Source of the DNA: Ulota crispa | Lineage: Eukaryota; Streptophyta; Bryopsida; Orthotrichales; Orthotrichaceae | Assembly: GCA_963920765.1 (NCBI GenBank) | Contig: OY987247.1 | Location: 10,450,471-10,514,470, forward strand | Length of the DNA: 64,000 bases | Direction: 5' to 3' | In this document: positions 1 to 64,000 of the stretch, one piece after another | Position numbering within the stretch: position 1 is the first letter of the stretch | Layout of the letters: each line of letters opens with the position of its first letter | Notes under the pieces: generated by a model | Database searches by the model: none | Told to the model about the DNA's origin: nothing | Seen by the model: the letters and a program-made list of their open reading frames with translations, nothing else | Translations under genes and position numbers: made by a program

Positions 1-255
1 CATTAGTATCCTTTCGTTGCCTATTTCTAGAATATGGCTTTTCAGACAAGGTATGTAACCTTGAAGGACAGCTATATAATATTGGACCAAACTCATTGCT
101 AGATATCTTAAAATATGATTAAAATGAAGTATTCTTAACGCGTTTTCAGACAAATGTAAGTTGAACCTTCAACAAAAAAAAGGGCTCAAATCCATTTACC
201 AACCCGGATAAACAGCCCTCGAATTTGCTAACATAGAGAGATAAATGGTACTTAC

Positions 256-1168
256 AAGCTGGTCCGCCAGCATAAGCACGGTCTTCATCGAGAACCCCGC
301 CAGATACTCCTCTGAACATGAACATTTCCGACTACAGAACTTCATAAGGTCTTCAAGAGTTGGCCCCAAAAGATCCATGACCAAAACTCTGTATTTTCCT
401 TGTAAACCAAACCATCGAGTATTGAGAATTCCAGCTGAACAAGGAAGGCAAGGCGTTAATTTATTAAAATAATACGTAAAAGAGGTACGTTGAGTCACAG
501 ATTTCAAAGACATAGTACAAATCCTGCAACAGTCGAAATCTTCAACATCTAATTCAAAGCGGCATTCTCTAGTTCCTTAAAATGAGAATATAAGAAAACA
601 ATCACTTGGAAGCATGTGACTCTTACTTCCTCCCTGAAGAATTCTGTACAACTTCGACTCAAATAATAGCTGTGGATTCTTCGCCTTTAATGGTTCCTAC
701 ATTTAATCACCATAGCATAAATAAACCAAGCAAAGCTCCTCCAAAAATAGACCATCCACATATCCCACTTTTGCATGGGTAAATATTAGTGAATTTTGGT
801 ATCAAAAAACGGCAGCCAAAATCATTTTAAACTGTACATACCAACTTCATAGCAACCTGCTCGTTGGTTTGGACGTTCACTCCTGCATCAGAGTGAATCA
901 AGCTTGTAAGAGCCTGAAATACAATTTGGTGAAAAACATTCTGAAACTTCAGGGACATTCTAGAAGAGTTGGAATCGTAAATAACCAGTTAACGTTCGTT
1001 ATGGACTGAACCTAAGCTGGTGTAGAACAAAAAAGAGTGCCCAATTGAACAAATCCATTGCAAAGAGAATTAGGGTTTGGGCTTTCACTGACCCAGAAAG
1101 ACCTCAGCGGAGGAGCCATTCCCAATGAGAAGACCACGCAAGTACTTGTCTCCCACTATGTAATCCAT
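256..1168 (-). CDS. casein kinase 1-like Ser/Thr kinase, 5' part only (runs off left edge)
   Basis: Four exons join in frame: 1168-1093, 882-842, 696-627 and 434-256, all with GT..AG introns. They encode the N-lobe of a plant CK1 (CKL) kinase. It starts MDYIVGDKY, followed by the glycine loop region [12 protein letters not shown], then [13 protein letters not shown] with the ATP-binding lysine. After that come [20 protein letters not shown] and [24 protein letters not shown], and the last exon ends [11 protein letters not shown] before a GTAAGT donor at 255. The catalytic HRD and DFG exons must lie left of position 1. Two oddities stand out. The third loop glycine of GxGxxG is replaced (GNGSSA). 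About ten extra residues ([10 protein letters not shown], near 294-324) sit where CK1 normally reads FCSRKFSLKT. The frame is open and splicing is intact, so it could be an expressed divergent paralogue or a young pseudogene. It is head-to-head with the AWPM-19 gene. Confidence 0.85.
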
Positions 1169-2784
1169 CAGCGTACTTCACTCCTCAGTCAGTTGCCCAT
1201 TCGAAGTGTCTCCTGCACAAACTAAGAATTAGGTAAGAACTAGGGCTGGCGCTCGTACCCAATCCCCTACACAGCGCCTAGAATCGCCACCAGATACTAC
1301 AATTCTCACACGGTGGGACCCAGACTAACACATGAGAAAACCCTAACTCAGAAGTCCTGAAGACTAGGTAAAAATTTCTACACAAAAGAGAAAGAATGAC
1401 TCATGTGTACATCTCATGGAAACACAGGAAGACTTCATCAATTAGTTCACTTTGCTCAGAACATACGAAGGAATCACAAATACCCACCTCAAATGTTCAA
1501 ATGCAGCGGGAATGTTAACATCTCATTTCACAGCTTTGAGCTCAAGAAGCTCGAGCTAGGCTTTATTCTCTACGCAAGAATTTTAGCTGCAGAGAGGCGC
1601 CATCTGGTGGGTTACATGAGAGCAGAAAACATAAAAATACATCTATTACATGCACACGGCAAAGCTGCAAGAATCTCTGACTGGGGTCCCAAGAAGAGTG
1701 AGAGTGAAAGTGAGACTCCACAATTCTGGCACTCATGATGGTTTCCACGACTAAGTTACCATGTGGCATGCTACATGTTCTGTGCGTAAGACGGAGTTCT
1801 GATGCATGGTTACGTAACCCATGGTTAGGTTCGGTATACAGGTTACCAAGGTGCAACCCAAGGTGGGTCAGCCGCCGTCCCCACTTAAAGCCGTTACCGG
1901 CAGCACTGTCTTGAATGTGAGCTCTCTCCTTCTCCGTTTCTTGGAGCTCATTCTTGTAGCATCCATACTCTTCTTTCAATCCGAGTGGATCGTCACTCTC
2001 CGGTACGTGATGCCCTTTTTAATTAGCTTTTGCACTGGTATTCTTGTGGGTCAGAAGAGTCAGTGTTGATCGTACCTCGACAGGTTATGTTTCTTGTTGA
2101 ATGTCGATCTTTATGGAGGTTTCTGTCACTTTGATGAAGGGCGTGAAAATTCCATGCATATACGTAGCTGAGAGCTTACTTTTATAATCTCCAGTGTCGA
2201 TCTCTTTAGAGTAAGTGCACGCCTTAGCTCCCCTTCCAGAGCGCAACTTGCTCCATCTTGTAATTACATCAGATTATGCTGTTAAGGTTTTAGTGTCAGC
2301 TTGCTGGAATTAGATTTCCAGCACGGGATCGATCACTTCTTGCTTTCTCCAGTAGTCTTGATGCGTGAAGATGTCGATCTGTTTGCAAAGAAACTACTTG
2401 CATGAATTGCAGCAGCTATTCTCTTGAAACTTTTCAGAGGTTTGCAAGTCCAAGGAATGTCGTGCTCGAGTTGATTCGTGTCTTGGTCTTAAGTTGTCAA
2501 GAACGTCAAGAATTCAAGGTTTCAGTATTCTCGTGCCGTTTCTTGATGACGATGTTCGTTCTTTGCACTGTATTTGATGACTGTCTTCCTCCTCTTCTGT
2601 GCAAAGACGTGCTTGGCGCCTTGCATTCTTTCACTTCCCCGTATTGCAAGCGAGGAGATCGCCTGATGTATTGAGCTTTAGAAGAATTGCAGAGAATCTG
2701 ACTGTTGCTGTGAATCTTGAATGACATGCAGCTGCGGAGGAACTGGTCGTGACTGCACAAGTTTGACGAGTTTGTGTTGTGACC
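1169..2784. promoter_or_regulatory. shared intergenic region between divergent CK1 and AWPM-19 genes
   Basis: About 1.6 kb separates the two start codons and must hold both promoters and 5' leaders. An ACGTG core, the heart of an ABA-response element, occurs near 2003, but no full ABRE (ACGTGGC) was seen. Short open frames here (for example 1403-1738 on plus and 1563-1979 on minus) show no recognisable domain. I treat them as chance. Confidence 0.35.
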
Positions 2785-3748
2785 ATGGCGGTGGGCATTG
2801 GAAGGGGGTTAACCTCGCCGCTTCTGGCGTTGAACTTCTGCATGTATGTCATCACGGCCGCCATCGCAGGGTGGGCTTTGAACAAGAACATCGACTCCTC
2901 TGCAGGCGCAGGTGGCTATGTCGGTACGTGCAGCTTGAAGCTCGATCCACCACTTTTTTATACATTTGTGTTTCTTTCTTTTGTGAAACGTGTTGACTGT
3001 TGAATGGCATTGTCTCTCATGCTGTCGAGTGTCGGGTTGGCTTTGTAGGTAACGCGGCAACATTTTATTTCCTGCCGCTGGTGCTGATTGCGTCCGTGGT
3101 AGGATTGGCGTCCACCTTGGCTGGTGTTCACCACTTGAGAGTGTGGCGCACCGAAACCCTTGCTGCTGCCGCTTCAGCTGCGATCGTTGCGTGGACGCTC
3201 ACTCTTCTCGCCTTCGGGTACGTTAAATCCGAGCACAAAATCTTTATGACATTGCGACTTTCTTGCTCGCTAAATCAGCCAATCAATCAGGGCGTTAATT
3301 TTAGATATGTGAAATTTTGTGATTGTGCGCAGTGTCGCTTGCAAGGAGATTCACATTGGAGGCCTACGCTCGAGGAAGCTGGTGAGTAATCCAACAATCA
3401 CCAAAATCGTGTCAAGAAAGTATGACTAAACGAATTTGAATGTACACAGCACTGATGTTTGTGTCTGCAAACGATTAGATGAAGCAAATGTGATCTGCAA
3501 ACTTGTAGATCCGTGTTAAGTTCTTTCCTGATTGTGTGAACCACTGGCCGACATTCTTGCAGAAAGTGGTGGAGTCGTTCGTCATCATCTTGGCCTTCTT
3601 CGAGCTCCTTTACTTGCTGACTCTCCATGCCGGCGTCTTAGGCAGCGACTATGGTCCTTACAACCACGCAACCGCTGGAGGTGCCAACATTAGTCTGGTG
3701 CAAGCGGAGAAGCACCACCACGGCACGCCCGCTGCTGCAGCTATCTAA
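2785..3748 (+). CDS. PM19L: AWPM-19-like (PM19-like) plasma-membrane protein, four exons
   Basis: The exons are 2785-2923, 3049-3217, 3333-3381 and 3563-3748, with phases 1, 2 and 0. They give a protein of about 180 residues, normal for the family. The start ATG at 2785 gives MAVGIGRGLTSPLLALNF, the usual AWPM-19 opening. Four hydrophobic segments follow: NFCMYVITAAIAGWALN, the TFYFLPLVLIASVVGLAS stretch, AAAASAAIVAWTLTLLAFG and ESFVIILAFFELLYLLTLHAG. The family signatures GVHHLRVWR, ACKEIHIGG and GVLGSDYGP lie between and after them. The tail is His/Ala-rich. AWPM-19 proteins are plasma-membrane proteins induced by ABA, cold and desiccation, and a rice member (OsPM1) has been reported to import ABA. 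That role is family knowledge, not shown here. The gene converges on the 2H phosphoesterase gene 284 bp downstream. Confidence 0.93.
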
Positions 3749-4032
3749 ACGTCGAGCTAGTTTCAACCTCGCAAATCACATTGTGCGTGAACAACTTAGA
3801 GTTTGAATTATGGCACTTGAAAGATGATAAGCTCAAAGTGTTTTCATCACCAGTACTTCTGCGATTGGTTATAGTCACGTGGACTACGAAGAGCTGGCCT
3901 GTGCAGCTTGTTGTCGTAATCACAGATATGAGAACTTGAATGATATATTTACAACGATGCTTTAAAATATCACTGGAGCAATGGCCGTGCATCACAGATA
4001 CTTCCAACAAATGATATAAGAATGCAATTGGA

Positions 4033-4587
4033 TCAATGCTTAGGTTGTACATTCGAGTGCACGTTTTGCTCGCCCTTGAGGAATGGAAATGTGTCGAGCG
4101 CTTCCCATGGTCCGCCGCGGTAAGCCCAGAGCTGCAACCCCGTGGCTGTGGCGTCGAACGGGTGGAACTGCTCCGAGAGCTCTTGATGCAACGCACGAGC
4201 TACGGAGGCGTCCACTTTGTTCTGCACCGTGATGTGAGGGTTGAGCGGTTGCCGGTCCTGCGGGGTGAGCTCTCCATGCCACTGCTTCTGCAATCGCTTG
4301 TGCAGAACAGAGAGTCGATGATTCTCCATCGTGTACGCCACCCCGCGCCCTAGGAAGCGCACACCAGTGACGGCGATCGGCAACGGTGCTTCGTCACTTG
4401 CTAACTTCGCCACTTGCGACCTCACAGCGTCGTACTTGTCGCCTGGGAGGTGGTGGAACAGAGTGAGGTGAGCGGAGAGAAAGCTGCGCTCTACCGGGAA
4501 GTGTTGTTGCCGCAGTGCGTCAAAGAAGCGCTGCGATTTGGAGTCGAGGATGAGCGTGAGCACGATCGGAGCCGCCGTGGTGGCCAT
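4033..4587 (-). CDS. 2H phosphoesterase (2'-5' RNA ligase-like family), intronless
   Basis: A single 184-residue open frame begins at ATG 4587 (MATTAAPIVLTLILD). It carries the two H-x-T-x motifs that define the 2H superfamily: HLTLFHHLPG near residue 40 and HITVQN near residue 118. Each histidine/threonine pair contributes to an active site that cleaves 2',3'-cyclic or 2',5'-linked nucleotides. The pattern LDSKSQRFFDALRQQHFP before the first motif, and the overall length, look like the bacterial family annotated '2'-5' RNA ligase family protein'. The classic plant cyclic phosphodiesterase is different. No signal or transit peptide is obvious. The lack of introns among multi-exon neighbours fits transfer from bacteria, but that is inference. 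The substrate is unknown. Confidence 0.85.
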   Translation of the reverse strand: MATTAAPIVLTLILDSKSQRFFDALRQQHFPVERSFLSAHLTLFHHLPGDKYDAVRSQVAKLASDEAPLPIAVTGVRFLGRGVAYTMENHRLSVLHKRLQKQWHGELTPQDRQPLNPHITVQNKVDASVARALHQELSEQFHPFDATATGLQLWAYRGGPWEALDTFPFLKGEQNVHSNVQPKH

Positions 4588-5671
4588 AGAACTAAGCTTA
4601 GAACCGGCAAGCGACGAGTACGATGCTCATTCACGAACTGACTTCCAAAGCAACCTGCGTCAGGATGCAGGACTTTCGAAATGAGGTTTGAAGATCTTGT
4701 CAAGAAATCATTCATAGCATTGGAAATCGAAATGTTCTTAGTTGCTTTCTCGCTCAGCGTCAATTTGAACAATCTCTCAACTTTTCTCAGTTTCATCTAA
4801 GAAGATCACAGCTCTAGAAGGAAGAGACAAAAACGGAAAACAAGTAAAGAACGACACAGTCCAAAATATCGAATCTAGAATATTCAGCCTTTCGCCATAA
4901 CTCTGAAAAATTTGCAATCGTCGACCTTTCGAAGCGGTGCACAGAAGGCAGAGAGTGACGTGATTAGGAAACAGGCGCGTACCTCGTAATCAAAACGGTA
5001 TCTAATCCAACGCCATAATCCATTTCATTCTTCAGTTTCTTCACAAAATCTCTACACCTGTAACAACTACGACACTACAGCTTTTGAAAGTGTTTCTCTA
5101 AGAGCTGCCTTGAGTTTTTTCGCAAGAGTGTGAGATAGAGATTCGACAGTTGTAGAGCGGACAGAAGAGATAACAAACAACTCACAACTGCCCAGAAAGG
5201 GAAGAGAGAGAAGCAACGTAAATGAAAAGGCGAAAGGGATGGATACTAATGCAAAGTCGTAGTTGTCGCTCGTTACGAGTGTCGCCGAGCTCTCAGATTG
5301 ACAAGCACACTGTATGCTCTTGTCCACACAGCTGAAAGGATACAATGCAATGGATTCTTCTCTCCAAATGCTGTTTGTCGAAGGGATGCTATCGGCGGCA
5401 CTTTTTCGTCTTCACATAATCCGATTGCAGCTCTAAAGAACTCATACAACAATTGTGAGAGGCTGCTTTCACGGCAAATTTAGTGTATTAGTACTCGTTC
5501 TGTCAGTAAAGTTCATATGAACTGGATATGATAGTTATGCTACAGGGCAACTATTTCTCGGTGTAAATATTTGATACAATAGTTGAGAGAAAGGCTTGGA
5601 GGATGGAGGCATTTGTTTGCTCGTCGTCATACTGTGAAGATTAAGTTACTCTTTGTTGCTACTTTCCACCA
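4588..5671. other. intergenic region upstream of the 2H gene and downstream of the RLP
   Basis: No gene or repeat is recognised here. A 92-codon frame on minus (5067-5345) has no known domain. The stretch probably holds the 2H promoter and leader and the 3' end of the LRR gene. Confidence 0.4.
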
Positions 5672-8016
5672 TTACGTGTGGCCTTTCCAGGCTGACAGGT
5701 GCACAGCATGCCGCGCTCGAGCACGTGGCGCAAAGATAGACTTTCGGAGGGAAGAGCGCATGCCAATCACCACGAGAACTCCGCCGAAGCCGATGAACAG
5801 GCCGACGCAGAGCCCTGTGGTTGACATGTACGCTTTCGTCCAAGAAATCTTGCGGCATTGATTCAAAAGTGGCAGTCCGCACAGGCCTTCATTTCCAGGC
5901 AAGAAATTCTCCGCTTCCCAGTGGCTGCCAAATCCGTTCGCCTTCGGAATCTCGCCAGAGAGTCTGTTGCCTCCTAAGAACAACTCCTGGAGATTGCTCA
6001 TCTGTGCCAGCATTCTTGGAACACGACCGCTGAGCTCGTTCGCGGACAAGTCCAGCGACTCGAGATTCGGAAAGCTTGGAGTAACATCAGGAATTTGCCC
6101 GCGGAAAGAGTTGCGAGAGAGATTGAGGTCGCGCAAGTATTCCAGTTTGAGAATATCGTCAGGTATTCTTCCTGTTAACTTGTTAGCTGCCAGGTTGAGT
6201 GTCGCAGTTCCCGAGAGTCCGTTTCCGGAGAAAATATGAACCTTACCTTTCCAACTAAGTTGAAGGTTTACTGTAAATGCGCTCAACTTCAGATAAACGC
6301 GGTCGAACACTTTGGTCTGACTCTCAGCATCAAGTACCGTCATAATGATATTGTCAATGAAGCCTCTCATATTGCTCAAGTCGCTTGAAATCTCGCTGGA
6401 CAGGTTGTTGATAGAAAGATCGAGCACGCTCACGTTCTTAAGGTTCCATATCCAATCTGGAATCGCGCCTTCGATTAGATTTGCCTCCAAATTGAGCACT
6501 CGCAGCTTCTGAAGCACCGGCTTGGAAGACACAGGCAATGCTCCCGTTAGTTTGTTCCCGCTGATGTCCAGTACCGTGAGATTCTCGCAGTTGATGATAG
6601 CTTCAGGAAATGTTCCGGTGAAGTCATTGTTCGCTGCTGTCAGCACTTCAAGCGATCGGAAATATTCAAAGTTCAGATTATCAAGCCGTCCGGACATTCG
6701 ATTGATCGATAACAAAAGCCGAGTCAAGTTAAGACAATTATGAAGCTCTCTCGGGAGTTCGCCGTCGATTTGGTTGTCGCTGAGGTGAAGATTACGCAGG
6801 TGAGAGCATTGGCTGAGGCTCGCAGGTATGGCTCCCGTGAGATTGTTCCCTTCTAGCCACATCCTTTCTAACAACCGAAGCTCCCTAACTCCGCTGGAAT
6901 GGTACCGCTGAGCTGATTGCTCTGTAGCAACAATGTCGTTAGGGTTTCACATTTGGAGAGCGAAGCCGGGATGTTGCCTGTGAGGTTATTGTCGTTCAGA
7001 ATAAGCACTTGAATCGATTTCACCGTGCAAAGCGGAGGGATTTCACCGCTGATGTTTGTGTTGGTGATGACGATACTTTCAAGTCCATAACTACTGCCGA
7101 AATCTGCAGGTATGGATCCGTTGATGCCTTTGTTGTAATCCAACAGAATCGCTCCCAAGCTTGGGCACCGTGCAAGAGACGCCGGAATAGATCCTACAAA
7201 GCTGTTGTTACTCAAATGGAGAAGCCGAAATGTCTGCAAATCTCCAAATTCCTCAGGTATTCCGCCAGTCAGACTATCGTTCCAGAATTGCAGGCTTTCC
7301 AACTTCGGGCACTTGCCGAACTCCGGCGACAGAGTTCCTGTGAGTTTATTGTTCCCAAACACCACTTTCTTCAAACCAGTACAGTTCACAGTAAGTGCTC
7401 GAGGGATCTCTCCTGAGAAGCTATTGTGCTCTCCCTCGTAATTCTCAAGGAGATTCCACTGCTGACCTAAGTATGAAGGCAGAGTTCCATTGAACAGGTT
7501 GAAAGAGAGATACAGCTTGTGCATCTTGCTGCAATTTCCAAGCATTCCGATACCTCCAGAGATTTTATTGAAGCGAAGATAAACCTCACTGAGCTCTTGC
7601 AACTGCCCGAATGATTCTGGCAAATAACCGGTCATTTCATTGTCCTCAAAATCGAACATGGATAATCGACTGCAGTTGCCTAACGACCTTTGTATCTCCC
7701 CCACGAGCTGATTACTTCGGCCAACGAGTTCTCTTAGATTGACACAGTTTCCAAGGCTCTCCGGGAGAGTGCCGTTGATATGCTCCTTGAAATTTAGGGT
7801 TTCAAGTTGACGAAGGCTACCCAGCGTGGCAGGAAGGGCTCCACTGAATTCGTAATGCGTCAGAATTAGGGTTGTCAGATTCCGGCAGTCTCCGATCTCA
7901 GGAGGAATGAAGCCTGTCAATGCGTTATCGTAAAGCTCCAGATGCTGCAGAGCTGAGAGCTTCCCAAACGCAGCTGGAATACTGCCTTGTAAGTTCGTGC
8001 TATGGATTGGAGCGGT
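5672..8016 (-). pseudogene. LRR receptor-like protein, frameshifted and lacking its 5' end
   Basis: Roughly two dozen plant extracellular LRRs (consensus LxxLxLxxNxLxGxIPxxLxxC) run from about 7999 down to 5890. Then come GNEGLCGLPLLNQC, a single transmembrane segment (GLCVGLFIGFGGVLVVIGM) and a short basic tail ending at 5672. There is no kinase domain, so the type is receptor-like protein (RLP), typically a surface immune or developmental receptor. The reading frame breaks once near 6868-6880: LGSFGC then stop lies in one frame, and RLLERMWLEGNN continues in the next, which fits loss of one base. The start is also missing. The frame hits a TGA at 8017-8019 with no signal peptide or LRR N-terminal cap. 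A possible AG acceptor at 8001-8000 leaves room for upstream exons, but none was found. The 1-kb palindrome begins 45 bp further on. Confidence 0.85.
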
Positions 8017-8061
8017 TCATAACACTTTCACTCTTCTTGTAGTTGGAAATTGTGATTAAGT

Positions 8062-9113
8062 GTTTAGAATAGAAGAAAAGGCTTGGTATGGCCCCAAAGC
8101 AAATTAAGAAAAATGAAACTCAAGTTTTAGGGAGAATTTAGGGTTTCAAGGTTCCTAAATAAAATCTCCTAAGGTTTATTGGGGTTTTAGAAATTTTAGG
8201 GTTCAGTGTGGTTCTCTAATTATAAAATCCTCAATGGGTTAGGTCTTAGAGTTATCATTCAAAGAGTGCAAGTGAGATTGACACCATGGAGGCTTTGAAC
8301 CCTAACACTTTTATTTAAAATAGAAGCGACTCAAAGGTGCAAAATCAGTGAAGTGCAAAAAGATGAAAAAAGCAAAACACAAAGGGTGCACAATCACATA
8401 CCAACTAGGTGACCCCTAGTCAAGTTCAAAGATAGAAGGCTTTACTAATCCAAACTAGTTTTGCCCTTAAAATATGGCTCATCAATGGATATAGTGCAAT
8501 ATAAGGAAGAAGAAATAGGTGTCTATGTCCTAGCTTAAGTAACTCAAGGGTCAATATAGCCATGACAAACAATTCAATTAATGAGTTAGACATGTAAACA
8601 ATATTGTTTGTCATGGCTATCCTTACCCTTGAGTTACTTAAGCTAGGACATACACTTATTTCTCCCTCCATGTATTGCGCTTTATGTATTGATGAATCCT
8701 ATTTTAAGGGCAAAAACTAGTTTGGATTAGTAAAGCCTTCTATCTTTGAGCTTGACAAGGTGTCAACTAGTTAGTATGTGACTCTTCACCCTTTGGGTTT
8801 TGCTTTTATCATCTTTTTACATTTCGCTAAGTTTGCACCTTTGAGTCACTTCTACTTTAAGTAAAAGTGTTAGGGTTAAAAGTCTCCATTGTGTCATTCT
8901 TACTTGCACTCTCTGAACCCTAACTCTGAACCATAACCCATTGGAGATTTTATATTCAAGGAACCACCTTGAACCCTAAAATTCCTAAAATCCCAATGAA
9001 CCTTAGGTGATTTTGTTTAGGAATCTTGAAACCCTACACTCTCCCTAAATCCTATGTTTTATTTATTTTAATATGCTTCAAAGCCATTACAAGCTTTTTC
9101 TTCTATTCTAAAC
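8062..9113. repeat. giant imperfect palindrome / foldback element (~510-bp arms)
   Basis: The left arm (8062-8573) is the reverse complement of the right arm (8603-9113), with a 29-nt loop. The outer ends read TTTAGAATAGAAGAAAA and TTTTCTTCTATTCTAAA. The inner ends read GCCATGACAAACAAT and ATTGTTTGTCATGGC. Matches continue along the whole length, for example AACTCAAGGG/CCCTTGAGTT and ACTAATCCAAACTAGTTTTG on the left with its complement near 8715-8735. By eye the inner parts are nearly 90 percent identical and the outer parts less. Short AACCCTAA telomere-like motifs lie in both arms. No clear target-site duplication flanks it. No coding capacity was seen. Confidence 0.9.
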
Positions 9114-10570
9114 CCTAAACCGTAAACTCATTCTCCATTCTCCACCTCCCATTAAAAGGGAGTCGCACCACTCAACTTTCATTCTTGCAAAAGGTATCAC
9201 TATCCATACTATTTTGAATTGGAATAGCAGTCTGGTATTGGGATGAAAGTATTGAGTGACAATGTTGGTAATAGAATGAATATACTGAGGTGCATTACTC
9301 AATTACCTTGTCGACGTATAGCTGGCCTTCAATTTTTCAAACCAGTTCTTTGAATCAAGCGACTAGGAGTGACTATTGTCCAAGAATTGTACCTTTTACC
9401 TAAACTTACTTTCATTCTATTATTTCCACTCAATGCTTGAATAATTGGCCACTTTGTAGTGACAAACCAGTGAAATATTGCAATTGTTTGCCTTGATCAA
9501 GAACCAAATTTTTAAAGGTCGACATATTGATCTTGAATTTCTCCAAATGAGACTAAATGAGATGTCAATCTTACCATTTCTTGATGCTCTTGAAGAATTT
9601 GTGATATTCTATGTTAATAAGCTTGGAGCTAGTGTGTAATCCCACATTGTACACTAGAAAATTTTAGGCTTGATTATTGCTGAAAATTTAAGTTGTGTGT
9701 GTTTGAAAAGTCCAACATTGTCAAGGAAGTGTTGCAACTCCGTTTGTTTTTTTGAGTTCCAAATAAGCTCTCATTTATTTGGCTTTAATTGCGTTATTAG
9801 GAATAGTTCCTTGCAGTTAATTTATGGAATAGGACTATTTCAAAATACAATCAACTCATGAAAGTATGGCCTGTGATCAAATATATTGTTAGCATAACTA
9901 GAGCCACAAAAAGTTGTAAGCACGTTGTATTTGGATGTTGTACTGTAGGGAATTTTGAAATTAATCAAATCATGCAGAATTTGCAAGATGCAACAACTGG
10001 ACAAACAATATACTTTAGTAGGAGACTTATTTAACTTTGTTGTTGTTTCAAATGCACAACAATTAAGGAAAACATAGATGGATGAAGATGCAAATTGATG
10101 AAACTAACAAACAGATTCTTATCTACTCTCCATCCAAAAAATGGATATCCCGGCACTTGGAGATTAAATCTTACCACTTGAAGTCTCAATATTTTGTTAT
10201 TTTGACATACTTTGAGTGCTTGACAAGTATGTGGCAAGACCAGATTCTTTTGTTTTGAAAGATATAATGAATTTCAATTTAAAGAAGATCGTCAAGGTTT
10301 GAGAACAAGTTGCTAGGCAGTATTTCTTTAGTGCTAATTTTTAGACATGAATAAAAAAAAGGCTTGTGCAAATTGGCTTAGTCTGATTGTATTATCCAAG
10401 TAAATAATCCACATGGAATGTAATTGGATCCTTTAGTATGTTGGTTAGCAATAATCTTAGGATAGAGATGTTACCAAAACACTTCTAAAATTTTCAACTT
10501 CGAACCACACAAACAATCTCACGAGACTCCATATATACAAATCATAATGGAGCAGATGAAGCGTCAACCC
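9114..10570. other. AT-rich intergenic DNA
   Basis: I see no gene or structured repeat here. Small open frames look random. Confidence 0.4.
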
Positions 10571-10574
10571 TTAA

Positions 10575-10990
10575 CCCTTTAACGAATGTGGTCCATTCTG
10601 GGGTGGGCAATCCTTTATATTTTCATTTGGGAACATTTTAGGGTTATTGAATATAAATGTCTATCACAAATTTGACCGTATAGATGGAAATATCTTGCAG
10701 CCTTTAGTGTTATGCATCATAAATTATGCTCACTCTTTAGTTGTTATGGCCATCTTTTTGCATTTATTGGTGTATTTTTAGTCGGTACTCTTTTAGTTTT
10801 TCAACCCTCTAACCACATGCCACCTCAGATTGGCCTAGTTATTGTCCTAAACTCTTCACTTTCCACTCTTCACTTTCCAATTCCCAAGACCCGTCTCCTT
10901 TGCCATGTCATCAAATTTCTTGACATGCTCTTTCTACAAACTAAAAAGAGTCAAAATCGACTAGGAACTGGTCAACTAGTCCTTAATGGA
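10575..10990. mobile_element. piggyBac-like MITE (TTAA-flanked)
   Basis: The element is flanked by TTAA at 10571-10574 and 10991-10994. It starts CCCTTTAACGAATGTGG. Its inside is clearly homologous to the element at 20067-20458, sharing the GGGTGGGCAATCCTTT and ATGCCACCTCAGATTGGC blocks. It has no transposase and is non-autonomous. The 108-codon open frame inside it is not a gene. Confidence 0.75.
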
Positions 10991-11702
10991 TTAAAGGACA
11001 AAGCTACTATAATATATAGTATGTACACTGTTGTATAACTGGCATATGCTACCAACAAAATGTTTTAATTTGAGATCTTGACTACCTCACTAGAATAGCA
11101 TTGATCTATATTCTAACATCTTTGTTGATTGCAAATGTAGTAAAGGTGTAGATGCATTGCAAATACAAGAAAAATACCCTATATTGTACTAGTCACAAAG
11201 GGCTGCTTTGGGTTAATTTGTCTTTCTTGAGTTACTTTCTTTTACAGATATTTTAAGAGGTCCAAACCCTAACCTTCCAAATAGGGAGATCAACTCTTAA
11301 ATAAAGATTTTAACAATTGGGTAAATGAACACCTCATAGTAATTTTTATTTTCATGACAATTTGCATTTGAAGATGCTCTACAACGTGTCCTTCCGCCAA
11401 GTTGATGATTCAGTCACCTGATTTAATTTAAGACAATTTTTGCTAGAATCTTACCAAATTACATGGTGCATTATCACTTAAATGACATTGGTGATAAAAT
11501 TACCAAATTCTTTTCAATTAGTCCCTAGGTTTGTCTTGTGTACAGGCGTATATGAATGAACGTGTACACACGATGGATGAGTTTATCCAATTTTGTTCTT
11601 TACCTGCATGCATTATAGGATACGTGTCGCTTGACCATTGAACGAACGATCATAAAAAATAAAAATGAAAAACCCTTAGTCCATGAAATGCATTTGTTGG
11701 TA

Positions 11703-12028
11703 AGGTAAGAGGCTCAAATTGCGTTAGGGCACTAATTCCGTTCACCTCCCCAAATGCTCTCCATCAGTACATGATTTATTCATAGCTTTTCCATAATGTG
11801 TAATAGATGTACATTTGAGGAGGTGCACCATTTTAGAACCTTATGACCTTTCCACTTCAAAATTTCATAACTAATTCCATATTGTTAAGAAAAATACAAA
11901 ATAACTTGAGTTAGATGCCAATTCCTCTTGTCTTTCAAGGAAAATTTACTGAAAAATATATCAAGAAGTTCCACCTCCCCAAAATTCAGTTTCAGCTCTT
12001 AGATGGTCGGTTTACGAGCCTCTTACCT
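11703..12028. mobile_element. TA-target MITE with AGGTAAGAGGCTC terminal repeats
   Basis: The perfect 13-bp terminal inverted repeats AGGTAAGAGGCTC and GAGCCTCTTACCT are flanked by TA on both sides (11701-11702, 12029-12030). It is 326 bp long and non-coding. TA targets are typical of Tc1/mariner-type elements. Confidence 0.7.
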
Positions 12029-12679
12029 TATTCAAGGAGAGTTGGTCAAGTCTGAATAAATGCTGGCTGCTGTGTACACGTCGTCAGTTCCCAAGTGGGT
12101 GAGTTTGACAAGGATATCACTAAATCTCAGGACACCTTGTTTGTGGGGCCAAGCTATAATTTTTTTGCTATTGTACATGTACAAACAAGAGTAAAAGTAA
12201 GAAATTATTCCTATTTTGGAGTTGCTCAATTTTGGAGTTCTGAAAATAAAATAAAATAGGGTCTCTGAATTGTAAAGTGACTTCATAAGTTCCAAATTCA
12301 ACCTTTTGATGGTATGTTCGTAAATTCTTGCATTATTGGCATGTGAAAATGTAAGGCTTTTTCATTTTGGCTGTATAGACAAGGTATGAGAATTATCTAG
12401 CGTGAGATTTAGTGTCCTACCTTCAAAAATGCATTCGTCAATATTCAAGGTCAATCAGGTCCAATTTACACCAAGAAGCCCATGCCCCATAGTGTTTCAG
12501 TCCAAAAGAAAGTCCCAATCCTCAAGTTACTTCTTATAGCGTTACAATTTTGAAATCAATCCTAAGACCTTTGCACAAAGAATAAATGCTGAAGTTTTGA
12601 AAAAATAATAATAATACTAAAAAGATAATATTTGATATTACTCTCAACTTTGGATATGAATTCCTAATTGAGATTAGAA

Positions 12680-12873
12680 CACTAGAAGAAAAATAAGGAT
12701 AAATGACTCCACAAATCACAACAACTAGGTCACCAAAATTGCCTTGCAACTCCACAAACAACTACATAACAACTGCACGACTAGATTGTAGTTGTGCAAA
12801 TGTTGTGAAATTGTTGTGCAATTGCAAGACAGTTCTGGTGACCTAATTGTTTATCCTTGTTTTTCTTCTAGTG
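12680..12873. mobile_element. CACTA (En/Spm)-type MITE with 3-bp target duplication
   Basis: The 194-bp foldback begins CACTAGAAGAAAAAT and ends TTTTTCTTCTAGTG, the CACTA..TAGTG termini of the En/Spm superfamily. The direct 3-bp duplication GAA lies at 12677-12679 and 12874-12876, as this superfamily makes. Inner halves also pair (AGGTCACCA against TGGTGACCT). Confidence 0.85.
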
Positions 12874-14188
12874 GAAGACCAATTTCTTGTCTTGGAGTTG
12901 ATGTTTGATTATGAAAAAAAATAAAGTTGTTTTCACAAAGTTTGTATCTTTTTGATTATGAACACCATAAGTTGGAACCGGGATCTCAATAGCTCTATCT
13001 TTCTCCTTGTGTACTCCTTTCATTTATGGAAATTTCAAGGCTTGTAGTTGTGACTCAACCTGTTTGTATGTAAATGAAAAAACAATGGCCTATTGTTATA
13101 ATGAATCCCTAAAGGCTGGTCCACACCAACAGAAAATGGTATTCTCAAAATAGCATTCTGTAAAAGACAAGTGGCAACCCTTACTTCGTTATGTTCCTTG
13201 AATTTTCACACACATATTTTTGCTCCATAGCCTGCAAGCAATCCTTAGTCTTTACAAATTTCTGCCTCCATACTGCAACCTATGAACGGTGGAACGGTTA
13301 TTTTTGATAAAACAACGCATGGAACTATGAGCACAGCAGTTGTCATCCAATATTACAAAACAACATTCCTCTCCGAATTTTATTTAGAGTTGTGCGACCT
13401 TTTTTTCAAGATTTTTTTAATGATTATTATTATTTTTAAATTCTTGTTGGAGTCTAGGTTTCAGCATTAGGAGTTTGATTTTGAAAATGAATTAAAGTGA
13501 TTTATCTATCCAAGATTTTGTGCAAGGGTGTCTATTGTAAATCTTCATTTTCTAAAGTTGAAGGCTCTTGGAAATGAGCTTCAAGTACATTAGAACTTGG
13601 AGAAAAAATCACATTAAAATTCAATTTAAAAAATTGTAGAATAGATTTGGAGAAGCCATAAATTGATTGGGGTTATGCAAGTTATATTGTACATAATTAT
13701 ATTTTTTTGGTACCCTCGGTTTTAGGTTTGAGATGCAAAAAGAGGATTGAAAGACTTCAAAGCACTTTTGCAATTTTAACACCCTCATGATCAAACATTA
13801 TAATCTTTCAATCCACAAGTGATATTGTTGTGATTTCTTTTCCTATGTGATCTATAACATGTCTACTTTGAATTTGTACGGTTGCATTTCAGAAAAATTT
13901 GATAAGATTGATAAAAATGCCAGCATTTTGTTCACTTTCAAGCAAATTCTAAGATACTCAAAAATACCATGGGCGGTGAGGGGTTGAATTATTTCAACTT
14001 GGTTGCTTTGTCTTAAGTGGATTTGGCATGAGGTGGTTCTTGAAACCACATGGGGTTTGAATTTTGGTTTAAACAATCCCAAATTTTGCCCTTCACAACT
14101 TCTAGTGAAACAGCAGCCCTCGATAGATTAGTATGTTTGTTGGGAAGTATTAGAGACCAATCTCCCTATGCGGTTTTTTCAAAGTATG

Positions 14189-14504
14189 GCATCTAGATGC
14201 ATTTAGAATCATTTTTCAACATGACAACAATCCTAAACATACATCAAAAATAATGAAAGGGTATTATTTAAACAAATTTTCAATGATTTAAACTGACATG
14301 CTCAATCACCCGACCTAAACCCTATAAAACACCTATGGCAACTATAAAATAGAAACTCAATGTTAACCAACACATCCAAAGGGTATTTTAAAATTGTGAG
14401 AACATGGGTTTGAGATTTTCCATTCTATCACTTCCATTGAGTGGGAGAACGTTTATGAGAATATGCCACAAAAAATTCAGGCAATTAGTTATGCAAAGGG
14501 CAAT
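14189..14504 (+). pseudogene. degenerate Tc1/mariner transposase fragment
   Basis: One reading frame gives FQHDNNPKHTSKIMKGYY, then an eroded version of the SPDLNPIE box (NHPT-TL-NTYGN). Its end reads EWENVYENMPQKIQAISYAKGN. These match the second catalytic Asp region (QDNDPKHTSK) and the conserved end (SMPRRIQAVIKAKG) of Tc1/mariner DDE transposases. Five in-frame stops interrupt it. The N-terminal DNA-binding part and first catalytic Asp were not found upstream. Confidence 0.8.
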
Positions 14505-15175
14505 TAAATTAATTTTTAAGTGTGTATAGACACACAAGTCCAAAACTGGGTCAATGAGGGTTTGATCTCAGAATTTTAGTGCTTTCATATATTATGTGTA
14601 TCTTGTTATCAATTTCCATGTGAATAATCAATAAAGCTTCTACTTTCTAAAACATTTTTTTACTTGTTGAATTGTTCACTCCGTGTGCTAATATTGCTTA
14701 TTTATTGAAAAACATCCAAACACTAACTCGGTTTTGTGAATCACTATATGTAGCGAACAAATTCCAGCCCCTGTGATGTCAAGGAATTCCCAACTTCGGA
14801 GTATCCCACTTTCAATATCCATTTAAGATCACTTCGGGTAAATGCTACTTCATCTACAGAAAAATGAAAGCTTACAGGTGGCAGTTTGCATCCTGCCCGT
14901 GACCACGAAGCAATGCAAAAATAACAGCGGTCGTTCAAGACACAATAGAAGAATAGCATTGGTATGAAAACAGTGGTAGATAAAAAGTGCATCCGGTACT
15001 ACTCTTGCTACCTCCAAGTAATAGAAACGACTACACAACCATGAAAAGTCTCAGAAGGGACTCATCAAACAATACAATTCAAAAAAAATGCAGAAGAGCC
15101 TCCAACAAAGATCACATACAGACATGAATTGGAGCACATATATTGACATTTACATATGACAATACAATGCTCTGT
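14505..15175. other. intergenic stretch downstream of the NUDX14-type gene
   Basis: Probably the 3' UTR and terminator of the minus-strand Nudix gene plus remains of the Tc1 copy. No other gene was seen. Confidence 0.35.
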
Positions 15176-18100
15176 TTATAAGTGAGAGAGTTCAGGTGCA
15201 TTTGGAGGAGCAGGGAGGAGATCCAACCGAAGCGCCATTTCATAAAGGGCAATGGCGGCCAGGACTTTGGAGTCCGAGGAGATGCGCCAAAGTGTGTTAT
15301 ACGGTACTACGTGCACTTTGATGAGCTCCCCGTGATCCCTCAAGCCAGTTTCTTGTCCTTGTAATGAATCAATCACCTAGATCCACACCCAGAAATATGA
15401 AGTCAGAGAAAGAGACATGTGTACAAAGAGTCTCTGTATAGGTTATGAAATAAATGTACTCCTGGAGTTGTCATCATCAAGGTAATCGCAATGCCAAACA
15501 GCTAAAAACTATCAGGTTGTACCGAACAGTCCACTTCTTGAAGTGAATTGGTTATCGAGTTAGTGAGTCAGCATGTTGATGGTTTATGTGACATAATTCA
15601 GGAACAGGACTAAAATTGCTGACATCCTTGATTACAAAATGTACAGTAGGATAACAACTCTTGGTGATGCTAAGAAACTTACGACTACCAGCACTGACTA
15701 AAACGCGATATTAGTTCCTTTTGGAAATAACCCCAATTTTAGGACTCCTGAGTTTTTCATTTTAAGAGTTTTTAGGCAATTTAGAGTGAATTTTATGATG
15801 ATTTCTTCAAGACCTTACATCAATGATGAAATATCTTGAAGGAATTATCAACAAAATCACTTTAATCACCAAAATAATCCCACAAATGTAAACTTCAATA
15901 TCCCCAAAAACCGTTTTGGGAAAGTGTTTTCCCATATTAACGAATGTTGTGTTCTAATACGTCCAAGAACTGGTACACAATCACACAATAGAGCAAAGTG
16001 ATATTTGCATTGACTAAAGCACAGCAAAAAAACCCCACCTCTTTCTTCACATGGCATCTGTGTAGGAAGAGCGTGATTTCTTCGTCGCTACCACCCTGCT
16101 CCACACCACAAGCGCACATTAGAAAGCTACACAGTGATTTTTAACTGCCATCAGTCCAACAATCAAGTACTTCGGAATGGGATGTCAGCAAGAGTTTCGA
16201 TATTCGCTTGTAATCTATCTCTCGAAAATATCACCAAGTAGGTCCATATACAGGTATTTAGCTTGACAATGTCTGACACATGATGAAATGTACAGAACAG
16301 CAAGAAGTGGAATCTCTCAAAGGATTCACAAAATAATTACTGGTAATTTAGTGATAGTCTAAGTGGGATCAGTATTGAAACAATATTACATACATGTTAG
16401 GAAAATGTTAAATTAAAATTAATTACATAGTTGCCAACGTAATATCAAGTTAATGTCAAAGACACAAACATCACAAAAATGTTAAGACACCATTTTCATT
16501 ACACTAAAATAGACTTTGCGTTAATTCAGCATAAGGACTACAAGAATTTGATGTCTACTAATAAAATTTAAGAACTTTGTCAATCTCATGGGGTTTCTTC
16601 TGATGAAGACTTTAGACAAAATTCTAGCTAGCATCTCCTAAAGTGTATCAGCACATACTCCGAACGATTTTGTAAGCGTACAATTATTTCTTGAATAGAA
16701 AGAGCAGTACGGAGTACCAAACAAGAGTTGATCAACAAGCATAGTCATAGCAGAGCAAGAGACTAAATACTTACAGGTGACGGAAACATCTTTCGGCCTG
16801 TTGACTCATCCAAAAGAGCAGTGAGGTCGATCAAATCTGATGTCTTTATATGGATACCAGTTTCTTCCTCCACCTGTCAAACACAAAATTTCCATAGAGC
16901 AAATACACGTTTGTGAGAATCCACACGTAGTATATGAGAAAAATGCCCAAATACGGCTAGTTTTTACTATACAGGAATTGAAGTAAAGGACCCAACATAT
17001 TAATTAAAGGGTTTCTTCCTCCAAGCCCGATGCTCTGAAGACCCTGGAACATGAAAATCTGAACTCCGGCTTCAGGGCGCCCTTTAAAAACTCGTAAATA
17101 ACAAATCCTACAGAGCAAAGTGACTAGGGACTAAAACATGCCAGAACGGCCGACTAAGAGTAAAAATAAATATAAATAAAAACTTTCCATACCCTAGAGA
17201 ATGTCAGGTCTGCACCCGGGTTCTCTACACTACTTCTGTCCTCACAGTTTCCAACTTCAAAGTGGCAGCTAAATAGAAGCAAAGTTTCCAGGGTAATTTC
17301 TGCCAAGAAAAAATTAATTCTGATATCATTTAAAACAGCACCCTGAAATAAATGTACCAAAAACAACAATAGTATACACTTTTCTACCAATTCATCTAGT
17401 TAAATCATATTCAAATATTTTTACGCAGCCTCGAGACAACGATGAGATGTGTACCTCACGAGCAGCAGTTCCAACAAAGTCACCAGCATCATCGTCTAGC
17501 ATACCAGCAGGCAGCTCCATGATGGTTCTCCCCACGGGGACGCGAGCCTAAACGTAAAATTGATGTTCTTCAGAATCTAGTTTTGTGATACTTTGGAATT
17601 CCAAAAATAAATCCCGCACTGTATATCTAGTGTGTAAGTTAGTGCATCTTTGTGAAATGAACAGTCTATATGGTGAACAAGATCCTTGTCATACCTGTTC
17701 AGTAAGAACTGCATACTTGTTTCCTTCGCATTCCAACAACATCAAAATCCCTACTGCACCACCACGTGCAAATACTATGCCTGGCAGCTGGTTCCATAAG
17801 AAACCAAAAAATCAGAACATAGTTTAATGAGAGTGCGTGTCCTGCATTTCCCCCAAGGACTACAGAGTCTAAACTGGACCTCAATGTTTTGACATTTTTA
17901 AGTAGATCATATGGGAACTTTTTTTTCAGTTGAATTCATGAGTTTGAGCTTCTTGCAACACTCTTCCCAAAATCTAGTGATATAAAGTTGGCCCCAAGTG
18001 AATTATAATTCCAATGGCATTGGACGTTTAACCATGACTTCTTGAATCTTTAGGAGTTAACTTCTACTTGCAGCAATGATAGAAATCAGGAACGCCCACA

Positions 18101-21100
18101 ATACCATATCTGCTCTAGAATGCGTTTGGAACTGATGTATAACACAATCAATAAATCTTATGGTTTATCACTTCTTTAATAAAATTCTTTAAATCCTCAG
18201 TGTGCTCAAATGGGCACTTCCATATCCAACACAATTGAAATAAACCATTTCGAAAGCCTCGAGGTCAACATGATGCATCAATTGAAATAGATCATGTCCT
18301 GCATTTTTGAACAATAGAAATAAGTTCTGAAAGTTCCTGAATTCAGAAACTACTTTCCTAAAATCATAAATTAGTTTCCAAAAAACAAATTCCTATTTTC
18401 ACCTTGGCCAATTAGGAGTTCATAAGAGAGTTCTGCACTATAAGCACAACCTTATTTGCATACTTTGATAGAAACTGATAATTGCATAGACATCAAGAGA
18501 AGGTTTGTGATTCAAACCTTCGCACCCGATTCAGTGTCGACGACCTCCGCCTTAAACTTTACAAATCCAACACGCTGCCCGAAGAAGTCAACACTCTAGT
18601 TTCCAAAAATTCCGACTCACTGGTATTAGATAAGAGAACAAATTTGATTCAGGCCAAAGACAACGAGCAACAGAAAATGAGCTAACCAAAGAGGGAAGGC
18701 ACAAGTAACTGCGAGTTCAATACCTAGAGTACAACAAGAGATCCTTATCAACACTTAATTGTAAACATTTAAGTTCCAAAAAACTATTCATCAATTTGTT
18801 GATGCAATTCTGACCTGGATAAGGACGCGGTTGAGAGAACAACGTGCTCCACCACTACCCCCCAAAGAGAGAATGCCAGATGGTCCCTTCATGGAGTCCA
18901 GCCACCGTTGAAACGGCACAGAATCAAGCGCTTTCCTGCATGAATGTTTGTGTAAATTGACAATCCTCCTCCAAAAGAAACCTGTTCTAGCAGCCACCTA
19001 CAGTCACACTCGAAATAACATTGATGCCATATTCGATCGTACGTTGAAAAAAATAGAATCAAAAAACCGAATTCACGGGTTCAGGGTCGAGCTCTTGGTA
19101 GCAGAAATCTAGGGATTCATTTCGGTACTTCTACATTTGATCTCTACATCGCCAAATCAAATGCAACACCACTTCAAATCTAATACTTGTTCTGATTCTT
19201 ATATTCTACAACGAACCAAAAAAAAGGGGGAAAAACTTCATGGATACCCCTGAAGTTTGCAGTAATTTCATAGATACCCCTTGCTTTTTCAGAATTATCA
19301 CAAACACCCTTGCACCAAATTTTTTAGGCGTTTGTTTTGTTGTGCATGCCACTTCCCTTCCTCCTTTGTGCGCATGCATAACAAGAAAGAAGTAGGGCGC
19401 CCACGCAAAGGGGGAAGGAAGTGACATGCATAAGAAAACAAACACCTAATTTTTTTGATCCAAGGGTATTATTTTGTGATACTTCTGAAAAAGCAGGGTA
19501 TCTATGAAATTACTGCAAACTTCAGGGGTATCCATGAAATTTTCCCAAACTTCAGGGGTATCCATGAAATTTTCCCAAATTTTTTTAGCTTGAAGCATAT
19601 TAGAAGAGTAACGTACCTGATATCAGTATCTGAAACCCCGGATACTCCCACTACTTCCACAGCCTTCCCTGCAACATCAATTTGCATATGTCCAGTAGCA
19701 TCCTTCTCAGACACTCCCTTGTGAGCCATACTTGTGAAAACTCCCCGTGAACCACAAAAAGCTTGACTACTAATCCGACAAATGTTGTTCGATGCTGAAG
19801 TCGAGCCGCTAGGGTTACAAACCACCGCAAGTGCCCACACCTGCTTCCATTAAGGTTCACAAATTACAGCCAGAAATCACCGAGTAATTACAAGGAAATG
19901 GTGTCCAAATTGACATGTCCTGATTGACTAAATGTGTCCAAATTGACAGAATAGTGTCCTAATTGACAGAAATTTGTCCTAATTGACAATAAATGACCAA
20001 ATCGACAGTGTTCCTTGTAGTTAACTTAACATTCACCAAATCAAGCAATTTCAACAAATTCCTTAACCCATTAACGTCTGTGGTCCATGGGGGTGGGCAA
20101 TCCTTTGTATGGCTATTTGGGGCAAATTTTAAAACTGTTGAATACAAATGTCTATCACAGATCTGACTGTATAGATGGAAGTATCTTGCAAGGTTCAATG
20201 TTATGCATCATGAATTATGCTCACTTATGGCCATCTTTTTGCATTTAATGGTGTATTTTCAGCCGGTACTCTTTTAGTTTTTTCAAAACTCTAGCCACAT
20301 GCCACCTCAGATTGGCATGATTATTGTCCTAAACTCTTCACTTTCCAATTCCCCAGACCCATCTCCTTTGCCACGTCATCAAATTCCTTGACATACTCTC
20401 TCTACAAACTGAAAAGAGTCAAAATCGACCAGGAAATGGTCGACCGGACGTTAATGGGTTAATACCAATTGATGGAGTTTCTATCATCAAAAAGAGCTAT
20501 ATATGTAGGATAAGCAAATGGCGCAGACCGCATACCTGAATCAGCAACCCCTGCCGTCTCACCAATTGCAATAAACCCTGTAAAATCAGACCGTAATCCA
20601 ACATTACAATTCTATTCCACATGGAGTACTTAATAGATTCAGAACACTTGCACTCGTCATGACAGTGTCAAATTATGTTGAGCACTTAGGGTCTAGACAT
20701 AATTTCAAAGTCATGTTTCTTGTTACAGTAAGTTATTAGCATTGGAACAAATGTCCTAATCTATCCAACCTAAAAACAAAAAAGGCAAAACAACCGGCAA
20801 TAATTAATGAGAACTAATCTAATATTTTCAAAAATTGCGTCACCAATACACTATCAAGATCATTCTACTACAAATTTAGGGCAAGAATTCCACAGTGCTG
20901 AATGTTTATCGTTATTAAATGCTACTTGCGTTGTTACAATATGTTGTTAGCATTGGAACAAATGTCCTAATCTATCCAACTTAAAAACGAAAAAGGCAAA
21001 ACAACCGGCATTGAATTCATGAAAACTAATCTGGTATTTTCAAATTTTGTGTCACTACTACATTATCAAGATTTACTACAAAATTAGGGTAAGAATTCCA

Positions 21101-21717
21101 CAGTAATGAGTATTTATCGTTATTAAATGCTACTAGCGTTGTATTATTGTAAATCTTCTTCTTGATCCAACCGAAATGGCCGCATCAAATTAAGTTGAAC
21201 AGTTCGGGTCTAGACATAATTTCAAAATCACATTTCTTGTTACAGTATGGTGTTAGCATTGGAAACAAATGGCCTATTCTATCCAACCTAAAAATGAAAA
21301 AAGGCAAAACAATCAGCACTAAATTAATGAGAACTAATCTAATATTTTCAAAAATTGCGTAACCACTACTCTATCAAGATCTACTACAAATTTAGGGTAA
21401 GAATTCCACAGTGCTGAATGTTTATGGTTATTAAATGCTACATACGTTGTAATACTGTAAATCTTCTTCTAAATCCAACCGAAAATGATGAATAAAAAGA
21501 AAAGTTGAAAAAAGTTGAAAAAAGTACACAATTTTGTTAATGCAAAGAGTGTGATTTCGTACACTGTAGTTACCAATTGAGGAGGTGATATGTTGCAGGA
21601 TTTTCTCAGATTGGAGTGTTTCGTACAATTTGGCAACAGGGAAGAGCGAGGATTAACAAGTCTACTGGCAGCTGCGTGTCTGATGGAAGCGGTGCTCGGC
21701 AAGCGCCTCAACGCCAT
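15176..21717 (-). CDS. NUDX14: Nudix hydrolase 14-type ADP-sugar diphosphatase, ten exons, organelle-targeted
   Basis: The exons are 21717-21574, 20577-20536, 19840-19617, 18935-18815, 18595-18518, 17787-17695, 17547-17455, 16873-16775, 16095-16039 and 15376-15176, all in phase, giving about 383 residues. The N-terminus MALRRLPSTASIRHAAASRL is Arg/Ser-rich with no acidic residues, like a transit peptide. The core reads LPGIVFARGGAVGILMLLE, YAVLTEQARVPVGRTIMELP, then the Nudix box AGMLDDDAGDFVGTAARE-VEEETGI. It continues FPSP-GGSDEEITLFLHR and ends LQGQETGLRDHGELIKVHVVPY. This order is that of Arabidopsis NUDX14, including the Nudix box without the usual first Glu. The enzyme hydrolyses ADP-glucose or ADP-ribose to AMP and sugar phosphate in plastids (family knowledge). 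Introns 1, 2, 3 and 9 carry repeats listed separately. Confidence 0.93.
15699..15956. mobile_element. MITE in NUDX14 intron 9
   Basis: The left end TAAAACGCGATATTAGTTCC is roughly inverted at the right end (TTAACGAATGTTGTGTTCTA). The same ends occur in the element at 61136-61397, so this is a dispersed family. It is about 258 bp and non-coding. Confidence 0.55.
19226..19578. mobile_element. foldback MITE in NUDX14 intron 3
   Basis: A left arm (about 19226-19335) pairs with a right arm (about 19432-19545). For example, CATGGATACCCCTGAAGTTT on the left is inverted as AAACTTCAGGGGTATCCATG on the right. The terminal ~30 bp on the right is tandemly duplicated. Its right edge lies about 40 bp from the 5' splice site of exon 3. 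A related sequence is at 58850-59185, sharing the GCATGCCACTTCC core and the terminal TTCAGGGGTATCCAT. Confidence 0.7.
19889..20019. mobile_element. small MITE with TACAAGGAA ends, NUDX14 intron 2
   Basis: Ends TACAAGGAAATGGTGTCC and GACAGTGTTCCTTGTA are inverted. Between them the motif TGTCCTAATTGACA repeats several times. The terminus resembles the CACTACAAGGAAA end of plant CACTA elements. A related solo end occurs at 28270-28382. Confidence 0.5.
20067..20458. mobile_element. piggyBac-like MITE in NUDX14 intron 2
   Basis: TTAA (20063-20066) then CCCATTAACGTC at the left; GACGTTAATGGG then TTAA (20459-20462) at the right, a perfect inverted repeat. The 392-bp interior is homologous to the copy at 10575-10990. 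Confidence 0.85.
20679..21446. repeat. triplicated ~250-bp unit in NUDX14 intron 1
   Basis: Three diverged direct copies start near 20679, 20935 and 21194. Each carries TTAGCATTGGAA, then CTATCCAAC, then GGCAAAACAA, then AAGAATTCCACAGT and GTTATTAAATGCTAC in the same order. No coding potential was seen. Confidence 0.75.
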
Positions 21718-22167
21718 CGCCTGTGCACTGAAAGCTCAATTTTGCGAACAACCCTAAAGCTGTAACCCTAGAAGATCCTTGAAACTCTACACCAAGTAGT
21801 GCATTTAGGTTGCCTCAACAATTAGGTTGCCTTACCTTGGAAAGTTACCGCATGACCCACCACTTGCCCACTTGGAAGTGCATGTACTCTTTACATATTA
21901 AAGTTTCACTTGATTTTACAACTTGAATGTTGTTAGTTTGTGTTTCTATAACTTTGTAATAGTTGTCAAATCTTTTAAAAATAAATTTTCACAATAATTA
22001 TGGATAAAAGTTATTGTAGTAACAATAAGTATTTAAATAAAGTGGAATGTCAAGAAATTAATACGGGCCAACCTAAATGCACTATTTGGTGTAGAAGGTC
22101 CTAGAGTAAGTTAGTGGGAATCTCCAAAAAACCCAAAAATTGTGATGGTTTGTCAATTTACTATAGG

Positions 22168-23036
22168 TAAAATTTAGGGAAAATATAAAAAATGCCCCTC
22201 ATTTCTTTCAAAATATCACACATACCCCTATCAATAGCTTAAATTAGGCTATTTGTTTGGATGTTTGTTTGTTTGTTACATTGAGATCTCCCGGATTGTG
22301 TGTCTTCTCAATGCATGTTTGGGTGTTGTCAAAAAGCTCTTAGCAAAGAGGGGTAGGTACACGGGCTTTGTTTTGTGAAATTTGGGCCTAAGGTGGGAAA
22401 GTTATTGAATTTCACAATTTTTTTATGAATTACATATTTAAAAAATTACTTCTATTTTTATTTTGGTGGCATTCTTGGTGTTGTCAATTGGAAGGCTCTT
22501 GCCAAAGAGAGGTGCAAAATTGGGCCAATGACACAAGGCCACAATAGTATTATTTGAAATATCAAAAATACCCTCAATTTTGTGTGAGAATATCAATTAT
22601 ACCTTCAATTATTTTTGAAAACATCTATTACCCTCAATTTTCTTGTACCTCTTTAGTACAAATTTTTGTAAATATTGGGATGACAATGGAAATTACAAAA
22701 CCTAGATGCAAGTCAAATTTTAAGTCAAATCTTGGAGGCAAGCTCTTCAAGCTTTATACATGGTTTTTGCATTTAAGTTTACTATGACCAAGCCATTGCA
22801 TTGACTAAACAACACAATTTTCTTTGCCAAAATTTTGGTGCAAATGTGACATACAAAAATTACACTAAAGAGGTATAAGAAAACTAAGGATTTTAGACTT
22901 TTTCAAAGATAGGGAAGGGTATAATCTATACACTTATACAAAATCACGAGCATTTTTTATATTTCACATAATATAGGGAAGTATTTGATATTTTGAAAGA
23001 ATTGAGGGGTGTCTTTGATATTTTTCCTAAATTTTA
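22168..23036. mobile_element. foldback element with AAATTTAGGGAAAATAT termini
   Basis: The left end (AATTTAGGGAAAATATAAAA, then GCCCCTCATTTCTTTCAAAA) is inverted at the right end (TTTTGAAAGAATTGAGGGG, then GATATTTTTCCTAAATT). The interior has further copies of the ATACCCTCAATTTT motif. The next foldback element abuts its right end. Confidence 0.65.
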
Positions 23037-23037
23037 A

Positions 23038-23790
23038 GGGAATTGATATGTAAGCTTATGTGCACACCGGGGTTTAATATATGCACACATGGGAGGGTGA
23101 ATTTTAAATGTTTACCATCAAACAAGTTGAATTTGAAAAATTTGAATTTCAATTTGGAATTAGAGACCTTGATTTAGGGGCGGTTTAGACTATGTTCCAC
23201 ATCCCAACTTTAATTTGTAAGTTCCATAACAAACCCAAATCCCAACATAGTTTGGTTATTAAAAGCAAAAAGCAGTTTTAAAGAAAGTTATGAACATTAT
23301 ATGCAAAAGTATTGATGGGACTTGGATTGAAAGTTGGATCTAGTGAAATGGTTGACCTAAACTTTGAGTAAAGTCCCACTTTCATTTGCGCCAATATTTC
23401 CAAAAAATGCTACCATGTAAGCAAGTAGGATGTGGGACTTGGAACATAGTCAAGGACATAGTGTAAAATGTTAAATCCCAACTTTTGGCTCTACACTAAT
23501 TAGACTCTTAGATTTCAGTAGGACTTGGGACAAGGGACACAATCTGAACCACCCCTTAGTCTAAAACCACAAAGGAGGTTACAAACTTACAATTAAATAA
23601 CACCTAGTAAACAAGGGTAAAAGTAATCATTAGCCCTCTAGCTAAGCTTTTCCACTTGGCATTGTTAAATTGGAACTTCCTTTGTGGTTCTAGATTAAAT
23701 TGTGGTGTCTAAATTTAAACTTGAATTCAAATTTTTCAAAATCAACTTGTTAATGGTAAATATCTAAAAGTTACCTCCCTTGATATGCAA
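23038..23790. mobile_element. MULE-like foldback element, copy 1, carrying a nested MITE
   Basis: It begins GGGAATTGATATGT and contains ACCATCAAACAAGTTGAATT on the left. The right has the inverted counterpart (CAACTTGTTAATGGTA). The outermost right end is degraded. Family members are at 39389, 56999 and 59189. It is interrupted by the insertion at 23177-23556. Confidence 0.7.
23177..23556. mobile_element. PIF/Harbinger (Tourist-like) MITE nested in a foldback element
   Basis: The termini GGGGCGGTTTAGACTATGTT and the inverted TCTGAACCACCCC are flanked by the 3-bp duplication TTA (23174-23176 and 23557-23559), as PIF/Harbinger elements make. Related empty copies at 57110 and 59300 read continuously through the site (TTAGTTTGGAACCAC and TTTAGTCTAGAACCA). 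Confidence 0.85.
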
Positions 23791-24281
23791 CAATGCTAGA
23801 GTGTGAGTAGTGAGCAACCAAATTTGTGCAATCATTGACAAAAAAAAAAATCAAAAACAACTAAAATTTAGTAACATTTAACTCAGTGAGAAAAATTAAA
23901 GTACAAAGGGAAACTGAAGTCAAAGGGAACAAAAACATTAACATCATGTCCATGAAAAGAACATCAATGAGAAATCCATAGGAATTTATTATCTAAATGA
24001 AAAATGTGAATTTAGGCAAGATGCTTTATAGCTCACAATCATTTGTAAGTAAATGACATTCATCTAGAGTTCATCCAACTATTATCAAACTTTGGTCCTA
24101 CTTGCAATTCAAGTTAATTTCTAGGCAACATATAGAAGATAATGATTACACAAAGATACACAAAAACATCAATTGATTCAATTGCACAATTATTCTTAAG
24201 CGACAAATTCAGTTACTAACAAGTTTGCAAAGTGTTAAACTTGTAAGATGTTGGCCTCCTAAAGAAATATCAAGGTTTTAA

Positions 24282-24503
24282 CCTTGAAGAGCCCTAAAGG
24301 TCTTTGCGGCCATATGTACGGTTGTATATACAAACATATTTGAGTTGCTCTAAGGGCTTTCCAAATTTTATTATGCACCCACCATCATATAACTTTTCAA
24401 TATGTATGGTTGTGACACTTAATTTTCAGCTTATTCAAACTTCTAAATATTGGTTGCAACCGTATTTGGTATTGTACCTCCAAAGCCCAAGGGCCTTCAA
24501 GGG
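24282..24503. mobile_element. piggyBac-like MITE with long terminal inverted repeats
   Basis: It is flanked by TTAA at 24278-24281 and 24504-24507. The ends CCTTGAAGAGCCC and GGGCCTTCAAGGG are inverted, and imperfect pairing extends about 40 bp. The right TTAA is shared with the next element. Confidence 0.75.
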
Positions 24504-24507
24504 TTAA

Positions 24508-25272
24508 CCATTTAGGGCCAGGAGTGCCAATTTTGGTCATTTGAAGCCATTTTTTTAAATAACTTTTGAAAAATGATGCAATTGCAATTGACATGGGAAC
24601 AAAGTTGGAGGGCACGGCAATTTCGAATCAAGCAAGCCTATGTACGCTGTTATTGGATTTATATTGAATCCAAAATTTGGATTGAAGTGACTCAAGCTCA
24701 AGAATCATGAGTAAAAACTGTACAAAGACTCCTTCACTTTGCAATGCTTGAAATTCTTGTCCAAATTCAGATTCAATTGAAATAATTTTCATATGCTTGG
24801 TATGAAGGTCACCTACCACATTGCAGTTTTTCAAATTCACATTTGGGCTCTAAACATACACAAATTTGACCTCAGTACACCGTACATGATTTTGGAAATA
24901 ACAACACCCTCAACTTGGCATAGATGTGTTAAAATCTTTCTAGTCATTTGGAATACGCTCGCAAGATTTGACCAAATAATAAATTCAATAGTATGTATTC
25001 CATCTACACAGGTAGATCTCGACAAGATCCAAGCATTTGTTGAAAAAACTTGGAAAAATGATACTACCTAGTGATCTCAAATATGATTTTAACTTTTACC
25101 TTAAGTGGCTAAAAACACTACTAAAAAGTAAAATTTACAAATTTAACATTATGAGGTTTAAGAAAAAATTAGCTGCATAATTTTTTGGGTAGCAATTCCG
25201 CTAATTTAGCCAGTTTAAGGATTGTGGTGTTTACAGCAACCCTAAGCTAGGGGCGCCTTGGGCCCTAAAGGG
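24508..25272. mobile_element. piggyBac-like MITE, abutting the previous one
   Basis: TTAA (24504-24507) then CCATTTAGGGCC at the left; GGGCCCTAAAGGG then TTAA (25273-25276) at the right. It is 765 bp long with no transposase frame. Confidence 0.75.
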
Positions 25273-25276
25273 TTAA

Positions 25277-26519
25277 CAACCAATTATTTAAATAGAGATT
25301 TGGCTAAGATGTGCACTCTGATTTGAGCTTGCAATGAAAAGAACTCAAGCATTGTCCATAACCTAGACAACCATTAAAACTAAGAAATGAGGTTGTAGAA
25401 GTAAAAGATTTAAATATGCCAAATTCATAGATCATGTGACAAATAGTTAATGAATTTTTTAGACAAGTATAAAATAGAGGTATACAATTCAAAGTGAAAG
25501 TTATATGAAGTATAGCAAAAGTATCAATACTATGTGTGGATGCCACAAAGATATGAATATGAATCATCTTGGAATCCAAGAGGGTTAATACCTAAGGCGA
25601 AATGGCATTTCCAACTTGATTTTTTTATGCTCCACATTCTCCAATCGGAACCAAATAGGTCCATGTAAGTGTATTTCTAAACTAAAATGCGCCCGTCTTG
25701 GAATCCAAGAGAGGTACAAGATCTATGAAATTGACATTAACAACATGACTATTACGTTGTCTTGATGGAGATGCCTCCATCGTATAGATATATGTTTAAT
25801 ATCTAGTTTGGTTTGGATTTCAATAAACAAAGAGCTAAAGTAAAAGCAGTGGTTAAAAACCGTCATTTCTCTAACCAACCAAGTTCACGGCTTGGCAACT
25901 GAAGATGAATTTTCAATGTTTTTGTATGTCCATGAGAGTACGTAGCCACCTAATAGTGGTATTTGTTTTATCTTTGTTCTTTTTATTATAAAATACAAAA
26001 GGAAATGAAATAGATATCTAGTGAAAGTAGTTTTGGAGAAATCCTAATATAGTTTGCTTTTAATCTAAAATTTGAAGTGGAATAACCTCAAGATAAAGAT
26101 AAGGGTAAGTTATGGGGGTACAATGGGAATAGGGGCCACCTATGTGAGAGGTATATAGGCTAACTTATGTGCCAAAAACATCTTAGGAAGTTTCTAAAAC
26201 TTTTGGAGTGTAGTGCAGAGTGGGGATAGAGACCTGAATGTAGCAGGAGCCATAACTTATTGTATATGTTGAATTTTGAAGTGAGATTTGTTAAAATATG
26301 TGTATCTTTGTGTGAGGTTTCTAAAAAATTTATGCTTGCTTGATTTAAAGTTAGCTTCCAAAAGTTGTGCTTGTTTGAATGAGAGAAGGTCTGCTGCCTC
26401 CCATGTGAAGGGGTAGAGATTTTGATCAACCATAGAAACTAGACAACTTATTAGTTTGCTACAAAATTTTGAAAAAGTAAAAATCATTATATAAACTTTT
26501 TAGAAAGTTATCAAACTTG
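25277..26519. other. AT-rich intergenic DNA
   Basis: No gene is recognised. The phrase CTTGGAATCCAAGAG occurs twice (about 25570 and 25693), the first followed by GGGTTAA. These may be remains of more TTAA elements. Confidence 0.3.
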
Positions 26520-27065
26520 AAATTTGGAGCTTTGAGGAGAAAGATATGAAGGTGCAAAGGCTTAAAGGTTGCATGTCTTTGATGAAAGGGAGGCCGCAAC
26601 TTTGAAGAGTCATATCTTTTGGTCGTGTTGATATTTTTTTATGAAAATCTTATGGGTAATATCTTGTCAAATTTTGTTTTCAAACTATTATTACTCATAT
26701 CATTTGAAAGATTTTTGAGAGAGTTGTGTTGAGTTGAAGTTGGGAGGAAGGTTGTCTTTTGCAAAAGGGAGGCTGCAACTTTGATGAGCTATAACTTTTG
26801 GCTTGTTTTGAACTTTTCATAAGTGATAGCTTGTTAAGTTAGTTTTTTAGATTGTTATCATTCAAATCATTTGGATGATTTTTGAGAGAATTATAATCTG
26901 TGCAAGTTGAGAGGTTGGGTGTTTTTTTTAATTTAGATATACAAACTTTGAATGGCTATAACTTTTGGACAGAGTCTTAGATTTTTATGCCTTTTTTATG
27001 TGTGCTGCTTGATAGTGTCAAATTTTTGAATTTTTATCACACTTGTATTTTGAAACTATAACGCA
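26520..27065. repeat. three diverged ~170-180-bp tandem repeats
   Basis: The phrase CAACTTTGAAGAGTCATATC with TTTTGG recurs at about 26597, 26776 and 26943, as AACTTTGATGAGCTATAACT and AACTTTGAATGGCTATAACT. The flanking AGATTTTTGAGAGA and TTGGGAGG phrases keep the same order. It looks like an old satellite-type array. Confidence 0.65.
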
Positions 27066-30000
27066 AAAGTTATAGAATTTCAAAGAGACAGTAGTTGGTT
27101 TGCCTAAGAGGAAGAAGAAACCTCGCTTTGTTTTCTGTTAAATTTTGATTGTAGTATAGTTTGAAGTGAGATTTAAAGGTTTTAGTTGAAGTAGATAACC
27201 GCGTCCATTCTAGAGACAACATTGTATCTAGAATTTTCATGTAGAATTGGAAGTTGACTGTATCCATTCTAGAAACAAGGTTGTCTCTAGAATTTTATCT
27301 CTAGAATTTTTATCTAGAAATTTATCTAGAATTTTCATCTAAATTTTAAAGTACACAACCATGCCCATTCTAAAGAAAACATTATCTCTAGAAATTTTAT
27401 AGATAATTTGCAATAGTTGGAAACTATTCTAGAGAACAAGTGTTCTCTAAACTCTTATTTGAAACTTGTAATTGAAAAGCCCAACTATACTAAGTCGCAA
27501 CCAAATACCTTGCATATTCCCAAAGCGTGCTTATCTCTACTCAACAACGTTCTATGATCACTATTTGGAACCAAACATGTCCATTAAACCTTGATATTAA
27601 GCAATTTTGCCCTCTCGGATTCTAGAGGGTTAAAATCTTTAGAATATAGCACAAATTTCATTCAGACTCTTATACCTCTTGATCCCCATATAAAACCAAG
27701 TAAGTGCATATAGCTGAACAATATCATTTGTTCAAAAAATCACGGCACATATGCAATATGTACAAATTCCAGTAGGTGCTTTAATTGCCATTTCCAATTC
27801 CGAGTTGGATCATAAAAGATCTTGCTAACTTTTATTTATTATTAGTTATCTATTATATATATCTTTTATGTTGAATTTAGCAATGATATATAACAAACTC
27901 AATGAAATTTTCTATTATATGTATGTGTGTGCCCTAAAACTATATGAAATTTCTTTCAATTTTAGCATCAATGAATGATCAATCTATTAGATATGGAAAA
28001 AGATCACCTCTTTTCATGAAAGTAATTGTTTGTAATATTTTTTGATTCTTAGTTGTTACTTACTTGTTTCAGTTTTTAAATTATGTATGTAATAATTTCA
28101 TAGCCGGTATATGCTTATAAGTATCTACAGTTTGTGGCATAATTTGCATACTATGTCTTGCAGCTCTTTAAATTATTACTCAAATGCAATAGAGTCTGAT
28201 TTTGCACTTTAATTCTCTCTAGACTTTTCAATGTATTTGCTGCATGTCTTCTTAGTTTTATCACATAGTCAAGTTGGTCATTTTTTGTCAATTATGACAT
28301 GTCAATTAGGACATTTTTTAGTCAATTTAGACATATTTAGTCAATTAGGACATCTCAATTGGAACATCATTTCCTTGTAGTGTATAGAATGCTTTGCAAT
28401 GTTATTATTATATTTTACTGCATACTACAATAGTTTACAACATTATTGCAATAATTTCTAAAACAAAATCCTTTTTGAATAACTTAATTTATGTTTTTTG
28501 AAACTGTAATGCTATAACTCTACCCATCATATTATTTAAGGTTTATTTTTGAATTTAAATCATTCATGTCAACATTTCTTTAAAATTTTTCTTAGTATAG
28601 TTATTCCCAAATAGTTGCCTCTTAAGTGTTTCTTCAAATTTTCTTTTACTCTAGCATTTGAGTCATTTCATCAAAAATCATTTATCTATGTTTATCTAAA
28701 ATAGTTATCATTTTCATTCATCAATTTCAATGGATGAATATAGATCTTAATTTAAATTTTTTACACATACTTATATTTTGCCTTTATCTTCAAAGTTACA
28801 AAACTACAAATTATTGCAGATTAAATGTTTCAATTTTTTAATTTTTTTCAGCATTGCTCAACGTACAATGCTCACTATTCAGGGCTCACACTTTAGCAAC
28901 ACAGAAGCATTTATATGTGCCCTACAATAATTCCAAAATACTATAATAAAGATATGTTTCTTATATTTTACAGAATATGCAAATAAATAAAGTAAACCAA
29001 GCTATATTTTGAATACTGGGGACAATTTTTTATTGCACCAAATTTATTCAAATTTTTAGCAATTACTAATTTCTTTTCCAATGATTCTAGATGGCTACGG
29101 ATAGATTCAAATATTTCATTCAGTTTTAAATGTATTTTATAATTAGTTCCTAGATTATTACTAAGACATTAGACATAACTTCACAAGCATACAAATGGTG
29201 ATGATAAAAGTGACAGCAATGTAGAGATACATTGATTTTTATCCGATGATGAGGATAGCTATGCAAGTGATCAAGATGTAAATGATTGTAAAATTTTCAA
29301 ATTCATTTACCAAGATGATTATTGAAATGAAAAGTCTTTCACTTATAATACCAAAACTATTGACTTTACTAATTTACCCTCTTGCAATGTCTTTTGGCGA
29401 GTTGGTATTGACGTTACTTTCCAACATTCATTTAATTGTTTTGAATCTTTTGGTTGTTTTTTATATTGCGTGAGATTGTAAACAAAATAACTCACTAAGC
29501 CACTCTGTGAGCATTTTTCTTTCTACATATGAAGAAAAAGTAAACACAATTGGGTTTTTAAAATAGAAATAGGAAATAACTTAAAAATTGAATGGATTTA
29601 CATTTGGTATAACTAGTGCCTTCCAAGCAATGAACAAAACTTAATTTTTTAAAAAGATATCTTAAAAGTTTAAAGGATTTTAACAATTTGCAATTTCAAA
29701 TAAAAACAAGACTCAAATTCAAAATACAAGAAGATAAAAACTTAAGGCAAAGATGGAGGATCAAACCTTCATCTCCATATCCTTCATAATCCATGCTTCA
29801 CACCTAAGTTCCATGGAAATTGAAACAAAACCAACCAACTCACTCTTTTTTATTATATTTTATATATACAATTTTTATTTTTTTATTTTTTTAATTTGTT
29901 ATTTTTAGCTTTGCAAGTTTTCCAAAATGGTAATTAATTCCACTATAATTCAAACTTGAATTGAAGTAATATTTCTAGTAATCAAAGCATGTTTGTTTTT

Positions 30001-33000
30001 TTTTTTTGTTTTTTTTTGCTGCCTTTCTTGGCCCTGACTCAAAAGTCTTGGCCCTACATATGAACCCAATTTCAGCTCTTGCTCGAGTTGGCTTCTCAAC
30101 CCCTCCCGCAACTTCAAAACTCTATTCTCTTATTTGCTAATCCTGGTCTCCGTCAGCATCAGTCCTTGTAGTCGTCGCCCTCACGGCCGTCCTTTGCTCC
30201 TTTCACAATTCTGTCGCTATCGCTACTACGGTAGTTGGGGAGGACAAAGATAAAAAGTAATGTATAATTATACTAAATGCCTCCACCCTCCTCAGCAATT
30301 TTTGTGTTGATATTCTTGCCTCGGTTGCTATACTAAGGCTTTTGGCTTGGGGCCGCAAGGTCTCGGGTTTGTGCTCCACTGCCGCGACAATTTTTGCTTT
30401 TTTTTGTTTGTTTTTTGAATGGTCAATGTCCAAAGTAGAATGCTCTTTTCTCTACAAACCATGATTGAATCCAGAAGTTTTTTGCAATAAAGCAAACTAA
30501 CGCAATGATACCAGTATTAGTATTTCATTATAAGACTGTGAATTTTTTCATAATAAAAACTGAACTTGAACGGGAAGATAAAGTAAGTAGTTGTTTATTA
30601 AATTGCTTGCTAATATGGCCACAAAGTCAAATGTTGTTTGTTAATTTAAGTTTTTGTTTAATAGATATTTTAATCTAAGATTGGAGCATAATTAATGATG
30701 ATAACTTAGCACTAGAGGTTTTTTGTACCACTAAATCAAGTTTTTCTACTTAATACTAAATTAGATATGTTCAAAATATTGCCAGAAGTTTCCCTCTATA
30801 CTCAAATTTTTTACTTTATCAACTTAACTCAATTTTCATTAAATCAGAGTTAAAAAATATATACAAAATTTTGCTAGAGGTTTCTCCATTTTCTAACTAA
30901 ACCAACTTCAAAAACAAACTCAAAAGAAGGAATTGATTATCTCTCTTCACACTATGTACTCAAAGTTGAGAAAATTGAAAATTTTGTCAGATTTTTCACT
31001 CTTTTCCTAAAACTCACAATGTCGCAACAATTAAACAAAAATTGGTTCCTAATTTTGACAAAGAAAGAAACACAACTTCTTTAAAATTAATCAAGAAGCA
31101 AAATGAAATGTTTATTAGGACTTTACAAATTCTTGGCCAACGACATAACCAAGTTCTTGGCCTAGAATTTGCTAAGATTAGTTCAAACACAAAAATCTTA
31201 AAAAACTAGCAATTATGGGGTTTGATTGTCTAACTACAAACTCTTAACAACAAAAACAAAGCAAAATTTGACTTTCAAAATACTATATTAGTATTCTTAA
31301 AGTAACCTTCAAATAGTTCAAGGAGCAAACAACACTTCAAAATACAACATTGCCACAATACTTACAAAAGAAATCAACAAGTATAATTTAACAATGAAAG
31401 GAGGTACATAAATAGAAAAAAATGTTATTTTATACCAATCCTCTAAGGACTACCCCACATCTATTCACATTTGGCCCTTGGGAACTCTAACTCCATTCTA
31501 TTCAAATCCTCAAACTTATTAATAAGAGTAAACTAGAGTAAAAGCTAATTTTTGAAGAAAAACTCCAAATGACAAACGAATAGTGTCATTGGTTTTATGA
31601 AAAATATATATACATACTTAGACACCCTGCCTTTCTCTTTTAAGCTTTAAAGCTTTAAAAAAATAAAAATAGTCAAAATAAAGAAAATAAACTCCAAGTG
31701 AAGAAATTTATTATTTTCCATAATTTTGATTTTGCAAATTTGTTAATAATAGTTGTGGAAGTGAGAAAACTTTCTTCTTTTGCCAAATTTAAACACCAAA
31801 TGCTCTTGAAATCTTGGTCAAAGTATCACCTTGTATCAAAGCTGTTGAAGTTGTCTATTGAGGTAGTCCCCGCAATTGAAATGCCTTCAAATATATATGA
31901 GCATTTTATTAACACAAAATAACATATTATAATTTTTTGTAAGATTTTATCAAGATTTTTAGAAATTTCGGAAATATTCTATCGCTAATTTCAGTGGGTG
32001 ATTGTCTGTATATCAAATTTTAACAACTAAAAAAATCCCAATTTTTTTTGTAATACCTCTTGTGGAGTTATTCAACGGTTTTGCAGAATAATAATTAATA
32101 ATCAATTTTTTCAAAATTGCCTCAAAATTAAGGTTGAACTTAATTCTAGCTTGATATTTAAAGTTTTACCTTTTTAATTACTTTTAATTTACAAAAAATA
32201 GAATTTAGATAGTAAAAGATATAGAATATTTCTATATACATCTAAGTATTTCATAAAATCGAACTTACCTAGTTAATTGGGTTATTCAATAATTTTTCCT
32301 ACTAAAATTTGAAATATAAAGTTAAAATTGAATTTTCAATCCAAAATACTAACATTGGACCTCACACAATCCACTTGACATTGAGGAAAAAGGTAAGGGA
32401 AACCCATCTTAAACATTGTGTACCGTCATAAGTTTGCAAATGTATATGTAAGTTGCAATATGCAAAGGAAAGAAGTGCCAAACAAACATGAAATCATATT
32501 GAGAAAAAAAAAAGTTTTATATTTCATGATTCTTTGGTTTTCAATGTTACATTTTGTTGTTAATTTATACTATTGACCAAAGACTTACATCTCATAAACC
32601 CGTAGAATTATGCAAATGACAAAATTTCACCTAATTACGACAAGATGGGATAGTTGTGTTTGATTGTTAAATGCAATAAGATAAATATGTCAAAAAATCT
32701 TGGAACATTGAAAAATAAGGTACTATAGACAAAATGATAATTGAAAAAAATGCATATACTATCATGTTAAATTGTACATGCCTTAAAAATCCTAGAAATG
32801 GGAGATAAAGATATTATATTTGACGGAGTGTATTTCAAAATTTATTTCAAATTTTGAGATATGTTGCGGGTAGAATTCTAATGTAGCACATAAAATTTTC
32901 ATACTCCAAGGACATCTTAAAATAACCCATAATGTGGTTTTACGTCAATGTCCCCCACACAGTTTAAATACACCACCCATGTGAGAAGTGTGGATGTGAT

Positions 33001-36000
33001 TGACTATCAAACGTCATATTGCTGTAAAATCCGGTCTTACAACTGGTGGCACCAAATTTTTTGTTTTTTTATTAACACCATCGTTATAAAAATATTTTTC
33101 ATTTATCTTGATGAATGCAAGACCGAAGACCCTCCACGTTCACTTATGACGCACTTACAATTTATGGCCTAATTATGTGAGATTAATACATGTAATTGAG
33201 ATCTAAAAAAACGTCAAAAATATGTATTGCCTTCTCAAAAAATATGCTTTCCAGCAACTATTTCATTGCCAAATCTTTGTATAGTATATATTGATGTGCC
33301 ATTTCCATTAAAGCGCCCAAAAATGTATTGTTGATAGTATAATACATCATATATAAATGTAAGTTTTTATCTTATATTGCTATTTCATTGCATTTCTTAG
33401 CTTTTCATCTCATAATGAATAGAAGTCCTATCATAAATTCTACAAGTTTTCTAGTCTTAAATTTCTTACTTATAAACAATTAAACCTATAAATATTAAAA
33501 TGTTAAAATAATCTCCTTGCATATTATGGCATTTTGTTTTTTCATAAACAAAACCATTGCTATAACTGCATAATAGTCTTTGTTGTTAATGTAACATTTA
33601 AAATATAATTTCAAGAAAAATTTACAATAAATTTAAAAGTGTTTATAATTACATCAAGTTTTTAAAGATGAATATCAATTGGCATTTTTATACATAATTA
33701 AAATTAACTTTTGTATCTCATATAACACAAGGATGTATATGATAATTTAAAATAGTTGAGAGTATTTTTTAATATTTTTTCAAAATATTGCGGGTATAAT
33801 TGATATTCTCATGAAAAGCCAAGGATATTTTTGATATTTCAAATCTTTGAGAGATATCTTTATTTTATTTTTTAAATTGAAGAACATTATAGAAATTTCT
33901 CTATTAAAAAATTACATTATTTAAGCCAAAAAAATATTATATTTCATATATAAAATCTTGTATATTCTTGCTACGTCAAATTGGGTGCATTGGAAGTTAT
34001 CATAACCTGCAATTGTTTAAACAGAATGCTTTATAAACAACTATTTTACTATTTCATTTTGGAAGCTACGTTTATGATGTGTAGCTACTTAAACAGAATG
34101 CTTCATAAACAATTATTTTATTATTTCATTCTCTAGCTAATGTGTTATTTGATGTAGTGTTGTTTAAATTATTCTTTAAATAAAATTGTTTTCAATTATG
34201 TGGTTCATAATTCTCATTTCAATCTTGATAGGCTTCCGCTAGAATGGCGTGTACTCGGTTCCACTAGTTTCAGATATAAAATCTTGTTGAATTAGTCAAG
34301 TTGTGTCTATAAGTGACCAAATTAACAAAAAACTGTAAATTTTTTGTTATTTTAGTCATAGTTTTAGTAGATTTTAAAGCCACTATATTTAAATCATATT
34401 AAATTTTTAAAAACAAAGAAAAAAATACTCTAAATAAAATGAAAATTCTAAGAGATATTTTTTTTACAGATTGTATATTTTTTTAGATTCTAAAATATTT
34501 TGATAAAGTCCAAAAAGATATTGTAAAGATTACAAAAACAACAAAAAAATATTCTATAAGCTTTTTTTTATATAATTTTTTTGGAAGTACTTTAATGAAT
34601 TTCAAAAAGATTCTAAAAAATTTTTAAAAAGTCTCTAAAAAATTTCAAAAGGATTTCAAAAAGGATTCTTAAACATTTCAAAAAGATTCATTTTCAAAAA
34701 AAATTAGGTCAGTGATATCTACAACAACAAAATATAAACAAGGTTTTTCAAGTTTATGTTAAACTAATCAAATAGTGTGTGCAAGTGCCAAAAACAACAA
34801 GAAATTGTTGATTTTTTGTTATTTCGGACAGTGCTTATTACTAGAGTTCCCAAAGAAGTTATCATTATGCTACCATATTGAGCTAAAAATATATCCAAAT
34901 TTGCTTAATATATATTTTTTGACTATAAAGCAAAAAAAACCTATATTTGTGGTTAATAAAGACTTAGGCTTATGGTCAAAGAAGACTCAAGCTTGTGAGC
35001 AAAACATATCTAAGCTTGTGAACAAATAAAACTTAAGTTTGTAAACAAAAAAATCTCCAACTTTTGTCCATTTGTTACATTTAAGGCCATTGAAATATAA
35101 TGACATTGGTTGTAATTCTATTGAAATTTTCAAGTTTCATAGTATATTCCATCTATGTCTTGTGAATCTTGTTTTTTCTTCCTTGGTTGTATATTAATTG
35201 CTCAATTCTTGAATTGCATATATAATGTAATTCACATTAACAAAGTATTTTATTTGTGAAAACCTCATTCAATTTTTTTGATGTATAAAAATTTGTTTTA
35301 TATATGAAGTTTGCAATTATTCCTATTTTGTGGGTAAACTTCAAAATTAATTTTCTAATGCTATTATATCACAATTTTACCTCCCACCAAAGCTCTATTG
35401 TTTAGCATTATTGATCATTCCAAGTCCATATAAAAATAACATGATTTTTTTAAAATAACCTTCAACAATTTCTTATATTTAAGCAATTCATTTTCAAATC
35501 TAGTTACATTATATTTTTTATGGAAAACTCTATCCATTTAACACACTTCATACAAATTTATGGCCATGGCTATTGTAAAACTTGTACATATGACTTGCAG
35601 TCCCTCTTGCATCTTATTCATAACACCACTCCATCATATCATTATATTACCATGTTAACTAACTATTTTTTCAAACTAACCAAGAAAAGTATTTTTTGTA
35701 GCAAATTCTAATAAATAAATTTCTTTAATCAAAATCTTTTGAATATATAATGCATATTTTGAAACAATGCATTTAGTGTATGTAACAGGCTAATGACATT
35801 TGCTCAAAGAACATACCAGCCAATTGTCAAGTTGCCAAAATAATCAATTACAAAGTTTTAAAAAATTTAAAATGAAAGCTATAAAAAATTTAAAAATCCA
35901 AATTTAACAACTTTTAATGTTCATGTTAATATAAATTTTACAAACAAGCAATTAGTGCACCAATGGTGAAAAGGTTTTAATAACCCTAGAATAAGAACCA

Positions 36001-39000
36001 GCACTAAAATTTTGACTTTATTAAATTATTTTTCCATACACACAAGATAACCAGATTGACTTAACTCAATTCCAAATTTTCTACTCAATAATCTTTCAAA
36101 AGAGACAAGTCCTAGTTCAAAATATTTGGTGTAAATTTTGTTGCTCATCACAAATCAAACATCAATAAATTATACTTGAAACAAGAAAATCAATGTTTGT
36201 AATATTTGAGATTGTTGTTTACATTAGACATGTATAGATTAAGCAACTAGTTGGATCCTTGTGACCACAGTTTTTTTTTTCCATGTTTTAAGAAGTGCCA
36301 AAGTGGCGATTTAAAATGTTATAGTGGTGCTCCATATTTCAAATTCATCCACATATTGGATAGAAAATATCACATTAGCACATATTACATGTCTATAATT
36401 TCATTTTCATCCACAATTTAACAATTTCATCCAAGTTTTTTTAAAGTTTGAAGCTTTTTTGGCAATTTCATCCAAGTAATTGTTTTTTTTTTCTATAGGC
36501 TTGGTGCCAGTCAAAAAGAATTGGTGCAATTTTGCCCCAAATTGTCAGAAATAGAAACCCTGCTTGTGACCATCATAGGAATCAAGAATTGCAAAGGGCT
36601 ATTGACAAGTAAGCAGTCAATCAAACTATAGATATATTTGAGAACAAACAATTTCATAAGCACCTTTGAAAGCATAAAATTTATAATGACATTTCAAACA
36701 TGATAATTAATTACCAACTCTACTATAACACTCTCTTATATTTTTGAGTAAAGATTTGAACATGATGTTACATAAAATGTGCACATTCACTATAAACACT
36801 GAAGTGTAAATATGCATACTGTAGGTGGGGAGCAGATTTGGCTGCTCCCTGCCAAATTAATTATTTTTTCAAAAAAAACTCAATTCGGCATCAGATTGTA
36901 TAATTAAACAAGATTAGTCACTTTTAAAAAAAGTTGTTATTATTTGGCATTCAATCAAAAAAATAGTAGAATTAAGCCTGTTCTAAGCATCTTCCACTTT
37001 TTGAAATTAGCCCTTGGTAAGATATTTGCAGTAGATTGAGCCCTCTTGGAAACAACCTTGACCTTACATTGTTAGTTAAGCTTACTGACTTTTATGATAT
37101 TCAACATTTCAATTTTTGATTTGTTTGACATTGGCCATTTTTGAAGAATAATTTATAGAATAATTAGGCAAAATTTTGAAGAATTATTTTATGCCGAATC
37201 TGCTAACAACCTACAGTATAATAAATGATTTCAATTTTAGACAAAATGAAATTAAACGGTCTTTCAAATTCACCAAACAATGAAAGATCTTAAGAAGAGG
37301 TATCCGCTACCGATTATGTTGTAGTAGCTACAAATGAAAAGAATTAGAGTTCAATATGAAAAGATATCAGTTTTTTGTCAAACTTCTTTTCAAAGCTCTA
37401 AAATTTGTTTTTTATTCCAAAAAATCAGGAACAAAATTAGCACATTTTAGAAGTTAAATGGTAGAAGCTTTGCCCTTAGTAGAAAGATTGCTTCATACAA
37501 CAACACACCATAACCTTGAAGATCCACAAACATTGAAGACAATAAAATTTTGTTATTCATGGAATATAGCATCAAACAAACCAACATGAACCTTAAAAGA
37601 ATATAACTCATGCAAAGCAAATGTTTCATAGATGCATTGCTTACTCAATTCATTGATATAGTCTTTAAAAAATGTTGAGACTCAAGCATGTACTGTGCTC
37701 TCAAAAATCATTTTTAGCGATATTTATTCTTATAAATTTAAAGAATATGCTTAAATAAGTAGACAAAGCGGTTGTCTAACATTCTGCAACATAAACTAAA
37801 AAAACAAAAAATGTTTGGTATATTGTGACCAATGTTTTACCTGATATTTGGAAGGTGAAAGGATATTTTTAATGAACTTTATTAGTTAACTCTTATTTTA
37901 TATTTAAAATGGATTACAAAGGGGTGGGGAGGGAGGGAGACAAAAAGACAATTGAAATGAACTCCTTTGAAGATTTTTTAAATTTAAATCTGAAATTTAA
38001 AACTAGAAGAGGTATAGACTGACATGAAAAAACATATGCGTTGAGTCCCCACTTAAAATCTCACCACTATTCATTTACCTTGGTAAATGAGTTTACAAGA
38101 CTCGTTTACAATAAAATTCATCAAAACAAAATATGAGGTAAATTTTAATCATGTCCATGTAGGCATGTACACATTCTAAATAAAACCAAGGATTAAAATA
38201 TAGTTTTACCAACCTCAACTACTTTCTTCAATTTGCAAGAAGGTTCAAATACTAGAAGCTCATAATCTTTCATCTTCAAACAACTTGAGCCTACTTTTTT
38301 TATCACTTAGGAGACAATATCTCTCACTTATTGGTTCCAAAAGCTTTTAAAATATGTGATTTGTTCTAGATGTGGACTGAGTATATATTAGAATAAATCT
38401 GAAATTGTTTGAACATGTCATCAATGAATTTTTTTTGACTTGAATCCTTAGTGTCCCAAGCATTTGAGGTCTTAAAAAATTTATCAAAAATCTTAAAGTT
38501 TTGGATGCATTTTCATTTAAATGTAAAGAACTCTTACCTTGATTGTGTCAAATCTTCTACATAGTTACATGTCTTTTAGAAGTTTGTATATTATTTCATT
38601 CATGATTTGGATGTTTCAAAACCTAGATGATGAACTAAGAGTACTTAATAAAGAAGATGATAAAATATAATTATTACTACTAGTCAAGCTAACATTCCCA
38701 TGATCCATAAACCATAAATATGTAATGAAAGTGTGTCAAAATCCAAGTTGTGACACACCTAGCAGCCTAAGGTTGTAAACCATCTTTCTAATACCAAATC
38801 CCAAACATATAATTTTAGCATTGTAAATTAACCTATAAAAATGATTATGGTCTCATGACTCACCATTGATGCAAAACCATAACAAACAAATAAAATATTT
38901 TTTTCTCAACAAAAGGTTGTTAAAAGAAACATCCATTTAATGGCAATATCATTACTTGATGAACATTTCTACAAAGGCTCCTCCACGCTGGATTTAGATG

Positions 39001-39388
39001 AAACTTTGTAAAGTAGCATGAAATTGAATATTCCCTAAACTCTTCTTGAGCATTCTTCGGTTGAACTGTGTGACAGCAAAAGAATTTTGTACCCATTCAT
39101 GAGCATGAGTTTAATCACTTATAGATTAAACCAATAAGTGTTAAATAAATACACCAAAGAAAGAAAAGAAAAAAAATACGATTTTCTCAAAGAGCTTTAC
39201 CCATAGGCAACTATCAACTACTACAGTAGTGGTCGTCTATTAACTTATCTCATAGAGTTTTACTTGAAACCTAAAAATTGAACTGAATAGTTTCGACATT
39301 TTATCTGAATATTTATTACTTAATAATTGAGTCTTCTTAAACATTGATCCAACTAAACAAATCAAATTATCAAACCTAATTATTCCAC
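27066..39388. other. 12-kb gene-poor, very AT-rich region
   Basis: No gene is supported. Short tandem TCTAGAATTTT repeats lie at about 27230-27340. A CACTA-like end (ACATCATTTCCTTGTAGTG) lies at 28270-28382. A/T-only tracts occur near 29870-29900. A repeated AAAAAGATTCTAAAA-type tract lies at 34580-34700, and a tandem 'AAGACTTAGGCTTATGGTCA'-like motif at 34960-35050. The frame at 29240-29460 is discussed under rejected items. Confidence 0.45.
29998..30440 (-). mobile_element. possible retroposed sequence with A-rich tail (minus strand)
   Basis: A T-run block at about 29998-30018 (A-rich tail on minus) borders 400 bp that is clearly GC-richer than its surroundings (30030-30400). The stretch GGTCTCGGGTTTGTGCTCC (30358-30376) recalls a Pol III B box, but in the orientation opposite to the tail. 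Processed retrocopy and SINE remain open. Confidence 0.3.
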
Positions 39389-39776
39389 GGGAATTGATAT
39401 ATGCACACCGGAGGAGGGGTAAATTTTAGATATATACCATAGACAAGTTGAATTTGGAAAGTTTGAATTTGGATTTAGAGGCTTTGATTTTGATTTTGTC
39501 TAAAAACCACAAAAAAGGATACACTTGAACAACGCCCATTGGAAAAGTTTTTTTTTTTACAAACAAGGGTAAGAATAATAATTTGATCCCTATCTAAGCT
39601 TTTCCCACTAGACATTGTTCAATTGTAACCTCCTTTATGATTCTAGACTACAACAAGATCTCTAAATTCAAATCTGAATTCAAATCTTCCAAATTCAACT
39701 TGTTGATGGTAAATATCTAAAATTTACCCCCGCAATGTGCATGTATCAGACCCTGGGTGTGCATATATCAATTCCC
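39389..39776. mobile_element. MULE-like foldback element, copy 2 (intact ends)
   Basis: The ends GGGAATTGATATATGCACAC and GTGTGCATATATCAATTCCC are perfect inverts, and the arms pair through most of the 388 bp. The flanking 9-mers TTATTCCAC and TTATTTCAA agree at 7 of 9 positions, suggesting an eroded 9-bp target duplication. Confidence 0.85.
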
Positions 39777-40223
39777 TTATTTCAATAGTCATTGCATTTG
39801 CAAGCTATTAGTTTAGAGGATTGAGTGTACAATAATCATTCAATTTGACAGAAATTCACATTATTTTAACCTGATTTCTAAAACCAATGATTAAAAATAA
39901 GTCCACCACGAACAGGGAATCACTTCGACAAAAAACAGGGTACAACTCAAAGTCATCTTCAACGACTGTAAACCTCTTGAAAGAGGAAATCTATTATTTA
40001 AACAAATTACGAGAAATGAAAACACAGCATGACGAATACAAACTTGATTGCATTAGACATGCACGCTAACCACCTGGTCAATCCCTAGTTGTAAGATTTG
40101 ATAAAAAAGTAACTAAAATATCAATCGAAAGCACTCAACTACTACAAGCAATGACATTATATGATCAAAGAGAACCAAGATTAGGAAAAGAGCTCACATT
40201 AACGAATGACACTAATTGTGGAA

Positions 40224-43200
40224 CTAATCGTCATTTTTGACAAGGAAATCCCTCACTTCAGGATAAACATCGTCCTTTGCCTGCACAGTTCAAAGCTACA
40301 CGGAATTAGCGAGAGGGCGTAACAACTACGTTAAAATCAACCACAATTGAAACTAGAAAACTTATTCAAGCAAGCTTCTTGTAAGCAAATCTGCATCAGA
40401 TATCACAATGGACTACCTGCCTCAGGCTATCTTCATTTAATACCAACCTTATAATGACGCCAAAAAACGGATTGAAAATGTTTGCAGGTGTCAGAAAGAA
40501 TGACATACCGTCCGACCGCATAGAAGATCATAATGTGAATAGTGCCTTTCTTCATCTCCAAATTCTTTGTACGTCACGCCATTTGGAAACACCTTTCCGG
40601 TATCTATTGAGCATCACCAAATCACTTTTCAGACGCAAGGTAATCCAATTAGGAAGCTCAAAATTGAGAAAACAAAAAGTTCAATGATCTTCTTGAAGCC
40701 ATTTTAGAGATAATGCATGTAAATTTTCACCGTCTTACCAATAACAGCAGGAGGGGGACAGACAAGGTCACGGTCACCAGCAATCGCCATGACAGGAACC
40801 TCACAATCTTTGAGAAGTTCTTTATAAGAAACAGAGCCATCACGGTTTCTCAGACCTCCAATATCAAAGGCTGATTTCAACTGGTGTAATAACCCCATCG
40901 GAATAGTGCCTGTTACGAAAAATACAAGTAGCAAGTGCTTATAGGAAAGTGAAGAGGAACTATGATCCAAGACTTCACAATACGAAGAACATAAAGCCAC
41001 AAACATTAAGCACAGTGGAGTTTAAACTAAATATATGAGAGTGAAAGAGTAAACTTACAAAAGTTTGTAAGAACTAGTTTCTGAAGTAATTCCTCATCCA
41101 TCATTCCTTTAAATGAAACGTGGTAACCAATCCATGCGAGCGGACCTGCCTTTGTAATCAACGGAGTTACAGCCGTCATCATCACTCCTAATGGAACCAC
41201 TGGAATATTCAACATTTGAGCAGGGCTTGCCTGCATTGAAAATCAGAAATTAAGACAAACTTAGCGTGCAATCCCAGTCCAATTGGCTTGAAGGAAATAC
41301 AGAACAGAGCAGATCGCCACAAAAAGAGTTTTAATATTATCATAAAATCTCAAAAGAAATGCACCGAATTCAGTACAGGTTCGTTTCACTATATGCTACG
41401 CCAAAGAAAAAGACATAAGAAAACACAAGCGTGCCATCCTTGTAGAATGCAAGGTATGAAATACTTACAAATGGAACAAGAAGTTTCAGAGTACTATCCG
41501 ACACCCCATACTCTAATGAGGATGCCACTGTAACAGCTGCTTTCAGTCCATGCTCCGCTGATACCCCAAATTTTGTGTTAGAAACTATTAGAATTCATAC
41601 AACTATCTCAGATGGACGAAAAGTACATACTCCTGATTAAAAAACGAATTATGTTGCAGGTGTTCAGACAAGGCTAGATCTACTAAATTAATACACCAGT
41701 GCATTCTTACCCCGGGTGCCGAGCATAGCGTATAGAATAATGCCGCCCATTGAATGACCGAGGCCAAAGACCTTCCCGTCCGGACAATATGTGTGGCTCT
41801 TCATATACTCCATCTGTGCAAATCCAGGTCTGGTTAAAATCACAAAATTAACGTACCTGCATCCAAACAGAAGGGAAATAGACAGAAAATATTACCAAAA
41901 GACATGTGAACTTTAGCTTCACTTTAAATTCATACCGCTGCGGGTACATCCTCCTCGAGATAGTTGTCAAAGTCCCAGTCGTACTTTGAGACGATCTCAA
42001 TAACCTCCTGGACACTGCCAACTGTTGAATTCAGCCTTTCCTGCAAAAACATGGCAATTCTTGAGCATACAAGCATCAATTAACGCCGCAAAAGAAGTCA
42101 AATTCAGAGCAAGGTGGAACAAAGGTGAACTAAATTCTTTCAGAGGTAGATGATTACCTGCAAGTTCGACACGGTCGGTGAAAGGGACCGCTGACCCATC
42201 TCAAAAAGATTTCCTACATTTTTTGTTGCACTCGATAGCTGTTCTGTTACAGCTGAACTCGTTTTCTTTCCATCTAGAAAACTCTTCAAGAAATTTTGGA
42301 ACTCTCCAATACGTGTGTTCAGGTTCCCTCGTTCAAAAAGGGAGATAATCTGCGACAACCAGGTACACAAAAAGCTATGAAAACGACCACGTTCCTGTTC
42401 TAAGATCCAAGAATCAAAAATATATTGCTCTCTTTCAAGAAAAAAATCACAACTTATTCAATCAAAAACTGAAATAATTGAAGAAATCAATGCAAATCAG
42501 CGCAACTGTCAACTTGGTAACGACTAATATACTATGGTAACAGCACCAAGAGCTAACGTCATGCATGACTCACAATTCCGTCATTCCAGGTAACGTAAGT
42601 CATGAATAATATAGAGAGATCAGGGAACAAGCTGTACCTTCTTAACATGCTTTTGTGAAAGCAGAGAAGACTGATTCACCCGCACTAGACGCTTATATCT
42701 TTCTGTCATCCTACTCACAGTACTAGTCAGCCATGAACTTTTCGGTTCCTCTTTCTTTAATTGCTTCTCTTTCCCACTCTCAAGAGCTACTTCGGCTTTT
42801 TCAGCTGCATCTAAAGCCCTTGGTCCAATATTCTGGTCAGTAGCAGACGGTCTCTCATACTCCGGGGAAGAGATAGCACTTGAACCATTTGAACTGGATC
42901 TATCGGAGTCATTTGAAGCAGCAGTAGGACTAGCTGCTACTGGTTCATTATCCTTTTTCACATGCTTCTCTTCAATGTGTTTTTCCATGTGTGGAGTAGC
43001 TCTAGTAGCACCTTCGATGGCTGCCCCTACAACAGAGTCTTGAATTGCTCCACTCAGACCTCCATCACCTCCCCCGAGCTCAACAGCAGTAGGTTCACCC
43101 TCTCGCTTGCTCAGCCCTGCACCCCGGACTTCCAAAATCCATGTATCAAACCCTGCATCTGCTAAATATCGCGCCAACGAGACCTGTGTAAGAAAAACAC

Positions 43201-44891
43201 CATACCACACCACCAATCCTTTTTCCCTGAATTCAGATCCTAAAAGAGCCACAAAAGTCATGGAAAAAAAGACAAAAACACTACAGTTATAAAAACTTAG
43301 AATCTAAACTTGGAATTTAAAAACACAAATCTCAAGTAGGGTAGACATGCCATTGAACACACACTACACTTTGTTGCTCACTAACTGCACACTATCCGCG
43401 CAGCGTGATTACAAAAATAATCACACATTGTAAGAAGCTAGATCCCCTTCATGTGAACTACATCCGCGTAATCACCAATTCTAGAATTGCAAGTACCTTT
43501 ATTGTGGAATCGATAGTTGTTCTCACTAAACAAATGTGAACAACTATAAGACGTGTGGTGAAGCAATAGCTCGTTCAGTTTTTATTGCGGTAATGATTGA
43601 GGAATCGCTGTGCAAAGTTTCGAATCATTGAACATAACGTTGAATTTACCGATCTTTATGAAACTTTGGGAGTGCAGTCAATGGCATGTCTACAGCACCA
43701 TTCCAAACGGAATTGGAGTTGGTTTAGGACGACTTATAGAATCTGTTTGAAGTATAGGTAGTACAGAAAAACCTTCTATATATATAAAGATTGAAATGGA
43801 CTATAAGTTGATAGAATACTTACGTTCGGAGCGAGATCAAAGCAGTAGGCGTTTGTTGCAATGCCGGACAGCATCAATACTGGATGTTTTCGTTTAGTAG
43901 CCTGCAATAGGATAAAGAATACCAAAACCATTACATACGTGATCCCGTGAATTATGAATTAAGAGAAGGTTAAACACTGTCACATTTCAATGATCCACAC
44001 CCTTCCACTTTGAATAATTGCACAATAAATCAATAAATTGACTGAGAAAAATTAGGACTTACCGAATTTGGCTCTTCTTTACCAAGCACGATCTTACCAA
44101 TGAGCTTCATTCGGTTGTCTATCAATAAAAACATATAAAATAGAAAGGCGACATTCAAATTGGCTGATTATCCTAAAGGTTTAGGGTTTCTCACATCCTT
44201 AGGAATACCAAAACCATTAGATACGTAATCCCGTGAACTTTAAATCAAGAGAAGGTTAAACACTGTCACTTTCAACAATGATCCACACCCTTCCACTTTG
44301 CAGAATTACACAAGAAATCAATATACATTGAATGAAAAAAAATTAGGTCATACCGAATTTGGCTCTTCTTTACCAAACACGATCTTTCCAATGAGCTTCA
44401 TTCAGTGGTCTATCAGTAAAAAACACATAAAACAGAAAGACGACATTCAAATTGACTGATTATCGGATAGGGTTAGGGTTTCTCACATCCTTAGGAGGAA
44501 GGTAACGCCATAACGCAAGACGCCAGGACGTGCCAGGCACGGGCACGTAATGCAGTTCATCAGCCGTGCACATTTCAGGCTTCGTAGGCGAGTCCTCATC
44601 CCCCGTCTCCCCTGCCAACCCTACCTCCTCCTTCTCCATAGCCTCTCCCATTTCTCGCGATTTCTCCGCTTCTTGCAAGCTCGCATACGAACGAACCGAT
44701 ATCCATCCATTTCCACGACGCTTAACCGAACCAGAAGCGTTATAACTCCTCGCCAATCCCGTTCGAATGCTCGCGTTAGCTGTTTTCACAATCGCAAGCG
44801 GTCTCGCTGACTGACGAGCTCGAGTTTGAAGCAACACTCGCGAGCATGGATGCAGAATTCGAGAGCTCGGAAACGCAGATAAACGATACAT
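40224..44891 (-). CDS. organelle-targeted alpha/beta hydrolase of the UCP031088 type, eleven exons
   Basis: The exons are 44891-44487, 43901-43824, 43183-42638, 42349-42158, 42040-41936, 41813-41711, 41557-41469, 41230-41059, 40909-40739, 40603-40509 and 40280-40224. All are in phase, for about 670 residues. The N-terminus (MYRLSAFPSSRILHPCSRVL) looks like a mitochondrial or plastid presequence. The order of landmarks is that of Arabidopsis At1g15060/At1g73750. They run from KPEMCTADELHYVPVPGTSW and HPVLMLSGIATNAYCFDLAPN through GFDTWILEVRGAGLS and a long low-complexity Ser/Glu linker to the nucleophile elbow GLGHSMGG. PVMAIAGDRDLVCPP follows (candidate acid Asp), then RHYSHYDLL (candidate His). 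The catalytic triad Ser-Asp-His is therefore present. The substrate is not established. Intron 1 holds a tandem duplication. Confidence 0.92.
43917..44490. repeat. ~285-bp tandem duplication in hydrolase intron 1, copying the splice donor
   Basis: Two direct copies (about 43917-44206 and 44207-44490) share AATACCAAAACCATTA, AAGAGAAGGTTAAACACTGT, CGAATTTGGCTCTTCTTTAC and the terminal block TCTCACATCCTTAGGA. That last block spans the exon 1 end and its GTGAGA donor at 44487/44486. The inner junction near 44190-44206 is therefore a second donor-like copy. Confidence 0.85.
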
Positions 44892-45670
44892 CTCTGCTTC
44901 CTACTCACAAAATCAAATCAATATTTGAAAAACTCTCAAAACTTCGAAAAAGGTCGAGAATATCAATTGCTCTATCAATGTGTTAACTCCGTTTGCACAC
45001 AACGACTTTATAGTTTTACAATGCTTGATTTGAACACAAAAAAGCTCTCCTCGGCAACGGAATACTGAGAGTGAGCTTAGATAGTAAGATTCTGAGGTAA
45101 ATCTGATGAGACATGTTGAATTATTGCAAATTTTTGCGAGAAGGCAGTTGGTGTGAGGCGGGAGATGGGTTGTGATTGTTGAGAGAATCAGTTCTGCAAG
45201 TATGGAATTCTGCGGTGACGAATTGATAGAAAAGAGTCTGCTGAAGCAAGCGAGAGAGAAAGAGTTGGAGGAATCTTTGGTGGATACAGAGGTGCACTTT
45301 GGATGAAAAGGAGATGTTTTCATCCGTAGAGATGAGGCGACGTTCGTCGTGATCTGTGTTGCCGCCTGGGCAGGTTCGAGTGGTGCCAAGTGGCGGGTTC
45401 TAAGAGCATCGCAGCCTGTGGCTGGTATTTGATTTGGATGTAAGGTAGTCGCACCCATAAGCGTGGAAATAAGGATTTTGGAGTAGGTAAAACAATTGAT
45501 TAATTTTGAAAAAAAAATTCTGTAAGCTAGGAAGTGGAAACGAAATTATTGGCATCAGTTTCAAGGTTCCAATTGCAAGCATTTGTTCATAAAGATTTTT
45601 CAAAGTTCAAAATCATTGTAATTGTAGGAATCATGTGTAAGAGATGTCTAAAAACAAGGTTTGTTGATTC
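44892..45670. promoter_or_regulatory. upstream region of the hydrolase gene
   Basis: It likely holds the promoter and 5' leader. A 181-codon minus frame (44913-45458) has no domain and a skewed composition. I treat it as chance. Confidence 0.3.
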
Positions 45671-45674
45671 TTAA

Positions 45675-46024
45675 CCCCTAAACGTCCAGAAGGACATTTT
45701 TTGTCCTTTGCCTCTGAAAAAACATTATTTATGGCAAAAAAAAGCAAATTTTCATCTGATATTTCCCAAAAGTGATTGTAAACACATGCTCCATCAAGGA
45801 AGGTAAAAAACAACTTCATCAAATACACTCATATTTTTAAACAATCCAAATTGTGAGAAGACCCATACTGCCCTTCCTACAATTTTTGTGAGATTAGCTT
45901 GTACTGTTCACTTTTGCAGCTAGCTGGGCACTTGTTGCACCAATCATAGTTCCGAAATCCTTGTGAAACACTGTAAAAATCATTGTAGCGGGCTAGCCAC
46001 GAGGATGAGCCTGACGTTCAAGGG
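45675..46024. mobile_element. piggyBac-like MITE
   Basis: TTAA (45671-45674) then CCCCTAAACGTCCAGAAGG at the left; CTGACGTTCAAGGG then TTAA (46025-46028) at the right. It is 350 bp long and non-coding. Its left end is close to that of the copy at 59615. Confidence 0.75.
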
Positions 46025-46028
46025 TTAA

Positions 46029-49000
46029 ATAGTGAGATGGGTACTCAAAATTGCCATACTAGTCTCCACAACCATCACTTTGTCACTCATTACTATCACT
46101 TAAGTATCCTTAACCAGTTGCTTATTGTCAGTGACTCCCATGGGGACATGACGCCCATGGGTGCTCCTACCTTAACTTAACTTGGGGAGGTGAAATTTGC
46201 ATAATCCTTCCCAAGGATTTTTTTGGTTTTTTGACCAATGCTTGTGTGGCATTCTTTGAAAATGGTTTGTAGCTTGCAGGTTTCATCCTATTTTTGGTTG
46301 GAGTTGAAGGTGGCCCCTATGTATGAATTTTTCCAACATCATGGGATTTTTTTTGGGCAAAAAATGTTCATTGACGCTTTTTTGAAAGTATCCAAATAAC
46401 CCTTGGCATTACTTAATTATTGCATGGATTTGGATTAGACAATACCTCAAGTAAGTTTAAAGTGATGTTTCAATTTTTAATTTGACAAGAATTTTATGGA
46501 ACCCTAGATTGCAATGCACTTTTCATTATTACAATTTAACAATTTTTGAGAAAAATTCCCCTTTTTTTTCTATAGGCTTGAAGCTCATTTTTTTTAAAGG
46601 CAATTGGGCCTTAAATTGCCCAAAAACAACACTAATCCTACCTCTCTACCCGGCTAGCAAAATTAGCTCATAAATGCTAAGAAACTTAGCCCCTAGGTGC
46701 TAAAAATATCAATCCTTGAGTGCTAAAAAAGTTATTTGTGTACAAGAATATGTTTAAAATTTCTTGGTTTCATATTCATTTAGCAAAGTATTTGTAGGAT
46801 TTTGAAGCAGATTCAAGTGTGCACTAAATCACAAGTTTTATCAAGATCCAAAGGTGCAATTTCAATATTATAATCATCACAAGTATAGGCACCCGTTGGT
46901 CCAACGGAACCCAAAATACTTTCAAGCCCAATTATGCAAAACATTCCCCCCAAAAAAAGAAAAAAAAAACTTTTTATCTATGCACTCCAATTTCAAACTT
47001 TACCTAAAACATTTCTTTTTGTTTACAAAACATTCCCTTGCAATAAAGCATTTTTTGTTCTATACCCATAGTTTCTACACAATTTTTTTTACCCACATAT
47101 AAGTTATTCACAAAAAAAAATTATATGTTTTTGTTTTTTACTCATGTGATTTTGCTACATTTTTATTACTTACCGACGTATTTTTTACATATACAATATT
47201 TTACCCAAATATATTTTTCCCACATTAGATTCTACCTATGCAAATTTTTGCCTACGTTGGTTGTTACGCACAAATTTTTTACTCGCCTAGGTTTATTTAC
47301 CCATGTGATAGAGGATTGCCATAAAAATATTGCAAGATTGGTAAATTTTATTTTGTTGTGTAGATAGATTAAGTCAAAATTATCTAAGTGTAGTACTTGA
47401 ACTTTGTTTTGAGTAACTTAGTAGTAAATTTTGTAATGGAGGTACAAGACAATGCTACATTTGTGAGCATAAATTGGGGAGTTTGTGAGCAATGTGCCAA
47501 GATTTTGTGAGCCAAAAACCAATTTTTTTCAAAATCAATGGAAAAGCTTAAAAAATAACAATTTTTCAAGAGATGAATGTTTATAATGCACAATTATAAG
47601 GTCATATGTACACGTGTATAGGTGAAATTTAATATTTTGACAAAAAAAGTTAGGCTTAGATCTCACAATTCATGATCCTTGCTCATAATTTAGCATTCCT
47701 CTAGAGTTACATAGATTGAAATTGAATTGTATTCATTGTAATCCACAACCTTACAACCTATAAGGAGTACAAGTAGTTTGTCCTATTATCACTCTTGCCT
47801 TATTATCACTACTATGTTTTCATAAACCTATTATCTTTTAAGGATTTGCTTTAGATTTGGGCTTATTGGTATATTTGTAAGTGAGGTCTCAAAATTCTTT
47901 ACTTAATGGTGCAATTTTATTTTCCTATGACCAAAAGTTACTAAAAAAAACATGTTATCTATGAAGACCTCAATTGGACATGCAATGTGCAACCCAAATA
48001 CCTTAGTTATAACAATGTTAATTGTAAAATACCAAAACAATTGAACTTTATCAACTTAGCTAGCACTTATGGAAGACCACAAAGGCTAGGAAAAGGAAGC
48101 ATGAGGACCAAGATGAAAATGAAAAAACACAATCATGTATGACGGTTTGTAGCAACTTATAGAAATAAAAATCTCTAAAAAAGTGACAATAGGACATTTT
48201 CAAATTTGAGCCTAAAACTCACCCTACTTCATCAAACCTTGATAATTCACACATGCTTCATTCATTTAAGATTTTGAAACTTGATGCAAAACTTGGACCA
48301 GATTGTATATATATGATATCATAACCATGGCATTTGCTATAATGTAACTTTTGTAATTAATTTTGAACTAAGATGCAATGATGACTAGGCAAACTACATG
48401 TAATCAAATAACACACACAATTTGAAAATTCAATTCTTATCTCAAACATATAAATCCTTGTTTCCACTTGACCATGTGTAATAGTTTGAAAAATGATTGC
48501 GTTAAAATTAAACAAAAGCTCAAAATCTTTTTTGACAGTTGTACAACATTTTTGATTTTTTTAATTGTATTATCTCTCATTCTTTATTGACATTACAACC
48601 ACATATATCATGTGGCACATCGCTCATCATTCCAAACTATAAAAGAAGCGATTCTGAAGTTTATTTTATAAAACCAAAACATACACTATAAATTTACATG
48701 CTTTCACTCTAAAGTGCATGCACATCATACAATACTATTATGCAAAGGTAAGGCGTACTCCAATCTGTGAAGCATGGTGATGTCTCTTATTAGAAAAAAA
48801 CACACTATCCATAAATGAAGAATTTTGAACATTAGCAAATGTCTCCACATTAAAAACAAAGAGTTGGGTAGATTTTGGAGGTTTGATGTATAAATTGGGT
48901 CAAACTTGTTAATTGTCTTGATATTAGGTGTACTTACTTTATGTGCAAATTATGCACTTTGAGAAGGCTGAAATGTTGAATAATAGTGCATAATGCTAGA

Positions 49001-49229
49001 TTATATTGTGCATTTGCAAGATTGTAGCTAACAACAACAATCATAGGAAAAGGACATTGATGATTGCTATAGTCAAGACAAGAAAATTACCACTCTAAAT
49101 CTTGTGTTGCAAAGAGAAAAGATCCTCTATTCTCATGATGCTTTTGTTGTTGATTTCTTGTTGTTTTCCTTATTTTTTCACACTAGAAAGCATGTATTTG
49201 CATTCTTCTAGTGCATAAAAACATTCAAA
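46029..49229. other. AT-rich repeat-laden intergenic region
   Basis: No gene is supported. A low-complexity tract of TTTTACCCAC/TTTTACTCAT-like phrases lies at about 47040-47310. The open frames there are products of that composition. Confidence 0.4.
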
Positions 49230-49545
49230 ATTCTAGGTGCACAATTTTTTTTTTGAATCTCTAAGCTTATGTGCACACAAAACTTTTTTGATTCTCTAAG
49301 CTTACGTGTACAAAACTTTTTTGGATTTCTAAGTGCACAAAACTTTGGATTTCTAAGTGTACAAAACTTTTGGGATGTCTAGGTGTACAAAACTTTCGGG
49401 ATGTCTAGGTGTACAAAACTTTCGGGATGTCTAAGTGTACAAAACTTTCGGAATGTCTAAGTGTACAAAACTTTCGAGATGTCTAAGTATACAAAACGTT
49501 TGGGATATCTAAGTGTACAGAACTTTCAGGATGTCTAAGTTTTGA
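49230..49545. repeat. 27-bp minisatellite, about eleven copies
   Basis: The tandem unit is GTGTACAAAACTTTCGGGAT plus GTCTAAG. The copies from 49360 to 49540 are nearly identical; those to the left are older and carry TTTTTTGGATTTCT instead. It ends about 100 bp before the tRNA-Pro gene. Confidence 0.9.
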
Positions 49546-49647
49546 ACACGTGGACGACATCTCTTTTATACACACGGTACATAAACACGTTTCTAAAAAC
49601 TACCTCATCCCTATGATGGATATAATTTGGTAAGAATTAATTATAGG

Positions 49648-49719
49648 GGGGCATCGGGAGAATCGAACTCCCGACCTCTTGCACCCTAAGCAAGAATCAT
49701 ACCACTAGACCAGATGCCC
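49648..49719 (-). tRNA. trnP-AGG: tRNA-Pro (anticodon AGG)
   Basis: The 72-nt gene reads from GGGCATC at 49719 to GATGCCC plus a C discriminator at 49648. All arms pair: acceptor GGGCATC/GATGCCC, anticodon stem CTTGC/GCAAG around loop TTAGGGT (AGG), and T-arm CGGGAGTTCGATTCTCCCG. The A box (TGGTCTAGTGGTA) and B box are intact and there is no intron. TATAAAG lies about 35 nt upstream. No T4 terminator follows directly; the first T5 run is about 50 nt downstream (plus-strand AAAAA near 49597). Confidence 0.97.
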
Positions 49720-50230
49720 AAGCATGATGAATTCTTTACGCCATCACTTTATACTCAGATTAAATGTACTAAGCAATCTTGCAATTTCGAGGTGACACCG
49801 AACTTCTACTTTACTTGTATCACTGGATCAAAGACTCAAAGTCATTGACCCGACATTTCTACAGATTCTCTACAAAATAAAGTAGGAGAATTTAACGAAT
49901 CTAAGTTCAATATTCAAAATTTGTTCCTCACTGGTCGTTTTCATCACTTTTCTATTAAACCCTAACTTAACTGATGACAAGGCAGAGGTTTGCAGATGCC
50001 ATGACCTCTCCTCAAATGAAGTCCAAGCTGCATTCTTCATGGACCTGATTAGCCCGTGTACCCGCAAAGGTTTTCCCAGTTCATTCTTTTTTCCAGTTTT
50101 ACAACTAAATTTACAATAGTACCAATAGTTGAGTGTCTGCTTTTTTAAACTGGGTTTCTCACATTCCAGTGCAATTGAATTGCCCAGTGTTACATGTGCA
50201 GTTAGGATTCAGTGTTTCAGTATATCAGGA
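49720..50230. other. intergenic region between tRNA-Pro and the DTW gene
   Basis: No further gene is seen. It contains the upstream side of both divergent genes. Confidence 0.4.
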
Positions 50231-50315
50231 CTTTAGGGTTTCAGGGCTTAGGGTTTTAGGGTTTTAGGGTTTCAGGATTTTAGCGTTTTAGGGGTTTAGG
50301 GTTGCAAGGATATTG
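50231..50315. promoter_or_regulatory. telo-box cluster upstream of the DTW gene
   Basis: There are at least four exact AGGGTTT motifs and several near-copies (TTAGGGTTT is the inverse of the telo box AAACCCTAA), ending 50 bp before the start codon. In plants such boxes are common in promoters and leaders of ribosome and translation genes, which fits a tRNA-modifying enzyme. Confidence 0.65.
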
Positions 50316-50365
50316 GGAGTTTGTGATGGAGTGAGATTCAGAGAATAGTTAGGAGCGGTGGATTG

Positions 50366-53300
50366 ATGTCGTTCCTGTTACGTCCAACGGGCGTCTACAT
50401 CACCAAACCTTTCTGTTGTCTCCTACCGAGATGTCCTAGAATTAGCACCAATTGGAGGGGAAGGTCTGCACCTCCGAGCTCTGCTGCAATGGCCGATGAA
50501 AAGATGCGAAGACGGCCATTTAGAAAAGTGGAAATCAGGACATTTCACTCGGAAGCACAGCTGCTGGAGGAGACGGTTGTGCCGGTGAAAGACGAGGAGG
50601 TGTTGGTGAGAATGTGGCAAGCTTTTGGACGAACTCAGGAGGTTCCGGTGATTGTGAAGAAACTGATGGAGAACACGAAAGCTCTGGAAGCTGAATTGGG
50701 AGAGCAGCTCAAGTTTGGTGGACCCAGAGGGTCATTGAAGGTAAAACCCTAATCCTCAAGTCCTTATCCTGAAACCCTAGTTCTCAAATCCTGATCCTGA
50801 AACCCTAATTCTTAAATCTGAATTTGTAAACCCGAATTTTCTGTATATGTGAATCTTTAACTGGAATTCTGGAGACTTGGATTATTGAAACCGGTGTTAT
50901 TGAAACACTTGGCAGTAAATTTCAGTTGTGATCTAAACGTGGGTAATGGTATTGTAGAAATGCAATGTATGTACTTTTACAACGAGCTATCACTCTAAGA
51001 TTTTACCCTAAACTGAGCGAGATTGTTGCAATCTTGTATGGATAGTGGCATGGTAGAAGTGCATTTTTTTGAGTTTTTTCCAACAAGCTGTCACTCACAT
51101 GATTTGACCTAAATTTGAGTGAGAAATCTAAAAATATGAATTGTTTATTGGTTCTTGTTGTTGTTGTCATGTTTAACAGCAAACCCAAGATTTCGCATTT
51201 AGTCACAACCATTCTTATTTATGCTAAGGCATCAAACCGAAATGCTAGGTAAAAAAGGCCTTAGTTTAGTAAAGATGATATAATCAGTAGTTGCATACAG
51301 AAACGAAAATAAACAAGATTTTTTTACTGAATTCTCAACCAATTGTTTTGAATGATATTTTTTTTTGTAAAGCTACAGAAATGCGCTTCTAATGTCCTAT
51401 AGTATGTCTGCTACCTCAAGCATGGTGATCTAAGCTAGCAAAGAGGCCTATACAATGAGTCGTTTAAAAATTTTACAGGCTTCCATGCAAAGATCATAAG
51501 CTTTAACCCCTGGATTGGTTTCTGAATTCCCTTATAATCAAAGCCAATTTTTGATATTATAATTTGCTTCAGAATTATCATTAAATTATATGAGGGTATT
51601 AATCTTGGATGAGAATTTTATCTTTTGGCAAGATAATATATTGTTCAAAATTTGAACGTTGTCTCCTTATTAGGATTAAAGCAATGACAATATCTGGCTA
51701 GTATACCACGTTTCAATGGAACTTTGTTCATAAAATATGTTGGGTGCTTTGTTTGCAGGGTGAAGCTGGAAAAACTGAGGATCGTAGGCACCGCGCATTC
51801 TACCACACACTCTCAGATTCTGAAGCCAAGTTGCAATTTTTTGCTGCGCGCCAAGTTGCCTGCCGTATTCTTGGTAGTAATGGTTATCTTTGTGAACATG
51901 TAAGTTTCAAAAAGCTTTCTTTTGTATATTTGGCCACAATGAGCAAGGAGATCCGAAAAGCAATAGAAAGTTAACCGACCGAATGAAATGCCAAAAACTG
52001 GTTGAAGTTTGAATCTACTCGATAAAATCAGGCCTTTTAAAAATTCGTCTGAATATAGGAAAAGTATATAAGCAATATCCAGTGTATGCACTCAAAAAAC
52101 CGGTTGAAAATGAGAAATGTCGAATTTTTGCTAATGAAACTCAAAATCTCCTTGGACGATGTTTGGCCAAAGTGAACAAATACCCTTTGCCTTGATGAGC
52201 GGTTAATGCAGTCTCTGGCAAGTTCTTAAGGATAGGAAATATGTAACTACAAAGTTTGTGGATAGAAAGGATTTAAAGTTTAGGGTTTAGGATTTTGGTT
52301 GTTTGGAATGAGTTTATAATTGGAGGGGAGTGTCCATGCAGTGCTGGCTTCCCACAGAGGACTGTATGTGCGAAGCTTTGGTGAGAGGTTCTTTATGGGA
52401 GCATGTTCGTCTTTGGGTCTATATGCACCCCAAGGTATGGATCTAACCTATTTTCTACTTCCTCTTCAAGTGTCTGTATTTTTTATGATAAACATAACAA
52501 TCTAAAGTTTTGTTGACCACCCACCTTTTTCACTGTAGTTGCCCTGTATTTGTCATCAATTTCAAGTGTTTTCAATAGTCGGTTCATAATCATTGCTTTC
52601 ATTCTCAAGACAAATGAGAATATTTGTAAGATGTCAGAGTATCTTAACGCCACAATTTTTTTTTAGTGAGCCCAATTTAGCAGCATCTTTCCAGAGTAGG
52701 CACGAATTTCCCTTCTTTGTTTATTTATATGAGGTTTTTGAAACATTTGTTTGTTAACCTATTTTTGCATGTGACAGGACTTTCTGCGCAAAAACAACAC
52801 GGGCAAGCTGTTGTGGCAAACCCTTGGAAACCAGGTCCAACTGTGTGTATGCGGCATAGAGCTACAAGAAGATGTCATGTGGGCAGCCCTCCAACAGGCA
52901 GGTTTAATTCTCCCCCCTTCTTGTTGTTGTGTACCAAAATACTACCAATGTGTTCATCATTATTGATATGAAGTTTTATGTTTCCTCTTCTCAAACATTT
53001 CCTTGTATTTAGCTGTTAATATCCCTTCATTTCTAATTGATTTGTTAATACCAGTGTTATATTCTTAAGAGAATTATCAGACCACTGGATTCAAGAGATT
53101 TTGCACTATAGACTACAAGTAAATTCTCCAATAGTTGAAACGAACCTAGTGCGGCCCAAAACTTAGATTGGAGTGTCCTAGGTTTCTGTTTTGTAGACAT
53201 AGGTGTTTGTAATACAAATGAAGAGATAGGGTCCTTGAATTGTAATGTCTCCAAAAAACCATGCCGAAGAGAAATTGGAAGCTTTTGCAAACTTGTGGCC

Positions 53301-55869
53301 TCCAATAAATTGCGTGAGGAGAATCTCTTGATACAAGGTTGTCAATTGCTGTTTGGAAAGTTTAGTTCTATTGGATGTGCATGACATTCAGAAAGTTTTC
53401 CAATCACCGTAGCCGTGTGCGGTCTATTTTTGCCTTTATAGTTTAAAATTAGTTAAACATGACATTGTTGCAAGAGCTAATCTATCATCTCTCCAGGAAG
53501 GAATCATGTGTGGTGTGTTTATCCGGCAAAGAATGAGCATGAAATAACTGTGAGCAAATTGAGTTCACCTCAAGACTATACGGAAGAGGCTCAAGAAAAG
53601 AGTGAGGTAAGTTGTTCACATCACTAATGTTTCTATACATTAATCTCCAGTTTTTTGGTTTTTTTGGTTTTTTTAATTTTATCTTCATCTTTTTCCTAAA
53701 GCTCCTTTTTTCTTGACTCTCAGTTGAAACCACTTAACTTTATCATGATCGATGGAACATGGAGCAACTCTAGAGCTATGGTCAGCCGCCTCCAGGTACT
53801 CGTTCTGGATTTTTCACTGGAAAATGCTGTTTTATTCTCAATACAATTCGTCTTTGATTAGTTCAAGCCTTTGGAGACCATGTGGACTTCTTCTCAGGCG
53901 TTCTTTAATAAATCCTCAAAAGATCCCTCCATCAAATTGACGAAGTTGCTACTGGTTAATTAATTGAACATGAGATCAATACCGAATCAAGGTTGGTTTA
54001 TTATTAATATATATAACTTTGAGTTAAATCAATTTGTGGTACGCTACCATGTCCCAAGTCTCATTGAATTCTCAATACTTGATTGGTTGAGACTTGAACA
54101 TGAAAACTTAAAGTTTTACACTATGTCCCAAGTTACTTAGAAATGCTGATGTGGTTTCACTTTTTGCACTTTATGGAGGTTTTGGTAGTGCGTATGAAAG
54201 TGCAGCTTTGTTCCAAGTATTGGGTCTAACAAAAACATAAACTTAACTGAAGAGCCAACAATTCAAGCATTTTTTTTAGTATTTCTTCTTGCGCTTTTGT
54301 TTTGCAGGAAAGAGCATCTGATGTTTGGGAAGGGAATGGAATGCCATGCTTGTCGCTCTCACCAGACGAATTCTCCTCCATTCATGGGCTTCGGTGAGCA
54401 CCAACCAGGCCCTTGTTTTTTTTATTCTAGCAAAATAGTGCCAGATTGCTCTATTTAAATACAATCTAGCTAAAAATGAATAAAAAGGTGAGAACCGTAT
54501 TACAAAACCAACTCCCTTTTCTAGTAAAGTATTGGATAAAATTACCAGATTTACATGAAAAACTTTATAACATATCTTTCGAACCAAAACCTGCATAAAT
54601 GTACAACCATATGGCTTCACCATAATTCACTTGTCTTCATTTTTGCCGTTCTAGCACTCTGAAACATCCATAGCCCGTTGTTGGTGTTTTTTGTGTAATA
54701 GAGTCCCAAGAGCGGTGGGTGTTCCTAGTTTAAGAAACACCAAGCCAACGGCAATTGTCCTCAAACCTAGGGTTCTACTGCAATATAAACCGGTATAAAA
54801 AAACTTCGTGTCCTTTTGTTCCATTTCATGGCCTGTCTCACAACAGTGCATTTCACTTGGTGAAATCTGCTTACATTTTGGAGTAGCTCATTGCATTGTC
54901 GCCATTGCAACGAGGCTCCTCAACATCAAAAACTGAGACCTACAAACAGCTTTCTTGCTTGGTTGTTATGTATAATGTAATCTAAAGAGTGGAGGGCATA
55001 TCAAGGTTTAAGGACAATATCAAGCCCAAGCCAAGGTGTCCGCAAACCTAGAAAATCTTAATCACGACTAGGATTCTAATCCATACCAATCAAACAAAAA
55101 CTGATTCTCGTTACTTGACCGGCCCTGTCTTATTTTATAAGCGCCTTTGTTTTCCGCCCTCCTCTTTTTTTCAAGTTTGCAATTCCAAGCTGCACCTTGA
55201 GCTGCGTTGTCTTTGCTTGTAACAATGCCAATGCACGTCACAAGAGTGTTGTTACAACGATGAGGTTCCTCAGTACAGTAAAACCTCTGTAAACTAATGT
55301 GGTTGGGACTGCGTAGTCCGTATTAGTTTAAGTAGGTCATTGCTTAAGTTTGTGGAGGTATAATTGGCGTAACCTTGAGGGTAGTGCTGGCTTGCCAAGG
55401 ATAGCATTGAGGAACATGACTGTTGCTGCATGAATTGGTTTGGTCCATGGCTGACATCTATTTCTGTGTAGTAGCGTACTTAGTTTTGTGTTCTTATATT
55501 ATGGGGCTCACATTGAGACTAGCGTTAGATATTAATTTAGAGGGGATATTAGCTTAGGCAATATTAGTTTACAGAGATTCTACTGTATAAGGAACTGGTC
55601 TTTACAAGCAATGCTCATAATAGTGCTGTGGTGTGCTTTTGGCTTGCAGGCCTCAGCCATCGATGGAGAAGACGTGCACAGCTGCAGCAGCAGGGCAGCT
55701 CCTGCGAGAGCTGAACCAGAGAGCAGGCTTTGCAGGGCATGCGTTGGACGCCACTGCCGACTCCATTGACGACGCCGTCGATTGCCTCTCTGACGCTTTG
55801 GTTGGTCGACGACGCCGCGTTGGGCGCCCTGTCACCCGGTCTCGTAGACTGGATTACCAACGTAACTGA
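50366..55869 (+). CDS. DTW-domain tRNA-uridine aminocarboxypropyltransferase, eight exons
   Basis: The exons are 50366-50740, 51759-51899, 52342-52434, 52778-52901, 53497-53606, 53724-53795, 54308-54393 and 55650-55869, all in phase, about 406 residues. The Arg/Ser/Pro-rich N-terminus (MSFLLRPTGVYITKPFCCLL) may be an organelle presequence, with a later in-frame Met (MADEKMRRR) as an alternative start. The zinc-site signature C-x2-C-x2-P-x3-C-x-C spans exons 2 and 3 (LCEH-CWLPTEDCMC). Then come LWVYMHPKDFLRKNNTGKLL, HVWCVYPAKN and the DTW core FIMIDGTWSNSRAM (D-x-T-W). The family transfers the 3-amino-3-carboxypropyl group from SAM to uridine of tRNA (acp3U). It is closest in memory to Arabidopsis At2g41750. 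Intron 7 contains an Emigrant-type MITE. Confidence 0.93.
50741..50815. repeat. short tandem repeat at the start of DTW intron 1
   Basis: The phrase CCTGAAACCCTAATTCTCAAA recurs three times in diverged form directly after the exon 1 donor. It carries AAACCCTAA telo-box cores in the orientation opposite to the upstream cluster. Confidence 0.55.
55276..55585. mobile_element. pogo/Emigrant-type MITE in DTW intron 7
   Basis: The ends CAGTAAAACCTCTGTAAACT and the inverted AGTTTACAGAGATTCTACTG are flanked by TA (55274-55275, 55586-55587). The terminus is nearly that of the Arabidopsis Emigrant family (CAGTAAAACCTCTATAAATT), a pogo-derived MITE. It is 310 bp long. Confidence 0.85.
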
Positions 55870-56998
55870 ACCTCCTCTGAGCTTCTTCATTTCTTCTTTT
55901 TTTTTTGCTCTCATTCTTTTGTGTTGTCAAACACAATCTTTTGCTTTGGATCTGTTGAGAAATTTATGATTCAAGGACGCAAGCAACTTGCAATGTTCAC
56001 GGAGGGTTAGTGTGTTTCATGCTTGAGAATCTAAGATGTGTATTAGCTTATGCACTTGAGGACTAGGTTACTTTGATATGTTGTTAGACAATGGGTTCAG
56101 AAACCAAGGTGTGAAACGTAATTGGGACTTAGTCTTGAGCCTAGGTTTTTGTTTGGGGCTTTATGATTCAAGGATGCATGGAGCTTGCAACAGGGAGGTT
56201 CAAATATCTTAAATAAATAGTGAACAAAATGGTCGTGAACAAGTTTTTATTCACCAGTGAATATGCTGTCACTACCACAGGAGGTTGTCATGGCTTGTTC
56301 ACGGAGTGACTTGGCAGGGTTATTCACCAATTTCATTCACGTGAACAAAATTGGTGGGGAACGGCATATTTGAACCCCCCTAATATGTTGGAATCAAATT
56401 ACTCAATGTTGATTGATTAATCTGAAACCTATTGATTTATTGGTGGTTAGAGTACAAGCCTACTTTGGTGGTTGGAAGTTCACTAGGGTACACCAGTAGT
56501 TGGTGCAATACATTGAGTACTCACTACATGTTTATGGGTACGAAAAGAGGCATGTGGGTGCTTTACAACATCCCTTGCTATTCAAGGGAGATGTAGTTGA
56601 GTTTTAATATCACTTGATATCTCACTTCTATGGGTGGGTGGCAAAGTTGTACTCTCTTCTTTATATAATATTCATAATGTTCACAATATTCACAAGAAAA
56701 TATATTAGATCAAATCATTTTGAGTTTTTGATATGTACTAGATAATGGGTTGAGAGACGTAGTTGTGAGATGTAACCAAGATGTACTTCTCAATCATGGA
56801 CTTGGTTGATATTTTATGATTGAAGAATGTAAGAATCTTGCAATATTCATGAAGGTCTATTGTTTTTCATGCTTGAGAATTTGAGTTTCATTTAACACAC
56901 TTCAATTCAGGTTAATTGAAGACTTGTGGAACTGAATAATTCTAATATTTTGACATTGGCTTGAATGATTGATCTGAAAATGTAATGGTGTTAAATTT
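55870..56998. repeat. diverged direct repeats downstream of the DTW gene
   Basis: A block with TATGATTCAAGGA, then CTTGCAATGTTCA, then GTTTCATGCTTGAGAATCT occurs near 55967, in part near 56163, and again near 56815. The preceding ACAATGGGTT block (56090) recurs at about 56748. No gene is seen. Confidence 0.55.
56193..56380. mobile_element. short MITE with GGGNGGTTCAAATAT ends
   Basis: The ends GGGAGGTTCAAATATC and GGCATATTTGAACCCCCC are inverted. The interior has self-complementary GTGAACAA/TTGTTCAC phrases. No clear target duplication was seen. Confidence 0.55.
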
Positions 56999-57696
56999 GG
57001 GAATTGATATGTGCACACTGGGGGTTTGATATATGCACATTAGGAGGGGTAAATTTTAGATATTTACCATCAACAAGTTGAATTTGAAAAATTTGAACTC
57101 AAATTTGAATTTCAAGACCTTGACTTAGTTTGGAACCACAAAAGAGGTTATAATTGAACAATGTCCAATGGAAGACTTAGTTTTTTTTTACAAAGAAAGG
57201 GAAAATTAATAATTTGCCCTTTAGCTAAGCTTTTCCATGGAGCGTTGTTCAAATGTATCCTCCTTTGTGGTTCTAGACTAAATCAAGGCATTTAAATCCA
57301 AATCTAAGTTTAAATTTCCCAAATTCAAGTTGTTGATGGTAAATATTGAAAAAATCCAAGGTGTGCATAAGGTACGAGCACCCATAAAGCGCCAATCTAA
57401 GGGTTTTGAACATGATGAGTATCAATAAACAGCTAGCAACTATAGGATCTTATTAGGAATAGAAAAATAATGAGTTTACACTTTTGAATGTATTATTTGG
57501 ATACTGTGAGAATAAGTTGTGAATTTTTTAAAAACAAACTGCATTGCACCCATAACCACTTTCAAAATTTTATGTTCACATGTTATACATCCTTGTTATT
57601 ACATCTATCCACTTTCACAGATTTTCCAAGATTTTGAGAGGTGACAGTTATGGGTACACTGACGCTTATGGGTGTACACACCTTATATCAATTCCC
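56999..57696. mobile_element. MULE-like foldback element, copy 3, split by a nested MITE
   Basis: It starts GGGAATTGATATGTGCACAC and ends TATATCAATTCCC. The arms (ACCATCAACAAGTTGAATTT against AAGTTGTTGATGGTA) pair as in the other copies. No matching 9-bp flanks were seen. A TA-target MITE at 57370-57683 interrupts its right end. Confidence 0.8.
57370..57683. mobile_element. TA-target MITE nested in foldback copy 3
   Basis: The ends AGGTACGAGCACCCATAA and the inverted TTATGGGTGTACACACCT are flanked by TA (57368-57369, 57684-57685). The host bases on either side (GTGTGCA and TATATCAATTCCC) are contiguous in the intact copy at 39757-39776. The first bases resemble those of the MITE at 11703. 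Confidence 0.85.
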
Positions 57697-57704
57697 TTGT
57701 GTTA

Positions 57705-58849
57705 TGTAGCTGATTTATTCTAGGAATATTCATTGAGAAAAAACTTAATGCATCTAACTGCCAGTTTGAGATTAAAACTAATTAAAGCCTCATAGTTTTT
57801 GTACTGTTCCACAGTGTTAAGTAACTTATAAATAATTACATGGAACTCAACAAATAGAACATGAAGTTTAAAAGCTACGTAAATAGTCCCAAGTAAATCT
57901 TTTAAAAAATAAAGCTATCAAGCCTATTTACTTATTGAAAAGCCCGAAGAAGGCTCTTTAGTCCTTTCGAGGCTAAAAACTTATGGCTTAGAATACCCAT
58001 AGGTAATTTACACCCACGATCATAAAAATTAAGAGCGCATTTTTGTTGAGCTGTGAGGGCCAGTAAGTTTTGCATTTATGTAGTTTTTACAACACTTTCG
58101 TAATTTTGTAATTTTTGAGCCTTTTTGTCAGAAGCAAGACAAGATTTTAGGAGGATCACTTCCAGAATTACAATTATTTAGCAAAAGATCATATATGAAT
58201 GATTGTGAAAGTTTGAACTTATATGCAATACCGTAATGTGACATGGGTTTTGTCTTTGGAATGATGAATATTTTCACCCAAAGTGGTTCTTCTACAATTA
58301 TATGAAATAAAGATGATTTTGATTTTGTAAGCACATAATCATTTCAATGATTTGTCATATATTCAATGCAAACAAAATATCATGTTCCTTCAAATTTAAA
58401 AGGATAAAAAATGTGGAAACTGTTGAATTTTTATAATGTTCACCACAAATGGAAGTAGGTGTGTGTAACATGTTTTAATAAAATTGTTAACTGTTCAAGA
58501 TACTAATAATTCAAAACTCTTTCAACATTAGCATTTTATTAGTGAACATTTTGTTGTAGCTCTTACTCATTTTCACATATTTCATTATTTGTTTCTTGAC
58601 ATTTTGTGGGAATTCAATTTTGACATTTTCAATTAATAAAAAACAAAACCCGTGTCACACTTTGGTATTACATAGTACAAACACTTAAATTTAAGAACCA
58701 AATTAATTTGCAACATGTCTTATTTAACTCACTCTTGAATCTCAATGTGCTCTTGTTAACCTCATGAAAATTGCAAGAAGAGTAGCATGGGACCCAACAT
58801 TGTATCTTTGAATCTTTTCACATATTGGATTACCCAAAAATATGAGTGT
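57705..58849. other. AT-rich intergenic DNA
   Basis: No gene or clear element is seen. Confidence 0.4.
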
Positions 58850-59185
58850 ATTTAGTGAGGAATTTTTTGCTTTCCATTATGGATCACGTGTTTATGATCA
58901 CTTCTAAAAAAATCAAATGAAAAATAACTTTTTTCCACTTTTGCAAAGTGTTTTCTGTTCTCCATTGGACAAAAAAGTGTTTGTTTTGCTGTGCATGCCA
59001 CTTCCTTTTGTCCTTTGTGTGCACACTCGCTTGCATACAAGAAAGAAGTAGTGTGCACATGAAGGGAGAAGAGAAGTGGCATGCACAACAAAATAAACAC
59101 TTGAAATTTTTTGATCCAAAGGTATTTGTGAAATTTCTAAAAAAGCACTACTAAAGTTTGCAAACTTCAGGGGTATCCATTAATT
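58850..59185. mobile_element. relative of the intron-3 foldback element
   Basis: It shares the hairpin core (TGCATGCCACTTCC and its invert GAAGTGGCATGCAC) and the terminal AACTTCAGGGGTATCCAT with the element at 19226-19578. Its left arm is unrelated or lost. Confidence 0.5.
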
Positions 59186-59188
59186 TTT

Positions 59189-59597
59189 GGGAATTGATAT
59201 ATATACCACACCCTTTCAATTACTATACCACACCCGCAGGGAAAATTTAGATTTCTACCTTCAAAAAACTGAATTTGAGAATTTGGAATTCAAATTTGGA
59301 CTTAGAGATCCTAATTTAGTCTAGAACCATAAAAAAAAGTTGCAATTCAATTGCACCAATGAAAATGTTTATCTTCTTTACAAACAAAAGTAAAAGTAAC
59401 ATTTTTCTCCCTAGTTAAACCTTTTCATTGGGTGTTGTTGAATTGCAACTTTTTGTATGGCTCTAGACTAAATCATGGTCTCTAAGTCCAAATCTGAATT
59501 CAAAATTCTCAAATTCATCTTTTTGATGGTAGAAATCTAAAATTGTCCCCTGGGTGTGGTATAGTAATTGAAAGGGTGTGTACACATATCAAATCCC
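59189..59597. mobile_element. MULE-like foldback element, copy 4, with perfect 9-bp target duplication
   Basis: The inverted ends GGGAATTGATATATATACCA and GTACACATATCAAATCCC pair imperfectly, with a second matching block (CTTTCAATTACTATACCACA) inside. It is flanked on both sides by the identical 9-mer TTAATTTTT (59180-59188, 59598-59606). A 9-bp duplication is the hallmark of Mutator-like transposition. Confidence 0.85.
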
Positions 59598-59614
59598 TTA
59601 ATTTTTCCCTTTAA

Positions 59615-60237
59615 CCCCTAAATGCCCAAGGCCTTTTTGAGCTTCTAGGAATTTGCTCTTTGATAAGTTGTATCATTTTTTTTTTGAATTGTAACCATAC
59701 AAATTCAAACTTGATGTGTTAAACATCACACAAGAAAAGAAATCACAACAACATCACTTATGGATTGAAAGATTATAATGTTTGATCAAGCGGGTGTTAA
59801 AAGTGCAAAAATGACTTCAAGTCTTTCATTCCTCTTTTCAGGTGTCAAATCTAACATGTTGATCACCAAAAAAAATATGAAGCTAAAGGACACAACTTAC
59901 ATAACTCCAATCCATTTACGGCTTTTCAAAACCTCTTTTACAAATGTTTAAAATGAATTTCTAATGTGAATTTTTCTCCAAGATCTAGTGTATTTGAGGC
60001 TCATTTTCATGAGCTCTCATCACTAAAAAGTCAAAATTGCAATGAACACCCTTGCACAAAACCTTAAATAGAAAATTCACAATCAATAATCTACAAAATT
60101 GGATTTTTAATACTAAAACTAGGTTTCAAAAAGAATAGCCCAAAAATATTAAGTACTTAAAAGAGCATCTTAATTAGGTTTTATTGAATTTCAAAATATT
60201 GTCAACACCAAAATGTGGTGCCTTGGGCATTTAGGGG
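59615..60237. mobile_element. piggyBac-like MITE with perfect terminal inverted repeats
   Basis: TTAA (59611-59614) then CCCCTAAATGCCCAAGGC; GCCTTGGGCATTTAGGGG then TTAA (60238-60241). The ends are perfect inverts, so this is probably one of the youngest copies here. It is 623 bp long with no transposase. Confidence 0.88.
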
Positions 60238-60261
60238 TTAAACTATATGGAGTTGAAATGA

Positions 60262-60350
60262 GACATGTGGTCTTGGACATGTAGAAGTAAAACATGTGGA
60301 ACAGGGACATGTAGAGTTGGGACATGTAGAGTAGGGACATCTGGAGCCAG
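60262..60350. repeat. short tandem repeat (GGGACATGTAGAGTT-like, ~15 bp)
   Basis: About six imperfect copies of GGACATGTAGAGT-like phrases follow one another just right of the piggyBac-like element. The open frames here are by-products. Confidence 0.7.
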
Positions 60351-61135
60351 GCCAAGGAACATAGAAGGAACCGCTCACTCCAGCTTCCTTTTTGTACCTT
60401 TCTGTCATGCAAGCCCCTCTTGGCTCCTGCCCTGTGATCAGAGCCAGTAAAGTGCTGTCTTTATTTTGCATGACCCCAGAGAAATCGGCCTGGTATCAGC
60501 ACAAACGTCCTTGTGGGGTCACGGACTCACGGTGAAAAAGCTCACATTCTTAACCGTACAAGAAAGTAAGAATTTGGACATTTACCACACGGAGATTGGA
60601 GTTGCTCATGTTTATCTCTTTTTGTGGTGCCAAAACTAAGGGTGAACTTCCATGTTGATTAGAAATAAGCCATGTCAATTAGCATTTTCTGACTTTGAAA
60701 ATTTCAAATCTCCAAATTTTTCATGTTTCTTACAAATAAAATGTGCCAAAGCACAATTTTGATTTCCAAAGTTGCTATATCCCCAATGTGTAGCCTTTAG
60801 GACCCCAAGTCCTTCTTTCTAAAGGACTTGGGAGGGACACATGCACTGCATGGGGTCTCTATTGAAGGTGGTTCATGTCATGGTACGTTAAGTGGCCATG
60901 ACTTGATTTGTCCTAATGGCCTCATAAACCTTTCCCTAATCACCTCCATCCTGGGATATCCCATATTTGTGAGGTTAACTTTTGTTTTTCGCATTTAGGG
61001 TCATGAGTTGTGATACACTCATGCATGGTTCTGTTACTTCTTTGTTGTTTTGCATTTCTCCAATTCACAGGTTGCCTTTCGCCTTGGCATCATGGAAAAG
61101 GTGAAAATGAGCAACTTCAATCTCCTTGTGCTGTC

Positions 61136-61397
61136 TAAAACACCATATTCGTTAATTTGGGAAAAATGATACATTTTGGGACTTTCAAGAAGTTTGAGGT
61201 GATTACCTCAAATCAAGCTCAAGGTTCTTTTTGGTACATGTGCCCTCACTTGAGAGGAGGGATTTGCGAGGGAAAAAATCTTAGTGGCTCATAATGAATC
61301 TGATACCTTCAAATCTGATTTAAAGTGGCATTTTGGGCTTGAGGTGGAGTACAAAATGGTACATCTGTTTTCCCAAATTAATGAATGTGGTGTTCTA
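61136..61397. mobile_element. MITE, second copy of the family in NUDX14 intron 9
   Basis: The ends TAAAACACCATATTCGTTAA and the inverted TTAATGAATGTGGTGTTCTA are followed inward by pairing GGGAAAA/TTTTCCC. It is 262 bp long and matches the ends at 15699-15956. Confidence 0.7.
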
Positions 61398-62010
61398 AGC
61401 TATTAGAGATTTAGAGCATCTCCACCCCTATTGTAAACACAACAAATTAGGGAGCTTTTTGGATGAAAACAAAGCAATTATTGCAAGGACTTGCCTAAAT
61501 ATCTCCTTGACTCAACAAAAATTGCATTGACCTTGTGCATTGCAATTCCTTCAAACACTATATTTTTTGAATCACTGGTTGGTTGAATAATCAATGATAA
61601 AGAATCTTTTTGCTTAAGCAAACAAGGAGGTTTGTTATTGGTTCAACGTTAATTCACCTAATTGAACACATGGGAGAAATAAGTGGTCAACAAACAATTG
61701 GAGTTGTCATACCTTCTTCACCCATTCTCAATCTTCAAAGATTGGGGTCATTGTGCACTTTCCTTGATTTGCAAAGGGCCCATTCTCTAAAAATTGAGAA
61801 GTTTTCTTTTCACCTTGGGGATGGAAGAATGGGCATGAAGAAGTTTTGTATATGAAGTTCTTACCCATGTGTACATGGCTTTTTTTCATCTTGCTTGTCT
61901 GGCTTTCACTCTCCTTGTAGTTGAGACATGACCAGGATGAAGTGACCCCATCATTGCCCTTTTCTTGGATGAATGGGGCCAAGAGCTCCTTGGGGGAGCT
62001 CAATCAACTA
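61398..62010. other. intergenic DNA without recognised gene
   Basis: An 81-codon plus frame (61610-61855) has no recognisable domain. Confidence 0.3.
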
Positions 62011-62348
62011 CAGTGGTGCTTGGTTAGCATCAACCTTTGTAAGAGCAACAAATGGATAGGATCACAACCCCACTCCTCTTTTGCTCAAAAGCATGTATTA
62101 TGAGCTTGGTTAGGGTCAAGTGCTTGCATATGGTCAATGTTTTCTTTTCATCAATTCCCATCTTGACTCCTTAGTTAGAAAAGCGTTTGGTTAGTGTATC
62201 AAAAACATGGGTGGGAAAGCACCTCCAAAGTTGCAACCCTTAGAACTAGGGAAAGTAACACACATGGAGGGTTTGTTTATGATCAATGCTTGGATAAGGT
62301 CAACACTTTCTACAAGCCCAAAGTGTTGATGCTAACCAAGCACCAGTG
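62011..62348. mobile_element. TA-target MITE (Tc1/mariner or pogo type)
   Basis: The ends CAGTGGTGCTTGGTTAGCAT and the inverted ATGCTAACCAAGCACCAGTG differ at one position. They are flanked by TA (62009-62010, 62349-62350). Inside, ATGGTCAATG and GATCAATGCTTGG are further internal repeats. It is 338 bp long. Confidence 0.8.
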
Positions 62349-62350
62349 TA

Positions 62351-63430
62351 TTTTAGAAAGTCCCGGAGTGAGCGTGAATACGCTCTGTTTTTTCACATTT
62401 TCTAATTTTTTGAGAGTTAGAAAATTTAGCATCAAGATATTGAATTTGAAAAAAATGATTGCATATATGGATTTAGAGACCTATTTTAGTCTAGAGTAGG
62501 GTAAAAGTACATGATTGAACACTACAAAAATAGGGGAAAAATTATTGTTTTCACAAGTGCATGAGAATTACAAAATATTTTCACCTTGGCCAAAAAAAAT
62601 GGATGCGTGGTGGACAGAGCCCTGTGGCCACATTCATCCAAGCAAGGGTGCAATGAGGGGGTCAATTCACCCTTGGCGTTGAGACTTTGGTTGAGTGTGT
62701 GAGTGCAACTTGCTTTCTTAGTGCATCACCATTTTCTAGGTAAACTCAATCTCCGTTCTTCTCTACCCACAAAAGGGGAGTCACACCTTCTTGGTGGAGA
62801 AGAGTTGTCATTGGCTCCTATAGTGCATGACACTTACAAGCAACAACTATTGGCCAAACATCCATTAGCTCAAAAGTAATTCCACCACCAAGGGGACAAA
62901 TCCTAAACCTCATCTTGGTGGACTCAAATTTTCGATAACTTCCTTTTTGACAAAGCCTTAAACTGACCACTTAAAATGAGAATTGTTGGTTATACTGTAA
63001 GTGTCATGCACCGTATGTCCACTCCACAACTTCTCATACTTCATAAAAGGCTTTATTCTTGGAGAAAGTGTGGCTACCCCTACTGCGTTTAACTTACTAC
63101 TGTAGGGATAGAAGTTTTTTGAGGCATTTCCCAATGATAACATTTTGAAGGTCGTACAGGAGATGCTCTTACAATTCATGCACAGTGAAAAACCCTGAGC
63201 TTTTCCACCCTGGGCCCCACAAGCACGATCTGTACACAAAGTCAAAGAAAAGCCTGGTACCACGACTGAATTATGTAATTAAATTACTGAAGCGCAAATT
63301 ACGGAGCCAATCACAGCCCCTGCAGGACACAAGAATCACACTGCGATAGCAGATTCGAAAAGTGCCCTTAGAATGAGGGATTTGGGGAATTGTCATAAAA
63401 AATCCAGCAGACTCCCAACAATAGCGGGAC
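62351..63430. other. intergenic DNA without recognised gene
   Basis: I see no conserved protein or clear element. Short frames are unremarkable. Confidence 0.35.
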
Positions 63431-63667
63431 ATAGACACATTCATCAACATACTTTCATCCAATTTAACAGGTTTCACTAACATTCCGTTCATACCAGCGA
63501 TGGGACAGGTCAGCTAACTGCGGGAAAAGTAAAAGTTTACATCTCTCGGAGACATTCATCGACAGTTTTATATCCGGTTTAACGGGTTTTACCGAAATTC
63601 CGTTCATACTTGCGATGATTTGCAATGGGGACAGGTCAGCTACTGCGTGGAAAGAAAAAGTTTACGA
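63431..63667. repeat. tandem duplication of a ~118-bp unit near the right edge
   Basis: Two diverged copies (about 63431-63547 and 63549-63667) share ACATTCATC, TTTAAC-GGTTT, ATTCCGTTCATAC, GCGATG, GGACAGGTCAGCTA and AAAAGTTTAC in order. The second is followed by three more AAAGAAAAAGTTT phrases. Confidence 0.75.
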
Positions 63668-64000
63668 GGAAAGAAAAAGTTTGCAAAGAAAAAGTTTCCG
63701 AACGACGCCCATGCGGGACTCTATCCTTGCGGCTTTCGTGGCGATGCAGAGAGCGCTGGCTTGGACCGCGTTGCGGGGCTTTTTCTCTTTTGTTGCCATT
63801 GACAGGAGCGACGTCGGTGCACCGGCGGAATGCGAGGCGTGGATGAGAGCGCACCTGGACAAGGAAGGTTTATAGCCATGGACGATATTTGACGCAATTT
63901 GGTTACGAATTGAGTGAGAACGGGAGTAGCGGAGGTTGTGTTTCCGGAATTACGATGAGTCGTTGGAGTTTGCTCAGCTGATTTAGGCTGAGCGTTGCAA
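63668..64000. other. GC-richer right edge, possible 5' region of a gene beyond the window
   Basis: Base composition rises sharply. Open frames up to 86 codons exist (63615-63875, plus), but the strands overlap and no domain is recognised. It may be the promoter or first exon of a gene to the right. Confidence 0.3.

Follow-up and report, generated by a model that had tools for sequence, protein, structure and literature searches.

Penelope-like elements (PLEs), described as retroelements of common ancestry with telomerase, are found in rotifers as head-to-head palindromes, which have been read as the result of self-priming (both according to PMC3846280). The way in which they are copied is still unsettled (PMC11167929). 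Among the closest described cases are the Penelope elements with inverted pLTRs in the rotifer Adineta vaga. According to PMC3846280, these have head-to-head inverted 3' repeats with palindromes at the junctions, 5' truncations, partial tandems and some insertions without target duplication, all as in the plant family described here, but they also encode an endonuclease of the GIY-YIG type, and target duplications of 8–10 bp flank several of them, neither of which was seen in our case. Another group, the endonuclease-deficient PLEs, primes at telomeres or at breaks (PMC3846280), and telomeric PLE giants attach via C-rich repeats at the 3' end of their RNA (PMC12477314). Going by these two sources, our family resembles the endonuclease-deficient telomere-associated PLEs in that no endonuclease was found after the reverse transcriptase (RT), and possibly in the telomere-like bases at some 3' ends, whereas its copies are mostly inside chromosomes, as single decayed insertions. 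Endonuclease-less elements, EN(-)PLEs, are also tabulated for Selaginella, Pinus taeda and Picea abies in the section of PMC9033089 that was seen; these come from land plants and lack the endonuclease as here, a likeness of description and not of sequence, and palindromes are not mentioned for them in that section. No description of PLE palindromes in plants was found in the literature searched, the key PLE works lying beyond the reach of that search. A different kind of locus, the plant MIR or hairpin siRNA gene, likewise has a long, imperfectly paired hairpin as a potential substrate for dicing, but in our case no host target was found and the arms derive from the tail of a retroelement. Against this background the locus is most likely a palindrome of PLE tails in a plant, endonuclease-less plant PLEs as such being already known.

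The palindrome lies in a stretch of 64,000 nucleotides from Ulota crispa (the window, C6:10450471-10514470) and was followed through the genome, 275 Mb in 157 contigs. It is probably, in our judgement with good confidence, the fossil of an insertion by a PLE that probably had no endonuclease, consisting of two 5'-truncated 3' ends of roughly 540 nt placed head to head. The preliminary description had reported a near-perfect palindrome beside a broken LRR receptor gene. The inverted repeat, 1064 nt long with a loop of 29 nt, is real and does adjoin such a gene (Table 1), but "near-perfect" is too strong, the arms being 85% identical (439 matches over 515 aligned positions, 4 gaps). This identity is fairly even along the arm (82, 84, 87 and 88% by quarters), and one ungapped block of the inverted repeat is by itself 417 nt at 84%. 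The left arm has its 3' end at 8056 and covers family positions 1–518, its element sense being set by the orientation of the RT frame at another copy, L043. In the loop, 26 of the 29 nt extend the family sequence of the right arm (about positions 519–544), and the 3 nt adjoining the left arm are without any match. It had also been said that the window holds no further copy; the two arms are indeed the only matches in it among those listed, no 18-mer is common to the palindrome and the remaining window, and no exact 21-mer is either, LRR gene included.

Table 1. Features of the palindrome and of the gene on its left, in positions of the window.
Feature	Position	Strand	Description and basis
LRR receptor-like gene fragment	5672..8052	-	read in two overlapping frames, stops at the element; Pfam LRR_1/LRR_8
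Left arm	8056..8573	-	5'-truncated copy of the non-coding 3' end of the element; inverted repeat and family homology
Hammerhead-like segment, left arm	8438..8495	-	suggestive only
Loop	8574..8602	+	alignment with other copies; loop letters
Right arm	8603..9119	+	the other copy of that 3' end, with its terminus at 9119
Hammerhead-like segment, right arm	8679..8737	+	suggestive only; no Rfam hammerhead match
Telomere-like end of right arm	9102..9128	+	ends ...CTAAACCCTAAACCGTAAAC; telomere-match score 17

Both arms are members of a dispersed repeat family. A genome-wide search with one arm had been proposed in the preliminary description, and when it was made with both arms it gave at least 21 and at least 27 matches, the window's own two arms included, with relatives in at least 17 other places. 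The other matches were grouped into 17 places, all of which were fetched (L035–L051), so that together with the window 18 loci were compared. Identity to the window arms is about 66–79% in the longer matches and up to 88% in short ones. Exact 21-mers in common with the palindrome number 13 in L046 and 1–3 in five further relatives, and eleven have none. Many copies carry a single arm and run on into an RT-like open reading frame (ORF), and the homology extends beyond the arm at L039, L041, L043, L044 and L045, and for some 2 kb where L039 is compared with L043; the window copy itself is without RT. Intact relatives sought in viral contigs and phages were not found there. Some relatives also have long flanks in common, as in the case of L035 and L040 and that of L036 (254-2195) and L044 (268-2191), where the similarity is about 80% over 1.9 kb; each pair seems to have been duplicated within a larger segment and not to reflect two insertions. 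An ORF in the flank of L036 matches DDE_Tnp_4 (E 1.4e-5).

The copy at L043 has an open frame of 407 codons on the opposite strand, which makes arm position 1 the 3' end of the element. Stops interrupt most of the related frames, which are found at L039, L041, L045, L047 and C11:27700. When L043 is compared with L041, the mismatches in this frame follow a coding pattern, with 14 of 157 at second, 31 of 156 at first and 50 of 157 at third codon positions, whereas in the arm of the same two copies they show none (28/171, 31/171 and 24/169 by phase); the labelling of phases as codon positions was assigned by our own arithmetic. The RT-like frame stops after the same residues in all five copies compared, and in the four that have the arm it begins 55–60 nt beyond the stop. 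The arm thus makes up almost all of the 3' untranslated region, and the comparison of these sequences indicates that the palindrome arm is the non-coding 3' end, roughly 540 nt, of a longer element.

The assignment of this element to the PLEs is the weakest link of the explanation. At L043 the frame contains, in order, the motifs DKN, KVHK..GRPICS, DVESLYPSIP, TAMDSNFA, YIYDAFGI and LDVHIF, and the last five of the six recur in similar form at L055, an order that we take to be the RT pattern of Penelope-like elements. It is probable on this reading that the family element is a Penelope-like retroelement, a distant cousin of telomerase. The RT of the family had no significant match in Pfam, NCBIfam or PDB, where two chance PDB hits at E 0.9 and, best in NCBIfam, a group II RT at E 0.17 stayed below significance, and hhalign comparison of the ORF with maturases of the same genome, on very shallow alignments, was negative. 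The pattern of a GIY-YIG endonuclease is absent from seven stretches in three frames each, all of these copies being decayed, and the loose C..C..H..H matches in the same stretches were taken as chance level; the element is probably endonuclease-less. A partial tandem is found at L043/L052, where a second 3' end (162 nt at 92%) lies about 3.5 kb from the 3' end of L043 and directly precedes the apparent start of the ORF. Terminal repeats thus occur in both orientations, direct at L043/L052 and inverted at the window, L037, L038 and L039. Since a partial tandem of this kind is described for PLEs (PMC11167929; PMC3846280), the structural habits of the family agree with those of PLEs.

In L041 and L055 one RT motif reads YIDN, at the site where, as we presume, the catalytic motif would be YIDD, and a change from CpG to CpA could have produced it. 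The group II maturase-like ORFs of this genome include two (L064, C156:47666-48841, and L066, C156:89418-90278) on contig C156, which looks like an organelle genome. A further match, L065 (C1:40864676-40865536), equals one of these in score and in length and is perhaps its nuclear copy.

The outer ends of the copies may bear on priming. A TTTAGGG-like stretch is found at 6 of 18 outer ends, against a chance expectation of 0.09, or 0.37 if conditioned on a TTTAGAA-like site (2.05% of 146 sites), although these ends are related by descent. The 18 do not include L045, L046, L050 and L051, where the 3' end is not reached. The right end in the window scores highest of all (17) and its left end is not distinct (6); the other side of the count, 12 of 18 ends without a clear telomere-like stretch, the window's left among them, speaks against our explanation. 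TTTAGGG arrays do exist in this genome, with 1126 forward and 547 reverse matches to five units and none to a reversed control. Among the places listed the copies are mostly megabases inside contigs, which differs from the telomere-bound rule stated in PMC3846280. Only one copy lies close to the end of a contig, the more distant RT relative L055 (C11:27382-28661), with about 27 kb between it and the beginning of C11; the first bases there are N, and no telomere unit was found in 1200 bases.

At the insertion site, the LRR homology had been described as stopping within about 65 bp of the palindrome. That it stops near the element stands, but the distance does not, for by tblastn the homology reaches 8040 at E 7e-27 and 8052 at E 1.4e-4, about 4 nt away. 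Right of 9119 no LRR match was found within the window. No target duplication was found at the window, L037, L038 or L039, where the longest common strings, of 3–5 nt, do not exceed those of random sequence. When the genome was searched at the DNA level for a paralogue of the LRR stretch, only the query itself came up, and neither the lost half nor an empty site was found. An endonuclease-free insertion at a break, with a deletion, is a possible account that fits this picture. Just right of the element, at 10571-10994 of the window, lies a high-copy repeat of about 420 nt with 758 candidates at first look; among 40 copies scored the identity is 85–88%.

The head-to-head arrangement, with the 3' ends of the element outermost, is found at 4 of the 18 loci: the window, L037, L038 and L039. 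At L038 the arms are unequal and there is an insertion, and inverted ends of about 112 nt surround a longer body; at L039 the pair is unequal too, about 2.5 kb against about 88–89 nt, again with inverted ends flanking a longer body. In a tree of 18 arm rows (L046 and L050 were excluded from 20) the two window arms are sisters with support 90/84, which is below the star given by the program, at a path length of 0.18, and the L037 arms are sisters with support 100/100. The L038 arms are unpaired and fall with L042 without resolution, L038_L being slightly nearer to it. As the arms are each other's nearest kin at two of three palindromes, these palindromes were formed separately, each at its own locus, and were not spread as palindromes; gene conversion, instead of local origin, is an alternative source of such likeness within a locus.

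The turns of the palindromes suggest how this could have happened. At L037 the turn is a CTTAAG-TAACC-CTTAAG hairpin, which could let the end of a cDNA act as its own primer and so points to self-priming, and L038 has its turn at that CTTAAG too. The turn in the window is to position 518, within the self-complementary AAACAATATTGTTT, but it has three unmatched bases and no clean priming match, which counts against the explanation that we prefer. The RNA of the element would have ended in CCCTAAA-like bases and would have been copied from a DNA 3' end exposed at a break or at a telomere-like terminus. While still being extended, the cDNA may then have turned back on itself close to a short self-complementary site and used itself as template as far as the point where it had begun. 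Joining of this product to the opposite side of the break would have cost some sequence and severed the LRR gene. The insert has since decayed, probably under DNA methylation. Fold-back of the cDNA would yield the head-to-head order directly.

The same order could also arise without any fold-back, if both ends of a break primed cDNA from the 3' end of the RNA and the two truncated cDNAs were joined head to head. Such two-ended priming, which we hold to be possible but distinctly the less probable course, accounts for the outermost 3' ends at the four loci and for the absence of target duplication, and the unequal pairs at L038 and L039 come easily to it; for the L039 pair, either two-ended priming or a jump between templates in fact gives a better account than fold-back. 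It has more difficulty with the truncation points, which are 518 and about 544 in the window and about 488 and 484 at L037: with two independent cDNAs, near-equal lengths would be a coincidence or need a hot spot, and the L037 turn falls exactly at the CTTAAG hairpin. A broader version of our preferred fold-back reading is only tentatively put forward, namely that a land-plant family of endonuclease-less PLEs inserted at internal chromosome breaks, and not at telomeres, via telomere-like RNA ends, with repeated fold-back of its cDNA at self-complementary sites, and patched breaks, here the one within an LRR gene, with hairpins that maybe fed the silencing of the family.

The remaining explanations fare much worse. 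An ordinary foldback transposon had been named as an alternative in the preliminary description, and a foldback or terminal-inverted-repeat DNA transposon with the arms as its ends would indeed give dispersed copies, and at L038 and L039 inverted ends around a longer body. It is highly improbable all the same, given that target duplications are absent at all four loci checked, that many copies have a single arm continuing into an RT-like ORF, and that the arms group by locus at two of three palindromes and not as left against right. It is likewise highly improbable that the inverted copy was made by fold-back break repair of the host, or by the assembly, with the element uninvolved: there are short self-complementary sites near the turns, but the inverted match ends at the 3' end of the element and does not extend into the flanks, and the arrangement recurs at other loci. 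As for the assembly artefact, also raised earlier, its arms would be nearly identical, so the 15% divergence is too high for it. It is very unlikely, too, that the palindrome works as an siRNA locus or a young miRNA locus in the regulation of host genes. The hairpin is long on either strand, but searches with both arms gave no host target, only family members among the matches listed, the remaining window shares no 18-mer with it, and the Rfam miRNA matches are below gathering, the best of them scoring the same on either strand.

It had been proposed that a transcript through the palindrome would form a long hairpin, and this holds if the hairpin is taken as imperfect: the predicted fold is a single hairpin of -654.1 kcal/mol on the plus and -647.2 on the minus strand, values that, at more than 1000 nt, are without a shuffle control. 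A young miRNA or siRNA gene made from a duplicated gene finds no support in the arms, which match only dispersed family members among the matches listed and are the non-coding 3' end of the family's element. Among Rfam miRNA families the best candidate was MIR6135 (58.7 bits on either strand, against a gathering threshold of 99), and no family reached its own threshold, a result to be expected of any long hairpin. If transcribed, the palindrome could by its predicted fold form dsRNA, mainly matching itself. Within its 1064 nt there are only 3 CpG, an observed/expected ratio of 0.09 compared with 0.91 in the LRR gene and 0.55 in the window, and over 20 arm rows the ratio is 0 to 0.34. It was possible to polarise 62 of the 81 differences between the window arms, giving 25 changes of C>T or G>A and 12 of the reverse kind. 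Such CpG loss and C>T bias is what long methylation leaves, and it concerns the whole family, not the palindrome alone. A scan for bacterial promoters and terminators, with models not suited to a plant, gave no excess over shuffles. A long plant hairpin beside a gene, it should be cautioned, need not be a nascent microRNA gene, while several plant palindromes that were formed separately and differ in age provide natural turn points for weighing fold-back against two-ended priming at breaks.

The arms also contain a segment that resembles a hammerhead ribozyme, and going by base-pairing patterns such a ribozyme is suggestive only. The Rfam HH9 model has a weak match at L043, with 18.5 bits where gathering requires 52 and an E of 2.5 over 17 kb or 0.019 over 131 bases, and none at L036 or at the palindrome in the window. 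With a home-made template, a score of at least 18 was reached by 12 of 17 rows in sense, by none of 17 in antisense and by 17 of 600 random stretches, 3 of the 20 rows having been excluded as too short. The base pairs hold in 84.8% of cells, which 89 of 500 shuffles equalled, the covariation score was equalled in 52 of 500, and RNAalifold predicted no pair in the segment.

Elsewhere in the window there is a tRNA-Pro (AGG) at 49646-49719 on the minus strand. To the left of the LRR gene fragment lie an ORF similar to 2'-5' RNA ligase (4033-4626, minus strand, E 3.9e-24) and a fragment of AWPM-19, a plant-specific family (2997-3389, plus strand, E 7.6e-23).
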